The position numbers and the translations under genes were made by a program. This document shows positions 1-64,000 of a stretch of DNA of 64,000 bases, in pieces. The stretch covers positions 78,566,453 through 78,630,452 of the forward strand of contig CM049311.1 in the NCBI GenBank assembly GCA_026874595.1, given 5' to 3'. Within the stretch, counting starts at the first letter, position 1. Every line of letters begins with the position of its first letter. Under the pieces are notes generated by a model. It did no database searches, was not told where the DNA came from, and was given only the letters and a program-made list of their open reading frames with translations. The stretch comes from Sipunculus nudus. Lineage: Eukaryota > Annelida > Sipuncula > Golfingiida > Sipunculidae.

Positions 1-645
1 TCAGTATAGTCTCACCAAGGGTCTCATTTTATGTTAGGCTTATTCCAGCAAATTATGCTTGAGCTAGGTATAAAACAGTACAGCTCTTTGTCATACCATC
101 CTGAAAGTCAGTTTTCACCAGACATTAAAAAACATGATCAGGACTTATTGTTATGACACAGAGAAAGACTGGGATAAAGGAATTGACCTATTGCTGTTTG
201 CTGTCAGAGGATCCTTTCAAGAGTCCTTGGGGTTCAGTCCCTTTAAACTAGTTTTTGGACACTCAGTTCGCGGTCCATTGAAACTGCTTAAAGAAAACCT
301 CTGTGTGAAAATCCTGATTCTCTTAGTTTGTTGCAGTATGTCCCAGACTTTCGCATTAATCTACAAAATGCTTGTGAGATTGCAAAGTCAAATCTAAAAT
401 ATGCACAAAGTAAAATGAAGTATGACAGGCACTGTGTAAGTAAGACGTTTGAGCCTGGTGAAAAGGTCTGTGCCTTACTTCCCATCCCTGACAGACCTCT
501 GCAAGCTAAGGATTTTTGTCCTTACATTGTTGACAAAAATCAGTGATTTAATTTACATACTGTTGACACCAGATAGACGTAAGGAGAAACAACTTTGCTA
601 TGATAACATGTTGAAACCATATTATGACAGAAATAGCTACTGATT
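1..645 (+). pseudogene. Gypsy-type retrotransposon integrase remnant (core end plus GPY/F region)
   Basis: This is the second half of a retroelement integrase, the enzyme that inserts element cDNA into chromosomes. It is cut off by the left window edge. Translating in shifting frames gives the typical succession: a degenerate strand near QGSHFM, LGIKQYSSLSYHPESQ, then LLFAVRGSFQESLGFSPFKLVFGH and RGPLKLLKENL, a SKMKYDRH basic stretch, LLPIPDRPLQAKDFCPYIV (GPY/F-type chromodomain-proximal region) and PDRRKEKQLCYDNMLKPYYDR. The aspartate expected before the QG of the core strand reads histidine, and the GALERFH helix that carries the catalytic glutamate is not recognisable. At least two frame changes (near 330-400 and 450-540) break it. 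It lies directly upstream of RT sequence, an order unlike ordinary Gypsy elements. Family assignment is by motif recognition; the inactive state is certain. Confidence 0.85.
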
Positions 646-664
646 GTAAGTGTGATGTAGACAT

Positions 665-1150
665 TCAGTGTGGAACAGTTCGATTAAAAAACTCAGACGT
701 GCTTAACAACCTGGATGCCAAACTGTCACACCTTACCGCAAAACAACAACAAGACCTCAAGAACCTGCTGCGGAATTATGAACATTTGTTTAGTGACATT
801 CCAACGCGGACTAACATATTGTGCCATTACATCGATGTTGGCGAGGCAAGTGCAGTCAATAACATTCATATAGACTGAATCCAGAAAAGCAAAAGTATCT
901 ACAGGATGAGATTCAATATTTGCTGCCCATTGATTTTATTGAACTTAGTAACAGTAACTGGAGTTCACCATGTATTCTTGTGCCACAACCTGATGGAAGT
1001 TACCGTATGTGCACAGATTATCGAAAACTGAACTCTGTCACCAAGACTGACAAGTTCCCGATTCCGAGGATCGATGATTGTATTGATAGAGTCGGTGGCT
1101 CCAGATATGTTTCCATGTATAACTTGCTAAAGGATTCTGGCAAGTTTATG
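665..1150 (+). pseudogene. Gypsy-type reverse transcriptase N-terminal remnant
   Basis: This continues the element downstream of the integrase. From about 690 it encodes the pre-RT linker (LNNLDAKLSHLTAKQQQDL, then NYEHLFSDIPTRTN and HYIDVGEA), which in Gypsy pol precedes the fingers of reverse transcriptase. After a stop at 876-878 the frame changes, and 920-1130 gives SNWSSPCILVPQPDGSYRM, CTDYRKLNSVTKTDKFPIPR and IDDCIDRVGGSRYVSMYNLL, the canonical first RT motifs. The catalytic YxDD palm motif is absent: the sequence jumps from just after the LLKG-like position to the last part of RNase H, so several hundred codons are deleted near 1135-1165. It is defective and ancient, as shown by stops and frame changes. 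Confidence 0.88.
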
Positions 1151-1159
1151 TTACTTTAT

Positions 1160-1340
1160 CAGTCAAGCCGATCATTGTCTTCAGTGATCACAATCCCCGC
1201 ACGTTCATGAACAAGTTGAAGTCTAAAAATCAAAGATTGTTGAGATTGAGTTTGTTTTAACAGGATTACAACCTTGAAATCAGACACATTAAAGGAAAAG
1301 ACAAGGTACTTACTGATTGCTCATCAAGATGTTTATGAAA
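1160..1340 (+). pseudogene. Gypsy-type RNase H C-terminal remnant
   Basis: In the frame reading through 1177, the sequence gives SDHNPRTFMNKLKSKNQRLL, then a stop, QDYNLEIRHIKGKDKVLTDC and SSRC. This is the usual end of the RNase H domain in Gypsy pol, where the HIKGKxNxxxDxLSR segment carries the last acidic residue. A TAA near 1258 interrupts it. After SSRC the reading frame ends and about 120 bp of non-coding sequence leads to the polypurine tract, so this is the end of pol in this element. With integrase lying upstream of RT, nothing is missing after RNase H, which supports the unusual domain order. Confidence 0.8.
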
Positions 1341-1454
1341 TGTTGTAACAAATGTTTACGTAATGTTGTAAATAAGATGATTTTGGAGGTATTGTAAAGA
1401 TTTAGTGATTGTGATCGCAAAAGGAAAGTTTTCCGAGAAACCTTTCTTTTTTTA

Positions 1455-1690
1455 CAGGAGGGGGAGTGTTACAGATGCCTGTTTTATTGTGAGCTGTTTA
1501 AATGTCTCTTTTGTTGTGCGCTGTTGGCATTCTGATTCGTGTTTAAATTGGGTTAAAATTGATAGGGTTCTGAGAATTTCTTAGATCAGTGGGGAGTGAA
1601 TTCAAGAACTATAGGGCTATTAACTTTAACTGTTTGAAAATTTTGGTAATATAGGCAAATTTTCACTAGCTGACTCTACAGGGTGCGCAA
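1455..1690 (+). mobile_element. Polypurine tract and start of 3' LTR of the Gypsy-type element
   Basis: A purine run (aggagggggag, 1457-1466) is followed at 1467 by TGTTACAGATGCC. TGTTAC is the same LTR start seen in the complete LTR at 42583, and the next bases (TGCC, then a T-rich stretch and ATTGTG) also correspond. Plus-strand DNA synthesis primes from such a tract. The LTR's 3' end (expected GTAACA) was not found before the (TA)n tract at 1696, so it is truncated or has diverged; the right boundary given is arbitrary. Confidence 0.6.
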
Positions 1691-1695
1691 ATGCC

Positions 1696-1757
<62 letters not shown>
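1696..1757. repeat. (TA)n microsatellite
   Basis: About 60 bp of nearly pure TA dinucleotides with a few TAAA/TTTA interruptions; self-complementary and prone to slippage. Confidence 0.97.
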
Positions 1758-2240
1758 GTTTGCGGACAATCATGACAGGGAACTTTCTAAATGATACAGA
1801 GCATGAAGTGCATGTTGTATTGGAAGCGGTATTTTTTCAGCCCAATACAAGTGCCTACTGAGACTTGTATTCACAGCTAGAACTTGACGGTGCAGTTTGA
1901 GTATTAGCACGAGAGGAAAACAGATATATGTTGCTATAGTTGTAATTATCAAATAAGTTCAGTTTCCATGCCAACCGACATCAGCGGAAGTGTAGGCAAC
2001 ATTGAGAAAAAGAGTTTTAGTCGCATATTCAAAAGTTGCAACAGGCGCCATGGATAATAATCTATATATGACTCATTAATCATAGCGGTCATTAATAGAT
2101 TACCCGTCCATGTGTTAGTGTTTCATTTTATTTGTCATCAGACTCTGTGCAAGATACCTTTAAAGGTTAGTTTTAAATGTGGTGGTAATTTGGTTTAGGA
2201 GATCCGGCCGTGGACGTTTGACACAAAATGTGAATTGACC

Positions 2241-2287
<47 letters not shown>

Positions 2288-5200
2288 GAAATCAAATATG
2301 TTTACCAACAATTTTCTTCACATTATTATAATTAAAAATCGAATGTTATCGTGTAATCAGCTAGTATTTTAATCATAAAGAACGAGGGAGCCTTGATTGA
2401 CTAAAAATCAATATGGGATTAAATAGAACTGTTTTTTACATTGCTCATGATCAATTATCCGAACATAATAGTTTGCTTCAGACCGGCGAATAACCATGCA
2501 CAGTTTTACTCACAATTATCATAATTAGAATTGTAAATTTGATGATAGCTCAGTTCAGACATACGGCTGTAAGACCCTTGTTTGTCATCTGTTCGAGTGT
2601 TGCAGTCAAACCCAAGCCATTCGAGACCAAGTCCGAGGCATGATTTTCAAGTTCAAGATCACCGTATTCGATTTTCTGTTTTCTGAAGACGGAGTCCAAG
2701 TCCGACTCCAGGTCCAGTAAAAATATTTTTATTATTATAACAAACACTTTTATTATAAACAAACATGCACGTTTTAATTCACATAATTTACTTAACTAAA
2801 CCTTATTTATGTGTTCTTATTTTAATTAAGAGCTGTTAATAATTATTTCATATCAGTGTGCTGATAGTTTGTTGCCAAAGCTATACGTTACATTTTCAAT
2901 TTTTTTTGCATCCAGTGAACTGCACCCTTATTTCTCGCGTCTGTGTCCGTGTCCAGGACCTTCATATTCAAGTACTTTCCCTGGAAAAGTGCACTCGAGT
3001 CCGACACGTGTTGTAAATCACGTTGTGTGGGCGTCTGAAGAAAAACATAGCAATAGATACCGCACAGTCAGCTCAATAAGCAGACGAATATTGCGCAGGT
3101 CACCGGTTCATCGGAGAAGGTAAAAATCTGCAAGTTTCGCAAATCAATCCAATATCTTAACATTGTCTGGCAGTAAGCTTCCCCAAAGGTATTTAACATG
3201 AAAAACTATGTTTGTGTGATGCGGACCTTTGTCTTGGACACTGTTTAGTGGAAAATAAAATTTATCCTCACTTTCAAAGAATAGTGTTTGGTCTGCAGGA
3301 TATTATTAAATTTCAAATAAATCTTCACTATTTGTCATTTTTATCCATTTTTTATTTTGTGCGGAGTAATAATAAGATCAAACAGGACACAAAGACAGTA
3401 ATAAATACTGCAATATAGCACTGAAGTTGCCCGAAGGCACATTCTACGCGTAAAAATGGTTTGATGGCCCCTGAATTTTTCTTATCCTATATCGACGAAT
3501 AATTGTTTGGGAGCGGTATTTTATTTGACACAGCGGCAGACTATAGTAGCCTGAGACATATCACTTACACTTGAATAAGACAAATTCTTGTTCAAGTTTG
3601 AAAAGCAGTTTAACAAATACTTACATGTTGCTTTATATTTTTCATCAAACCTTAAGATGTTTTTAATTAAAATAGTGGCGGCGCTGTTTGAAGCTCCATT
3701 CTCGACATCAGTGATCTTTTTATAATAAATCATTTTGCGTGATAATTTAAGATTCATGATTTTTTTTAAAGGATTTTGTTGGAATAAATAAAATGACCTT
3801 CATAGCACAGGATTACCGAGATGAATATATTATTGAAACAAAACGATTTAAATTATTTATTAAGCCAAGCGTCTCTGCAGATAGGCCAATATGGCAATAT
3901 GGCAAAAAATGCAATGCAGTGCATCTGTGACTTGTTTGCAAACTTGCCTGAAAACCCACACACAGGCATAGAGACTTATATTCAGTAGTTTCTATGTAGC
4001 AAAACTCGAAATAACACAACAAACCTAAAATTTAAAGCCTTAAGAGGAATAATATAGACTGCACATATGTCAGTTTATATTGTATCTCTTTCTTTACTAT
4101 TTCCAATTATCTTACGGATTAGACAAGCCAATCCCCGACATGAGTATCCATCTTTTTTGAGTGCTTACTTTACGTTATCCCATGAGCAGTTGTTATGTGT
4201 AGCTGTTTTTTTTTTTTGTTTTTTTTTTTTATTTTTGTGAAAATTACCACTGACTGCCATAATTGGGTCTGAAATTTGGTGATCCACAAACTCTAATCTC
4301 AGATTTTTAAAATTAATTGTATTTCTTTAATATAGCTTATTAGTGTAATTTAATCAATGATATTTTATATCCTTATTGTTAACTAGCTACATATATATAC
4401 CCAAGGTGTCCCTTGTCCTTTTAAAAGCTTTTTCGAGCTGAAAAAAAAAAATCCCCTAAAACACATAGGCAAAGGTTGATTGAATAGAGCTGAGAATATA
4501 ACAGCTGAAAAAGTCAGCAATAAAAGTCTCTTAGGGCAAAACACTCCACGATATATATATATATAATGAAAGGAGCAGACATAGGTGCCTAAGGGGACAG
4601 ACGACGCGTAATTACAAGTATGTCCAGAGATACGTCTTTTTAAGAGAGACCTGCCTCAGACTTTTGTTAATAATAAAATCGAGGCTGATTTATGAGAGCA
4701 TGTCTAGGTAAGCCGCTGAACATTTATATAAGCAATTGATGTAATTTATTATGTTTCCTTTATAGATTTAAAAATAACAGGTGTTTTTCCATCCCGATGA
4801 ACTGAGCCAGTTCGTATTTATTAAATATCTGCTTCTATACCAATGGGGGAAACCTTTTTAAACGAACATCCTTACATTCGTTATAGGTGTATTTATTGTC
4901 TATATTGTTAAACTGGTATATATATTGCCTTAAATATCCCTGAATGATAGAGTAATAAGAATAAATTGATTGAAGTTTCAAACTCTTAAATAAAGCAGCG
5001 GAAATCATCATGCATCGTCTTTTGATTTTATCGGAAGACGACCCCCTCTCGCCGGAAGCACTCTGTCTCAGGATAATAACAGTCTTGCTGCGATGGGTTA
5101 TAAATTAATGTTCTTTGTGAACAAGGGTAATACGGGCATATAAAGGAATAATACCGATGGGTCCCACCTGTGAAGGAGCTCTGCGCGTAGGTCTTTATTT

Positions 5201-7644
5201 ATCATTCTATACACCAAAATAACTGTAGCATTGACATGAACACAGAACCGGCGGAGTCTGTCTGTGAGGGAGTTGTATATTATAAAGGCCTCTGTGAAGC
5301 CGTGGTGAGGATTATTCTGTCTAGTCCGGCAGATAGGTACAGCATACTTCGGTTGGTGATGCCTTTTTTTTTTAAATTTAGCCAACAAAAAATTCAAGAT
5401 AGCGGCTATGTTTCAAGATGGCCACCATTCATCGCTTTGAGATCAGGATTTTGGTTACAAAACATGACTTATTTGTCCAATTATATTGATTTTTTTATCG
5501 ATTCCTGGGGGTTATGGGCATGCTGAATCCAATCCGACCGAACAAAAGCTCGAACATTCCTGTTTACTTGATTTGTTAAATAGGTAAATGTGTTGAGTTT
5601 ATAACACCTTAAACATTCTACATTTTGCTTTGTTTTTCGGTTAAAATATCAGATGTTGTTTGAATATCATTTCTTTGTTGATGAATACATTTGGCATGGA
5701 CTAAAGGAAGCATGATTGCGATCTAAACTTTGTCGTTACACACCCCTTGCCACCTATATCTGTCTGCATCAACTCGCCAGTGACGAAACCTCCCCCAGTT
5801 TTTCCCAGTTCCTCGTAACCGCCCATATGATTGTCATTTTGCAAACATACTAGATCCTAGATGTCATAGGTCGAAACAATGGGTATAATGCTAGTAATTT
5901 AAATAATTTAATCGAATATGGTATAAAAAATATTGTCATGATTTTGAATGAAACTCGTTTTAAGAAATCTTATCATACAATTACATGTAGTTCATACTGG
6001 ATCTTACATTGTTACTACAACAGCAAATCATCTGATGTGTCATCCGTCGTTTACAAGAAATATATTTGCGCCATGTAAATAAAAATAGGACATGCAACAA
6101 TAGTATCCCTGATACCACAAAACAATTTAAAGTATGATCCAGTTTTGTCATTGCATACATGGGCCCTTTTACATGAAGACTGAGTAATTAAGATTCATTG
6201 TGGAGTTAACAATTAAGTTCAAACATGCACACAATTAATTTATTTCTATAAAAAGATATGCAACTAGGCTAAAAGTAATAAAATTTGAATCATTTTGGTA
6301 ACAAGTGGTAACTTCTTGAATATAATAAAACACCCTTCCGATTTTGATCAGTCTTTTCTCTTCACAGCTCTACATATCGCCCATTTTTGATCAGTAGTTT
6401 CACATTTAAATCAAAATCTAATGCATTTAATCACGACCGAAGTCGTGATTGAATAAATACGTATCCATACTTATTTTGCTGATATTTTAACTTTATATTT
6501 AATAATTTATTTAACAATGAAATACAGAAAAATGCCCTTGCTCATTGTTCTGACCCTGTAAATGTTAATAAGTAATAACATTAGTATGAGAACTTATTTA
6601 GATATACTGAGCTAAAGAAATCTGGAAATCTGTAGCTCATAATCCGTTAAATTATATTTTGGGGGCTACCGACGTTTGTACTAGAGATGACATTTTTAAC
6701 ATGCACAATGATATCAACCTAATTTTTGTCACTTTTTGCATAGTTAACGGATCTCTGGAATAAAAGATAACCTGCGTGCAGCACATATATATCAAGTTAT
6801 AGTCTGCATCTTGTTGTACCTCTAGTCGAATTAAACAGAAGATAAACATACCAGGGCATCACTCTTTCACCTTTCAATAATAAAATGAAGAAAGTATCAA
6901 ATTGAACAGATTTTTTTTCTGAATCAGATTTCTTCACTTATCACGTTCAACAAGAGAGTATTTATTGAAAATGTACCATGTGAACAGGTTCTGATGTAAG
7001 AAAATTCTAGTTCAGAAATGAATGACATATTAAAAAATACATTTACAAAGCAGAAACTAGAAAACGACTGAAAAAATGAGCAGCAATCAAGACATTGTGA
7101 ACTATTTAAAAGAGTTTAAAACCTTAACTTTATAATGAAGATTACTTATATTGAAAATGGCAATACCATAAATGATGATTATCAAGCAATTGTGCCAACT
7201 TACAAAAAAAACCACAGGGTTAAAAGTTTAGAGGCCCACATAACATCAGCGTCTGTGTTGCTCATTTTATATAGCATTTATTTCAAGCAGAGTATCCACA
7301 GCTCTAGAAAACCTGCGAGAGGACAGTACGCAGACTAAATTGTTGGATATTTGATTCTCGGTTCTCTACTATTTGAAATGAAGTCACCACCAGCATATCT
7401 CATTAATGTCAAATTAATCCAACAAATGTCATTCGTTCATATTTTTTTGCAAGGGTGTTGTTAAGTCCGCTTTTCGCATTATATTCAATGTGGAAACACT
7501 TTAAACCAAAGCTCTATCATAAAATGCAAATGAAGATATGACACTCATGTAATATATTTTAATCACTTAAGAACATAAAAAACAAACATACCTGAGGTAA
7601 AAAGTATCATAGCGGTCACGTTTATTAGGAATACAAACAGACTG
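1758..7644. other. Intergenic stretch without recognised gene
   Basis: I see no protein family and no open frame longer than 100 codons here. It holds a (TA)n tract at 2242-2285, a poly-T run at 4207-4232, and diffuse GAGTCC/GTCCGA-rich patches at 2560-2720 and 2940-3010, echoed at 45125-45210, which may be a worn dispersed repeat. The rest is AT-rich sequence with scattered short open frames in all frames, as expected by chance. Confidence 0.7.
2242..2285. repeat. (TA)n microsatellite
   Basis: 44 bp of pure TA dinucleotides. Confidence 0.97.
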
Positions 7645-7645
7645 G

Positions 7646-7652
7646 CAGATTA

Positions 7653-7696
<44 letters not shown>
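7646..7696. repeat. (TA)n microsatellite
   Basis: About 50 bp of pure TA dinucleotides. Confidence 0.97.
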
Positions 7697-7698
<2 letters not shown>

Positions 7699-7699
7699 A

Positions 7700-9190
7700 A
7701 GAGCAGAGTATGATTTTTTTACCCGCAAAGCGCAAAGGGAGTGAATATTACGCCCATTGAGAACCTCCGTTTCACTTCCATTGGCAAGAAGCGCCTTTGA
7801 AATATAGTATAATTGCTATAATGTGCATCGTAGAAATTTGGGCATGGCATAATTGGAATCTCCATACTCATATCCTACTACCTGATATAATGATCATTGA
7901 AATCTGACCAATTAACAAAAGTTACATCAACATTTTTATAAAAAGGGGGTAGGCCCTAAATGGCGGCCATCTTAAAAATGTGCGGCCATATTTGAATTTA
8001 GACTAGTTTGCATTTTTTCTGGTAAACAAACAAACATGCAAAATATGGTACTGGTATCACCAACTGAAGTATCTGCTGGACAATTCATAGCACTATCAAT
8101 CTACGGAAGCGACACTTTTTCACAGAAAGCTCAGCTGCCACATTTTTTTTTATAGTATGAAGATGGAATAGTGGCACTTTTGCTCCACTACCACAAGAGA
8201 GTCTTGTGAGGAGTCAGAGCAAGGCATATCATTCCAATTAGGATGCTTGTTGAGTGGTGTTTTATACATGAAACAAAACATGAGCAATGATGTCCTCTAG
8301 AACGAAACCTGTCAAGAGTTTCGATTTTAATATAAGGCGGGTAAGAATGCAGCTGTCCATAAGACTTTGCATGCACCAAGCAATAGTTAAGGAGGCATTA
8401 TCAGCAACGGGTACACTGCGCAGAATTGGGCTCACCAGAGTACGATTTTGTGGGCTCTCAAAATCGAAGTCAATTAAGGCAGAAACATTTAAGGTAAGAT
8501 TATTTCTTTTATGATTATAAGTAAATATCAATTTTGGTTGAAATACAGAGTCTACAATACTGTGTCTGCTTTTTTTTTGCCAAACTAATGGCAGAAATCT
8601 ATTTCTGCCCTGCCGACAGGAAACTTATTCCTGCTATAGCAGAGAGCGGCAATAGCAATGCAGCAATGTGTGGTGACATATTCAGTTACCTAATGCTGGA
8701 TGATTCCAGAAGACATCAACTGTGAAAGAGAGTGATTCCAAATTCATATAGAAATAGGCTATGAGCCTATCAGTCAGAGCCTGAACATCAACTTATTTGT
8801 CTTTTTATTTAAAAATAAACACCTGTAAAAACAGCCCTGGTAAATGATGACATTTTTGCAAATTTTAGCCAATCACACATCTGATTTGTGCGGTTATTTA
8901 AGTATTTTTCTGTCCATGAATAAAAAGCCATAATTATACGAAAACTTTAAAAGAGTAAATGTCACCCATAAATGAATAATTCTTTCTAATCGACCATAAT
9001 TTGGCTACTGATTAATCATTTCGGTATTAATATGTTTCAATGTAATTTTTCGCGGTCAGTAAAAAAAGCACAAGCCCGTCCGACACCCAACCGCTTATCG
9101 TCAATCAAACTGTATAAATGTAATTTGAATTATAATGACGTAATAGTTAATACCTTTATTTACTACCAAATTATTGAACTTCCGTTCAAA
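7700..9190. other. Intergenic stretch without recognised gene
   Basis: No known domain. Overlapping open frames occur on both strands around 8262-8531, and the plus-strand frame ends in an AAG/GTAAGA splice-donor-like site near 8491. With no acceptor, homology or codon signal I do not call an exon. It could belong to a non-coding transcript. Confidence 0.5.
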
Positions 9191-9192
9191 GA

Positions 9193-9352
9193 CGCCGACG
9201 CGCCCATCTAGACCATGCCATCTGCATGCACCAAGCTCGTTTGTATAGGCCGACGCACCCATATGGCCCACGACAAACTGCTCAAAACTCGTTTGTGTAG
9301 GCCGACCCGCCCATCCGGACCATGGCAAACGAGACGACGTCAATCAGCCGCA
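9193..9352. repeat. Three-copy minisatellite, about 52-56 bp unit
   Basis: GC-rich units begin with GCCGAC(G/C)C(G/A)CCCAT at 9193, 9249 and 9301 and share a CTCGTTTGT(A/G)TAG segment. The copies are diverged and stand out in base composition from their AT-rich surroundings. Confidence 0.75.
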
Positions 9353-9354
9353 CA

Positions 9355-10178
9355 ACCATCTAGACCTCGCTCTTAACGACCATAACCCCATTGGCTGGCG
9401 TTGGCATGTAGGTTTCAAGGTCCTTTTAATATTCCGGACAGTATAGTAGTGAAATATTTACTTCCTCCAGTTGGCTCTAGCCATCATGCCAGATTGTAAA
9501 AAAAAGACAAACAGACATAAAAAGTCAGAGAGACTTTAATGTTTAGCACAAACTCAGCCAAAATTGACAGTGTTGGTCATTTATATAGTATTAGTTCTTG
9601 CATGTCAACAAAAGGCGTGTGCCTGTTTGGGACTGAATGTAGGACGTCTTTTGGCTGCACTTCGTTCGAGCCAGATCAACGATTTTCTTGACTTGTTCCT
9701 TTGTGTAAACAACACATTCACGTTGTAAAATAGTTTTAATTGAGAATTTACGGAGTATCGAGGAAATTAATAAGAAGTTGTTGAATTGTGCGAAAGTGGC
9801 ATACTTTAGGCCTCTTGCTGATATGAAGCATGTACTGGCAAATGTTATTATAGTCTTGTGCCCTGTACTCGTATATCCTTTTAGATTGCTACCCTGCTTT
9901 GTGCATGTAACCCATGAAGATAACTGGCGAGAACGGAGTATTATTATTATAATAAATTATTAAGTTTAATCAAATTATCAAATAAAATTTAAAAATATTG
10001 AAGCTTGACGATAACTTTTGTTAATCACAGTTACTTTTCATAAGGGTATCAAGGTTTCATTGCCTGTATTTATAAAACCTTGTGTGCAGGGAACAACACA
10101 CTGGGCAAACACATATCTTGCTTCAAAGATACGCCGCTTGATGGCAGCCCCAGTCGGATCACAATGGTTGCAGCAGTA
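9355..10178. other. Intergenic stretch; right part is a diverged dispersed repeat
   Basis: No gene recognised. The segment about 10010-10175 resembles 13255-13390 (cgataacttttg, then cttgtgtgc, cttcaaagat and a cagcagta-type end). It appears to be an old dispersed repeat into which the hAT-type element landed. Confidence 0.5.
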
Positions 10179-10265
10179 CTTAAAAGTTGGGCTGGGTAAA
10201 TGTCGCCAACAAATTTCATATTGCGTTACATTGCGATATGTGGTACCGTGTCGCGCTAAGTATTG

Positions 10266-10313
<48 letters not shown>

Positions 10314-11231
10314 TCAATGTAATACATTAGAAGTCCAACACATCACAGTTAAACTGCTCTTCCGTGTAGTGAACCCAGGAACCCAACCTAACTAAACATA
10401 ACCGAACATTATAGTGTGTACCAGACGGACGAGTGAGCACAGCTAAAAGCTGTCCTGGAGAAACAGAACTGTTGTACAATATTATGAAATGAAGTTAACT
10501 GTGCATATATATTGTATATTATATAATTTATATACAATTATTTTGAAAACAATCATTCTGTATCATATTCAATATGAGACATTACAAGTTTATGCCGATC
10601 AGTTTATTTCAGACACAACAAATGCAAAAGAGTGCTAACTGGTGTACTTAAATGCCCTACTTGATGTTGGCAGTACTTAAAGAAACCTTTAAATCAGTGT
10701 TCTCTAGGCCTTACATGTGCAGATTATTTCGCAATTGGAGAAATCTGGACTATGGTTTAGTACATGGAGACTCAGAGGTATAGGTGAGGTGTTTAGTCAC
10801 ATGTGCAGCCTCGACTACATCGCAAGGCTGACGTTCTTAAAAAATAGTGCTGATAACTTGACACTTTATCTTAATGCAGTCACCATAAGATGTGATGATT
10901 GATATTAATGAATGGTTAATTATTATGACAGTGTTCAGCACTTATGTCTTTTTGTTGTATGGAAATATCTCTCGTTTAAGAGAGCACACGTACATTTCTG
11001 GCACCTTGGTCCGTGATATATCAGGAATACATGAATATTTCCTACAAAATGTCTAAGGACACAGTGGCGGATTTCATTTGAACCCATTTAGATGTCTTAA
11101 TTTGCAAACAAATCATTATTTTTACTACAAAAAAAATCAGTTTTAGTCGATTTGAAAACTGTATCGCGATACGCAAATGCGGATCACCGTACCGTGATAT
11201 ATCGATGATATCGCACACCCCTACTTAAAAG
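10179..11231. mobile_element. Non-autonomous hAT-type DNA transposon with 8-bp target duplication
   Basis: The 8-bp sequence CTTAAAAG occurs at 10179-10186 and again at 11224-11231, bracketing 1037 bp. The enclosed ends are inverted relatives: the left begins TTGGGCTGGGTAAATGTCG and the right, read on the minus strand, begins TAGGGGTGTGCGATATC. hAT transposases leave 8-bp duplications fitting nTnnnnAn, which CTTAAAAG fits, and many hAT ends start (C/T)AGGG(C/G)TG. Subterminal GCGATAT/TATCGC motifs recur near both ends (10230-10270, 11163-11215). No transposase reading frame lies inside, so it would depend on a partner in trans. A (TA)n tract at 10268-10312 sits in its left part. The terminal repeats match only partly (7 of the first 10 positions), so the copy is not recent. 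Confidence 0.75.
10268..10312. repeat. (TA)n microsatellite inside the hAT-type element
   Basis: About 45 bp of TA dinucleotides arising in a GCGATA context. Confidence 0.97.
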
Positions 11232-11455
11232 CAATTCAAACATGAATGCATGCCCCCACTGATTTTGTTCCATCGTCTTAAAATCATCCTGATCAAACTT
11301 AGGAATAATAATACCAGAACACCAGGTGGGGAGGTATTATGGTTTTCCCCTGGTTTGTCTAACGCAGAGTATCAGAACATATTTTTTTTTCATGGAGAAT
11401 CTCAATCAAAAGGTATCCCCAAGAAACAAACCATTAACTAATATATGCCTCCGCC

Positions 11456-11737
11456 ATGGGAGCTCAAGTTTCCAAAAAGCTCTACGAGATCACTGGACAA
11501 CGTCACTCCGACGTGCTTGGCACTCGGCCATTACCTGAACAGGTGGCCGGGAAGCAGTGCGCGGCCCATGATGCTAGACCTTCGGTACATTCACTTATTT
11601 TTTGGCGATTATTCTCAGGTTCATTCGTGCATAAAAGACTGTACATTTATGAATATGTTATGACGCTCCAGAATCCGACTAAGATCTTGGATCGACACCA
11701 TAATCTAATCGATTCTTCCTTGGCCCAAATACCCTGA
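11456..11737 (+). CDS. Unassigned 93-codon reading frame, low-confidence first-exon candidate
   Basis: I do not recognise this product. The start lies in a near-ideal animal context (cctccgccATGGG) and the first residues, MGAQVSKK, fit the N-myristoylation pattern M-G-x-x-x-S-K. The first 130 bp are visibly richer in G and C than the flanks. Against it being a gene: overlapping frames are open too, there is no clear splice donor (weak GT at 11582 and 11620), and the 3' part (from about 11615) is shared with a dispersed repeat at 33250. It may be a short first exon, a piece of the repeat, or chance. Confidence 0.15.
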   Translation: MGAQVSKKLYEITGQRHSDVLGTRPLPEQVAGKQCAAHDARPSVHSLIFWRLFSGSFVHKRLYIYEYVMTLQNPTKILDRHHNLIDSSLAQIP

Positions 11738-11840
11738 CAATTTCATGTTCGGTTCCGGATTGCGTAAGTTATATTGTGCACAAAAACACAAACCCACAAA
11801 CACTCGAACGGGAATGATCGCATACCTCCCGGCGAAGGCA
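11615..11840 (+). repeat. Dispersed repeat, family also at 33250-33485
   Basis: Starts with AGGTTCATTCGTGC and continues with the same order of short blocks as the copy at 33250: a GATTCTTC(C/A)TTGG block, AATTTCATG, CGGTTC and a CACAAAAACA block before ACGGGAATG. Divergence is high. No coding signal. Confidence 0.7.
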
Positions 11841-12895
11841 ATCAGGGAAATGAACTGAATCACAATAATATATTTTTTATGAAGAAGATTGTTTTCCATT
11901 TCGTGGCCATTCATTGGTATGGGGTCTAGCTGTGTGATCGGGTGCAACTGTAAACCGAACTGGTGGACCATGACAGGGACACATGACAATAATGAGCACA
12001 GGAAATTAAGTTATGTAAACTCCAAAAGATGAACTGCTCAATATATTTAGACAGATCATTAGACTATACTACAATTATATGAAGTCTGAGACATAAAGCA
12101 TTACCCGACTCGGACTCGAGTACACATAGCCATAATAACAGTTATATAAATGGTTATATAAAATTTATATAAAACTATGTCTGTCATGTCACCAAACAGA
12201 GTGTTTGATATATAATTGGTTGGTATGTGACAAGGATACGAAATCATCTATATTTAACTAACCAGAAGCATTGCATGAATAGGCGAAAACTACTACGCTA
12301 ATGAACAGATACAGAATGTCTGTCACTTTACTGTTATATGTAAATCAACTTGCGCCCACACGATTGCTTGAGTCCTAACTTTGTAATCAATACACGGTTT
12401 GAAATTCCTGGTTTCGAGTTCTCCTTTACAGTACTCTATCAATATCTCCGTCACTAGCAGTGAATACGAGTCGTACGAGGGAACGCACTGCAACGGCTAT
12501 CGTTCCTATTGCACCAGTACAGTGATAAACAGCCTGTAATCTTAACATTAAGCCATTCCTATGCTAAAAGGTCAGTTGTTGTGTCGCCTAAAAGTTTGCT
12601 ATCGTCCAGTGACCCCGTCCAGTGGCCAGACAGACTTGTGATCTTGTGTTTAGAAACTTAATATACATACACGGGGTTGTACCAGTATGCTGATTTATTT
12701 TTTTCTTTCATATGGAAGGTGTTGTTAGAAAGTACACAACATATCTAACGTTTGTGTGGTTTATTGTTTGTTTTAAATGACACCGTACCTGTAGGCCATG
12801 AGGGGCTGTAACAAAATAAGAAAAATAATTCCATCCTCGTCGAGCCTCATAGTGCGGTCCTCAATATAAGATGTAAAGGCACTCTAACACACTAT
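11841..12895. other. Intergenic stretch without recognised feature
   Basis: Nothing identifiable beyond AT-rich unique-looking sequence. Confidence 0.6.
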
Positions 12896-13005
12896 ATAAG
12901 GATGTGTTTAAGTTGTCCGGTGTAATTATTGGAAAAGGACATGCACATATATAAGGATGTGTTTAAGTTGTCCGGTGTAATTATTGGATAAGGAATTGCA
13001 CACAG
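12896..13005. repeat. 55-bp tandem duplication
   Basis: ATAAGGATGTGTTTAAGTTG begins at 12896 and again at 12951. The two units differ by only a few bases, implying a recent duplication. Confidence 0.93.
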
Positions 13006-13147
13006 ACACACTAACATGTAACACTTAAAACACCTCTCCTTTCCTAGACCTTTTCTAGACGTGCCTTTCCTTTTTTTTCATTTTGTTATACCTAGACATG
13101 TTACATTGATTGTCAGGCTTCTAAGTACAGTTACTGGTTCTTTCAGA

Positions 13148-13390
13148 TTAAAATGTACATGTTTATTCACCAACTTACAAGAAATTTCGCCGATACATGT
13201 TCTGATTTAAAAAGAGTACTAAAACCTTTATTCAGCTTTTAATAATTTTTTGGCGATAACTTTTGCAATAAAAATGACAGCTCATAACTCCTTGTGTGCG
13301 GGGACCATGCAACTGTAGGAAAAATATTACTTCAAAGATCTGGCGCTAGATGTCAGCATCAATCGGGATGCAACGATGCCTGCAGTCAGA
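13148..13390. repeat. Dispersed repeat segments shared with 19142-19222 and about 10010-10175
   Basis: Positions 13148-13232 (TACATGTTTATTCACCAAC, ending AAAAAGAGTACTAAAACCTT) match 19142-19222 almost base for base. At 19222 that copy runs straight into the composite repeat. The following part (13255-13390) resembles 10010-10175. Probably one worn dispersed element. Confidence 0.7.
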
Positions 13391-13691
13391 CCTGGGGGAC
13401 AGTTCAATTTTTCAGATCCCATTCAAGAACTTTTATGAAACTTCATTTCCAAATAAATTCAATGTACTGGAGAAAAAATATGATTTCCATTTGAATTCAA
13501 ATATTTTGTTGGTTGAATTTGCTCCAAACTAAATGAAATATCATTAATTATGAGTTTCCCATTTCATGTGGTAAGGCATATCAGCCAGATACTTATTTAT
13601 TTTAATGGACAATTATTCCTTCAGATCAGGTAAACTGCCTGAAGACGGATAAGGGTTTATTGCTTGCCGGAAATAGAAGATTCCTGCAGGT

Positions 13692-14285
13692 TTGTTGATC
13701 AGTTGCGTATGTCTGTGTGTTTGTGTTTGTCTTAACTCTACAGGCCACAATTTTGCAGCAATCGCTTTCAAACTTATGAAGTTGTTTGAAAAAAAATCTT
13801 TGAAGCCCATTGTTTTTGGTCAACAAAGATCTAAGAAGAAGTACTTCGAAATACGTCAAAATATCATTTTCCTCAGAACTTTGTCAATATTTGTCCTATC
13901 TTTACAAACTATACCCCATTTTCTTCTTCTTCGTCTTCTTCATGACATGGTCTAGTCATCTGGCCTGGTCTGCACTTTGTGTCACTTTGTCATTATGTCT
14001 GTCCGTTTGTCAGTTGTCCTCAATTTTAAACTGTATATTTTTTAAAAGGTCAAAGTTCATGGTCAAGCTCATCAAAATACGTCAAAATCTTATTTTTCTC
14101 ATAAATTTGTCAAAAATGGTTCTATCTTCACAAACTATGGCTAATAATCGCCGTCTTTGTCTTCCTTATGAAATGATCAAGTTACCCTTTTTTCCCATTC
14201 TGTACTTTTCAGTATGTCTGTCTGTTTGTCAGTTGTCCTCAATTTTCCTGCTTGCTGGTTATTTTGTCCGATATATAGCATTCTA
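13692..14285. repeat. Imperfect tandem repeat, about 226-bp period
   Basis: ATACGTCAAAAT at 13851 and 14077, TATGTCTGTC(C/T)GTTTGTCAG at about 13996 and 14216, and matching (A/T)CACAAACTAT blocks show degenerate units. A 158-codon open frame on the plus strand (13810-14286) lies across them, but its composition is low-complexity and matches no family, so I leave it out as a gene. Confidence 0.75.
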
Positions 14286-14289
14286 GAGG

Positions 14290-15640
14290 CTACAGTCGTG
14301 CAGAAAATTACAGCCACATAAACTGTCAGTGTTTTGTCACACTGCCCTGACCGACCTTGGTATTACTGCTTTTCTGAATTCCGGCAAGCGCCCACCTCTG
14401 GGTCGTCTAGTTGGGATTTCAAATGACTAGCTATTATTACCTAGTGCAATTAATATGTATGCAAGTGTTCCTTTTGGGTTATACAAACGTTCAAAATTCT
14501 CATTATAATTTTGTGTGATCACTGTTATATCCTTTAACAATAGGAAGGTCAACAAACTTTGGGCTTGAATGAGCACTCATGTATCATATAATTTTACTGA
14601 TTTTAGTCATCAAAGACCAGCGGTCTAAAGGATGAACATTGCTATCTCATGGCTGTAGCTTGTCCTGTCCAGTGAAGTGCCCTAGGTAATCAAAACAACT
14701 GGACACTACATAGATACCAGCATGTCCAAGCACACCAGGCCAGCAAAGCAGCTCCAGGCACACAGAATGCTATAACAAAAAGATATATCTTAAAAGGTCA
14801 CTGGACCGGAACAAGTCAGTTCAGTAATATTATCTGCTCACATGCTCTATGTCCCTGCGGAAATTAGAAGTAACAGAAAGCAACACATATTACTCTTATC
14901 CTTTTCTATCTATTTTCATTACTATAACAGCACAATGCATATCCAATGTATAACTTTGAAAAGCTGAACATTTCTTTATTATATGTCATGTAATTATATT
15001 AATATCAACCCAACTCTGGTGTGCTGACATTGCTGATACAAACAATTCAGGAACTGCATCATGCTTTCATTGTCACCAATGAGATACATTTGTGTTTTAC
15101 TTTAACTCAAAACTGGATGGCTGATTTGCAAATTGACCCTACGCAACTTTCAATGAGCGACACATAAATATTAAAGTTGGAAACTTTGATCATCAATTCA
15201 GTTCAATTAAATGGAGTCTTTAAACTTCAAAAAGACTACAGACGTTTTTATCGCCTATTTATCATCTTTTCTTCTTCTTAAATAATAGTTTAAAACATTA
15301 GGGTAATTTGATAAATGATTTTAATCCAGTGGCTCATACCAGCTTCTATAAAAAGAGATATCGATGATTAAAGCACGCTTTTGAGAATACATGTTTCAAG
15401 GCATAAAAGCAAAATGTATAAGTTATTCCCCGACAATGTGCGAGGAATATCCCTCTTTAAATAGTGCTGACTGAAATACTGCTCTGGTAAGGCAAAAAAG
15501 CGGTTTCGATAGAGTATATTGTGTTGTATACGGTGGATGAGTAATATAACATGCATCAATATGATCTGATCCTGTGCCTTTACTCCTGTATCAGTATTAA
15601 TTGAGTTACATATATAAAACGAGATTTTTAGCGAACCTGT
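14290..15640. other. Intergenic stretch without recognised gene
   Basis: AT-rich; no domain. The 125-codon minus-strand frame at 15368-15745 runs into the TCG-rich start of the composite repeat and has no recognisable content. Confidence 0.6.
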
Positions 15641-15650
15641 GAGCTTATGC

Positions 15651-15692
15651 GATGGTACGGCGTCGTTCGTCGTGCGTCGTGTGTCGTGCGAT
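15651..15692. repeat. (TCGTGCG)n-like GC-rich run at start of D1
   Basis: Alternating CGTCGT/CGTGCG words directly after GCTTATGCGATGG; counterpart at 19236-19285 in D2. Confidence 0.85.
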
Positions 15693-16845
15693 GTCTGTAC
15701 GTTAACCATAGCTATCTCGAAAACGGCAGGAGCTAGCATCACCAATTTTTTTGCAAATAATCAGTTATCCAAAAAACTATATCGGATTTTGTTTATTTTT
15801 TTCTAACTGCATTTTCTTAGATTTTATAGGGAAAAAGCTAAAAATCTTCTTCTCCGAAACTGTCTAGCCAAGTTGTCCAATATTTTACAGAAATGATCCC
15901 TTGAACAATCTTTCTCAAGTTTGTTCGAATGGTTTCAGTTCGGAGATTTTTGGCCGAGTTACAGGAGGTTGAAGTTTGTTTACTGTGCAAAAAAGCATAT
16001 TAAAATTTATATCTCAAAAACCGCTGAAGCTATCATCACCAAATTTTATGCCAATATTGGTCACATAGGTCGAATCTGAAATCGAGGTATAGGTGGCGCC
16101 ACCTGCATCGGCCTTTTTTGTACAGGGTCATCAGTGCCTGAATCTCACTGAGAGCTACAAAAAAAAACTTCCTCTCTGAAACCATATGGCCAAAATGTTT
16201 AATATCGCACAGAAATGATCCTAGGGTAGTGCTTTCAGAAATTTGTTCAAATGGTCTCTTTTCAGTGACTTTTGGCTAAGTTATGGGAAGCTGAATTTTG
16301 TCATATGCCATAACTGCCCATTTTAGCTCAGTGGCTACAAAAATCTTCTTCTCAAAAACGACTGGGCCAAATTCTTAAATCTCACACATTAATGACCCTC
16401 AGATGTTGATAATTCAAGTTTGTTCAAATGGTTTTGGTTCAGTGCTTTTTGGCTGATTTACGGGAAGCTGAACTTAGCCAATTTGCTGGATCTTCCTATA
16501 TGTGATATAATCCTGCGAAACGTTTTTTCAACTGATGCAAACTGAAGCCAGTTTGTAAAATATTTTACAAGAATAATCCCTACAATAATTCTTAGAATAA
16601 TTGTCATTAATTGTTCCACATGAATGATTTTTAGCTGAATTATGGAGATTGAATTGAGTCATTTTACAATATATTTTAGCTGTGTGATGCTGTTACATCA
16701 AGCCTGGCACCAGTTTATCAGCATCAATTACATCATGCCACTCGACATTTAGATTTCACCTTATCTTTGGTTAATATTGACAAGAAAGTTTTTTAAAAGC
16801 TTTTAAAAAATTTAGATTTATGATTTAAGTTATTCATCATACCAG

Positions 16846-17480
16846 ACAATGTTACAATCATCCTGGACAACTTTCTTGATTTTATGACAGGTGGTGCCAC
16901 CTACATTCACGTTTAAGCTGCAGACATCCAAGCTCATATCTTGGGAACCATTTGACCAGTTGGGCCAAAATTTTGCATGTGTATAGATCTCCCATAGTTC
17001 TTTATCATACGCAAAACTGGTGGTGCAACCTGCAACCATTTTTGCACAGGGTCCATCTGTTCATCTGCCTTGGGATAAAATCACTCATATCTCGGCAGTG
17101 GTTTGACATATCTGCCTAAAATTTTGCAGGTTTATACATCTTAGACAGCTTTCTCGATTTTTATAACAGGTGGCACTACCTACGTTCACGTTTACTCTGC
17201 AGACATCCGAGCTCATATCTCGGGAACCGTTTGACCGATTGGGCCAAACTTTTGCATTTGTATAGCTCTCACATAGCTCTTTATCATAGGCAAAACTGGT
17301 GGCGCCACCTGCAACCACTTATGCACAGCGTTCATCTGTTCATCTGCCTTGGGATAAAATCACTCATATCTCAGCAGTGGTTTGACTTATCCACCTGAAA
17401 TTTTGCAGGTTTATACATCCTGGACAATTTTCTCGATTTTATGACAGATGGCACCACCTACATTCACGTTTACGCTGCAG
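16846..17480. repeat. 278-bp satellite, short array in D1
   Basis: About 2.3 units; GCAAAACTGG anchors lie at 17011 and 17290 (279 bp apart). The left junction joins head sequence (acaatcat) to a unit phase that in D2 occurs at 21909, so D1 has lost the first part of the array. Confidence 0.92.
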
Positions 17481-18533
17481 ACATCCATGCTAATAATCAA
17501 CACACCTCACACTATTTTCTCTTGCCACTTAATCCATGCTTCACTTCACCTGTCCCACTCTGATTTCTGCGGATACACATAGTCGCTTGTCGACTATCCA
17601 TATTCTAGTTTTAAAATGTCCTAGTCTGAAACTTGCAGGTCCGAAACGTCCATTTTGCTGAAATCATAATAACTTAGGTAGATATGCAGGACTTATGAGG
17701 ATCAATATTAAATTTTAAAAATAAACCTCCATTCATACTCCCAAACTTTGCACAGGTTCGCATTAGGCCTGTAGGCCTTGTTTAATTAAAAATTTATCAG
17801 ATGTGTAACAGTAAAACTCAAAAGAAGGTCAAAGCTTGTGACCTGTCTAATATTTTGGTGTGGTCACCAAGCTATCCTGGTTTGGACTAATTAGTTTCAC
17901 ATAAAAGGGCCAAGAATAGCTCGGAAGACTAATGGCTGATACAGATGTCAATTAAATTTTGCTTGCTTTTCCGACCAATTGGCCATTGGAGAAAAAAATT
18001 GGCCATTGAGAATAAGACAAGAGATATAACCAAATTTACATTTTTAGATGATGGTAAGAATAACCAATGCGACATTAAAGCAAGCAATCTATATTTTAAC
18101 CGTTTACAAACCACCATAGTGTGTTATTATATCGGATATATATTTACCTATAACGCAACTGGATTTCATCGAACATATGACTACACTTGATGGTTAGTTC
18201 TGATTAAACACATGGAACGAACATATACATCAACTTTGTTAATTCAGATAGTGAAAAAAATCCAAGCGTACTGCTAAACATGAGTGCCGGTATGCAAAAG
18301 CATGTAAGCCAGCGTGCTACTGTTGAATTTAGCAAAGGAAGCCGGGTTTCACCACAAGGGCTGCTGACACGGGTCAATAATGTAAAAAGACAGTGTGGGC
18401 AGGGTTACGCATTGTGCATCCAACCCCAAGTTTGAAATGCGTGATACCTACTTTTTTTTAATCTGATTACATTCATGGTCCTGTGCCTGTCGCCTAGTTG
18501 TGAAACCCAGAAAACCATGCTAATGTAACCAGT

Positions 18534-18687
18534 GGGTAAGCGAAAGGAGAATTCAACGTTTATTCACTAAGAAATTAGCCGTCGCTGGTGGAATAGTAAG
18601 TTTGATGAATGGGTAAGCGAAAGGAGAATTCAACGTTTATTCACTAAGAAGTTAGCCGTCGCTGGTGGAATGGTAAGTTTGATGATA
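18534..18687. repeat. 77-bp tandem duplication in D1 tail
   Basis: GGGTAAGCGAAAGGAGAATT starts at 18534 and 18611. The same two-copy arrangement occurs in D2 at 26140 and 26217, so it predates the D1/D2 duplication. Confidence 0.93.
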
Positions 18688-19027
18688 TTGAGAGTCTTTG
18701 GACAGATTATTTTTTGCAGTTTAAAGAGACCCAGTTCCTTTATCTGTCCCTTAAGCTGGCCCTTTATTGTTTTTTTTTTACTAAATGTCGTAACTTTATA
18801 TGAATCACACATAGACTCATTAGTCTTATGCGACCTGTTTAATTGTGATCAAACCAAGCAAACCATGTTATAGCAAGCAGTTGTTTAATGCAAGGAGTTA
18901 AACATTGATTACATCATTTCAGTGTAAAATTATGTTGTTTTTAGTAAGTACCGCTTGCGAGCAGAAAAGTCAGGCCAGAAAAAAAACAGGTAAAACAATT
19001 TCCATGTACGCTTTTCTGGGCGCTTGC

Positions 19028-19221
19028 ATTCAGCGGGATGAATAAAAAGTCGATTAGTGTTCGACTTTACTGTCTCTCCTCCCCTTGTGACGTCATCAGT
19101 GCATGGGAAGTAATTATCAGCGCTAAAAGTACTTAAATACAGTTAAAAAGTACATGTATATTCACCACCTTACAAGAAATTTCACCGATACATGTTCTGA
19201 TTTTAAAAAGAGTACTTAAAC
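19028..19221. other. Spacer between composite repeats D1 and D2
   Basis: About 195 bp. Its right part (19142-19221) is the dispersed repeat also found at 13148-13232. It is the only sequence separating the two composite copies, making them a direct tandem pair. Confidence 0.8.
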
Positions 19222-21195
19222 CTTATGCGATGGTGAGGCGTCGTGCGTCGTGCGTCGTGTGTCGTGCGTCGTGCGTCGTCTGTACGTTAACCATAGCTAT
19301 CTCAAATACGGCAGGAGCTAGCATCACCAATTTTTTTTTTAAATAATCAGTTATCCAAAAAACTATATCGGATTTTGTTTATTTTTTTCTAACTGCATTT
19401 TCTTAGATTTTATAGGGAAAAAGCTAAAAATCTTCTTCTCCGAAACTGTCTAGCCAAGTTGTCCAATATTTTACAGAAATGATCCCTTGAACAATCTTTC
19501 TCAAGTTTGTTCGAATGGTTTCAGTTCGGAGATTTTTGGCCGAGTTGCAGGAGGTTGAACTTTGTTAACTGTGCAAAAAAGCATATTAAAATTTGTATCT
19601 CAAAAACCGCTGAAGCTATCATCACCAAATTTTATGCCAATGTTGGTCACATAGGTCATATCTGAAATTGAGGTATTGGTGGCGCAACCTGCATCGGCCT
19701 TTTTTGTACAGGGTCATCAGTGCCTGTATCACACTGAGGGCTACAAAAACTTCCTCTCTGAAACCATATGGCCGAAATGTTTAATATCGCACAGAAATGA
19801 TCCTAGGGTAGTGCTTTCTGAAATTTGTTCAAATGGTCTCTTTTCAGTGACTTTTGGCTAAGTTATGGGAAGCTGAATTTAGTCATATGCCATAACTGCC
19901 CATTTTAGCTCAGTGGCTACAAAAATCTTCTTCTCAAAAACGACTGGGCCAAATTCTTAAATCTCACACAGTAATAACCCTCAGATGTTGATAATTCAAG
20001 TTTGTTCAAATGGTTTTGGTTCAGTGCTTTTTGGCTGATTTAGGGGAAGCTGAACTTAGCCAATTTGCTGTATCTTCCTATATGAGATATAATCCTGCGA
20101 AACGTTTTTCAACTGATGCAACTGAAGCCAGTTTGTTAAATATTTTACAAGAATAATCCCTACAATTATTCTTAGAATAATTGTCATTAATGGTTCCACA
20201 TGAATGATTTTTGGCTGAATTATGGAGATTGAATTGAGTCATTTTACCATATATGTTAGCTGTGTGATGCTGTTAAATCAAGCCTGGCACCAGTTTATCA
20301 GCTTTAATTACATCATGCCACTCGACATTTAGATTTCACCTTATCTTTGGTTAATATTGACAAGAAAGTTTTTTAAAAGCTTTTAAAAAATTTAGATTTA
20401 TGATTTAAGTTATTCATCATACCAGACAATGTTACAATCATGGATATTCAGCTCTCTATGGCTATATAAAGACAACTGTACGTGAATTATAAATTTTTGG
20501 TAATCCTACTCAACTTAAATCAAGAATTTGCCATCAATGAGATATATCTGTATTTTAATTTTGCATTTAGTATGCATCCGTAATAATTTTACATATATTC
20601 CTGATTTTTTTTTTATAAAAAAAAGTCAGCTGAAAAGCATTCTGTATTGGAAAAAGTTATTTCAAGGAGGGACCACTTTTGTGTACAGATGGCAGCACTT
20701 GGTTTACCATTGGCAGATTGCCAGTGCCTTGATATTGGCCATTAGCCAAGATGATGTCAGCTCTACAAATAGTTTTGGCACAGTGCCAGGATTGGAAGAA
20801 GTGCAGCCAGGTATAGGTCAAGAGTTCACTCAGTGCAGTAACTGCATTCTATTTATAGCTTTGGCAGACTGCTCACTGCATCATATTTGGCATCAAAGTT
20901 CAGCCTGAATCTATTTATAGCTTTGGCAGACTGCCAGCTGTGTCAGATTATGCAACAGGTCAAGGGTTCACTCAGTGCAGCCAGGTACAGGTCAAAAGTT
21001 CACTCAGTCTAGCCAGGTGCAGGTCAAGAGTTCACTCAGTGCAGTAGCTTGACGCAACAGTTTGTCACAGGTCACTCGGGGGCAACTGCCTTACTCACCT
21101 GAGCCTTGTCAGCCCAATGCATCAAACTCTGGGGAAGTTTGATGTATTGGACTGATATTTTGACCTGTCTATGCGTCTTTGATGGTATTCTCATT

Positions 21196-24100
21196 TACAA
21201 GACAGGTGGTGTCACCTACATTGACTTTTGCAGTGTGTGCACCTGCTTATTTCTACAGAGGAATATGATACATCAGCCTAAATTTAGGCATGTTTATACA
21301 TATTGGGTAGCTTTATAGGGTACAAGACTGGTGGCGCCACCTACAATAATTTTTGCACAGTGTATGTCCTTGCTTTTTTCACAGGAGGTGTTTGACATAT
21401 CAGTCTGACATTGGGCATATGTATATATCTCTTCGTTGTTTATAAGACTGGTGGTGCCAGCTACAATCATTGTATCCGCCAAAACAGAGTTTTGCGGATA
21501 CTATGTTTTCAGTCGAACGCCGACGCTGCCGCCATGGCCCGAAGGGTTTCCGGAGAACTCCTCCATAACCACAGGGCAGAATTTTTTAAAATTCACAATT
21601 ATGATCGGTCACATGTGAACTGTGGCGCCATCATTTTTGGTTGACCTCTGACCTTTCTTCTCTGCCCAGCATCCATTTGTGGGTCTGTTTCCACACATAA
21701 CCCGCATATCTCGGGAACCGTTTGACCAATAAGGCTAAAGATTCTGCACAAATGTAGCCCTTGGAAAGCTTTATAACATACACTAAAAAATGGTGGCGCC
21801 ACCTGCAACCATTTTTGCACAGCGTCCATCTGTTCATCTGCCTTGGAATAAAAACATTCATATCTCTGCATTGGTTGGACTTATCCACCTGAAATTTTGC
21901 ATGTGTATACATCCTGGACAACTTTCTATATTTTATGACAGGTGGCGCCACCTACATTCACGTTTAAGCTGCAGACATCCAAGCTCATATCTTGGGAACC
22001 ATTTGACCAGTTGGGCCAAAATTTTGCATGTGTATAGATCTCCCATAGTTCTTTATCATACGCAAAACTGGTGGTGCAACCTGCAACCATTTTTGCACAG
22101 CGTCCATCTGTTCATCTGCCTTGGGATAAAATCACTCATATCTCGGCAGTGGTTTGACATATCTGCCTAAAATTTTGCAGGTTTATACATCTTGGACAGC
22201 TTTCTAGGTTTTTATGACAGGTGGCACTACCTACATTCACTTTTACTCTGCAGACATCCAAGCTCATATCTCGGGAACCGTTTGACCGATTAGGCCAAAC
22301 TTTTGCATTTGTATAGATCTCACATAGCTCTTTATCATAGGCAAAACTGGTGGCGCCACCTGCGACCATGTATGCACAGCGTCCATATGTTTATCTGCCT
22401 TGGGATAAAATCACTCATATCTCGGCAGTGGTTTGACTTATCCATCTGAAAATTTGCAGGTTTATACATCCTGGACAGCTCTCTTGATTTTATGTCAGGT
22501 GGCACCACCTACATTAGGTTTACTCTGCAGACATCCAAGCTCATAACTCGGGAACAGTATGACCGATTTGGGCAAACGTTTGCTTGTTTATAGATCTCAC
22601 ATAGCTCTTCATCATAGGCAAAACTGGTGGCGCCACCTGCAACCACTTATGCACAGTGTCCATCTGTTTATCTGCCTTTGGATAAAATCACTCATATCTC
22701 AGAAGTGGTTTGACTTATCCACCTGAAATTTTGCAAGTTTATATATCCTGGACAGCTTTCTTGATTTTATGACAGGTGGCACCACCTACATTTACGTTTA
22801 CTCTGCAGACATCAAAACTCATATCTCGGGAACTGTTAGACCGATTGGGCCAAAAGTTTGCTTTTGTATAGATCTCACATAACTCTTTTTCATAGGCAAA
22901 ACTGTGGCGCCACCTGGATAAAATCACTCATATCTCGGCAGTGGTTTGACATATCTGCCTAAACTTTTGCAGGTTTATACATCTTGGACAGCTTTCTCGG
23001 TTTTTATGACAGGTGGCACTACCTACATTCACTTTTTCTCTGCAGACATCCAAGCTCATATCTCGGGAACCGTTTGACCGATTGGGCCAAACTTTTGCAT
23101 TTGTATAGATCTCACATAGCTCTTTATCATAGACAAAACTTGTGGCGCCACCTGCAACCATGTATGCACAGCGTCCATATGTTTATCTGCCTTGGGATAA
23201 AACACTCATATCTCGGCAGTGGTTTGACTTATCCACCTGAAAATTTGCAGGTTTATACATCCTGGACAGCTCTCTTGATTTTATGTCAGGTGGCACCACC
23301 TACATTAGGTTTACTCTGCAGACATCCAAGCTCATATCTCGGGAACAGTATGACCGATTTGGGCAAACGTTTGCTTGTGTATAGATCTCACATAGCTCTT
23401 CATCATAGGCAAAACTGGTGGCGCCACCTGCAACCACTTATGCACAGTGTCCATCTGTTCATCTGCCTTTGTATAAAATCACTCATATCTCAGAAGTGGT
23501 TTGACTTATCCACCTGAAATTTTTCAGGTTTATACATCCTGGACAACTTTCTCGATTTTATGACAGGTGGCACCACCTACATTTACGTTTACTCTGCAGA
23601 CATCAAAGCTCATATCTCGGGAACTGTTAGACCGATTGGGCCAAAAGTTTGCTTTTGTATAGATCTCACATAACTCTTTTTCATAGGCAAAACTGTGGCG
23701 CCACCTGGATAAAATCACTCATATCTCGGCAGTGGTTTGACATATCTGCCTAAAATTTTGCAGGTTTTTACATCTTGGACAGCTTTCTCGGTTTTTATGA
23801 CAGGTGGCACTACCTACATTCACTTTTACTCTGCAGACATCCAAGCTCATATCTCGGGAACCGTTTGACCGATTTGGGCAAACTTTTGCTTGTGTATAGA
23901 TCTCACATGGCTCTTCATCATAGGCAAAACTGGTGGCGCCACCTGCAACCACTTATGCACAGTGTCCATCTGTTCATCTGCCTTTGGATAAAATCACTCA
24001 TATCTCAGAAATGGTTTGACTTATCCACCTGAAATTTTGCAGGTTTATACATCCTGGAGAGCTTTCTTGATTTCATGACAGGTGGCACCACCTACATTTA

Positions 24101-25080
24101 CGTTTACTCTGCAGACATCAAAGCTCATATCTCGGGAACTGTTAGACCGATTGGGCCAAAAGTTTTCTTTTGTATAGATCTCACATAAATCTTTTTCATA
24201 GGCAAAACTGTGGCGCCACCTGGATAAAATCACTCATATCTCGGCAGTGGTTTGACATATCTGCCTAAAATTTTGCAGGTTTATACATCTTGGACAGCTT
24301 TCTCGGTTTTTATGACAGTTGGCACTACCTACATTCACTTTTACTCTGCAGACATCCAAGCTCATATCTCAGGAACCGTTTGACCGATTGGGCCAAACTT
24401 TTGAATTTGTATAGATCTCACATAGCTCTTTATCATAGGCAAAACTGGTGGCGCCACCTGCAACCATGTATGCACAGCGTCCAAATGTTTATCTGCCTTT
24501 GGATAAAATCACTCATATCTCAGAAGTGGTTTGACTTATCTGCCTAAGATTTGCAGGTTTATACATCCTGGACAGCTCTCTTGATTTTATGTCAGGTGGC
24601 ACCACCTACATTAGGTTTACTCTGCAGACATCCAAGCTCATATCTTGGGAACAGTATGACCGATTTAGGGAAAAGTTTGCTTGTGTATAGATCGCACATA
24701 GCTCTTCATCATAGGCAAAACTGGTGGCGCCACCTGCAACCACTTATGCACAGTGTCCATCTGTCAGCCTTTGGATAAAATCACTCATATCTCAGAAGTG
24801 GTTTGACTTATCCACCTGAAATTTTGCAGGTTAAAACATCCTGGACAGCTTTCTCGATTTTTTTTTAGATCTCACATAACCCTTTTTCATAGGCAAAACT
24901 TTGGCGCCACCTGCAACCACTTATGCACAGCGTCCATCTGTTCATCTGCCTTGGGATAAAATCACTCATATCTCAGCAGTGGTTTGACTTATCCACCTGA
25001 AATTTTGCAGGTTTATACATCCTGGACAATTTTCTCGATATTATGACAGGTGGCACCACCTACATTCACGTTAACGCTGC
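21196..25080. repeat. 278-bp dimeric satellite array with GGTGGCGCCACC core
   Basis: GCAAAACTG anchors fall at 22062, 22341, 22618, 22896, 23133, 23409, 23687, 23924, 24202, 24439 and 24715, that is spacings of 276-279 with recurrent 237-bp units that lack one 41-bp segment after CGCCACCTGG. Each unit is itself two related halves of about 140 bp: each starts GGTGGC-CC-ACCT(G/A)CA, contains CTCATATCTCGG and GTTTGAC, and ends near a TATA(C/G)ATC stretch. Most units hold the 12-bp palindrome GGTGGCGCCACC. The first units (21196-21480) are the most diverged. Small open frames recur in each unit on the minus strand, but unit lengths are not multiples of three and no long frame forms. Confidence 0.93.
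21471..21500. other. Hairpin in D2 array flank
   Basis: GTATCCGCCAAAAC and GTTTTGCGGATAC form 13 base pairs with one bulge around a 3-4 base loop. The GCGGATAC word also occurs in both tails (17569, 25173). Confidence 0.75.
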
Positions 25081-26639
25081 AGACATCCATGCTAATATTC
25101 AACACACCTCACACTATTTTCTCTTGCCACTTAATCCATGCCTCACTTCACCTGTCCCACTCTGATTTCTGCGGATACACATAGTTGCTTGTCGACTACC
25201 CATATTCTAGTTTAAAAATGTCCTAGTCTGAAACTTGCAGGTCCGAAACGTCCATTTTGCTGAAATCATAATGACTAAGGTAGATATGCAGGACTTAAAA
25301 GGATCAATATTGAACTTTAAAAATAAACCTCCATTCATACTCCCAAACTTTGCACAGGTTCGCATTAGGCCTGTAGGCCTTGTTTAATTAAAAATTTATC
25401 AGATGTGTAACAGTAAAACTCAAAAGAAGGTCAAAGCTTGTGATCCCAAGACCTGTCTAATATTTTGGTGTGGTCACCAAGCTATCCTGGTTTGGACTAA
25501 TTAGTTTCACATAAAAGGATCAAGAATAGCTCGGAAGACTGATGGCTGATAGAGATGTCAATCAAATCTTTCTTGCTTTGCCGACCAATTGGCCATTGGA
25601 GAATAAAATTGGCCATTGACAATAAGACAAGAGATATAACCAAATTTACATTTTAAGACGATGGTAAGAAAAACCAATGCGACATTAAAGCAAGCAATCT
25701 ATATTTTAGCCGTTTAAAAACCACCATAGTGTGTTAGAATATCGGATATATTTACCTATAACGCAACTGGATTTCATCGAACATATGACTACACTTGATG
25801 GTTAATTCTGATTAAAAACATGGAACGAACATATAGCTGTACTTTGTAAATTCAGATAGTGAAAATCTCCAAGCGTACTGCTTAACCTGAGTGCCGGTAT
25901 GCAAAAGCATGTAAGCCAGCGTGCTACTGTTGAATTTAGCAAAGGAAGCCGGGTTTCACCACAAGGGCTGCTGACACGGGCCAATAATGTAAACAGACCA
26001 ATGTGGGCAGGGTTACGCATTGTGCATCCAACCCCAAGTTTGAAATGCGTGATACCTACTTTTTTATACTGATTACATTCATGGTCCTGTGCCTGTCGCC
26101 TAGTTGTGAAACCCAGAAAATCGTGCTAATGCAAGCAGTGGGTAAGCGAAAGGAGAATCCAACGTTTATTCACTAAGAAATTAGCCGTCGCTGGTGGAAT
26201 GGTAAGTTTGATGAGTGGGTAAGCGAAAGGAGAATTCAACGTTTATTCACTAAGAAGTTAGCCGTCGCTGGTGGAATGGTAAGTTTGATGATATTGAGAG
26301 TCTTTGGACAGATTTTTTTGCAGTTTAAAGAGACCAAGTGCCTTTATCTATGACTTAAACTGGCCCTTTATTGTTTCTTTGACTAAATGTCGTAACTTTA
26401 TATGAATTACACATAGACTCATTAGTCTTTTGCGACCTATTTGTGACCAAACCCAGCAAACCATGTTATATCAAGCAGTTGTTAAATGCAAGGAGTTAAA
26501 CATTGATTACATCATTTCAGTGTAAAATTATGTTGTTTTTACTAATTACCACTTGCGAGAAGAAAAGTCAGGCCAGAAAAAAACAGGTAAAACCATTTCC
26601 ATGTACGCTTTTCTGCGCGCTTGCGAGCGAAACAGTTGA

Positions 26640-26980
26640 GCTCACGGCACGCCTGCATGTTAAACGCATCCATGTGGACGGTTATCCTGATATATAACAA
26701 CATTTTCGGATCTTCAAATATTTTACTGAAACAAACTCCGAACAAATATGCGTGAGAATATGTGTGTGAACAATATATAAATTTTGATAAGAATACCTCC
26801 CTGGCAGGATTGTCCTGCAGTGGGTTATGAATATGTGCCTAAAATGGATACCTTTTTGAGGGAGTAAAGTCATGTAGCAATGCCAAATAATTTTGACATG
26901 TTTGAGTATTTTTGTTAGAGTTGTAAGACCTTTTTATTAGTTGCCTTTCACATAAAATCTACCAAACTTCTGTCCGTCTT
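26640..26980. other. Intergenic stretch without recognised feature
   Basis: Nothing identifiable. Confidence 0.6.
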
Positions 26981-26984
26981 ATTC

Positions 26985-27470
26985 TGTAAAAAGAGTAATA
27001 AAATGGTACTTATTTCATGATCTTATAACTAGTATTGCGAAAGTTATGCTTGATTTTAGTGAAGATTTCCACCTCCCTTCAGCCTTTGCACTTTGGCGCG
27101 TTTTCATAATAAAAAAAATTCATTTCTCCAAAATTTCGCCTTTTTTCTACCACCAACATTTTTTTCATAATTAAAGGACCGTATTAAGCAAATAAATTAA
27201 CTCAGATTACAAAAAAAATGATAACATGTACCACCTTCCTTTTAAAAATGTGCACCCCAAAAAGAATTCAAAATTATTTCGTGATTTGGACTTAACGGCA
27301 TATGATAAGCATAGCTCATCCAAATACAAACAAATTTATATCTGCCTTGTTTTGCAATAAAGAGGAGTAAAATGGTTTTTTATTTCATGACCATAGGCAA
27401 AATATTAAGGAAGTTACAGTCGATTTTGTAACCCTACCACCATATCCGATATCCATCAGCCTCAAACTTG
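26985..27470. repeat. Imperfect duplication, about 367-bp offset
   Basis: The block from AAAGAGTAATAAAATGGT (26990) through TTTCATGA and GAAAGTTA-GATTTT is repeated in worn form from 27358. No coding content. Confidence 0.6.
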
Positions 27471-27568
27471 GTACTTATACATGGTTTGATAAAACGGCTT
27501 TCGAAAGATAGGCCTTGTTCCAAGAACATTCATTTTACCAACAAAAATTAGGGTATATGATATTTTCC

Positions 27569-27580
27569 GGGGGGGGGGGG
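27569..27580. repeat. Poly-G tract (12)
   Basis: Uninterrupted G run; length is error-prone in assemblies. Confidence 0.95.
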
Positions 27581-27944
27581 AGTTATACCCCCACTGGCCC
27601 ATTGATTAATTCACATAGCCTCCCGGGGCAGCTCAATCTAACGCCTCGACACAATCAATCTCCGATTTACATTAGCTATAGTGGTTAACATAAGGAGCTG
27701 TGGAAAGAGCATATCTTTAACAGAACTAATATAGGAACGTTTGGGCTTGACTCTAATAAAGGAATATAACACCATGGTTGGATTTGATTTTTAACTCCTT
27801 GGGTTTGATCCTTTTGCTTCAAATTCTTCGGGGAAGATAAACCGGACATCAGCGGTGCTGCAATCTATGAAGTATAGAAACAAGTGACCCATAGATCATG
27901 ACGCTCAGCTGAATGAGAAGACATTCACAAATGGAATTTTATCA

Positions 27945-28510
27945 TCTGAATGCCAAATTTTGTAGGTGGTATCCCCATTCATCTGAAGCTTAGCTCGGAA
28001 GATATGGGTAACAGAGACCTAATTTCAGGATTCCAAGGAAATTTTTCATGGACCTCCATGGATGTCAAGATAAAAGATTCTAGGTCCAATGGTTACGATT
28101 TGTGCCCTGTTAACAGACAACCACATCTGTTAAGGTATAAAAAAATTGAGTAAAACTGCGTAAAATTTGAAAAAAAATGCAGATAGTGCCACCATTCTTC
28201 AGAAACTGATGAAACACTCCACGACCAATATCTAATCATGAAGATCATTGCATTAGTTGTTCAGATACTTGACCTTTTGCATCAAATTTTCCATTATTCG
28301 AAGGGGGGGGGGATACTTCGGAGCCTCATAGCTCGAAGAATATGGGTAAAAGAGACCTAGCTAATTTCAGGTTTCCGAGGAGATTTTCCATGGACCTAGA
28401 TTCTAGGTCCAGTGGTTACGATTTGTGCTTGTTAACGGACAGATGGACAGACGGACGACGGACAAAAAGTGATCGCTATAGCTCTGATGACTTTCAGTCA
28501 GCTGAGCTTA
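27945..28510 (+). repeat. Diverged 2-copy dispersed repeat ending in GATCGCTATAGCTC
   Basis: Two related segments (about 27965-28105 and 28320-28440) share ATATGGGTAA(A/C)AGAGACCTA, CATGGACCT, ATTCTAGGTCCA and GGTTACGATTTGTG. The second ends with GACGGACGACGGAC followed by GATCGCTATAGCTC. Read on the other strand, that end resembles the GCTTATGCGATGG plus GTCG-rich start of D1 and D2, suggesting related termini. Confidence 0.6.
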
Positions 28511-28969
28511 AAACTATTAGAAACAACTGCAGAAATGACGTTCGATCAAGCATTGAATACTGGGTTATGACCGCCGATATAAGTGGTAAATAGTTCATGG
28601 AAAATTGTAAAAATTCTATTCCGTAAAATATTATCCTTTCATTCGGAAGATGTATATATTCTTTTAAAGTATTTCATATTATATCGGTATTCAAACATTA
28701 AAAGAGGATTGCAATCATTCATTATAACAGGTACCACCTACGCTTTCATAATTTAATCCGGATGTTGGTACAAGCTGATTACACAGAAATATATTATCGT
28801 CTACCGCGATGAAGCCCGACATATTTAATTACTATAAGCTACTTACCTTCCGGATAATGATAATGGATGACCATAACTAATCTGTATCTCCAAAGTCTAC
28901 TCTCTTTAATATCTGTACATAATGTGAAATAACGTTATATGGCTTGTATCTAGGTCCCAAAAAATCAAA

Positions 28970-29235
28970 GGTATATTTCTCAAGAACCGCCCGCGTCGAT
29001 TTTAATCCCCCGCTTTAAACATTTTTATTTTGATTTGTTCTTTCAAGAAGATAAATGAAACAATTTTGATTCGATTTCTTTTGTTATGTAGTGCTTTTAC
29101 CTGTTCAGCAAAAATAACCTGTTATTTTCATGCTTTTCCCTGATGACATATTATCGAAACATACAAAAAAGGTAATAAATAAAATACCGCCAGGCCGCAG
29201 TAATTTTCTGAAAAAAAAGTGCCTGAGAACCAAAC
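28970..29235 (+). mobile_element. MITE-like element, copy 1
   Basis: About 265 bp with an AACCGCCCGCG head, a CTTTCAAGAAGATAA block, TTATGTAGTGCTTTTAC, CTTTTCCCTGATGA and a GTGCCTGAGAACC end. The ends of the best copies are inverted repeats of GGTATGGTTCTCAGGCAC; here the left one is worn (GGTATATTTCTCAAGAAC). No reading frame. Superfamily unknown because a target duplication could not be resolved. Confidence 0.8.
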
Positions 29236-29504
29236 ATTTTTATTTTTTGCCTAGGAGTGCATTTTTTTATATTCATGAACATTAACCAATGCAATACTAG
29301 GTGGCGTGATTTTAAATCGCGGATGGGGTTCTAAGACGTACTCAATATGATATTCTCACAGATTGGCCTAAAACAACAGTTATTGTTTTATTTATGTTTA
29401 AATTTCCACATATTTTCTTTAAAGCATATTTTCTTCAGTAACTGATAGTACGCCTTGTCTTAAAACTGCTTTGACTACCTGTGTTATATGTATTACGGTT
29501 TTGC

Positions 29505-29542
29505 GTGTACACGCGTATGGCGTGTACACTACGCGTGTACAC
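29505..29542. other. Inverted repeat GTGTACACGCGTA
   Basis: GTGTACACGCGTA (29505-29517) and its exact complement TACGCGTGTACAC (29530-29542) flank a 12-base spacer that contains GTGTACAC again. Confidence 0.92.
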
Positions 29543-30655
29543 TAGGCACTAGTCAGTGAATTTCTCTGTTAATAGATTTAGTGAAAATTACTGATGTGCA
29601 CAGGATGCAACAAAACATAATACATTATAATTTGGTTGGAGCTTTGTTAAACGTATACATATACATATGTGTGTGTGTGTTTGTTTTACATTAACGTGTA
29701 CAATGCATGAAGTCTCATACACCATAATCAAAATTTAAAACGAAAATAGGCTGTCCATTATCCTTTTGCAGGAGCATAAAAAAAAATCGTTGAAGGTAAA
29801 GCTGTGGTAACGTCGACATGTGTATTAGCGTATACACTCCGCGGTAATAAGGCCGCAGGCTCCCGGGTATAACTTGTTTACCTGGCAGAACTGAAAGTGG
29901 ACCGACCTTTTACAAAACAGGAAGAACCCATAGCTTTTCAGGTATCTTACCGAGCAGTTCTCTCTTTTAAATCACTCCTGCTCGAGCAGTTTTAGCAAAA
30001 CATTTCCGCTATGTGTCAGCTATGTACAGGTACGAAAAGCTCAGTAATGGCTAACGATCAGTTTTCCACTTTATTTTCATCAGGCCAGTGACAGCTGTCG
30101 TCATAATTAAGTGCTATTCATGTTTCTCCTTTTCTGCGCTGTCACCTTGTCCGCTCTCACTTCTATTTTAGTCCCTGACTATCACGATTTTTATACAGAT
30201 TGCAAGTTCTTTTGTATTTGTATTTTTGTTTTTATTCTGTTTCGTCCCATAGGTACAGCAAAGCTGGGCACAGCATACCGAGTTACAGTCCGATATCATT
30301 TTTAATAAATTGTAGCTGCGTCATGTCGCTCCTTAACCTGTGTTGGTCTAGCCGTAAAAAAGCAACTCAGTAGGAATTTACATTGAGCAGGAAAGCACTA
30401 AGTCTAGTGTTAGAGGGCCGAAACGGTGCCAGTGTCGGTCGTATTAGAGGGATATATGAGACGGATAAAGTGTTTGCCTTCGAACTTTTATGAAAGTTTT
30501 GAAAAGGCAATTCTGTTTTTCATACATATTCTCCACACATATTTTTTAGATATTCTACAGATATGCCTCCTTTTTTATTAAATCACTTCAAGATTTGTAT
30601 CCATTTTTTCGCCAAATCATCCGATCTTAAAAACAAGTCTCGAAATATGTTGCGA

Positions 30656-30669
30656 GGGGGGGGGGGGGG
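30656..30669. repeat. Poly-G tract (14)
   Basis: Uninterrupted G run followed by another GGGGG. Confidence 0.95.
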
Positions 30670-33249
30670 ACGAGGGGGCTCGGGATGGGAATCGAATAAG
30701 TCTTTTAAACACTGATGGCCTTTCAGGGTGATTCCTTTTATCGAATTATAGCAAGGAAATGCAAACAAAATGCAAACCCGAGACGGAGTGAATGGTGAAA
30801 CTATATACACGGTAACACGTACGCATATTTACGCTTTAATATTTTGCGGTCTGGCAGTTAAAGTTTAAAAAATCACATCAAGAGACATTGTACAATAAAA
30901 CGATATTAAATATCTACCAATATAATTCATTTACTATATATCTGAAATCTGGATAAAATTTTAGTAAAATATTAAATAAATTTTAAAATATATAATGCAA
31001 TAAAATATAAGTAAATACTATATGAAGGTGCGTTTATGAATTGTTTATGCAGATCTGTGTGTTAATCAATTAAATCAATTTTTTAAGTTTTTACAGTATA
31101 AGAAGTTCAGATAATTTCTGTATTTCAACCCTTAACCAATAAATTAATCAATTTTAGTTGTTACATCTTTAATATGATCCAACTTCAGCTGCTGCATAAT
31201 ACAGGAGACACCATATACATTATAATTATTTTGATGCATTATACTTGTATTTTAGTCGGTCAACCTTCTTCAATGGTATGCAGCTAAAACATTCAAACGA
31301 TTCTCTAGCTGTTATCGCGATCTTTGGCATCAATGATGATGGAACAGTTTTTTATTGTCCCACCTGTTTTAAATAATTTTATTTAACTTTTTAAAATTCT
31401 ATTTTCAAAAATGATTTGCCGGTAACGCCTATACAGCTGATTTACTGTTTTTCATTAGGGTTCTGGGTAGAATTGGTTACCCATAAAATAAATAAAACCT
31501 TCATTAAAGAGAGCGGGTATGATATAATGCTTTATTTAATACATATATCAGTATACAGTGTTAAAGAATTAAAATTTTATGCCGCAAGACACATATAGTC
31601 GTTACACAGAATACCGTGAAAATATAAAAATGTACATATCGAAATCTGTAATTAATAAAACGGTAGGTTTATATTAAAAATACATGAATAATTTAAAATG
31701 TTTGCTATCGCATCAAATCTCTATATAAACATTTCCATAGGTCGTTATTTGAGGAAGACTTTAAAAAGAAATGCAGCTAATTCCATATATATTTACCAGC
31801 ATAACTAAAACTTGACCTAAAACGTTCTATCTGCAAGATTAATATTTCCCCACTTATGTAAGCATGTTAGCTTTAAATTTATTACTACTATTTTAGAATA
31901 TGGCTTGAAGTAAATTTGCTGCTTGAACGATCTCTAGTTGATTGCAATATATATGACGATTTCGAGTATGTTCATACATGTAACATCTTCTCCGAATGCT
32001 CCACCAATGTCTTCGGCATCACATCCACAGGATTATATTTAGGCAAATTTGGCTGCAGCTGGCACCACCCGTGTTAACCTACATTCAAATAATATTAAAT
32101 ATGTATGTGAAAAATTAACTCCTTGGTTTCCAGATCATGTGAGGACTTTCTAACAGGAAGGAAATTAAATGAGGTTGAATGATGGAAATGAATTATACGC
32201 AAAAGTTTGTGTTTTTGTATGATAAGTTAATGTGACTGATCAGGAACACTTTGACAATTTTTATGTATATGCGTATATATATTAATCTGCTGCAACAACA
32301 AAACTTGGTTGCAGCAAGCAGTACCAGATTTTACAGACATATTAACCATGACATCAGAATGCATATTTTATCTGTTGTTGAGCCTTTGGTCTCTTCGTGA
32401 GTATAACAGTCTTCGACCATCTAACCCTTACATGCAGAAATATTATGCTGAATTCTTCTTTGAATCCGCATATTGGATGGCTGTTGTATTTCCAGACTTT
32501 CAGATTTTATTATATACACCAGTAATACTTCATCCTTACGATACTAATTTGATTCAAACAAATAATACGTTCAGTGCATTGGCTGTCCACTATAATGATT
32601 GTATATTAATGAAGTTTGTAGCAATATTATCATCTTGGTCATTTGCCGTTTTGTAGTTACTTTACCACGGTATCATAATAATTAGCTGCCATAATGATTA
32701 GCCTTGTTATGATATCTGCCATATCCAAACTAAATTGCTTCACGTCTATATTTGACTGAATTAAGCCAAGGAAATTCGCAGACGTTATTCTGACTCTATG
32801 TAATATAATCCTGCTTGCTATTGAATATAGATATTATTAAGATTCTGATTAATCATACTTATCTGGGTCCAGGGGAATACCGGAAGTGAAAATCAGTAAT
32901 TAAGATCTTCCTTGCTATCGGATGTACTGTCGCAGTGTTCATGTTATTGAGTGCATATTGTTCTATTTCTGTGGTTTGCGTAGGCCTGTGGTTTAATAAA
33001 AAGGTTCGAAAATAAATTTAATCCGTCTGTGATTGAGGTCTCGGATTAGGTCAGATAATGCCTTTGGGGCAGTGCTACCCCTTTAAAATTTTATCGTTTA
33101 TTTCATACTTACTTTTTCTTATGTTAATTTTTTCTCCCAGGCTATCGTCTTAATTTTTTAAAATAAATTTATACCTAGAAATCTGCATTTTAAGGAGTGT
33201 AAGCCTGCGCCATATGGGGAGGGGTCCCTATTTTGGGCCAAGGCCACTC

Positions 33250-33485
33250 CTAGGTTCATTCGTGCTTAAATGACGGTATATTTGTGAATATTCGTGGATG
33301 AAATTCCTTGAATACGGTTCATGTGCCGGATCCACACCAAAATTCAATTGATTCTTCATTGGTCCAGTCCCGAAATGCTCTGATAATTTCATGAGATTCG
33401 GTTCATGACTGCGTGAGATATGTTGTGAACAAACACAAAAACATGAACACGAACGGGGATGCACGCACACCCACCTTCATTGGAG
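33250..33485 (+). repeat. Dispersed repeat, family also at 11615-11840
   Basis: AGGTTCATTCGTGC start, GATTCTTCATTGGTCC, AATTTCATGAGATTCGG, then a CAAACACAAAAACATGAACA block and ACGGGGATG, in the same order as the first copy. Confidence 0.7.
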
Positions 33486-35535
33486 TCCACGAACACGAGA
33501 GGCAGAACTAAATAAATTCATATTCCATTACAAACATCCAATATCATCTAATTCTCTATACACGAATCCAATTTGCTAGTGGTTCAAGTATGAATTTATT
33601 CATGTCAGGTCAATTTATATACCGTTTAATTGCTCGAAAGGAGAAGGCGCTGATTATATGATGGTTCTACAGGCAAGGCTCCTTTTTTATGTTAATTAAA
33701 TCTTGCTTGGACAATTTGGATTAAATCTCTGCGGTTTAAGCAATCGGCAGCGATCAAAAAAAAGGCCTAGGATTTGAATATCCATTGCTATATATCTCTA
33801 ACTGTAAGATTTGCGAAAAAAACCTATCCAACAGTCTCTGGTTCATTTTGAATATGAATGCAATAAATAGATTGCAATTAATCGTCTTAAAGGGGTCAAG
33901 ACACGAAATGAAAATAAATGATGGAAAGAACAATTTTGTCTACGGGAATTCATAACTTCATGATTAAAGTTTTGGTAGTATTTTCTCTTTCAATTTATAA
34001 ATTTCCAAATATATATCTGTAAATATATATATGACTATGTCGTTTTTATACCGTTAAAATACAAATATAATCGTCTAGCGCAGATTGTTTTATGCATAAC
34101 TGCATGCTTAAGTATGAGAGAGAAGTTGCATTGTACAATTACATAACCGTAAAAGTAGACACCACGGGGCAGGAGATTTAGAATTGTTAAAATTGCCTAT
34201 GTTGATTTATGATTAAGGAATATTAAGACTTTTAGAAATCTTGAATTTCTCCTCGTTTTTATATATCTATATGCAATAGTTCAACACTGCATATACTCTA
34301 TCATCTTTATCTGTGCTAAATATAGGAATATACCTCAATTAGAGCCGTGCAGAATCATATTTTTATTTATTTTTTATGTAACCAGTGGCCATGACTACCA
34401 AAAAGTTGAAAACTACAGAACTGAATTTAAATTAATCCATATCATAAATATTTTGTTAACCGCTTGTGTAACCGGTTCATCATATGTTGAAAGCTCTTTG
34501 AACAATTTATTGTTCAGTGCATTGAAGAACAAGGCCTATCTATGTTATTCTACGGCAAGCCACGTTTCACAGTGTTAGAACGTGGCTATAACCGTGACAA
34601 TGCAGTAGCGCGGTACTGTTGATGAACGTGAAATAAAGCTCACGCATACGTCATCAGAAGGCGGTCTTCAGTTTCATCACGGTCATTCCCGACAATGATA
34701 TACGTTCTGGTTTGCGGTGGCTGAGCTGTGAGACGCCATGGTATGCGAGACTTTGGCGTAATATGATGGCGAGACAGCTCGAAACGCCAATTCAGGTTAT
34801 TTTAATCACCCTCGGCGCGTCGGCTGGCCATAAGGTCCGTGTTATATCCGCACAGCAATGGACTTTCACTACATACTTATCGCCAATACAAAATGAAGTG
34901 TTCACTCGGGATGACGAACCATCATCACCATCGTTAATGATCCTCATTAAATATAAACCCCGGCAGCCGAACATCCGGGGGCATGATTCATCCCACCTGA
35001 GTGAAATGATAGTTATACGCCAATACGTAAATGTGTCTTATACCCTAAAGGCACACCATTAAGCAGGAAATCTTAAATAACTAGGAGAACAGGTTCAAAG
35101 CCAGGCTGTGGGCAGATAACGCTTCACGCCTCACCCGTGGGCAGGTGGCACAGATGCATACCTTATTACTCTGCGGAAAAGATCTATCGGGATCTTCAGA
35201 CAAAACTGCACAAACAGCCGATTACGTCTGACCTTCGCTCATTCCCTGAGGGAGTCATGCTGAAGTACCTGCTCGCGGACACAAAGCTTTTTATATATTA
35301 CATTTACTGGAAGAAACAAAAGCATCTGCACTAATAACACTGCTACTTGGAATCTTGAAATCAAACTCATGTGAAATCAACCATATGCCAAGGTTGTAAA
35401 TTAAAACGAAACCGGTATTCCGTCATTATAACTGCATGATGTATGGGGTTGTGTCTGAATTAGATTAATGGCGATCATTTTAAAACCTATCTCACTCAAA
35501 AACATACCTGATAATGGTGGATCATTAAGGACACA
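33486..35535. other. Intergenic stretch; GC-richer island at 34560-35330
   Basis: No recognised protein. The island contains a hairpin at 34559-34586 (GCCACGTT with AACGTGGC) and a 116-codon plus-strand frame at 34712-35062 that I cannot assign. Its composition differs from the AT-rich flanks, so a host exon or an old element is possible, but the sequence alone does not decide. Confidence 0.5.
34559..34586. other. Hairpin GCCACGTT...AACGTGGC
   Basis: Perfect 8-bp arms with a 12-base loop. Confidence 0.85.
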
Positions 35536-35540
35536 GGAAA

Positions 35541-35720
35541 AAATATCTCGAGATATATCTGGAGATAATCTCGAGATAATATCTCGATATAACATCTCGA
35601 GATCTCGACATAATATCTCGAGATCTCGAGATAAAATTTCACCCGAATAACGACAGAAAAAAGATCTCAACGTACTATTTGTTGAAATATTAGGTCGTGA
35701 TCTCGAGATAAAATTTATCG
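35541..35720. repeat. TCTCGAGAT palindromic repeat cluster, block A
   Basis: At least eight overlapping ATCTCGAGAT/TCTCGATAT words, each self-complementary, in about 180 bp. The right part recurs at 40164-40310 in block B. Confidence 0.9.
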
Positions 35721-36334
35721 GGAAAGTATTAAGTCCCTGTTGGCGTTGTAACAACCATTCTATGCTTAATTGATGAAAAGCAATACAAAGTTAAATGGAC
35801 CCATTCCGATACCTGATGTCTATTAAATAACGTAATCCTTTGAACCTAAACCAAAAAGAGCTAATCCCATGGGGTAGAAGTTGCCTCTATTGTTTATATC
35901 CACGTGTTTTAAACATAAAACTTCACCTACAGTTTTTCCCGACTTATGTATCAGTCATTATATGTCAGTCATAAGAATCTTTCGTACCACGGATTACCTT
36001 CAGTTCTTTAAAATACATGTATATTCAGAGTAAGTCGAAATAGTGCATGCAGGTGAATACTGGATTTTAGACCAACGCAGAGCGGTTTGCGGAACCAAAA
36101 TCATGATGACATATGACCGTATTACTTTTATGATTTATTCGTTGATTTAAATCCTTTTTCATTATTATAGGTTGACGAAAGGTAATCTGAGGTATAGTAT
36201 TGACCTTCAATTGTATTGCCGGTCGCCTTTCATTTCGTTTTAGGTTGATTTTTATTCGCAAAACCCTGTGTCTTATCTCACCTGATAAGCTCATTTTGAC
36301 TGAACGCAAAACTTTCCCATCCCGGCAAACGGGT

Positions 36335-36604
36335 TAATATCTCCAGTTCACCTGTTTTACAAGTTGTCTTGATTCTGAGTGTGAGTAAACTCAGTTCACG
36401 TCTGTCTATCGTAACAATACTGCGTAAACAGAGGCCCGATCTTGCGCACGTGCAACAATTCTCAAAAAATGAGAAAAAAAAACAGGAACAAAGAAACAAG
36501 GAAACTTGACAGATCTGCGGGTTATGTTTGTATTTTGTGCCACTGGTCGCGCCCGGTGCAAGCAATTCACCACTTGTGTACAGGAGTAAGCCAAAAAAAT
36601 TAAA
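36335..36604. repeat. Dispersed repeat in block A, family also at 40918 and 61866
   Basis: Shares CACCTGTTTTAC, GAGTGTGAGTAAAC, CTTGCGCACGTGCAAC and CACTTGTGTACAGGAGTA in order with the copies at 40918-41180 and 61866-62150. The last lies outside the duplication, so this is an independent repeat family. Confidence 0.75.
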
Positions 36605-36885
36605 GGTATGGTTCTCAGGCACCGCCCGCGTCAATTTTAACACCCCGCATCAACAATTTTTATTTTGATTTTCATCTTTCAAGAAGAAAATAATACAATT
36701 TTGATACGTTTTCATTTGTTATGTAGTGCTTTTACGTGTTCAGATAAAAAAATATGTTATTTTCAGGCTTTTCCCTGATCATATGTCATTTTTATCAAAA
36801 CATTCAATAAAAAAATAATAAAAAAGGTTATAAAAAACCCCGCCGGCCCGCACTGATTTCTGAAAAAGTGCCTGAGAATCTTACC
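36605..36885 (+). mobile_element. MITE-like element, copy 2 (block A)
   Basis: Starts GGTATGGTTCTCAGGCACC and ends GTGCCTGAGAATCTTACC, inverted copies with two or three mismatches. 281 bp, no reading frame. Confidence 0.88.
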
Positions 36886-37604
36886 CCTTTTTGCATAAGC
36901 AAACGCATTAGGAAGAAACATTGAAAAATACCATATAGTATTGTAAAGTATTTCCGGTTGGTTTTTTTTTCACGAGATTAGCATCAAATTGTTGTTACAG
37001 CTCCTATGGGGATTTAAATAATTTTTTAATCTGTGAGAGTAAACTTCGAGAAATTTTTTCTGTGTCCTAAACATTGATTGTGAAACGTTCTTTTTTAAAC
37101 GACCCTTAAAAGAAAACTGTTATGATTTTGCCCATTTGTTTTAATATTTATCGGAATCCACGTAAACTTTTTTCCACTCCTGTTATTAAAGTACCACTTG
37201 ACCCAACGCCTCGGCTAAACATAACCCAGACTCCTTGAAAACCGGCTGCTTTTTCCGCAAGTATTGAAAACTCTTGCCTGTAACACTTTCCCATTGTATG
37301 GCGTGAAATGTGCGTCTCCGTGTGAATCTAACATATGGAGGGCCATGGCCCATGAGACATCACTTTTGACAGCTTGATGCATAAGTAGAATAAAATCGAG
37401 TTTACGAAAGCAAAGGCCGTATAAAAATCCCAAATGGCCTGACAGCTTAACATGTAAAGTGGGAATCCCGTAAAAAGTAAAAACGTCCAAGGTAGATCGA
37501 AGCGTTACTAAAATAGTGATGACAACCTGACAAGTAGTATATCAGTCAGTGGTGGATTTTTATTTTCTCTGCGCATAGCAGTATTGCAACAAAAACAATC
37601 ACCA

Positions 37605-39533
37605 CTGCATGTGTTTACCTGATGAAATTATGATATTGTCAGTATAGTGTATGTGTTTACCTGAATAAACTATGATACTATCAGAAGATTGCATGTGTTT
37701 ACCTGGTGAAACTATGATAGTATGAGTAGCGTGTATGTGTTTACCTGGTGAAACTATGATATTATAAGTAGAGTGTATGTGTATACCTGATGCAACTGTG
37801 ATATTATAAGTAGAATGTATGTGTTTACCTGATGAAATTATTATATTGTAACTATGATATTATCAGTAGAGTGTATGTGTTTACCTGGTGAATCTATGAT
37901 ATTATAAGTAGAGTGTATGTGTATACCTGACGCAACTGTGATATTATGAGTAGAGTGTATGTGTTAACATGATGAGATATGATATTATCATTAGAGTGAA
38001 TGTGGTTACCTGGTGAAATTAAGATATTGTGAGTAAAGTGTATGTGTTTACCTGAATAAACTATGATATTATCAGTAGAGTGTATGTGTTTACCTGGTGA
38101 ATCTATGATATTATAAGTAGAGTGTATGTGTATACCTGACGCAACTGTGATATTATGAGTAGAGTGTATGTGTTAACATGATGAGATATTATATTATCAT
38201 TAGAGTGAATGTGGTTACCTGGTGAAATTAAGATATTGTGAGTAAAGTGTATGTGTTTACCTGAATAAACTATGATATTATCAGTAGAGTGTATGTGTTT
38301 ACCTGGTGAATCTATGATATTATAAGTAGAGTGTATGTGTATACCTGACGCAACTGTGATATTATGAGTAGAGTGTATGTGTTAACATGATGAGATATTA
38401 TATTATCATTAGAGTGAATGTGGTTACCTGGTGAAATTAAGATATTGTGAGTAAAGTGTATGTGTTTACCTGAATAAACTATGATATTATCAGTAGAGTG
38501 TATGTGTTTACCTGGTGAATCTATGATATTATAAGTAGAGTGTATGCGTATACCTGACGCAACTGTGATATTATGAGTAGAGTGTATGTGTTAACATGAT
38601 GAGATATGATATTATCATTAGAGTGAATGTGGTTACCTGGTGAAATTAAGATATTGTGAGTAAAGTGTATGTGTTTACCTGAATAAACTATGATAATATC
38701 AGTAGAGTGTATGTGTTTACCTGGTGAAACTATGATATTATAAGTAGAGTGTATGTGTATACCTGACGCAACTGTGATATTATGAGTAGAGTGTATGTGT
38801 TTACATAATGAAGTTATGATATTGTGACTTTAATAATATGAGTAGTGTGTATGTGTTTACCTGGTGAAATTATGATATTGTGAGTAAAGTGTATGTGTTT
38901 ACCTGAAAAAACTATGATATTATCAGTAGAGTGTATGTGTTTACCTGGTGAAACTATGATATTATGAGTATAGTGTATTTGAATACCCGGTGCAACTATG
39001 ATATTATGAGTAGAGTGTATGTTTTTTACCTGATGAAATTATGATATTGTGAGTATAGTGTATGTGTTTACCTGAATTAACTATGATATTATCAGTAGAG
39101 TGTATGTGTTAAACTGGTGAAACTATGATAATATGAGTACTTTTTATGTGTTTACCTGGTGATATTATGATATTGTGAGTAACGTGTTTAAGTTTACCTG
39201 TATAAACTATGATATTATCAGAAGAGTGCATGTATTTACCTAGCGAAACTATGATAATATCGGTAGAGTGTATGTGTTTTCCTGGTGAATCTATGAAAAT
39301 ATGAGTAGTGCGTATGTGTTTACCTGGTTGAACTATGATATTATGAGTAAAGTGTACGTGTTTACCTAGCGAAACTATGATATTATGAGTAGAGTGCATT
39401 GTTTTACCTGGTGAAATTATGATATTGTGAATATAGTGTATGTGGTCATCTGAATAAACTATGATATTATCAGTAGAGTGTACGTGTTTACCTAGCGAAA
39501 CTATGATATTATGAGTAAAGTGAATGCGTTTCA
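37605..39533. repeat. 42-bp minisatellite with 209-bp higher-order unit, block A
   Basis: The basic unit is GTAGAGTGTATGTGTTTACC plus TGGTGAAACTATGATATTATGA, 42 bp, in about 46 copies. Between 37868 and 38800 five variants form a higher-order unit: CCTGACGC marks recur at 37926, 38135, 38344, 38553 and 38762, exactly 209 bp apart, with almost no differences between copies. In the 3' part (39109-39567) the minus strand stays open for 152 codons as 14-residue repeats of the type KHIHSTHNIIVSPG, because 42 is a multiple of three. Confidence 0.95.
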
Positions 39534-39537
39534 CTTG

Positions 39538-39803
39538 TGTTACAGGTGCCCTTTTTATTGTGTGCACGTCTTGCAGATGTCTTATTTGTTGTGTGACACG
39601 GGCGTAACTCGTGTTGTGACTGCCTCATCTGGCCGGGTTTTGCACTCTCAGTTTAATCCGTACTGGTTGAACTCTCGTTGTCATGCTAGCTTGGGGCTTT
39701 CTCGCCTGGCCGAGCCGGGGCGGGCTCACGTGTTGACCCTGGTATGTAGAGACACAGCGATGTTTTTCTAGATGATTCCTGTTTATGCAACGTGTGTACT
39801 AGG
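39538..39803 (+). mobile_element. Truncated Gypsy-type LTR in block A
   Basis: TGTTACAGGTGCCC to AACGTGTGTACT matches the first third of the LTR at 42583-43315. It is preceded by the same CACTTG flank, so it marks the same insertion event, copied with the block. The rest of the LTR is missing; sequence continues into gag. Confidence 0.85.
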
Positions 39804-39814
39804 CTGTTACAAAG

Positions 39815-40163
39815 TGTATTGACTGGCAAGGCAAGAGAAAATTATACAGAGCTTTTAGTAGAAGCTGCTGCTGACCATGACCTGGTAAAACAGTTAATCC
39901 TAAAAGGTTGAGTTAGTTCCGGAGGCTTACCGCCAGAAATTCAGAAATTGGGAAAAACGCAAAGAACAGACCTACGTTGAATTTTCTAGGACAAAAGAGC
40001 AGTTTGTTTATCGCTGGTGTAGTTCTAAAATGTTATGAAAGATTATGACAATTTGCGCCTGTTGATTTTGCTTGAAGAATTTAAGCGCTGCATTAAAGCA
40101 GATGTTAAATTTTTTCTTGATGAGAAAAGTCCTGAAACACTTGACAGTGCCGCTCAATTAGCT
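39815..40163 (+). pseudogene. Retrotransposon Gag remnant (SCAN-like capsid region)
   Basis: The plus strand reads VLTGKARENYTELLVEAAAD, then after a frame change ELVPEAYRQKFRNWEKRKE and TYVEFSRTKEQF, then after another frame change DYDNLRLLILLEEFKRCI and SPETLDSAAQLAD. This is the capsid-type, SCAN-related Gag region common in metazoan Gypsy elements, which packages element RNA. Two frame changes (near 39905 and 40030) make it inactive. Its left end is joined to a mid-LTR break and its right end, at 40163, runs directly into block B, so it is a rearranged fragment of the element whose LTRs lie at 39538 and 42583. Confidence 0.85.
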
Positions 40164-41188
40164 GATAATATCTCGATATAACATCTCGAGATATCGACAT
40201 AATATCTCGAGATCTCGAGATACAATTTCAACCGAATAACGACAGAAAAAAGATATCAACGTACTATTTGTTGAAATATTCGGTCGTGATCTCGAGATAA
40301 AATTTATCGGGAAAATATTAAGTCCCTGTTGGCGTTGTAACAACCATTCTATGCTTAATTGATGAAAAGCAATACAAAGTTAAATGGACCCATTCCAATA
40401 CCTGATGTCTATTAAATAAGGTTATCCTTTGAACCTAAACCAAAAAGAGCTAATCCCATGGGGTACAAGTTGCCTCTATTGTTTATATCCACGTGTTTTA
40501 AACATAAAACTTCACCTACAGTTTTTCCCGACTTATGTATCAGTCATTATATGTCAGTCATAAGAATCTTTCGTACCACTGATTACCTTCAGTTCTTTAA
40601 AATACATGTATATTCAGAGTAAGTCGAAATAGTGCATGCAGGTGAATACTGGATTTTAGACCAACGCAGAGCGGTTTGCGGAACCAAAATCATGATGACA
40701 TATGACCGTATTACTTTTATGATTTATTCGTTGATTAAAATCATTTATCATTATGATAGGTTGACGAAAGGTAATCTGAGGTATAGTATTGACCTTCTAT
40801 TGCCGGTCGCCTTTCATCTCATTAAAGGTTCATTTTTATTTCCAAAACCCTGTGTATTATCTCACCTTATGAGCTAATTTTGACTGAACGCAAAAGTTTC
40901 CCATCCCGGCAAACGGGTTAATATCTCCAGTTCACCTGTTTTACAAGTTGTTTTGATTCTGAGTGTGAGTAAACTCAGTTCACGTCTGTCTGTCGTAACA
41001 ATACTGCGTAAACAGAGGCCCGATCTTGCGCACGTGCAACAATTCTCAAAAAATGAGAAAAAAAAACAGGAACAAAGAAACAAGGAAACTTGACAGATCT
41101 GCGGGTTATGTTTGTATTTTGTGCCACTGGTCGCGCCCGGTGCAAGCAATTCACCACTTGTGTACAGGAGTAAGCCAAAAAAATTAAA

Positions 41189-41450
41189 GGTATGGTTCTC
41201 AGGCACCGCCCGCGTCAATTTTAACACCCCGCATCAACAATTTTTCAAGAAGATAAAATAATACAATTTTTGATACGTTTTCATTTTTTATGTAGTGCTT
41301 TTACGTGTTCAGAAAAAAATATGTTATTATCATGCTTTTCCCTGATCATATGTCATTTTTATCAAAACATACAATAAAAAATAATAAAAAGGTAATAAAA
41401 AAACCCGCCGGCCCGCACTGATTTCTGAAAAAGTGCCTGAGAACCATACC
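41189..41450 (+). mobile_element. MITE-like element, copy 3 (block B)
   Basis: Best-preserved ends: GGTATGGTTCTCAGGCAC at the left and its exact complement GTGCCTGAGAACCATACC at the right. It lacks about 20 bp present in copy 2. Confidence 0.9.
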
Positions 41451-42177
41451 CTTTTTTGCCTAAGCAAACCCATTAGGAAGAAACATTGACAATACCATAT
41501 ACTATAGTAAAGTATTTCCGGTTTGTTTGTTTTTTTTTCACGAGATTTGCATCAAATTGTTGTTACAGCTCCTATGGGGATTTAAATAATTTTTTAATCT
41601 GTGAGAGTAAACTTCGAGAAATTTTTTCTGTGTCCTAAACATTGATTGTGAAACGTTCTTTTGTAAACGACCCCTAAAAGAAAACTGTTATGCTTTTGCC
41701 CATTTGATTTAATATTTATCGGAATCCATGTAGATTTTTTCCACTCCTGTTATTAAAATACCACTCGACCCAACGCCTCGGCTAAACATAACCCAGACTC
41801 CTTGAAAAGCGGCTGCTTTTTCCGCAAGTATTGAAAACTCTTGCCTTTAACACTTTCCCATTGTATGGCGTGAAATGTACGTCTCCGTGTGAGTCTGACA
41901 TAGGGAGGGGCCATGGCCCATGAGACGTCACTTTTGTCAGCTTGATGCATAAGTAAAATAAAATCGAGTTTACGAAAGCAAAGGCCGTATAAAAATCCCA
42001 AATGGCCTTACAGCTTAAGATGTAAAGTGAGAATCCTGTAAAAAGTAAAAACGTCCAATGTAGAGAGAAGCGTTACTTGTATAGTGATGACAACCTGACA
42101 AGTAGTATATCCGTCATTGGTGGATTTTTATTTTCTCTGCGCATAGCAGTATTGCAACAAAAACACTCGCCACTGCA

Positions 42178-42578
42178 TGTGTTTACCTGATGAAATTATG
42201 ATATATTCAGTATAGTGTATGTGTTTACCTGAATAAACTTTGATACTATTAGTAGTTTGTATGTGTTTACCTGCTTAAACTATGATAGTATTAGTAGAGT
42301 GTATGTGTTTACCTGATGAAATTATGATATTGTGACTATGATTTTATCAGTAGAGTGTATGTGGTTACCTGGTGAATCTATGATATTATCAGTAAAGTGT
42401 TTGTATTTACCTGGTAAAACTATGATAATATGAGTAGTGTGTATGTGTTTACCTGGTGAAATTATGATATTGTGAGTAAAGTGTATGTGTTTATCTGAAT
42501 AAACTATGATATTATCTGTAGAGTGTAAGTGTTTACCTAGCGAAACTATGATATTATGAGTAAAGTGTATGCGTTTCA
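42178..42578. repeat. 42-bp minisatellite, block B
   Basis: About nine units of the array described for block A, ending at the same GCGTTTCACTTG before the LTR. The minus strand is open through 42322-42579 with the same 14-residue period. Confidence 0.93.
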
Positions 42579-43319
42579 CTTGTGTTACAGGTGCCCTTTT
42601 TTTATTGTGTGCACAGGTCTTACAGATGTCTTATTTGATGTGTGACACGGGCGTAACTCGTGTTGTGACTGCCTCATCTGGCCGGGTTTTGCACTCTCAG
42701 TTTAATCCTTACTGGTTGCCATGCTAACTATGGGCTTTCTCGCCTGCCCGAGCAGGAGCGGGCTCACGTGTGGACCCTGGTATGTAGAGACACAGCGGTG
42801 TTTTTCTATATGATTCCTGTAACGTGTGTACTGTGTTAGATTCTTTAGATTGTTCGGGAAATAGAAGCATTTCGGCTGTAGGTGAGAAATTATAAATAAG
42901 AGGCCGTGTTTTAGAGCCGAGAGAGAGGTGAGAGAATATTCCAGCGGACACAGACGTGTGTATGTCAGTTTGTGGGACCTATCCGATTATCCAGTAATTT
43001 CAGGGATTCTACTATTACTAACTCTATATAATTTAATGCTGCCTGCCTCAAGTATCTGGATTGTTACAAGAGCTTTCAATTGGACTGTTATTCTCCGAGA
43101 GAATTTGTGTGTACTTTTAATCCGGCTTATACATTTTAAGGGACTTAATGCTGTGACAATGGTATCCAGGTACTGTGCACTTTGTTTATTCTACTGTGTG
43201 ATTGTATTGATTTGTTGTTATACTGCTGTTATACTGTGTAATTGTATTGATTTAGTGTATTGTAATGTTATGTTCATCACGCATACGTGATCTGTTGATA
43301 TTTGGTTCCGTAACACTTG
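42579..43319 (+). mobile_element. Complete solo LTR of a Gypsy-type element with 4-bp target duplication
   Basis: TGTTAC at 42583 and GTAACA ending at 43315 are exact inverted termini of a 733-bp LTR, flanked by CTTG at 42579-42582 and 43316-43319. The 42-bp minisatellite continues beyond it to about 43460, so the element landed inside the array. A TATAAATA box at 42891-42898 is the likely promoter. A lone LTR with a target duplication normally results from recombination between the two LTRs of a full element. The LTR start resembles that at 1467, indicating related families. No primer-binding site or internal sequence follows. Confidence 0.9.
42891..42898 (+). promoter_or_regulatory. TATA box of the solo LTR
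   Basis: TATAAATA preceded by GAAAT and followed about 30 bp later by a GAGAGAGAGG stretch, the position expected for the U3/R boundary. Confidence 0.55.
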
Positions 43320-43460
43320 TGATATTATGAAATTGTGAGTATAGTGTTTGTGTTTACCTGAATAAACTATGATATTATCAGTATAGTGTATGTGTTCACC
43401 TGGTGAACTAAGATATAATGAGTAAAGTTTATGTGTTAACCTAATGCGACACACAGTGTA
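43320..43460. repeat. 42-bp minisatellite remainder right of the LTR
   Basis: Three to four diverged units (GTGTTTACCTGAATAAACTA, then GTGTTCACCTGGTGAACTAA) that were continuous with the array at 42178-42578 before the LTR inserted. Confidence 0.88.
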
Positions 43461-43554
43461 TGTGTGCATGTGAAACTCCATTGGTACATGCATTCCAGAT
43501 TTATGATCCACCAATTCATGCATTTAAGGGTGATGAACATTTATTGATGATGTT

Positions 43555-44545
43555 TACACCGTCGATCCATAGAGTCCGTGTCAACGGGGGGGGGGGGGGG
43601 GGGGATATAAATCGGAGCTCATTAACAGACGTTTGACTTAAAGTCCTTCCACTGACTATTAATCGTCAAAATAGTTTTTAGTACAGCAGGCTGGTCTGTA
43701 ACCAAAACTTCAATATACTGGAAAATTTCCATTTTACAGTTGATATAAAAATAAGGATCCTTGTTCTTTAACACAAATAGTAAAGACTAGTCAATGTTTT
43801 CTTCTGCCTAATTATACAGAACTTTAGAATGTTGGGAACATTACCGGGATGTTTACCAGGCTAGCTGTCGTTATTTCGCGCAGCCTCAGCCAAGTCTGGG
43901 TCATATCGAGCCGAGCCAAGTTACCTGTAGCCGCAAAATGAGCTAAAATGTGACTTTATTATTTGTCCATAAGTCTTTTATTAGTCGAAAAATGCTTACC
44001 AAAAGATAAAACCAACAAATCAATATAAATAACCAGTTTGTATTACATATCCAAAATGTCGGAGAGTCTTTCAAGCCATTTCAAGCCAGCTGATATTTTG
44101 CCCAGTCAAGTTGAGCCAAGAAATGTGATGACTGCAGCCAGTCACGATCAGTCTAAGACAGCCACAGTTTTATGGCTAACACGACACGAGCTATATGACT
44201 GTTGCAACATAATATATAAGTCATATATACGCCTCACGGGTGAAACTATGATGTAATGTGTATTCCGCAGTTGCTGAAATTCCAATATTATAAGCAGAGT
44301 GTGTGTGCTAACCTGCTGAAATTCTGATATTATAAGCAGCGTGTATATATGTGTTCACCTTTTGAAACTCTACTGATAAAGGCATTCTAAATTAATGATT
44401 CTGAAATTCTGCTGTATAGGGGTATTGAATAATTATGGCTAACGTTTAAACCGTCCAACATCACACTCCGCCATTAACGGGGGCATATATTTCAGAGCTA
44501 ATTAACAGACGTTTGTGTTTAATCTCATTAAAAAACTGCATGTCC
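43555..44545. repeat. Duplicated array flank around a poly-G tract
   Basis: The sequence after the array (43555-43650: GGGG, ATATAAATC, AGCTCATTAACAGACGTTTG) recurs at 44455-44515 after another worn piece of 42-bp array (44230-44370). A 19-base poly-G tract lies at 43586-43604. 43650-44230 holds no recognised gene. Confidence 0.65.
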
Positions 44546-44559
44546 TCCCTGTTTCTTCG

Positions 44560-45385
44560 GTTAAAAAGGAATGAATGTATAATATTGTCAGTACAATGTA
44601 TCATTGCATTTTTATCTTGTAATGTAATGCCTCTTTAATCAGCCCGAGGGAGGAGGATGTGTTGTGATGCAGAATCGTTTTCACACAAACACGGCCCCAG
44701 TTATATGGATTTTGCAACAGCATTTATTCGCCATATATATCATCAAAAGCAATCCATCAGATAACAAACATAACAGCATAATATTCAGACAGGATTTTAG
44801 GTGATGATTGCTGAAGAGACGGTTTTATGATGGTTTTTATGTATTTCAAGCGTTTGAAAATACCCTTTATCAACTATGAATAATCCACGATATTAAACAT
44901 TGTAACCATCCAACTATAATGAAGATATAAGAATTTGATCCTTCCGGGTAAATCGTGAATATCTGGGACACTTTTTCAATTTTTGCTCAAATGTCTCTCA
45001 TTTGGCAATGATATAATATTGCAATTTATATATAATTTAAAGTGGGTGGGCGTTTACAGATATCTTAAAGGTGAATATACTGACCGTGACGTATGGCTAC
45101 CAGGCAGTTTTGTTATTGAATACATGCTATTCGAGTCCGAGTAGTATTCCGAGTACAAGTCCACCTTCTCGGAATCTGAGTCTTCCGAAACCAATTCCCT
45201 AATCCAGCTTGAATAATTATTTTAATAATAATAATATAATATCACAATAAAATATTTTGAGAGATGCATTTTCTCTTTTTCTATTTTACTTGTATTTAAA
45301 TCTCAAACCAATATTTTTTTAAGATTTTTTTTTTGGTGGAGTAACAAACCTCCATTTTTGTAATGCTTCCTGGACTAAGTATTAT
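44560..45385. other. Intergenic stretch without recognised gene
   Basis: AT-rich; a GAGTCCGAGT-rich patch at 45130-45190 resembles 2560-2720. Confidence 0.6.
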
Positions 45386-45388
45386 AAT

Positions 45389-45718
45389 GTACATCTGCAG
45401 AATTCCATTCCAGTTTCGAATTATGTGACAGGGGCTTACACGCAATAATTCTGGCATCAATCAGGCTCGATGGATCACTCCTGCGTGTCCTTGGTGTGTG
45501 TCATCCCCATTGCTGGGCCATCACACCGAGGAACCCCAGAAAGGCGCATTCGTTTGTGAGTGAAACACGAGTGATGGGCACCGACACGCTATTAGGTCTG
45601 CAAAGCGCTCACTCTGGGTGGGGGCCGACCGTGAAAAATATCACCGCCTCAGCTGGATTCAAACTCACGATATCCCGTCTTTGAAACCTGTGCTCTACCC
45701 CTGGGCCACAGGAGCCGG
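45389..45718 (-). mobile_element. tRNA-derived SINE, near full length
   Basis: On the minus strand the element begins GGCTCCTGTGGCCCAGGGG. A box-A-like sequence (TGGCCCAGGGGTAGAGC, complement of 45692-45708) and a box-B-like sequence (GAGTTTGAATCC, complement of 45655-45666) sit at tRNA-like spacing and would form an internal RNA polymerase III promoter. The 3' end of this head does not pair with the 5' end as a tRNA acceptor should, so it is a SINE head rather than a tRNA gene. The body (45389-45640) is shared with 60452-60735. SINEs carry no protein and depend on a LINE. Confidence 0.75.
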
Positions 45719-45724
45719 TTATTA

Positions 45725-47530
45725 TTAACTATAACGTAATTTTTATTTACAATGTATTATTAGTTTCACGTGACTGTGTTTTATGTTTATAGTAATACTA
45801 AGGCACAGCAATCTACATTTAATAAAAATTACATCCTACCTTATAACGAAAGACTTTGATGTCTCCATCTCAAAAACAATAATAGAAACAAATAAGAAAG
45901 TATAAATATGTTTAAATATGAGAAGTGCATTCATTTCTTGTGCTTCCACTGAATTTAAAAAAGAAATGTTTTCTGTACATGCATATACTTGTTTACAGCC
46001 TAAGATATTACGGTCAAAATGATCTGCTTCCTCATTTCAGCACAACGTTATAAGATACAATCAAGATCGATCTGGTATTGTTTTTACAAGAATTACATTC
46101 ATGACAATAACATAGACTTAAAAAAGGAGCAAATTAATACTGAATAGGAATTCGAATTATTACTGGCATGAAGTCAATGCTCATTGAAAATAACTCAGAT
46201 AAAGACTGAAATATCTGCTTAAAACCTGAAAATGTTAAGGTTACTGCAGCTAATAAAGGCCTCATGCAGATGTGTTGCCACTATTTCACATATTTGTCCC
46301 TGTACTTCTTACAGAAGTATAAAACTTACGAAACATATTTAGCCCACTGTGTCTATGTATCTTTTAGATATATCGCAGGTATCCGCCCTAGATTTTGCTA
46401 AAATATTACATTGAGAATTAGCAGGATCCAGATAGTTTGAGAACAGAGGCAATGGCCACTCGTAAACATGTGGTGGGGGAATGACTAAAAGACAGTGTAC
46501 CTTGGATCCATCACGTTCTTACTGTTTACAATCACGTACCACTACGGCCATCCTGGTTGACATTTCTGTAAGAAGAAGCCTGTCTGGGTCATAAATATTT
46601 CCATGGAATCGGCAGCTCTTTGCATGCCACACGAAACGAGCCGCGTGTCCCTAGGCGGTACTACCCTCGTTTTCCATTAAGGCTCGTAAGAAGATGACAA
46701 AAATTCCTGTCCCTTCAGCGCAAACATGCCCTGCTACAATTACGGAATACCGCCTGTGTATAATAAACCAAAACTTTAGGGAATCCTGTAGTCAGGAGGG
46801 AATTCCTCAAATAAATAGTCCAACTTTATTTGGAAAAGAAAATCACGCAGTCCATTTGGGTTCAATTGGCCTGAAGTTGGCATGGTATTTTTTAAAAAGT
46901 GCATGCATTAGGGGCTAAAACTATCCCATATGACAATCCTTATATCCTGTTTGGATATATATTTATATAGTACTTACGTTTAGGTCATTTCCATTTGATA
47001 TTTCTCTTCCTTCTTTTACTCCTGCTGAGTCGTATCGGTACTTACTAGCGTCATATCGACCCTCTGGCTACTGATTCGGGTTGTCACGGCTAGGTACTTA
47101 CCAGCATGTTCCGATTGTTAAGGTCAAGGTAAATTCGCAATTTTTTAATGTCAAGATAATTCAAACTATTGGTTTATATTTCTATCTATTTTCCACAGTA
47201 ATTTTTCACTTATATATCTCATTATGAGAAAATTAATAATTTTACCTATGGTAATTATTTGATATAAACGATAGCAAATGTTGAGATGTATGATTGAAAA
47301 GTATATATTCTAAATAATACAGTGCTGTGAATCGAACAAAAATTATTTTCGTATGATGAAAATACATGCTTTAGAATATGTGGTGGACGTAAAGACAGTC
47401 ATGATATTCTGGGCATAAGATTTTGTGCTCTAAAATTGTCTAAATAAGTTGATGACCTCAGAGTTTGACCAGAATGATGTCCTTAATTCGGTGTGTGTGT
47501 GTGTGGGACGGGGTGGGGGCGTGGTGGGTA
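45725..47530. other. Intergenic stretch without recognised gene
   Basis: Nothing recognised except a short (GT)n at 47493-47504. Confidence 0.6.
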
Positions 47531-47707
47531 CTCACGTGGATTAAGAAGAAGAAGAAGAAATTTATTGTAGAAAAAGGCCTTGTGGCCCATGGTACAAATA
47601 TAAACATAAATAAATGCAATTGAACAATAAACATGTAACATGATAACATGCAGTTAATACATACATATAAACATGGTTGTGTTACCTGCTGTTGTGTTGT
47701 TTCATAA

Positions 47708-49283
47708 TCATAAAGTTTCTGTCACATCAAGTTCTTTCTTTAATTTGTTAACCTGAAATAAATATTTAGCTACATTCAAAAGGACATTAAAAGACAGAGT
47801 TTTTAATAGCTTAATTAAACCATATATATTTTTAGGAATTTCCTTGAAAGATGTAAAAAATTCTTTTCTGATATTTTCATATCTAGAGCAATAAAATAAA
47901 ACATGTATCTCATCTTCAACCTCATCTTGGTCACACATTTTACAGATCCTCATTTCTCTGGGTACATTATATCTCCTTCCAATTTCAATTTCATAGCAAT
48001 GGTCACTTAATCTAAATTTTGATGAAGCTTGTCTGTATACAAATGCCATATTATATAAATATTTTTCTGGTTCTATTGCTGATTTAATTTCACTATATAT
48101 ACTAAGCTTAGATTTACTTTGGATTTCTGCTAACATTTCTTGCTGGCTATTGTCTTTAACCCTTTGTACAAACATATTCACAAACATTTTTCTGTCACCT
48201 ACACTTTGCTCAAGCCATACAAAACTAAAACCATATCTGTTTAACAGCAGTTTTATATCTGTCACCCATGTGCTTCTTCCTATATCATCTAATTGTTTGA
48301 GAGTGTTATAACATAATCTTGGGTATCTAGAATTTTCCATTGAGATAATTTTTAACCAATAACTTATACATCTTTTAAAATATATACAGTGTAGAGGGTA
48401 CCTTCCACATTCTAATATGGCAGCAGTATTTACTGTTTTTTTACTCACACCAAGGAGTTGCTTACAAACACGTGATTGCATACATTCTATTTTTGGTCTT
48501 GGAATGGACCCCCATATTTCTGAACCATAAAGTAGTGAAGGGACTATAACTTTCTCAAAAATAGTCAAAATGACTGATAACGACATTTTACCACATTTTG
48601 ATTCACAACTCTTTATAATATTTAAACCTTTACTTGTTTTCAACATAAGTATATTTAAATATTGGTTCCATTTCAGTGATGAAGAGAACATAACTCCTAA
48701 ATATGTATAACTATTAACATTTAAAAGCTTTTTACCCTTGAAATACCATTTCTCATTTTGCTTTACCGTTCCTCCCCTTCTAAATACCATAGATTTAGTT
48801 TTATCAATATTGACTTGCACACCCCATCTGTCACAGAATTTTTCTAAAATGTTCAATAAGCTTTGAAGTCTTCCAACTGAGTCTCCAATGAGACAAATGT
48901 CATCTGCAAAGGCCAAAATATTTATATCTCTGTGTTGTAATGACATCTGAATACCAGGAAGCTGTGTTTCATAAACCATTTCAAAGAATGTGTTAAGATA
49001 TAAAATAAATAATATTGGGCTTAATAAGCAACCTTGTCTTGTACCATTAAAACATTTAAATTCTTCCGTTAAACCACTGTCTACCTTGACACAACAAGTT
49101 AACTTTTCAAACATGGATTTTAATACCTTAATTATGTTTCCATGAATCCCTATTTTAATTAATCTGTATAAAAGTAACTTATGTGAAATTCTATCAAAAG
49201 CTTTGCTAAAATCGACAAAAACACAATAAACCCTCCCTTTTTTCTTGCTTAAATATTTCTGTATTATTAATATTATTATTTTG
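47708..49283 (-). pseudogene. LINE ORF2, reverse transcriptase and C-terminal zinc-knuckle half
   Basis: The open frame runs 537 codons from an ATG at 49321, but its first 13 residues come from the inverted 5' UTR; LINE sequence starts near residue 14. Reverse transcriptase motifs are intact: FVDFSKAFD (residues 35-43, motif A), NGTRQGCLLSP (92-102, motif B) and FADD (138-141, catalytic palm). RT copies LINE RNA into the nicked target. The RT is followed by a thumb/connection region and a C-terminal C-x2-C-x9-H-x4-C knuckle (C460, C463, H473, C478). The frame ends at 47708 and a 160-bp 3' UTR follows. The absence of stops over 1.5 kb suggests a fairly young insertion. Fingers motifs upstream of motif A are absent, so no active enzyme could result. 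Clade undetermined. Confidence 0.93.
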
Positions 49284-49415
49284 AGCGCCACCTGCTGGGG
49301 TGACTGAAATACGTGCTTCACATCGGCTCCCAGAAAATATTCTGATATTTGGATAGAATACAGAGCTGGTCATATATAGTGACTTATTATATGTTTGTGA
49401 GTACTCAAGTACGAA
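49284..49415 (+). promoter_or_regulatory. LINE 5' UTR with CTCF-like consensus
   Basis: About 130 bp between the inversion junction and the first ORF1 ATG. AGCGCCACCTGCTGG at 49284-49298 matches the animal CTCF core consensus on one strand and lies at the extreme 5' end of the element. As twin priming copies to the RNA 5' end, this may be the true transcript start region. Function is inferred only. Confidence 0.45.
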
Positions 49416-50406
49416 ATGGGAGTTGGCATTACGGTCTGGAAGGCCAGGATAGGCTGCTACGCTCAACCGAGAATCCGAGAAAAGTTTCGGCCAGAGACCA
49501 TAACACTGACAGGTATGTCCTTGACCTTGCGTCTTGTTGTATCCATGACGATACTGCTAACAATGTCTGGAGACGTTGAGTTGAACACCGGTCCCCCAAA
49601 ACAAACAGGCAATAAGGCAAAAAGTTCCAGTGTACAAAGCACAATACTGGAACACACGCGTGTTCTGAGAAGCAGCACGACAGACGGCTCACAGGAACCT
49701 GATTGCATGGTGACAGAACAGGTGAGCGATAATGGGTCTATCGACCAACTGGCTGCCACCGGGGACAGTGTCACCGGTAGTACTTGTAGTTCAACACAAA
49801 ACCTAGGCCCCAAAGATACTGATAGCATTTTGATCAGACTTGAGAAACAAGTACTTGAGCTACAAGGACAGGTAAAGTCACTGACTAAAGAAAACTAGTA
49901 GGAAAACTAGTAAAATTAGTAGGATAGAGGATCAAATGAGAAGGGACAATTTAGTTGTACATGGAATACCAGAAGATTCTAAAGAATCATGGGATATGTC
50001 TGAAAACAAAGTGAGGAAGGTGATGAAAGACAAATTAAAAATTGAAAATTCAGAGGAAATTGAAATTGAAAGAGCGCATAGAATAAGGCCAAAACGGAGT
50101 TCTAAAACTAGACCTATAATCGTTAAATTCAGTAAATTTAAGTGTAAACAAACAGTTCTGGTTGCAGCAAGGAAAGAACTAAAGGGATCTGGCAGTGACA
50201 TAAAGTTTACAGAAGATTTCAGTGATCGTGTGCGGCAGATTAGAAAGGTTCTTGGCAATGAATTAGAGAATGCGCGGAAAGCTGGAAATACTGCATACTT
50301 GTCCTATGACAAACTGATCATAAACGGTAAAACGTACAAGTGGGATGAAGACACAAACTCAGTCGTTGATATTCTCGAGATGAGGTCACGTGTGAATGAT
50401 GAATAG
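49416..50406 (+). pseudogene. LINE ORF1 (2A-like leader, coiled coil, RRM-type RNA-binding domain)
   Basis: The ATG at 49416 opens a frame of 160 codons; after a frame change around 49890-49930, in a repetitive AAAACTAGTAG stretch, the remainder reads to the TAG at 50404. Residues 36-50 are hydrophobic and run into SGDVELNTGP (51-60), which resembles the ribosome-skipping 2A motif but has Thr where NPGP has Pro. Residues 133-160 form a leucine-rich heptad segment (coiled coil). From 49936 the sequence has the L1-ORF1p-like order: MRRDNLVVHGIPED, IEIERAHRI, RPIIVKF and ARKELKGS, then YDKLIINGKTYKWDE. Such proteins bind LINE RNA as multimers. Other in-frame ATGs (residues 34, 44, 50) could also start it. 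Confidence 0.88.
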
Positions 50407-51378
50407 GGTTTGGGCCGTGGCCCAGGAGAATATGTGAACAATTTAATACAATATGAGAATAACAGATATACATTACCTACAAAAGAAACGAATAATACAG
50501 ATAATCTTAGAAATAATGTAAATACAGACAGAAATTTTAAAATTGTATCCTGGAATTGTCAAGGACTTAAATACAAACAACAAAGTAATGAAATGAAAAA
50601 CTTACTGATAAATTATGATATCATTAGTTTGTGTGAAACTTGGGGTGCATATGATTCAGAATTTGATGATATGATGATGGGATTTACATGCTTTTCTAAA
50701 ACACGCAAAAAGGCAGATAAAGGAAGAAATTCTGGTGGTGTATCTGTGTTTGTAAAAGATATATTTTGTACTTATGTTCATCGCATATATGATCATTTTC
50801 AAGACATGGTTGTACTCCTAATGAATGGTAGAATTATTGATATTGATAATAATATTATTATGATATTTACATATATATCACCAGATGGCTCACCAATATA
50901 CTTAGAACAAACAGATGGTATCAGTATTCTAGAAGAAAAATTATATATATTGAAAGCTAAATATCCAGATGCAAATGTATTTATAGCTGGAGATCTTAAT
51001 GCCAGAACTGGGAATATACAAGATTATATAAATCCATGTAAGGCAGATTCAGATATGATAAATGATCTTATTACAATTGAAAAAGATTCCATAAAAGAGC
51101 GTTGTTCTAAAGACAAAATAGTCAATAAATATGGAAGAATGTTACTTGATTTTTGCATAAGTAATAATCTCTGTATATTAAATGGTAGAACCATAAATGA
51201 TACTGAAGGTCAGTTCACATGTGTATCCTATAATGGTGCTAGCATTGTTGATTATATGGTATTATCAGTAGATATTATGCATTGTTTATCTGATTTTGAA
51301 ATATTAGATTTTGACTTGTCTGACCATTTTCCAATATGTTGTAGGTTCACTTGCACCAAACTGCACACATCATTGTAT
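50407..51378 (+). pseudogene. LINE ORF2, apurinic/apyrimidinic-type endonuclease half
   Basis: The frame continues directly from ORF1 after a single TAG, and runs open to the target-duplication boundary. All endonuclease landmarks are present: IVSWNCQG (Asn), SLCETWG (Glu), FTYISPDGSP, VFIAGDLNARTG (Asp and Asn), KYGRMLLDFC, FTCVSYNGASIVDYMV, and the terminal SDHFPI (Asp-His). This nuclease nicks the target to start reverse transcription. The first in-frame ATG (50593) lies after the SWNCQG motif, so a normal AUG start would lose the catalytic Asn. LINE sequence stops at 51378; the last codons of the open frame (to 51435) are flanking DNA. RT lies inverted at 47545-49283. Confidence 0.92.
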
Positions 51379-51391
51379 TCACGTGGATTAA

Positions 51392-52464
51392 TTGTCCCCT
51401 TAACCAATTCCAAGGAAACAAGGCCTATGCAATGAAGTAAGATGTACTGAAACATTATATTATATTTACACATATAAAAGTCAATATGTTAATCTGTATG
51501 TTAGCAGGATGTTAATAGCTCCAATACTGTCATTTTGGAAAGAATCAACTATTTTATTGCACTAAGACGAGATTTATTAAAATTATGATCGTCATTTTAT
51601 CCATAAAGAGTTACATATAAAATGTTAAAACGCAGTGCGTGATTACGGTGTTTTTATGCAATTAATAAAATAAACTAAATTAAGACAACTAGTTACTGCT
51701 TTTGCATCAGTGGATAACAATACTGTTATTAAAAATATGTACATTTACTGTTGAATTTTTAATTATATTTTATTATTTTTTTTAATTATTCAAGAAGAGT
51801 TTTAAAAAGGCCTACATCAGATGAAGTAGCATTGGTACCCTCTGGAGTTTTTCATTTGATTAGAATGCTGGTTCTTGATGTGGGTATGATTGTGTGTCAT
51901 AATTATTTTTTATCATCGTCATATAAAGGCCGCATCACGCGCCGACAATACTTTAAGAACAATTAAGACGTTCGTTGATAATATTAATATTAATTTTAAT
52001 GTTCTCGTCACATATTGAAAAAAAAACATATACATGTAAAAGATATAACCACAATCCGATTGGATCCCTAAGTGCAACGGACTTTTTATCATTAGACTGT
52101 TTATAATTGAACACTTCGTACTATCACTGTTTGGTTATCATTATCATGTATATTTCATAACTTTGTAATGTGAAAAAATGAAAGGAGTATATCTGTGGTC
52201 CTCATGAGTGCTGAAACAATTTTCTCACCATGTTCCTTAAAAGTTAAGTTCTTTTCCTTTTCATTTTATTCACATAGAGGATATATACAAAGAAGATATG
52301 AACGTATATGGATGATATATACAAAGAATACTGAGCATGGTTCAGCAATGTTCACATTCCGGAGATGAAATCACAAAATTGCATATTTAAATTTTCTGCT
52401 ATCCAAGAAAATGGAATATAATGGCAACATATAAATATACCGAATTCTTTTAATATTGATATTT
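51392..52464. other. Intergenic stretch without recognised gene
   Basis: AT-rich; nothing identifiable. Confidence 0.6.
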
Positions 52465-53610
52465 TAGGTTTATATGCGTATTTGTTAACACTAGCTGCAG
52501 AAAGGCTCACGCCTTACATATGCACCATAGTTAACATGAGTTTAGAGGAAAGTTTAGTTCCTACAGATTTAAAACAGGCAAGAGTTACGCCAATTTATAA
52601 AGGGAAAGGCCCTGCGGATGATCCATGTAATTATCGCCCGATTTCTGTAAATTCACATATAGCTAAAATAATGGCAAAAGTTATTCACCAGCAGTTATAT
52701 TCATTTATTTAAATCGTATATCTAAGTAATCGGAATCAAGCTACTAAGTATAATGGATCAATTTCTGACTGTTCGCAGATTTCTATTAGAGTCCATCAAG
52801 GTTCTGTCCTCGGACCACTTTTATTCTTAATTTATATAAATGATGTTTGTAACATACCAACATTTAGTAACATTTGCCTATTTGCTGATGATACATGCTT
52901 ATACGTTTCTGGTCCCACTATTGAATCTATCACACAGAAAATTCAAGTTGATATTAATAGAATATCTGAATGGTTTCGAGTGAATAAACTCACGATAAAT
53001 ACAGAAAAATCCTACCTAATGGTCATCGGTTGTAGATTGTCTGACAGTTGTCTTACATGGAGAGCTCATATTAATAAACTTGCTTCCAAATTAAAACCTA
53101 AACTAGGCGCTCTCGCTCGTCTGATCAAAGTTTTACCTTCACAAGAACTCGTTCATATTTATATGACCACTATACAACCTTATATTGATTACGGTTTAAT
53201 CATTTGGGGCCATCAAAGCCGCAATATGAACGTTGTCCAGAAATTCCAGAATAGGGCTGCCCGTATAATTTCTGGGAATTATGATAAGAATACAGCTAGT
53301 TCAACATTGATATCAGCTATAAAATGGCAAAACATCAATCAAATATATTCATGTTTAAATGCCTTAAATGCCTTAAATGCCTCATGTTTAAATAGCACCT
53401 TGTTATCTTAATTATTTTTTAAAAACCCGATCTGAAATATACTCTTATAACACGAGATAATCTTGTCAAGTGAAAGTACTCACAGTTAGAACTGAATGGA
53501 TGCGAAAATCTTTTATTTATCAGGGACCGAAATTATGGAATTTGTTACCAGAAGCTTTTCGTAAGATAGATATTTTAGATAAGTTCAAAAAAAGATCTTA
53601 AGCAATATTC
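52465..53610 (+). pseudogene. Second LINE, internally deleted reverse transcriptase
   Basis: A different LINE from the twin-primed one. 52482-52712 encodes RT fingers (LKQARVTPIYKGKG, NYRPISVNSHIAKIMAKVIH). About 100 codons including motif A are deleted near 52712. From 52722 the frame reads QATKYNGSISDCSQ, HQGSVLGPLLFLIYIND (motif B; His for the usual Pro before QG) and LFADDTCLY (catalytic palm), then VNKLTINTEKS. A second deletion follows near 53030. Then come DSCLTWRAHINKL, LVHIYMTTIQPYIDYGLIIW and NRAARIISGNYD. 53487-53595 gives the usual LINE C-terminus with WMRKSFIYQGPKLWNLLPE. Stops and deletions make it inactive. It appears to belong to a Jockey/CR1-like group, but the clade is not certain. 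Confidence 0.9.
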
Positions 53611-54045
53611 TCTAAACTCTTGATATAATATCAATAAATCTATTATCTTTTTTACATGGTATGCATGCATGTTGACATTTTATGCTTTACGAATACCAGT
53701 AAGTGAATAAACACTAACATATCTATGCATACATTGCACTTGTGGTTTGTATTATTCTTTGCACTTATTTCATACAATGTTAGCAACATTGTAAATTACC
53801 TGAATAGCCTATTATTATCTAAATAATATTCTATAATAAACTCTTAATAATGGTCATACTAGTACGGGAACTAACAATATATGTTATATTTAGCTACAAT
53901 ATTATGCACATATACATTTGCTTGTATATTACTGTCATGCTATTTGATCATGTTTAAAATTTCCGTTACTATCAGGGCCTTGTGGAAGATCAGTATATTC
54001 TGAATAAAGATATATTAATAATAATAATAAATAAAAATAATTTGT
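53611..54045 (+). mobile_element. 3' UTR and (AAT)n tail of the second LINE
   Basis: AT-rich sequence running to AATAAAGATATATTAATAAT and an (AAT)n tract at 54016-54036, the likely 3' end. Confidence 0.55.
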
Positions 54046-54049
54046 TAAA

Positions 54050-55055
54050 GGCTATGCAATTTGATTACAGTTTCCAGTCGGGGAAATCATCTGGTTTATA
54101 ATTAAATAATCGCGAAAGAAAGATGCACGATTTGTCTTTGTTTTCCATTTGGTGACCCGTGTTGTGACTTCATTGTTCCTAGCTGACAGGTCCATATTGT
54201 GACCAAAATGTCCTCAGCATAAGAGCACGCTCTGCCCGGACGTTCGATACTTAAGCGGAACAGTCCTATTGTTTTCTCAGCTCGTCGGCCCCGATGTACC
54301 CGCGTGTGTCAACATTTTATCACTCTCAAGTACAGGAATTGAAGCTGCGCTCTTATTTCTCCGAGTAAAACGTCATTCATGGGTTAATAACTGCGTCCGA
54401 TGTTGCTTGCTAAGCCTAAGCAATAACGCACTGGGTGATCTGTAGGAATTGTCATGACATTTTATGAGAGCGGAAGTTGAAATTTAATGTAAGCACATTC
54501 TCTAATTAAAGATATTAATGCGCGGTCACCGGGATAGATTCCCCTATTTACCGGTAGCTATATTGAGAGATCTCAGAGTTCTGCGGCATTCAACCTGTAA
54601 TTGTTCCAATCGAAGCAGTGCAGCTAGTATGTGTAAGTAATTTTTACTATTACTGTTTCGCTGATAAGTGACTTCGCCGCGCATGGCAGTTGCACTCTTA
54701 GTGTTTTTTTTTACAGTTTAACTTATATGCTTAATTACCACTGATGTCTTCTTCTCGCGTAAAACTTTTCGATGAAGAAACCAGACCGTTCCCAAAAATT
54801 GGTCGGTCTGGGGCGAGCATTGATTGGGATTAACGTAATAACGATTTACGTGAGACCCATGTTTGGAACATCTCGGAAACGGGCGTGGTCCTTCGAGTAG
54901 GCTGGCTCAAGTAGGTGTTTAAGCCAGGTTTACACCAAGGTTCGAGGTTGCTAATCAAGATCGCAGGCAACATCGGACGCGCTTTGCGAGCCTATTGCTA
55001 ACTCCATCCATCTTCATGGTAGTACAATAGCAACTGACTGAGTCGGCAAGAGATG
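54050..55055. other. Intergenic stretch without recognised gene
   Basis: No gene; GC content rises toward the minisatellite at 55057. Confidence 0.6.
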
Positions 55056-55056
55056 G

Positions 55057-55297
55057 ACCAGATATGTGCAGTCTTCGGGCGAGATATCTGCAGTCATCGG
55101 GCGATATGTCTGCAGTCGTCGGTCGAACTATCTGCAAACGTCCGGAGAGATATCTGCAATCGTTGGGTGAAATATCGTCAATCGTCGGGCAAGATATCGC
55201 CAATCGTCGGGGGAGATATCTGCAATCGTCGGAGGAGATATTTGCTATCGTCGGGCGAGATATCGGCAATCTTCGTGCAGATATCAGCAACCGTCGG
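55057..55297. repeat. 22-bp minisatellite, 11 units
   Basis: Unit GCGAGATATCTGCAATCGTCGG, diverged 10-30% between copies, in register except for one 21-bp unit. The GATATC palindrome is kept in most units. Long open frames on both strands (96-160 codons) are by-products of the repeat; 22 is not a multiple of three and the peptides show no family. Confidence 0.93.
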
Positions 55298-55510
55298 CCG
55301 ATTGCAACGGAAGCTTCTTCCTCCCTACCCCGGATCCCGGCAACTGGGGAATAATAAGGAACGGGCTGAGCAGCTTGAAAATTAGAAAAAAAATACCAAT
55401 CACTGGAGATAATTAAGCTGACCAGAAAATCAGCCATACCTGATATCTAGCGAAAAAACGGCTAGACTAAATGAAAGAAGGGTAAAGAAGAAAACAACAG
55501 ATGCGGATTC

Positions 55511-55625
55511 GGGGGGGGGGGGGTTCCAGGGGATCAGGACCCCCCCCCCCTTTCAGTCGCAGTAACCTACGTTTAAGGGTTCAGACCAGGTTTTGCGGCC
55601 TAAACCCCCTCCCCCTTCAGAACCT
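55511..55625. repeat. Poly-G and poly-C tracts plus inverted repeat
   Basis: G13 at 55511-55523 and C11 at 55540-55550 can pair around CCAGGGGATCAGG. Then ACCAGGTT (near 55585) and AACCTGGT (near 55620) form another inverted pair around a pyrimidine-rich loop. Confidence 0.85.
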
Positions 55626-55629
55626 GGTT

Positions 55630-56240
55630 TAAAGTTTTTCATTAGTCATAAAGGGTAGGACCACCACCGCCAACCCGCCCCCTTGGATCCATCCATAAAT
55701 AATGCAATCGGGGGCACAAATATTACCCAAATATTGATATAAAATATAAAAATATAATATATAAAAAAATATAATTACCCTGTAATTGCAACCCCTGAAC
55801 AACTCGTAATTCAATTAAGGGTAATAAATTCTCAGCTGCAATTCGGATAATCATCACATATATTTATTCCTGTTAAAAAGTGGCAATCGTCATATATCTT
55901 CATTTATGTAAGAGGCCAGCCACTGATCACTCCTACATACGGTGGTCGTTCATTTTAATGAACGGTATTATCAACATTTTTTTCCGTCAAAGATCACATT
56001 TCCTCCTCCGGTAGTCAGGCCCATTTTATAAGGACTTCCAGCTTTGAGTGAAGATAAGGTTTGGTGCATAATGGGTTCCAGAAGCATGATCAGAATATAA
56101 TGGAACCGAAGTCAATGAAACACCCATTATTCTTCAATAACATAAGCTTTTTTCCATGATAACGTGATACGCAAGTTACATTACAGAAAAAAAATCAAAC
56201 ATTATTTAGCATAAAAGCGGAATTAGGAAAATGCGCCTGT
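55630..56240. other. Intergenic stretch without recognised gene
   Basis: Nothing identifiable. Confidence 0.6.
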
Positions 56241-56748
56241 AATACTATACAAAAGATATGTAGAGGACGGAAATCGTGATTCTCGAAGACAGGTCTTTTC
56301 AACATACATTGTTTTCATATCCATATATTTATGAAACACTAGACAACACATGGACGCTACATGAGGTTCATCAACTACTCTTTTCACTTGTTCATGGCTT
56401 ATCAGTTCTAAAATCACCAAGTCCAAAAACAATTAGGGATTGTCCTTAAGCAATTTTTTTTCAGAAATCAGTGCGGGCGGGCGACATTTATTTTACTATT
56501 TTGGTAATACTATACTAAAGATATGCAGAGGACGGAAATCGTGATTCTCAAAGACAGGTCTGTTCAACATACATTGTTTTCATATCCATATATTCATGAA
56601 ACACTGAACAACACATGGACGCTACAGAGGTTCATCAACTACGCTTTTAACTTGTTCAATGGCTTATCAGTTCTAAAATCACAAAAGCAAAAAAAAAATA
56701 GGGATTGTTCTTAAGCAATTTTTTCAGAAATCAGCGCGGGCGGGTATT
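56241..56748. repeat. 265-bp tandem duplication overlapping a MITE end
   Basis: AATACTATAC(A/T)AAAGATATG begins at 56241 and 56506, and similarity continues through to the CAGAAATCAG(T/C)GCGGGCGGG segment of the MITE-like end (56463, 56726). The first copy thus contains only the first part of a MITE and the second runs on into a whole one. Confidence 0.92.
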
Positions 56749-56966
56749 TTTTTTATTCTTTTTTAAGGTATGTTTCGATAAAATATTTATATGATCAGGG
56801 AAAAGCATAATTACATAATTGTTTAGCTTAACAGGTTAAAGCACTAAATAACATTGGTAATCTTAGCAAATATGTATAATTTTATCTTCTTGGTTGATGA
56901 AAATAAAAAAAAAATGTTTGATGCTTGGGGATAAAATTGATGCGCGGGGTGCCTGAGAACCATTCC
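56701..56966 (-). mobile_element. MITE-like element, copy 4
   Basis: In reverse orientation: the right end GTGCCTGAGAACCATTCC is intact and the left end (GGGATTGTTCTTAAGCAATT) is a worn version of GGTATGGTTCTCAGGCAC. Internal CAGAAATCAGCGCGGGCGGG, GATCAGGGAAAAGCAT and AAAGCACTAAATAAC match copies 1-3. Confidence 0.8.
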
Positions 56967-56969
56967 TTT

Positions 56970-58640
56970 ATCTTTTTTATCTTATTATTAACATAAAGAC
57001 GTGACTGAACGAAATGTATAATCAGCCAAATCACTTCTACAGGGATTCTGATTATAGCCACTGTCAACCATTTGCACGTTAAACAATCTAATCAGATAAA
57101 AAGTAATAATTTAATCGCGTAAAAATACCATACATATAGGAGAAACGATAGGAAAGTCGTAGATGCGCTCAAAATGTTTTAATTTTTGCTTCATATTTTC
57201 ATATCAATGAAAATGCATAGGTTACCATGTCGACATACGAACATCGACTACTATAACATTCAGTAGAGACATTTCTTCCTAAAAGTCCTACTAGTTCCTG
57301 TTGACTTTGATTTTTTGTTTTTATTGTTATTTGATATTTAAGCTAAAAAATATAACAAGACAGTACAATACAAGATAGCGTCCAGGGTTCCTGTACTTCA
57401 TCTCTCACCCACAAAGCCAATAAATATATATTGATGCATTGAGGTCTACTCAGCGTTTCCCGCTGATGTTGAAGTTGGTGTTTCCACACCGGCGATCGTC
57501 AGGTAACTGTCGCCTAACATAGGCATCCAGCCGTTCCTTTTATTTCTCTTTAGCACGGTTGTTGGCTTTGAGGAGTGGCTCATTGTGCTAGTCCAGACTA
57601 ATCCGTATCGACTTTATCTCAAATACTGATATTTGTGTGTGAGGGTGTGTGTGTGTGTGTGTGTGTGTGTGGACGCACATCACATATACAGGTTCAGAAT
57701 GAATCTAAGCCCTAGTGTATGTATTCATAATGTTATGGGGTAACGCGTACAAACTCTTATGGGGTATCATGTATATACTTTGTTGGGTAAGTTTTTTTCC
57801 CCACAAGACCGATTTACCGGTTTACCACTCAGGGCGAAGCCCCATAAGACAGCACATGTAAGTATGTGTGTGTCTGTGTGTGTGTGTCCTTGGATTTATG
57901 TCGTTGAACAAGTAATTTTAGGTGAACGTACAGTACTCTGTTCACTAAGTGATGCCTCTTATATGTCTTACCGTGGTTGTGAATTTTGCTGTGAGAGATG
58001 CATTATATTGAATTCAGTTTTACGGTGGGATGTCAGACCAAATATATGCTGAAACGTCTGATGAGAGGTTGATGGTAAAGGAATGCTCTTAAAGGGATGA
58101 AAGCATGAGTAATTAGACCTGAAATGTATAGGTCAAGTGAGGTCAATAATGAAAACGGAACACCGCAGTCTCAGGTAATAGCGATGTATTTCTGCCAGAA
58201 GATGCACTGCTAATTGTCTCGACAGACACTTACGTATCCGTACTAAGTCACACTTAATGAAATTGCGCAGAACCAAAGTTTGATGCCTAAAACCAGACGT
58301 ACACATGAACGACTGAGACTACATCAATATGTACACGAGATTTTACGTAGGGCGCAATTACATTCCTGGTACGTCTTCATAATACTTGAATAGTTAATAT
58401 AAAACAGCCGACTGCAGCTACAAAGTGAACATCAGAATCCTTACCCGGAGATGACCCTGCCATTCTGGAAGGCATCAATTATTGGCAGGGGCAAATATGG
58501 TACCTGTGCCTAATACCCGCTCCACAGATTAGCCTCAGATATAAGATTTATTGGAGATCTAGTGCGGCAGCAGGTAAAAAAAAAATAAAACAAGCAAAAT
58601 CGTGGATCTAATGTCATCCGCCTTAAGCTCTTGTTTTTTT
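56970..58640. other. Intergenic stretch with (GT)n microsatellites
   Basis: (GT)n tracts at 57644-57671 and 57866-57888; otherwise no gene or known element. Confidence 0.7.
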
Positions 58641-58659
58641 TTTTTTCATGCTTGATAAT

Positions 58660-59000
58660 GGACGGGTTGAAAGGCAGAGTGACAGACAGACAGACAGAAG
58701 TAAGACACTCCAAAAATAATCCCAACCAAGGCGAGCATGAGCGCATACACTGACACAAATTTGAATGAAATCGGATTATATTTAGGAAAGTAATCGCACG
58801 GAAACAAAACCCTGACAGATAGACAGAGTGACAGATGGACAGGAAGACAGAAGCCAGACGCTTCAAAATCAATCCCAACCAAGGTAAGCATGAGAGCAAT
58901 CACTGACCCAAATTTGAAAGAAATCGAATAATATTTAGGGTAGTTATCGCCTGGAAACGAAAATCTTATGGACAGACCGGCAGACAGACAAAGAAACCAA
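58660..59000. repeat. Imperfect tandem repeat, about 155-bp period, with GACA runs
   Basis: AATCCCAACCAAGG(C/T)(G/A)AGCATGAG lies near 58718 and 58872; each unit ends in a GACAGACAGACA-type run (58680, 58816, 58972). No coding content despite an open 129-codon minus frame. Confidence 0.85.
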
Positions 59001-59059
59001 TATCAATGTCCCCCGCATCTGTTTTTTCGTTGATGGTCATCGGGGTACCTAAGAACCCT

Positions 59060-59076
59060 CCCCCCCCCCCCGGGGG
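59060..59076. repeat. C12-G5 tract
   Basis: Uninterrupted C run followed by GGGGG. Confidence 0.95.
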
Positions 59077-59564
59077 CCAAAAAAAATCTGGATACAAATA
59101 TCGATTGAGAAAAAATATGTGCCGGACCCCCAAAAACCTATCAACCTTATCAGACATTAATCAGCATACACACCTATTGACATGGGCCTGATATAATGGC
59201 ATCGTGACATGCAGAACTGGACTGTGTTCATTGTTGCTGGCACTTTCCTTTGTAAACGTTGGTTTGTTTCCTTAATGATTTGCATTGAAGTATTATAAAG
59301 ACACTGAAAATTATACATAACTTGTCGAAGAGTCTTTTACTTCTCTTTATGAACATATCGTAGCCATATAATACAATAAATTAATGTTCACGTGATTTAT
59401 TACACCTTTCCATTTGATCTATACATAATCTGACATGGGTAAACCTACAGAAAGTAAATAGGAATTGCCTTTGGCCGAAGTTCACATATCAACCCTTATT
59501 ACATATCACCAAGTATATCAGAGTGGCGTCAATTTATCTTTGAGGGTGCAGATGACTAGCAGGT

Positions 59565-59585
59565 GTATATATATATATATATATT
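59565..59585. repeat. (TA)n microsatellite
   Basis: 21 bp of pure TA dinucleotides. Confidence 0.95.
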
Positions 59586-59589
59586 GTCC

Positions 59590-60445
59590 GTGATACACAT
59601 TTCAAATATATTCCAATTAAGTATAAGGTTATTAAAAATAGGCCCTAAGGTATTATTCTTCATGTACATTTTAATTTAAACTTTTTCTAGATATAAAGTA
59701 TTTCATTTTAAAACGAGAAATGGTACCAAAATCTGTAATTCTAATTATTCATATATTTCTTTTCCAATTTAAATGTCCCCCTTCCTCAATAGTGGGGGGT
59801 TTTCCCCCTTATTCCCGCTGTGTTGACGCTCCTGATCAAGGACATTCCTGGGTTTGTTACATATAATCATCTCCTCTTTTGCCGAAGAAGCTGGCTTTGC
59901 AAAGGTCACCCAAATAGCTCGACTTGAAACATTCATTTGATGGTGAAACTATCATTAGGTTTTAACTGTACTTAGTCCGGACATATTCACACAGAATTAA
60001 AACGTTTTTGTTATTGGTGTTTGGCGTATTTAGAGAATTTATAGATATAAATGGCGAGCCATTACAGAGACTGTCCAATCTGCACGTAAGACCGTCAGAA
60101 CCAATTATTCTGCTGAACGCCCAGTGTGGGCGGAACAATTGTATAGGACAGCTGATGTGCTTAAAAAGACAACATAAGCACAGGGGTAGAGCCCGAAATA
60201 TGTAATCGGGAGCTCGAGGGTGTCAATATCTTGGTAAACTCTGACATGCGCCAGAGTGTAGTATGATGAGGTTAACCCACTCCAAGTTTTTTAATGATAG
60301 ATAAATTTTGAACAACTTATGGAGACCCTCAGCTTAATAGTTCATATATGTATATCATTTGCAGTTCCTAAAAAATAGAAAATGGGAAAAAAGTGCAAAA
60401 GTTTTCACATTTATTTTTTTAAATTCAAAATTTTTTTCAGCTGAA
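59590..60445. other. Intergenic stretch without recognised gene
   Basis: Nothing identifiable. Confidence 0.6.
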
Positions 60446-60451
60446 CTAGAT

Positions 60452-60735
60452 TTGTACTTCTGCCAATTCCATTCCAGTTTCGGTCTTTATCATCGGGCAG
60501 TAGCACACGCTTCATCTCATTTGATATCTTTGTAAAAACCAGGCGCGGTGACTACTGCACCTGCGGGTCCAGGGTGTGAAGTAATCTTCCCTATTCCTGG
60601 GCAATAACATCAAGGAACCCCCGAAGAGCGCACTCGTTTGTCAGTGAAACGATTCCACTTGGGCACGGCTTTCCCCTTTCTTTTTCCTAATAATAGCATT
60701 CCCATGAATAATCTCACCGCCTTGCCTCGACTGTG
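60452..60735 (-). mobile_element. SINE body lacking its tRNA head
   Basis: Shares with the SINE at 45389 the blocks TGTAC(A/T)TCTGC, AATTCCATTCCAGTTTCG, GAGGAACCCC-type, CGCA(C/T)TCGTTTGT and ATCTCACCGCC-type in the same order. Similarity stops before the box-B and box-A segment, so the 5' end is truncated or replaced. Strongly diverged. Confidence 0.65.
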
Positions 60736-60739
60736 GTTA

Positions 60740-61200
60740 TGTTAGTTTGCGTAATTGTGTTCTATTGAACCCTTTGGCCTATATCTGCTTAACCTATTTC
60801 GTGATTATTCATAGTGTTAACTTTGTCATTTATAAAACTCTCATGGATAAACTTCGTAATCTATAGAAATATCATGTTTACTGGAGGCCTGCTGGGATGA
60901 TAGTAATTATAAAAGTTTTTTCCCCGCCGCTCTGCTGATACAGCCACCCCTGGACCGCGTCTGCATCAAGTGGTAAATATGACCCCCGGATTACTTGATT
61001 AAGTTGATTACTGTCTTGGTAACTGTTAACGAGCTTCCTGCGGAGCTTTATAGAGACATGTTTTCAGTAAGGCCTGTCATTGTGCTAGATATCTGAAATA
61101 TCTTTCTTGAAAACATTCCGTTTTTTGTTTAAAAGATGGTTTCCATTCGTCTTTATATTGTGATATAACACGAGTAAATTAATTTCAAAGTATATTATTT
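60740..61200. other. Intergenic stretch without recognised feature
   Basis: Nothing identifiable. Confidence 0.6.
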
Positions 61201-61204
61201 CAAT

Positions 61205-61240
61205 TATATATATATGTATATATAAATGTGTGTGTGTGTA
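61205..61240. repeat. Compound (TA)n/(GT)n microsatellite
   Basis: ATATATATATGTATATATAA followed by GTGTGTGTGTGT. Confidence 0.93.
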
Positions 61241-61268
61241 ATTATACAAAAAGACGGATCAAATTTTG

Positions 61269-61326
61269 TCAGACATTTTTACTACTACGTAGTTTCGTGC
61301 AACGTGCTGCACTCATCACTGTCTGA
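61269..61326 (-). ncRNA. Hammerhead-ribozyme-like motif (degenerate)
   Basis: Minus strand, 5' to 3': TCAGACA, then GTGATGA, stem II GTGCA/TGCAC around GCACGT, then GAAA, then stem III ACTAC/GTAGT with loop GTA, then A and four extra A, then TGTCTGA, which pairs perfectly (7 bp) with TCAGACA as stem I. Hammerhead ribozymes have CUGAUGA, stem II and GAAA in exactly this order, with cleavage after a UH just before stem I. Two defects are visible: the first core base is G rather than C, and four extra A separate the cleavage site from stem I. Self-cleavage is therefore doubtful. Hammerheads of this kind occur in Penelope-like elements and retrozymes of animals. Confidence 0.5.
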
Positions 61327-61398
61327 TTGATTATATAGCTCTAATGTCATACCATTGAGCACTCTAGCAGTTGCTAATTGCAGTAAACCATTAGATTA

Positions 61399-61400
<2 letters not shown>

Positions 61401-61429
<29 letters not shown>
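61401..61429. repeat. (TA)n microsatellite
   Basis: About 28 bp of TA dinucleotides. Confidence 0.95.
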
Positions 61430-61486
61430 TACTAAGTATAATGATTAGTGGTATAGCATGTTAGTCTGTAGTGAAGTGTAGGTTTG

Positions 61487-61560
61487 GAGTAAGAGTGGTG
61501 CTTTTTAGATAGACTAATATCAATAAACATGTTGCTATCTAAAAGGCGTCACTCTTACTC
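61487..61560. other. Long imperfect hairpin
   Basis: GAGTAAGAGTGGTGCTTTTT (arm continuing AGATAG, 61487 on) pairs with the complement of 61532-61560: about 24 of 28 positions match, around a spacer of about 17 bases. Confidence 0.85.
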
Positions 61561-61567
61561 TCTCTCT

Positions 61568-61603
<36 letters not shown>

Positions 61604-61621
61604 GTGTGTGTGTGTGTGTGT
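61556..61621. repeat. (CT)n-(AC)n-ATATGT-(GT)n compound microsatellite
   Basis: The (AC)n and (TG)n halves are exact inverted copies around ACATATGT, so the tract can fold into a cruciform of about 20 bp per arm. Confidence 0.95.
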
Positions 61622-61865
61622 CATTCATTTTTACCTCAATGTATAGGTAAATTAAGTGTCTAAGAAACTATACGGGTGGGAGCTACCCTATGGGATAGCT
61701 TAAATGACTAGAGATTACCATTGCTTTTAGAAATAAAATTAACACTTATTCCCTGAAGAAAACTGTCAAGGTACATAAACATTTGCAACAGTATGTGAAT
61801 TATCTCATGCCATTTGTTCATTAGTTTGGCAAAACCATCCCTGTACACGGACTTACAATTTCCAA

Positions 61866-62150
61866 TTCACCTGTTTCATTCATTGTTATGGTTCTGTGTG
61901 TGAGTAAACACAGTCTACGTGTGTCTGTGTACCATAAAAAGACTATAACTAGAGGTCGTCTGTTCTTGCGCGTGCACAACTCCGAAACAAGGAGAAATGA
62001 TATGGAAGATAAAAAAAAGATACACTATTGGGATGCTTGAGAAAATCTTGATTTGTAAAGTAGCGCGGTTTGGCCGCCAGGTGGCATGCGCGCTATGTTT
62101 ACATTTGTACCACTGATCTCGCAAACCTAACATCACTTGTGTACAGGAGT
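61866..62150. repeat. Dispersed repeat, third copy of the 36335/40918 family
   Basis: CACCTGTTTCATTC, GTGTGTGAGTAAACACAG, TTGCGCGTGCACAAC and CACTTGTGTACAGGAGTA in the same order as in blocks A and B, with about 25-30% divergence. Confidence 0.75.
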
Positions 62151-62154
62151 ACTC

Positions 62155-62820
62155 AAATGGTTTACAATGAAATATTAACAGACACCATCATATTTTAAGG
62201 AGAAAAAAAATCGAGTTATGTGTATTAAGCATTTAACAATATATGTGTTTATCTAATATACTTGGTATCTGAATAGGTACATTTAATATAACCAAAAAAT
62301 GATTTTAGACAATCCCAAACTAGTCAGAGAACTAAGTTTGTGTGGTTAGTATGTAAATACATTCCAAAAAGAACCTTTCCTATCCTCTTGTCCCAGCTTG
62401 TTTATGTTTCGGTCAAAGGTTATTAATTTAACATTTTTTAAATACTATTTTAATACAAGCTGAAAGACATGTCAAAACTGAATAAAAAAATTGGCACCAT
62501 GTTTTTAAGGCTTCATAGAAAGGTGAAGAACAAAAATGCATGGGGGTCACATTTTTACAAACAAAATTACTCAGGACGAATTTGCTACATATGCCCCTAC
62601 ACTACCACACACACACATGTGGGGAGGTCTGTCATATATAGCTAAATTCTATGCCACAGTCGCATGTGTTCAGAGAAAACGGAGAGTTAGCATGACACAA
62701 AACAGCTTAGATCTGTATTCAAAACCTGGGATACAAACCATAAACAATAGACTAGGAAATAAGAAAAGGTCACCACCATCTCTCGAGTGATACTATTGAA
62801 ACTAAGTAATAAAAAACAAA
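62155..62820. other. Stretch of uncertain content upstream of the Penelope-like remnant
   Basis: An 84-codon plus-strand frame (62536-62790) lies here and could be a worn upstream part of the same element, but I cannot match it to a domain. Confidence 0.4.
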
Positions 62821-62827
62821 TTCTCGT

Positions 62828-63150
62828 GTGCCACTAGTCGTCACATATCACCTGTCTCTACGACCACTATATATAATCATCAAGAAATTACATCTTATCC
62901 TACAGACAGATCAAGAGCTGAAAGAAGTCCTCAAGACAGTGGCTATAGTGTCATATAGACAAACGAAACCCTCAGACAGACCCTTGTTAGAAACAAAGCA
63001 TAATCGAATAAAGAAACAACGGTACATATCCATACAAAAGGCAGGTGCAAAACGTGCGCCATAATAATGCAGGGAGAATCTGTCCGGATATATGATATAT
63101 AGGTCGACTGAAGGAGTACCCCAAGAGACCTGCTGTAAAAACTAGCCTAC
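62828..63150 (+). pseudogene. Remnant of the region between RT and GIY-YIG in a Penelope-like element (tentative)
   Basis: The frame at 62828 reads PLVVTYHLSLRPLYIIIKKL, LQTDQELKEV and VSYRQTKPSDRPLLETKHN. This resembles the PxVxTYxPxLxxLxxIIxKxxxxLxxxxxLKxxF...xxAxRxxxxLxDLLxRxxL segment that follows RT in many GIY-YIG-bearing retroelement ORFs. About 63020-63060, with one frame change, reads GTYPYKR then RCKTCA, matching the usual GxxPC...RCKTC zinc-binding segment. Further downstream the frame has stops and only faint similarity; no GIY-YIG core is recognisable. It is inactive. It could also belong to another retroelement class using this domain. Recognition is from general family patterns, not a search. 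Confidence 0.45.
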
Positions 63151-63307
63151 CAATTTCCAACCTACCGACGGCGTGACGGGAACTTATCTCTTGCATGCTC
63201 ATAAAATTGTACCAAATGGTTGCGTCTGACACAGAACTTTACTTATTATGATTTCTGTGAAGGGGTTGAGGCAAGAGCACCAATAAGCAATAATTATGCT
63301 CATTAAG

Positions 63308-63334
63308 CCCCCCCCCCCCCTCCCCCCTCCCCCC
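63308..63334. repeat. C-rich tract
   Basis: C13 followed by TCCCCCCTCCCCCC; homopolymer lengths may be unreliable. Confidence 0.95.
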
Positions 63335-63339
63335 ACCGA

Positions 63340-64000
63340 TCTACGAAATATACCAGCAGGAATTCCGTGGAACTTTTATTGAGTGGCAAAACTGCAGTTT
63401 TATAAAACATGGTTATTGTTGGCAGGTAGTGACCCCCTCGGGACATCAAAGGGGTCCCCTGCCCCGGGGACTTTCACAGGACGTGTAGTCTGTTAAAATG
63501 ATGAAGAGGACATCTTTTGCCGTTCGGGTTTTTTTAACGATTGGGTTTTTTAAAAATACGCCGTTCAATTCTCGCTTAATTTTCAATCTAACCGATGTGG
63601 GATACTAACGTTCATACCCTCTGATTCGTTAATCGGATTAAGTAACCCTGGCCTAACTCTCCCTGCTCTGAGCTCTTCAAAACTATTGCTTTCAATTGAA
63701 TCTCTGTTTAAGAATTGAAGAACCGTTTGTTTCAATTAAACATGATATATATGTAATTTGTATAAATATAACTGGAGGGTATCGAATCCGAAGTTTATTT
63801 GTACACATTTATAACCTCACGGTGGCCCCCTGTGTGTTTAGGCCTGCAAGAGACAACGTCGTACTAACGTCCTCCATGTCATGTGTCGATCTAGCTTTAT
63901 AACGGCATAGAGGAAAAAATATTACCTCCTACGCCAACTTCGGGAAGTGTATCTGTTACCCTCTTCCGACAATTTTCTTTTGCAATCAAGTTTAATTCTC
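63340..64000. other. Intergenic stretch without recognised gene
   Basis: Contains a GGGGTC/GACCCC inverted pair at 63431-63457; nothing else recognised. Confidence 0.6.

Follow-up and report, generated by a model that had tools for sequence, protein, structure and literature searches.

The LINE element at positions 47,532 to 51,391 of the window (the whole 64-kb stretch of DNA analysed here, C6:78566453-78630452 of the assembly) almost certainly arose in one retrotransposition event by twin priming. Twin priming itself is a known mechanism; what is added here is three natural cases, this one included, in a small and young LINE subfamily with a (TTC)n tail. A preliminary description of the locus had already interpreted it as a single twin-primed insertion of one family, and the order and orientation of the segments, the target-site duplication (TSD), the tail and the microhomology all support this interpretation. 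Two corrections are needed: the inversion junction contains a filler of 14 nt, and the subfamily includes two further inversions besides this one. That both halves belong to one family, how the segments are ordered and oriented, and where the boundaries, TSD, tail, microhomology, filler and missing 1,044 nt lie can be read directly from the DNA (Table 1).

Table 1. Parts of the window element, and structures of its young relatives. Positions are those of the window; ref, numbering on the full-length copy L011.
Feature	Position	Strand	Basis or remark
TSD, 3'-tail side	47532..47544	.	exact repeat of 51379-51391
Non-inverted 3' segment (putative first cDNA), ref 3147-4871	47545..49268	-	99.4% identity to L011; RVT_1
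(TTC)5 tail	47545..47559	-	sequence; same tail type in other young copies
Filler, 14 nt, at inversion junction	49269..49282	.	not in L011 on either side
Inverted 5' segment (putative second cDNA), ref 6-2102	49283..51380	+	98.7% identity to L011
ORF1, frame broken in window copy, 2A-like leader	49401..50406	+	Transposase_22
ORF2 N-terminal endonuclease part	50407..51378	+	Exo_endo_phos, 7.5e-11
TSD, inverted-5' side	51379..51391	.	exact repeat; 51379-51380 also the 2-nt second-priming microhomology
L009	inverted ref 6-4675, upright ref 4668-4871		8-nt overlap, 4-nt filler, microhomology TTA
L013	inverted ref 13-3290, upright ref 4672-4870		filler absent, microhomology AC
5'-inverted young copies			window, L009, L013; on three contigs (C6, C2, C5)
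Full-length young copies			L010, L011, L012, L014
5'-truncated young copies			L015-L018, L020-L026; L020 also lacks 710 bp internally

The two outer ends of the insertion carry exact copies of TCACGTGGATTAA (13 bp), as had been claimed. No third site was found in the 64-kb window with up to two mismatches tolerated. At this looseness 2.29 chance matches are expected, thus the evidence for a TSD is the exactness of the repeat and its placement at both outer ends, not its count. When 25-bp windows were drawn at random from the 64 kb and compared in about 4,000 pairs, three pairs shared a run of at least 13 bases. A TSD of 17 bp with one mismatch was considered and dropped, the extra bases being element sequence that resembles the flank by chance.

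Between the two repeats, the minus strand carries the reverse transcriptase (RT) half, with an RVT_1 profile match at E 5e-29. The ORF1/endonuclease half is on the plus strand and matches Transposase_22 (7e-05) and Exo_endo_phos. Boundaries were drawn against L011, a natural full-length copy on which the element runs from ref 6 to ref 4871. The 3' segment comprises the part of the RT that starts shortly ahead of motif A and runs to the C-terminus, followed by the 3' UTR and the tail; its edge is ambiguous at base 47544 in the alignment to L011. The inverted segment contains the RNA 5' end, the 5' UTR, ORF1 and the endonuclease. On the tail side, (TTC)5 is followed by the TSD. At the inner junction the order is the RNA 5' end (GAGCGCC...), the filler and ref 3147; the 5' end had been said to abut the RT half at about 49,280, which is right in position to within 3 bp but overlooks the 14 nt in between. 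The filler is AT-rich and resembles a slipped copy of the neighbouring AATAATA, suggesting that it arose by slippage. At the outer 5' junction, the target ...CACGTGA is joined to the complement of ref 2102, and 2 nt (GA) belong to both. Just past the insertion, on the plus strand at 52713-53411, lies a second RT fragment with a FADD motif, which looks unrelated.

We searched the assembly (1.43 Gb, 153 contigs) with the element DNA and obtained 44 matches, from the 40 of 364 first-look candidates that were scored. Both halves are represented in normal order, at 99-100% identity, in six young loci, which bears out the earlier claim that the halves are one family; these six include the inverted segment of L009 and one locus with only part of the 5' half. 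The halves are 1,044 bp apart in five of the six and 1,129 bp apart in the sixth, L014, in which ref 2816-2908 is tandemly repeated. Twenty loci of 8 kb each were aligned to L011. Non-inverted full-length copies, for which the preliminary description had proposed a search, do exist: L010, L011 and L012 align end to end. Compared with L011, the window element lacks ref 2103-3146 (1,044 bp), about residues 325-672 of ORF2 by arithmetic from the ORF2 start. In the ORF2 of L011 (1,192 aa), Exo_endo_phos covers residues 47-200 and RVT_1 residues 612-866; a weaker endonuclease match, under its cut-off, extends to residue 310. The gap therefore falls between the endonuclease and what we take to be RT motif A, as had been described, with the first part of the RT domain inside it.

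The size of the subfamily was estimated with a 3'-end query of 212 nt, for which 40 of 101 candidates were scored. Eighteen matches were at least 97% identical and the next best reached 88%; because of this gap, these 18, all with a 3' end that the query detects, were taken to be the young subfamily, and it is the gap that sets its size given the 61 unscored candidates. All 18 are the window copy or among the loci fetched. By their structure relative to L011, 4 are full-length, 11 are 5'-truncated and 3 are 5'-inverted, an inversion share of 3/18 (95% interval 4-41%). The flanks of the truncated copies contained no more element sequence (blastn, E 1e-5), a search that very short inverted scraps could escape. 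In the 15 uninverted copies, the longest sequence common to both ends was at least 12 bp in 11 and 7-9 bp in 4. These lengths include tail and microhomology bases, and among the 11, L014 and L026 lie in TA repeats and L018 in a local repeat. The uninverted copies are products of ordinary target-primed reverse transcription.

A 5'-end query of 219 nt returned 17 matches, with all 17 candidates scored. Seven of them, namely the three inversions (the window copy included) and the four full-length copies, are at least 97% identical, and their starts all lie within 8 nt; the intact family thus has the 5' end that the preliminary description had assigned to it. The ten others are older (80-86% identity). 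A check of eight of these ten, the two on C9 being left out, gave no further inversion-like arrangement: L019 and the two copies on C17 are normally arranged, and the 540-650 bp upstream of the remaining five (L029-L033) held no family sequence at E 1e-3. The first 32 nt are missing from L032 and the first 74 nt from L033. At G000:C9:44873649-44875327, the 5' ends of three older LINE copies follow one another at intervals of about 730 bp, a tandem array of 5' regions.

The two sister inversions repeat the anatomy of the window copy with other breakpoints (Table 1). All three carry TSDs, the longest outer-end repeat, ambiguous bases counted, being 14 bp in L009 and 13 bp in L013. The second-priming points differ (ref 2102, 4675 and 3290 in the window copy, L009 and L013), and so do the flanks. 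Microhomology at these points, counted by eye, is 2, 3 and 2 nt in the same order, which is weak for any single case. L013 sits in a multicopy repeat, and its joined flanks match 38 other site-spanning places (40 of 116 candidates scored); in the eight of these 38 examined, the target is uninterrupted and the TSD core occurs once. The preliminary description had also looked to an empty site of the window locus. None was found in the assembly: the joined flanks matched their own two flanks and partial repeats (27 of 27 candidates). In L009 and L013, which are independent inversions, the first cDNA extends about 200 nt from the 3' end, as far as ref 4668 and 4672, respectively; a stop for the reverse transcriptase at this place is possible.

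By analogy to the established L1 model, from which we take the order in which the strands are nicked, the use of RNA for the second priming and the way the cDNA ends are joined, the window element would have formed as follows. The LINE endonuclease would nick the plus strand of the window after ...GGATTAA, and the nicked 3' end would prime on the (UUC)n tail, from which the reverse transcriptase would copy about 1.7 kb as the first cDNA. The second strand would be cut 13 bp away, and its 3' end, ...CACGTGA, would anneal by 2 nt (GA/UC) within the same RNA at about 2102; a second cDNA primed there would extend to the RNA 5' end. Joining of the two cDNA ends with 14 nt of filler would leave 1,044 nt of RNA uncopied, and fill-in would generate the 13-bp TSD.

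The layout of the junctions is the one that twin priming predicts: the second cDNA begins, at its priming point, on the outer edge and finishes at the inner junction. Moreover, in the window copy, L009 and L013, the inverted segment lies 5' of the upright segment in the RNA, with a gap or a short overlap. Had a normal insertion been rearranged later, by DNA inversion or by deletion between its halves, the absence of 1,044 bp and the filler at the junction would be natural, as end-joining repair leaves such marks. However, the inverted segment has the TSD at its outer edge and the RNA 5' end at its inner end, and L009 and L013 show a like arrangement with other breakpoints, so that both breakpoints of a later inversion would have to hit both boundaries by chance, three times. 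We therefore regard a later rearrangement as very unlikely.

The opposite directions of the halves might also suggest two separate, adjacent insertions, but a single TSD pair surrounds both halves, the inner junction is tailless and the 5' half lacks both a 3' end and a tail; such a double event is barely conceivable. Finally, the analysis covered a single assembly, which leaves room for an artefact or a misjoin. A 13-bp TSD would not be expected at the ends of a chimera, and the same anatomy recurs at three loci on three contigs (C6, C2, C5), making this account extremely improbable. Weak points can be raised against twin priming: the assembly yielded no empty site for the window locus, the model does not explain the filler in the window copy, the 2-nt microhomology at one junction is weak when taken alone, and all three inverted cDNAs reach the RNA 5' end, unlike the shorter inversions of L1.

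In architecture the element is an APE-type LINE, L011 having an apurinic-type endonuclease followed by the RT in ORF2. The Transposase_22 match of ORF1 is over the cut-off in the window fragment and under it in L011 (0.0042). Among solved structures, which represent few LINE clades, the RT best matches L1 ORF2p (about 1e-36), then R2; a tail of (TTC)n in place of poly(A) speaks against placement in the L1 clade proper. No relatives were confirmed in viral contigs or prokaryote genome contigs and none were found in phages; 14 plasmid records gave distant RT matches, most of them annotated as group II intron type. In the assembly, COX1 frames of 577-578 aa occur on the small contigs C60, C61, C62, C66, C72, C74, C75 and C89 (twice in C89) and a frame of 489 aa on C123; these contigs are probably bacterial, perhaps from symbionts, plus the mitochondrion.

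ORF1 and ORF2 share one frame with a single TAG between them (window 50394-50460). The TAG is present in six of the seven young copies read (window, L009-L013), with TGG in L014, and TTG in the older L019. No in-frame ATG occurs from the TAG to the first endonuclease motif (WNCQG). A notably stable hairpin after the ORF1 stop was rejected, the region being no more stable than its shuffled versions, 77 of 200 of which fold equally well or better (z -0.23). Odon et al. reportedly surveyed 2A in LINEs in 2013. The ORF1 leader is 2A-like (window 49572-49595), with GDVELNPGP in seven of the eight copies read and DVELNTGP in the window copy, in which NTGP would be expected to stop recoding. The family thus resembles other LINEs whose ORF1 opens with a 2A-like leader, here one that ends in DVELNPGP, the window copy differing by its NTGP; PMC4981915 mentions that non-LTR retrotransposons contain 2A-like sequences.

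At the RNA 5' end, GCGCCACCTGCTGG (window 49285-49298) has a complement that exactly fits what we take to be a CTCF-like core, and this is the sole match in the window at up to one mismatch. GCGCCACCTGCTGG is kept in the older L029 and L019 and altered in L031. Elsewhere in the window, 21786-25039 contains tandem arrays whose periods are about 180-280 bp. Some of the units include GGTGGCGCCACCTGC, which has GCGCCACCTGC in common with the LINE 5' end; a similar motif flanks the older LINE copy in L033.

The three inversions share with L1 twin priming the TSD, the inverted 5' segment, the tailed normal 3' segment, the second-priming microhomology and the gap or short overlap. According to the parts of the L1 studies cited here, 639 of 2,068 human and chimpanzee L1 inserts are 5'-inverted (PMC2912911) and 298 of 1,634 in another set (PMC5668948), against 3 of 18 in this subfamily. 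The TSD lengths and microhomologies found here fit those of human and chimpanzee inverted L1, in which, in the same passages, microhomology is absent in 28 of 605 and about 70% have 2-5 bp (PMC2912911); most L1 inversions are said to have TSDs of 10-20 bp (PMC4245944). Extra nucleotides at the outer 5' junction, in 3.9% of inverted L1 (PMC2912911), are not directly comparable to the filler at the inner junction of the window copy; small insertions are described as frequent at L1 inversion junctions (PMC5668948). The overlap in L009 is as in germline L1, where overlapping cDNAs are given for 42% (44/106) of inversions (PMC12016303). Unlike L1, the window and sister copies have a (TTC)n tail, not poly(A).

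As to other LINEs, a passage of PMC4245944 reports inversions in cell culture for human L1 in human cells and for a single insert of zebrafish Nimb-2_DR in chicken DT40 cells, whereas another passage credits inversions to human L1 alone. Nimb-2_DR, with a TSD peak of about 12 bp in that source, is a non-L1 LINE with a 5' inversion, as the present family probably is, but it is represented by a single insert in cultured cells and the present family by natural copies, 3 of 18. In the part of the twin-priming literature consulted, the Nimb-2_DR insert is the one case not driven by mammalian L1, which does not establish absence from print; the parts seen of PMC2718515 and PMC5389967 name twin priming in the reference list only.

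The inverted cDNAs are 2,097 (window), 4,670 (L009) and 3,278 nt (L013) long and end at ref 6 or 13, the start range of the full-length copies, whereas long-read data give a median of 751 bp for inverted cDNAs of germline L1 (the part of PMC12016303 cited). None of 298 L1 inversion junctions fell within the first 590 bp (PMC5668948), although the breakpoint meant is not spelled out in the passage. The 5' end was reached by three of three inverted and four of 15 uninverted copies (Fisher 0.043); under the truncation rate of the 15, the probability that all three would reach it is 0.05. With n = 3, this is suggestive of an inverted cDNA that habitually reaches the RNA 5' end. A broader proposal is that twin priming in this family differs from that of L1, the second cDNA habitually running to the RNA 5' end; we consider this rather unlikely. 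If it were true, the second reverse transcriptase would perhaps be more processive, or only run-off ends would be joinable. Twin priming would then be one of the main sources of complete 5' ends in the genome, three of the seven 5' ends of the subfamily sitting in inversions, and it would be favoured when the first strand stops at a particular point close to the 3' end (4668 and 4672 in two independent copies).

All together, the TSDs, the microhomologies and the paralogous empty sites of L013 show that a LINE with a (TTC)n tail undergoes twin priming in nature, and that its rate is compatible with the one in L1. Ideas that link 5' inversion with L1 and with particular host cells must then widen. 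The three inversions also help to fix the RNA 5' end of the family, which seven copies place within 8 nt. With 18 copies, the subfamily is small and young enough for the fate of each copy to be counted.
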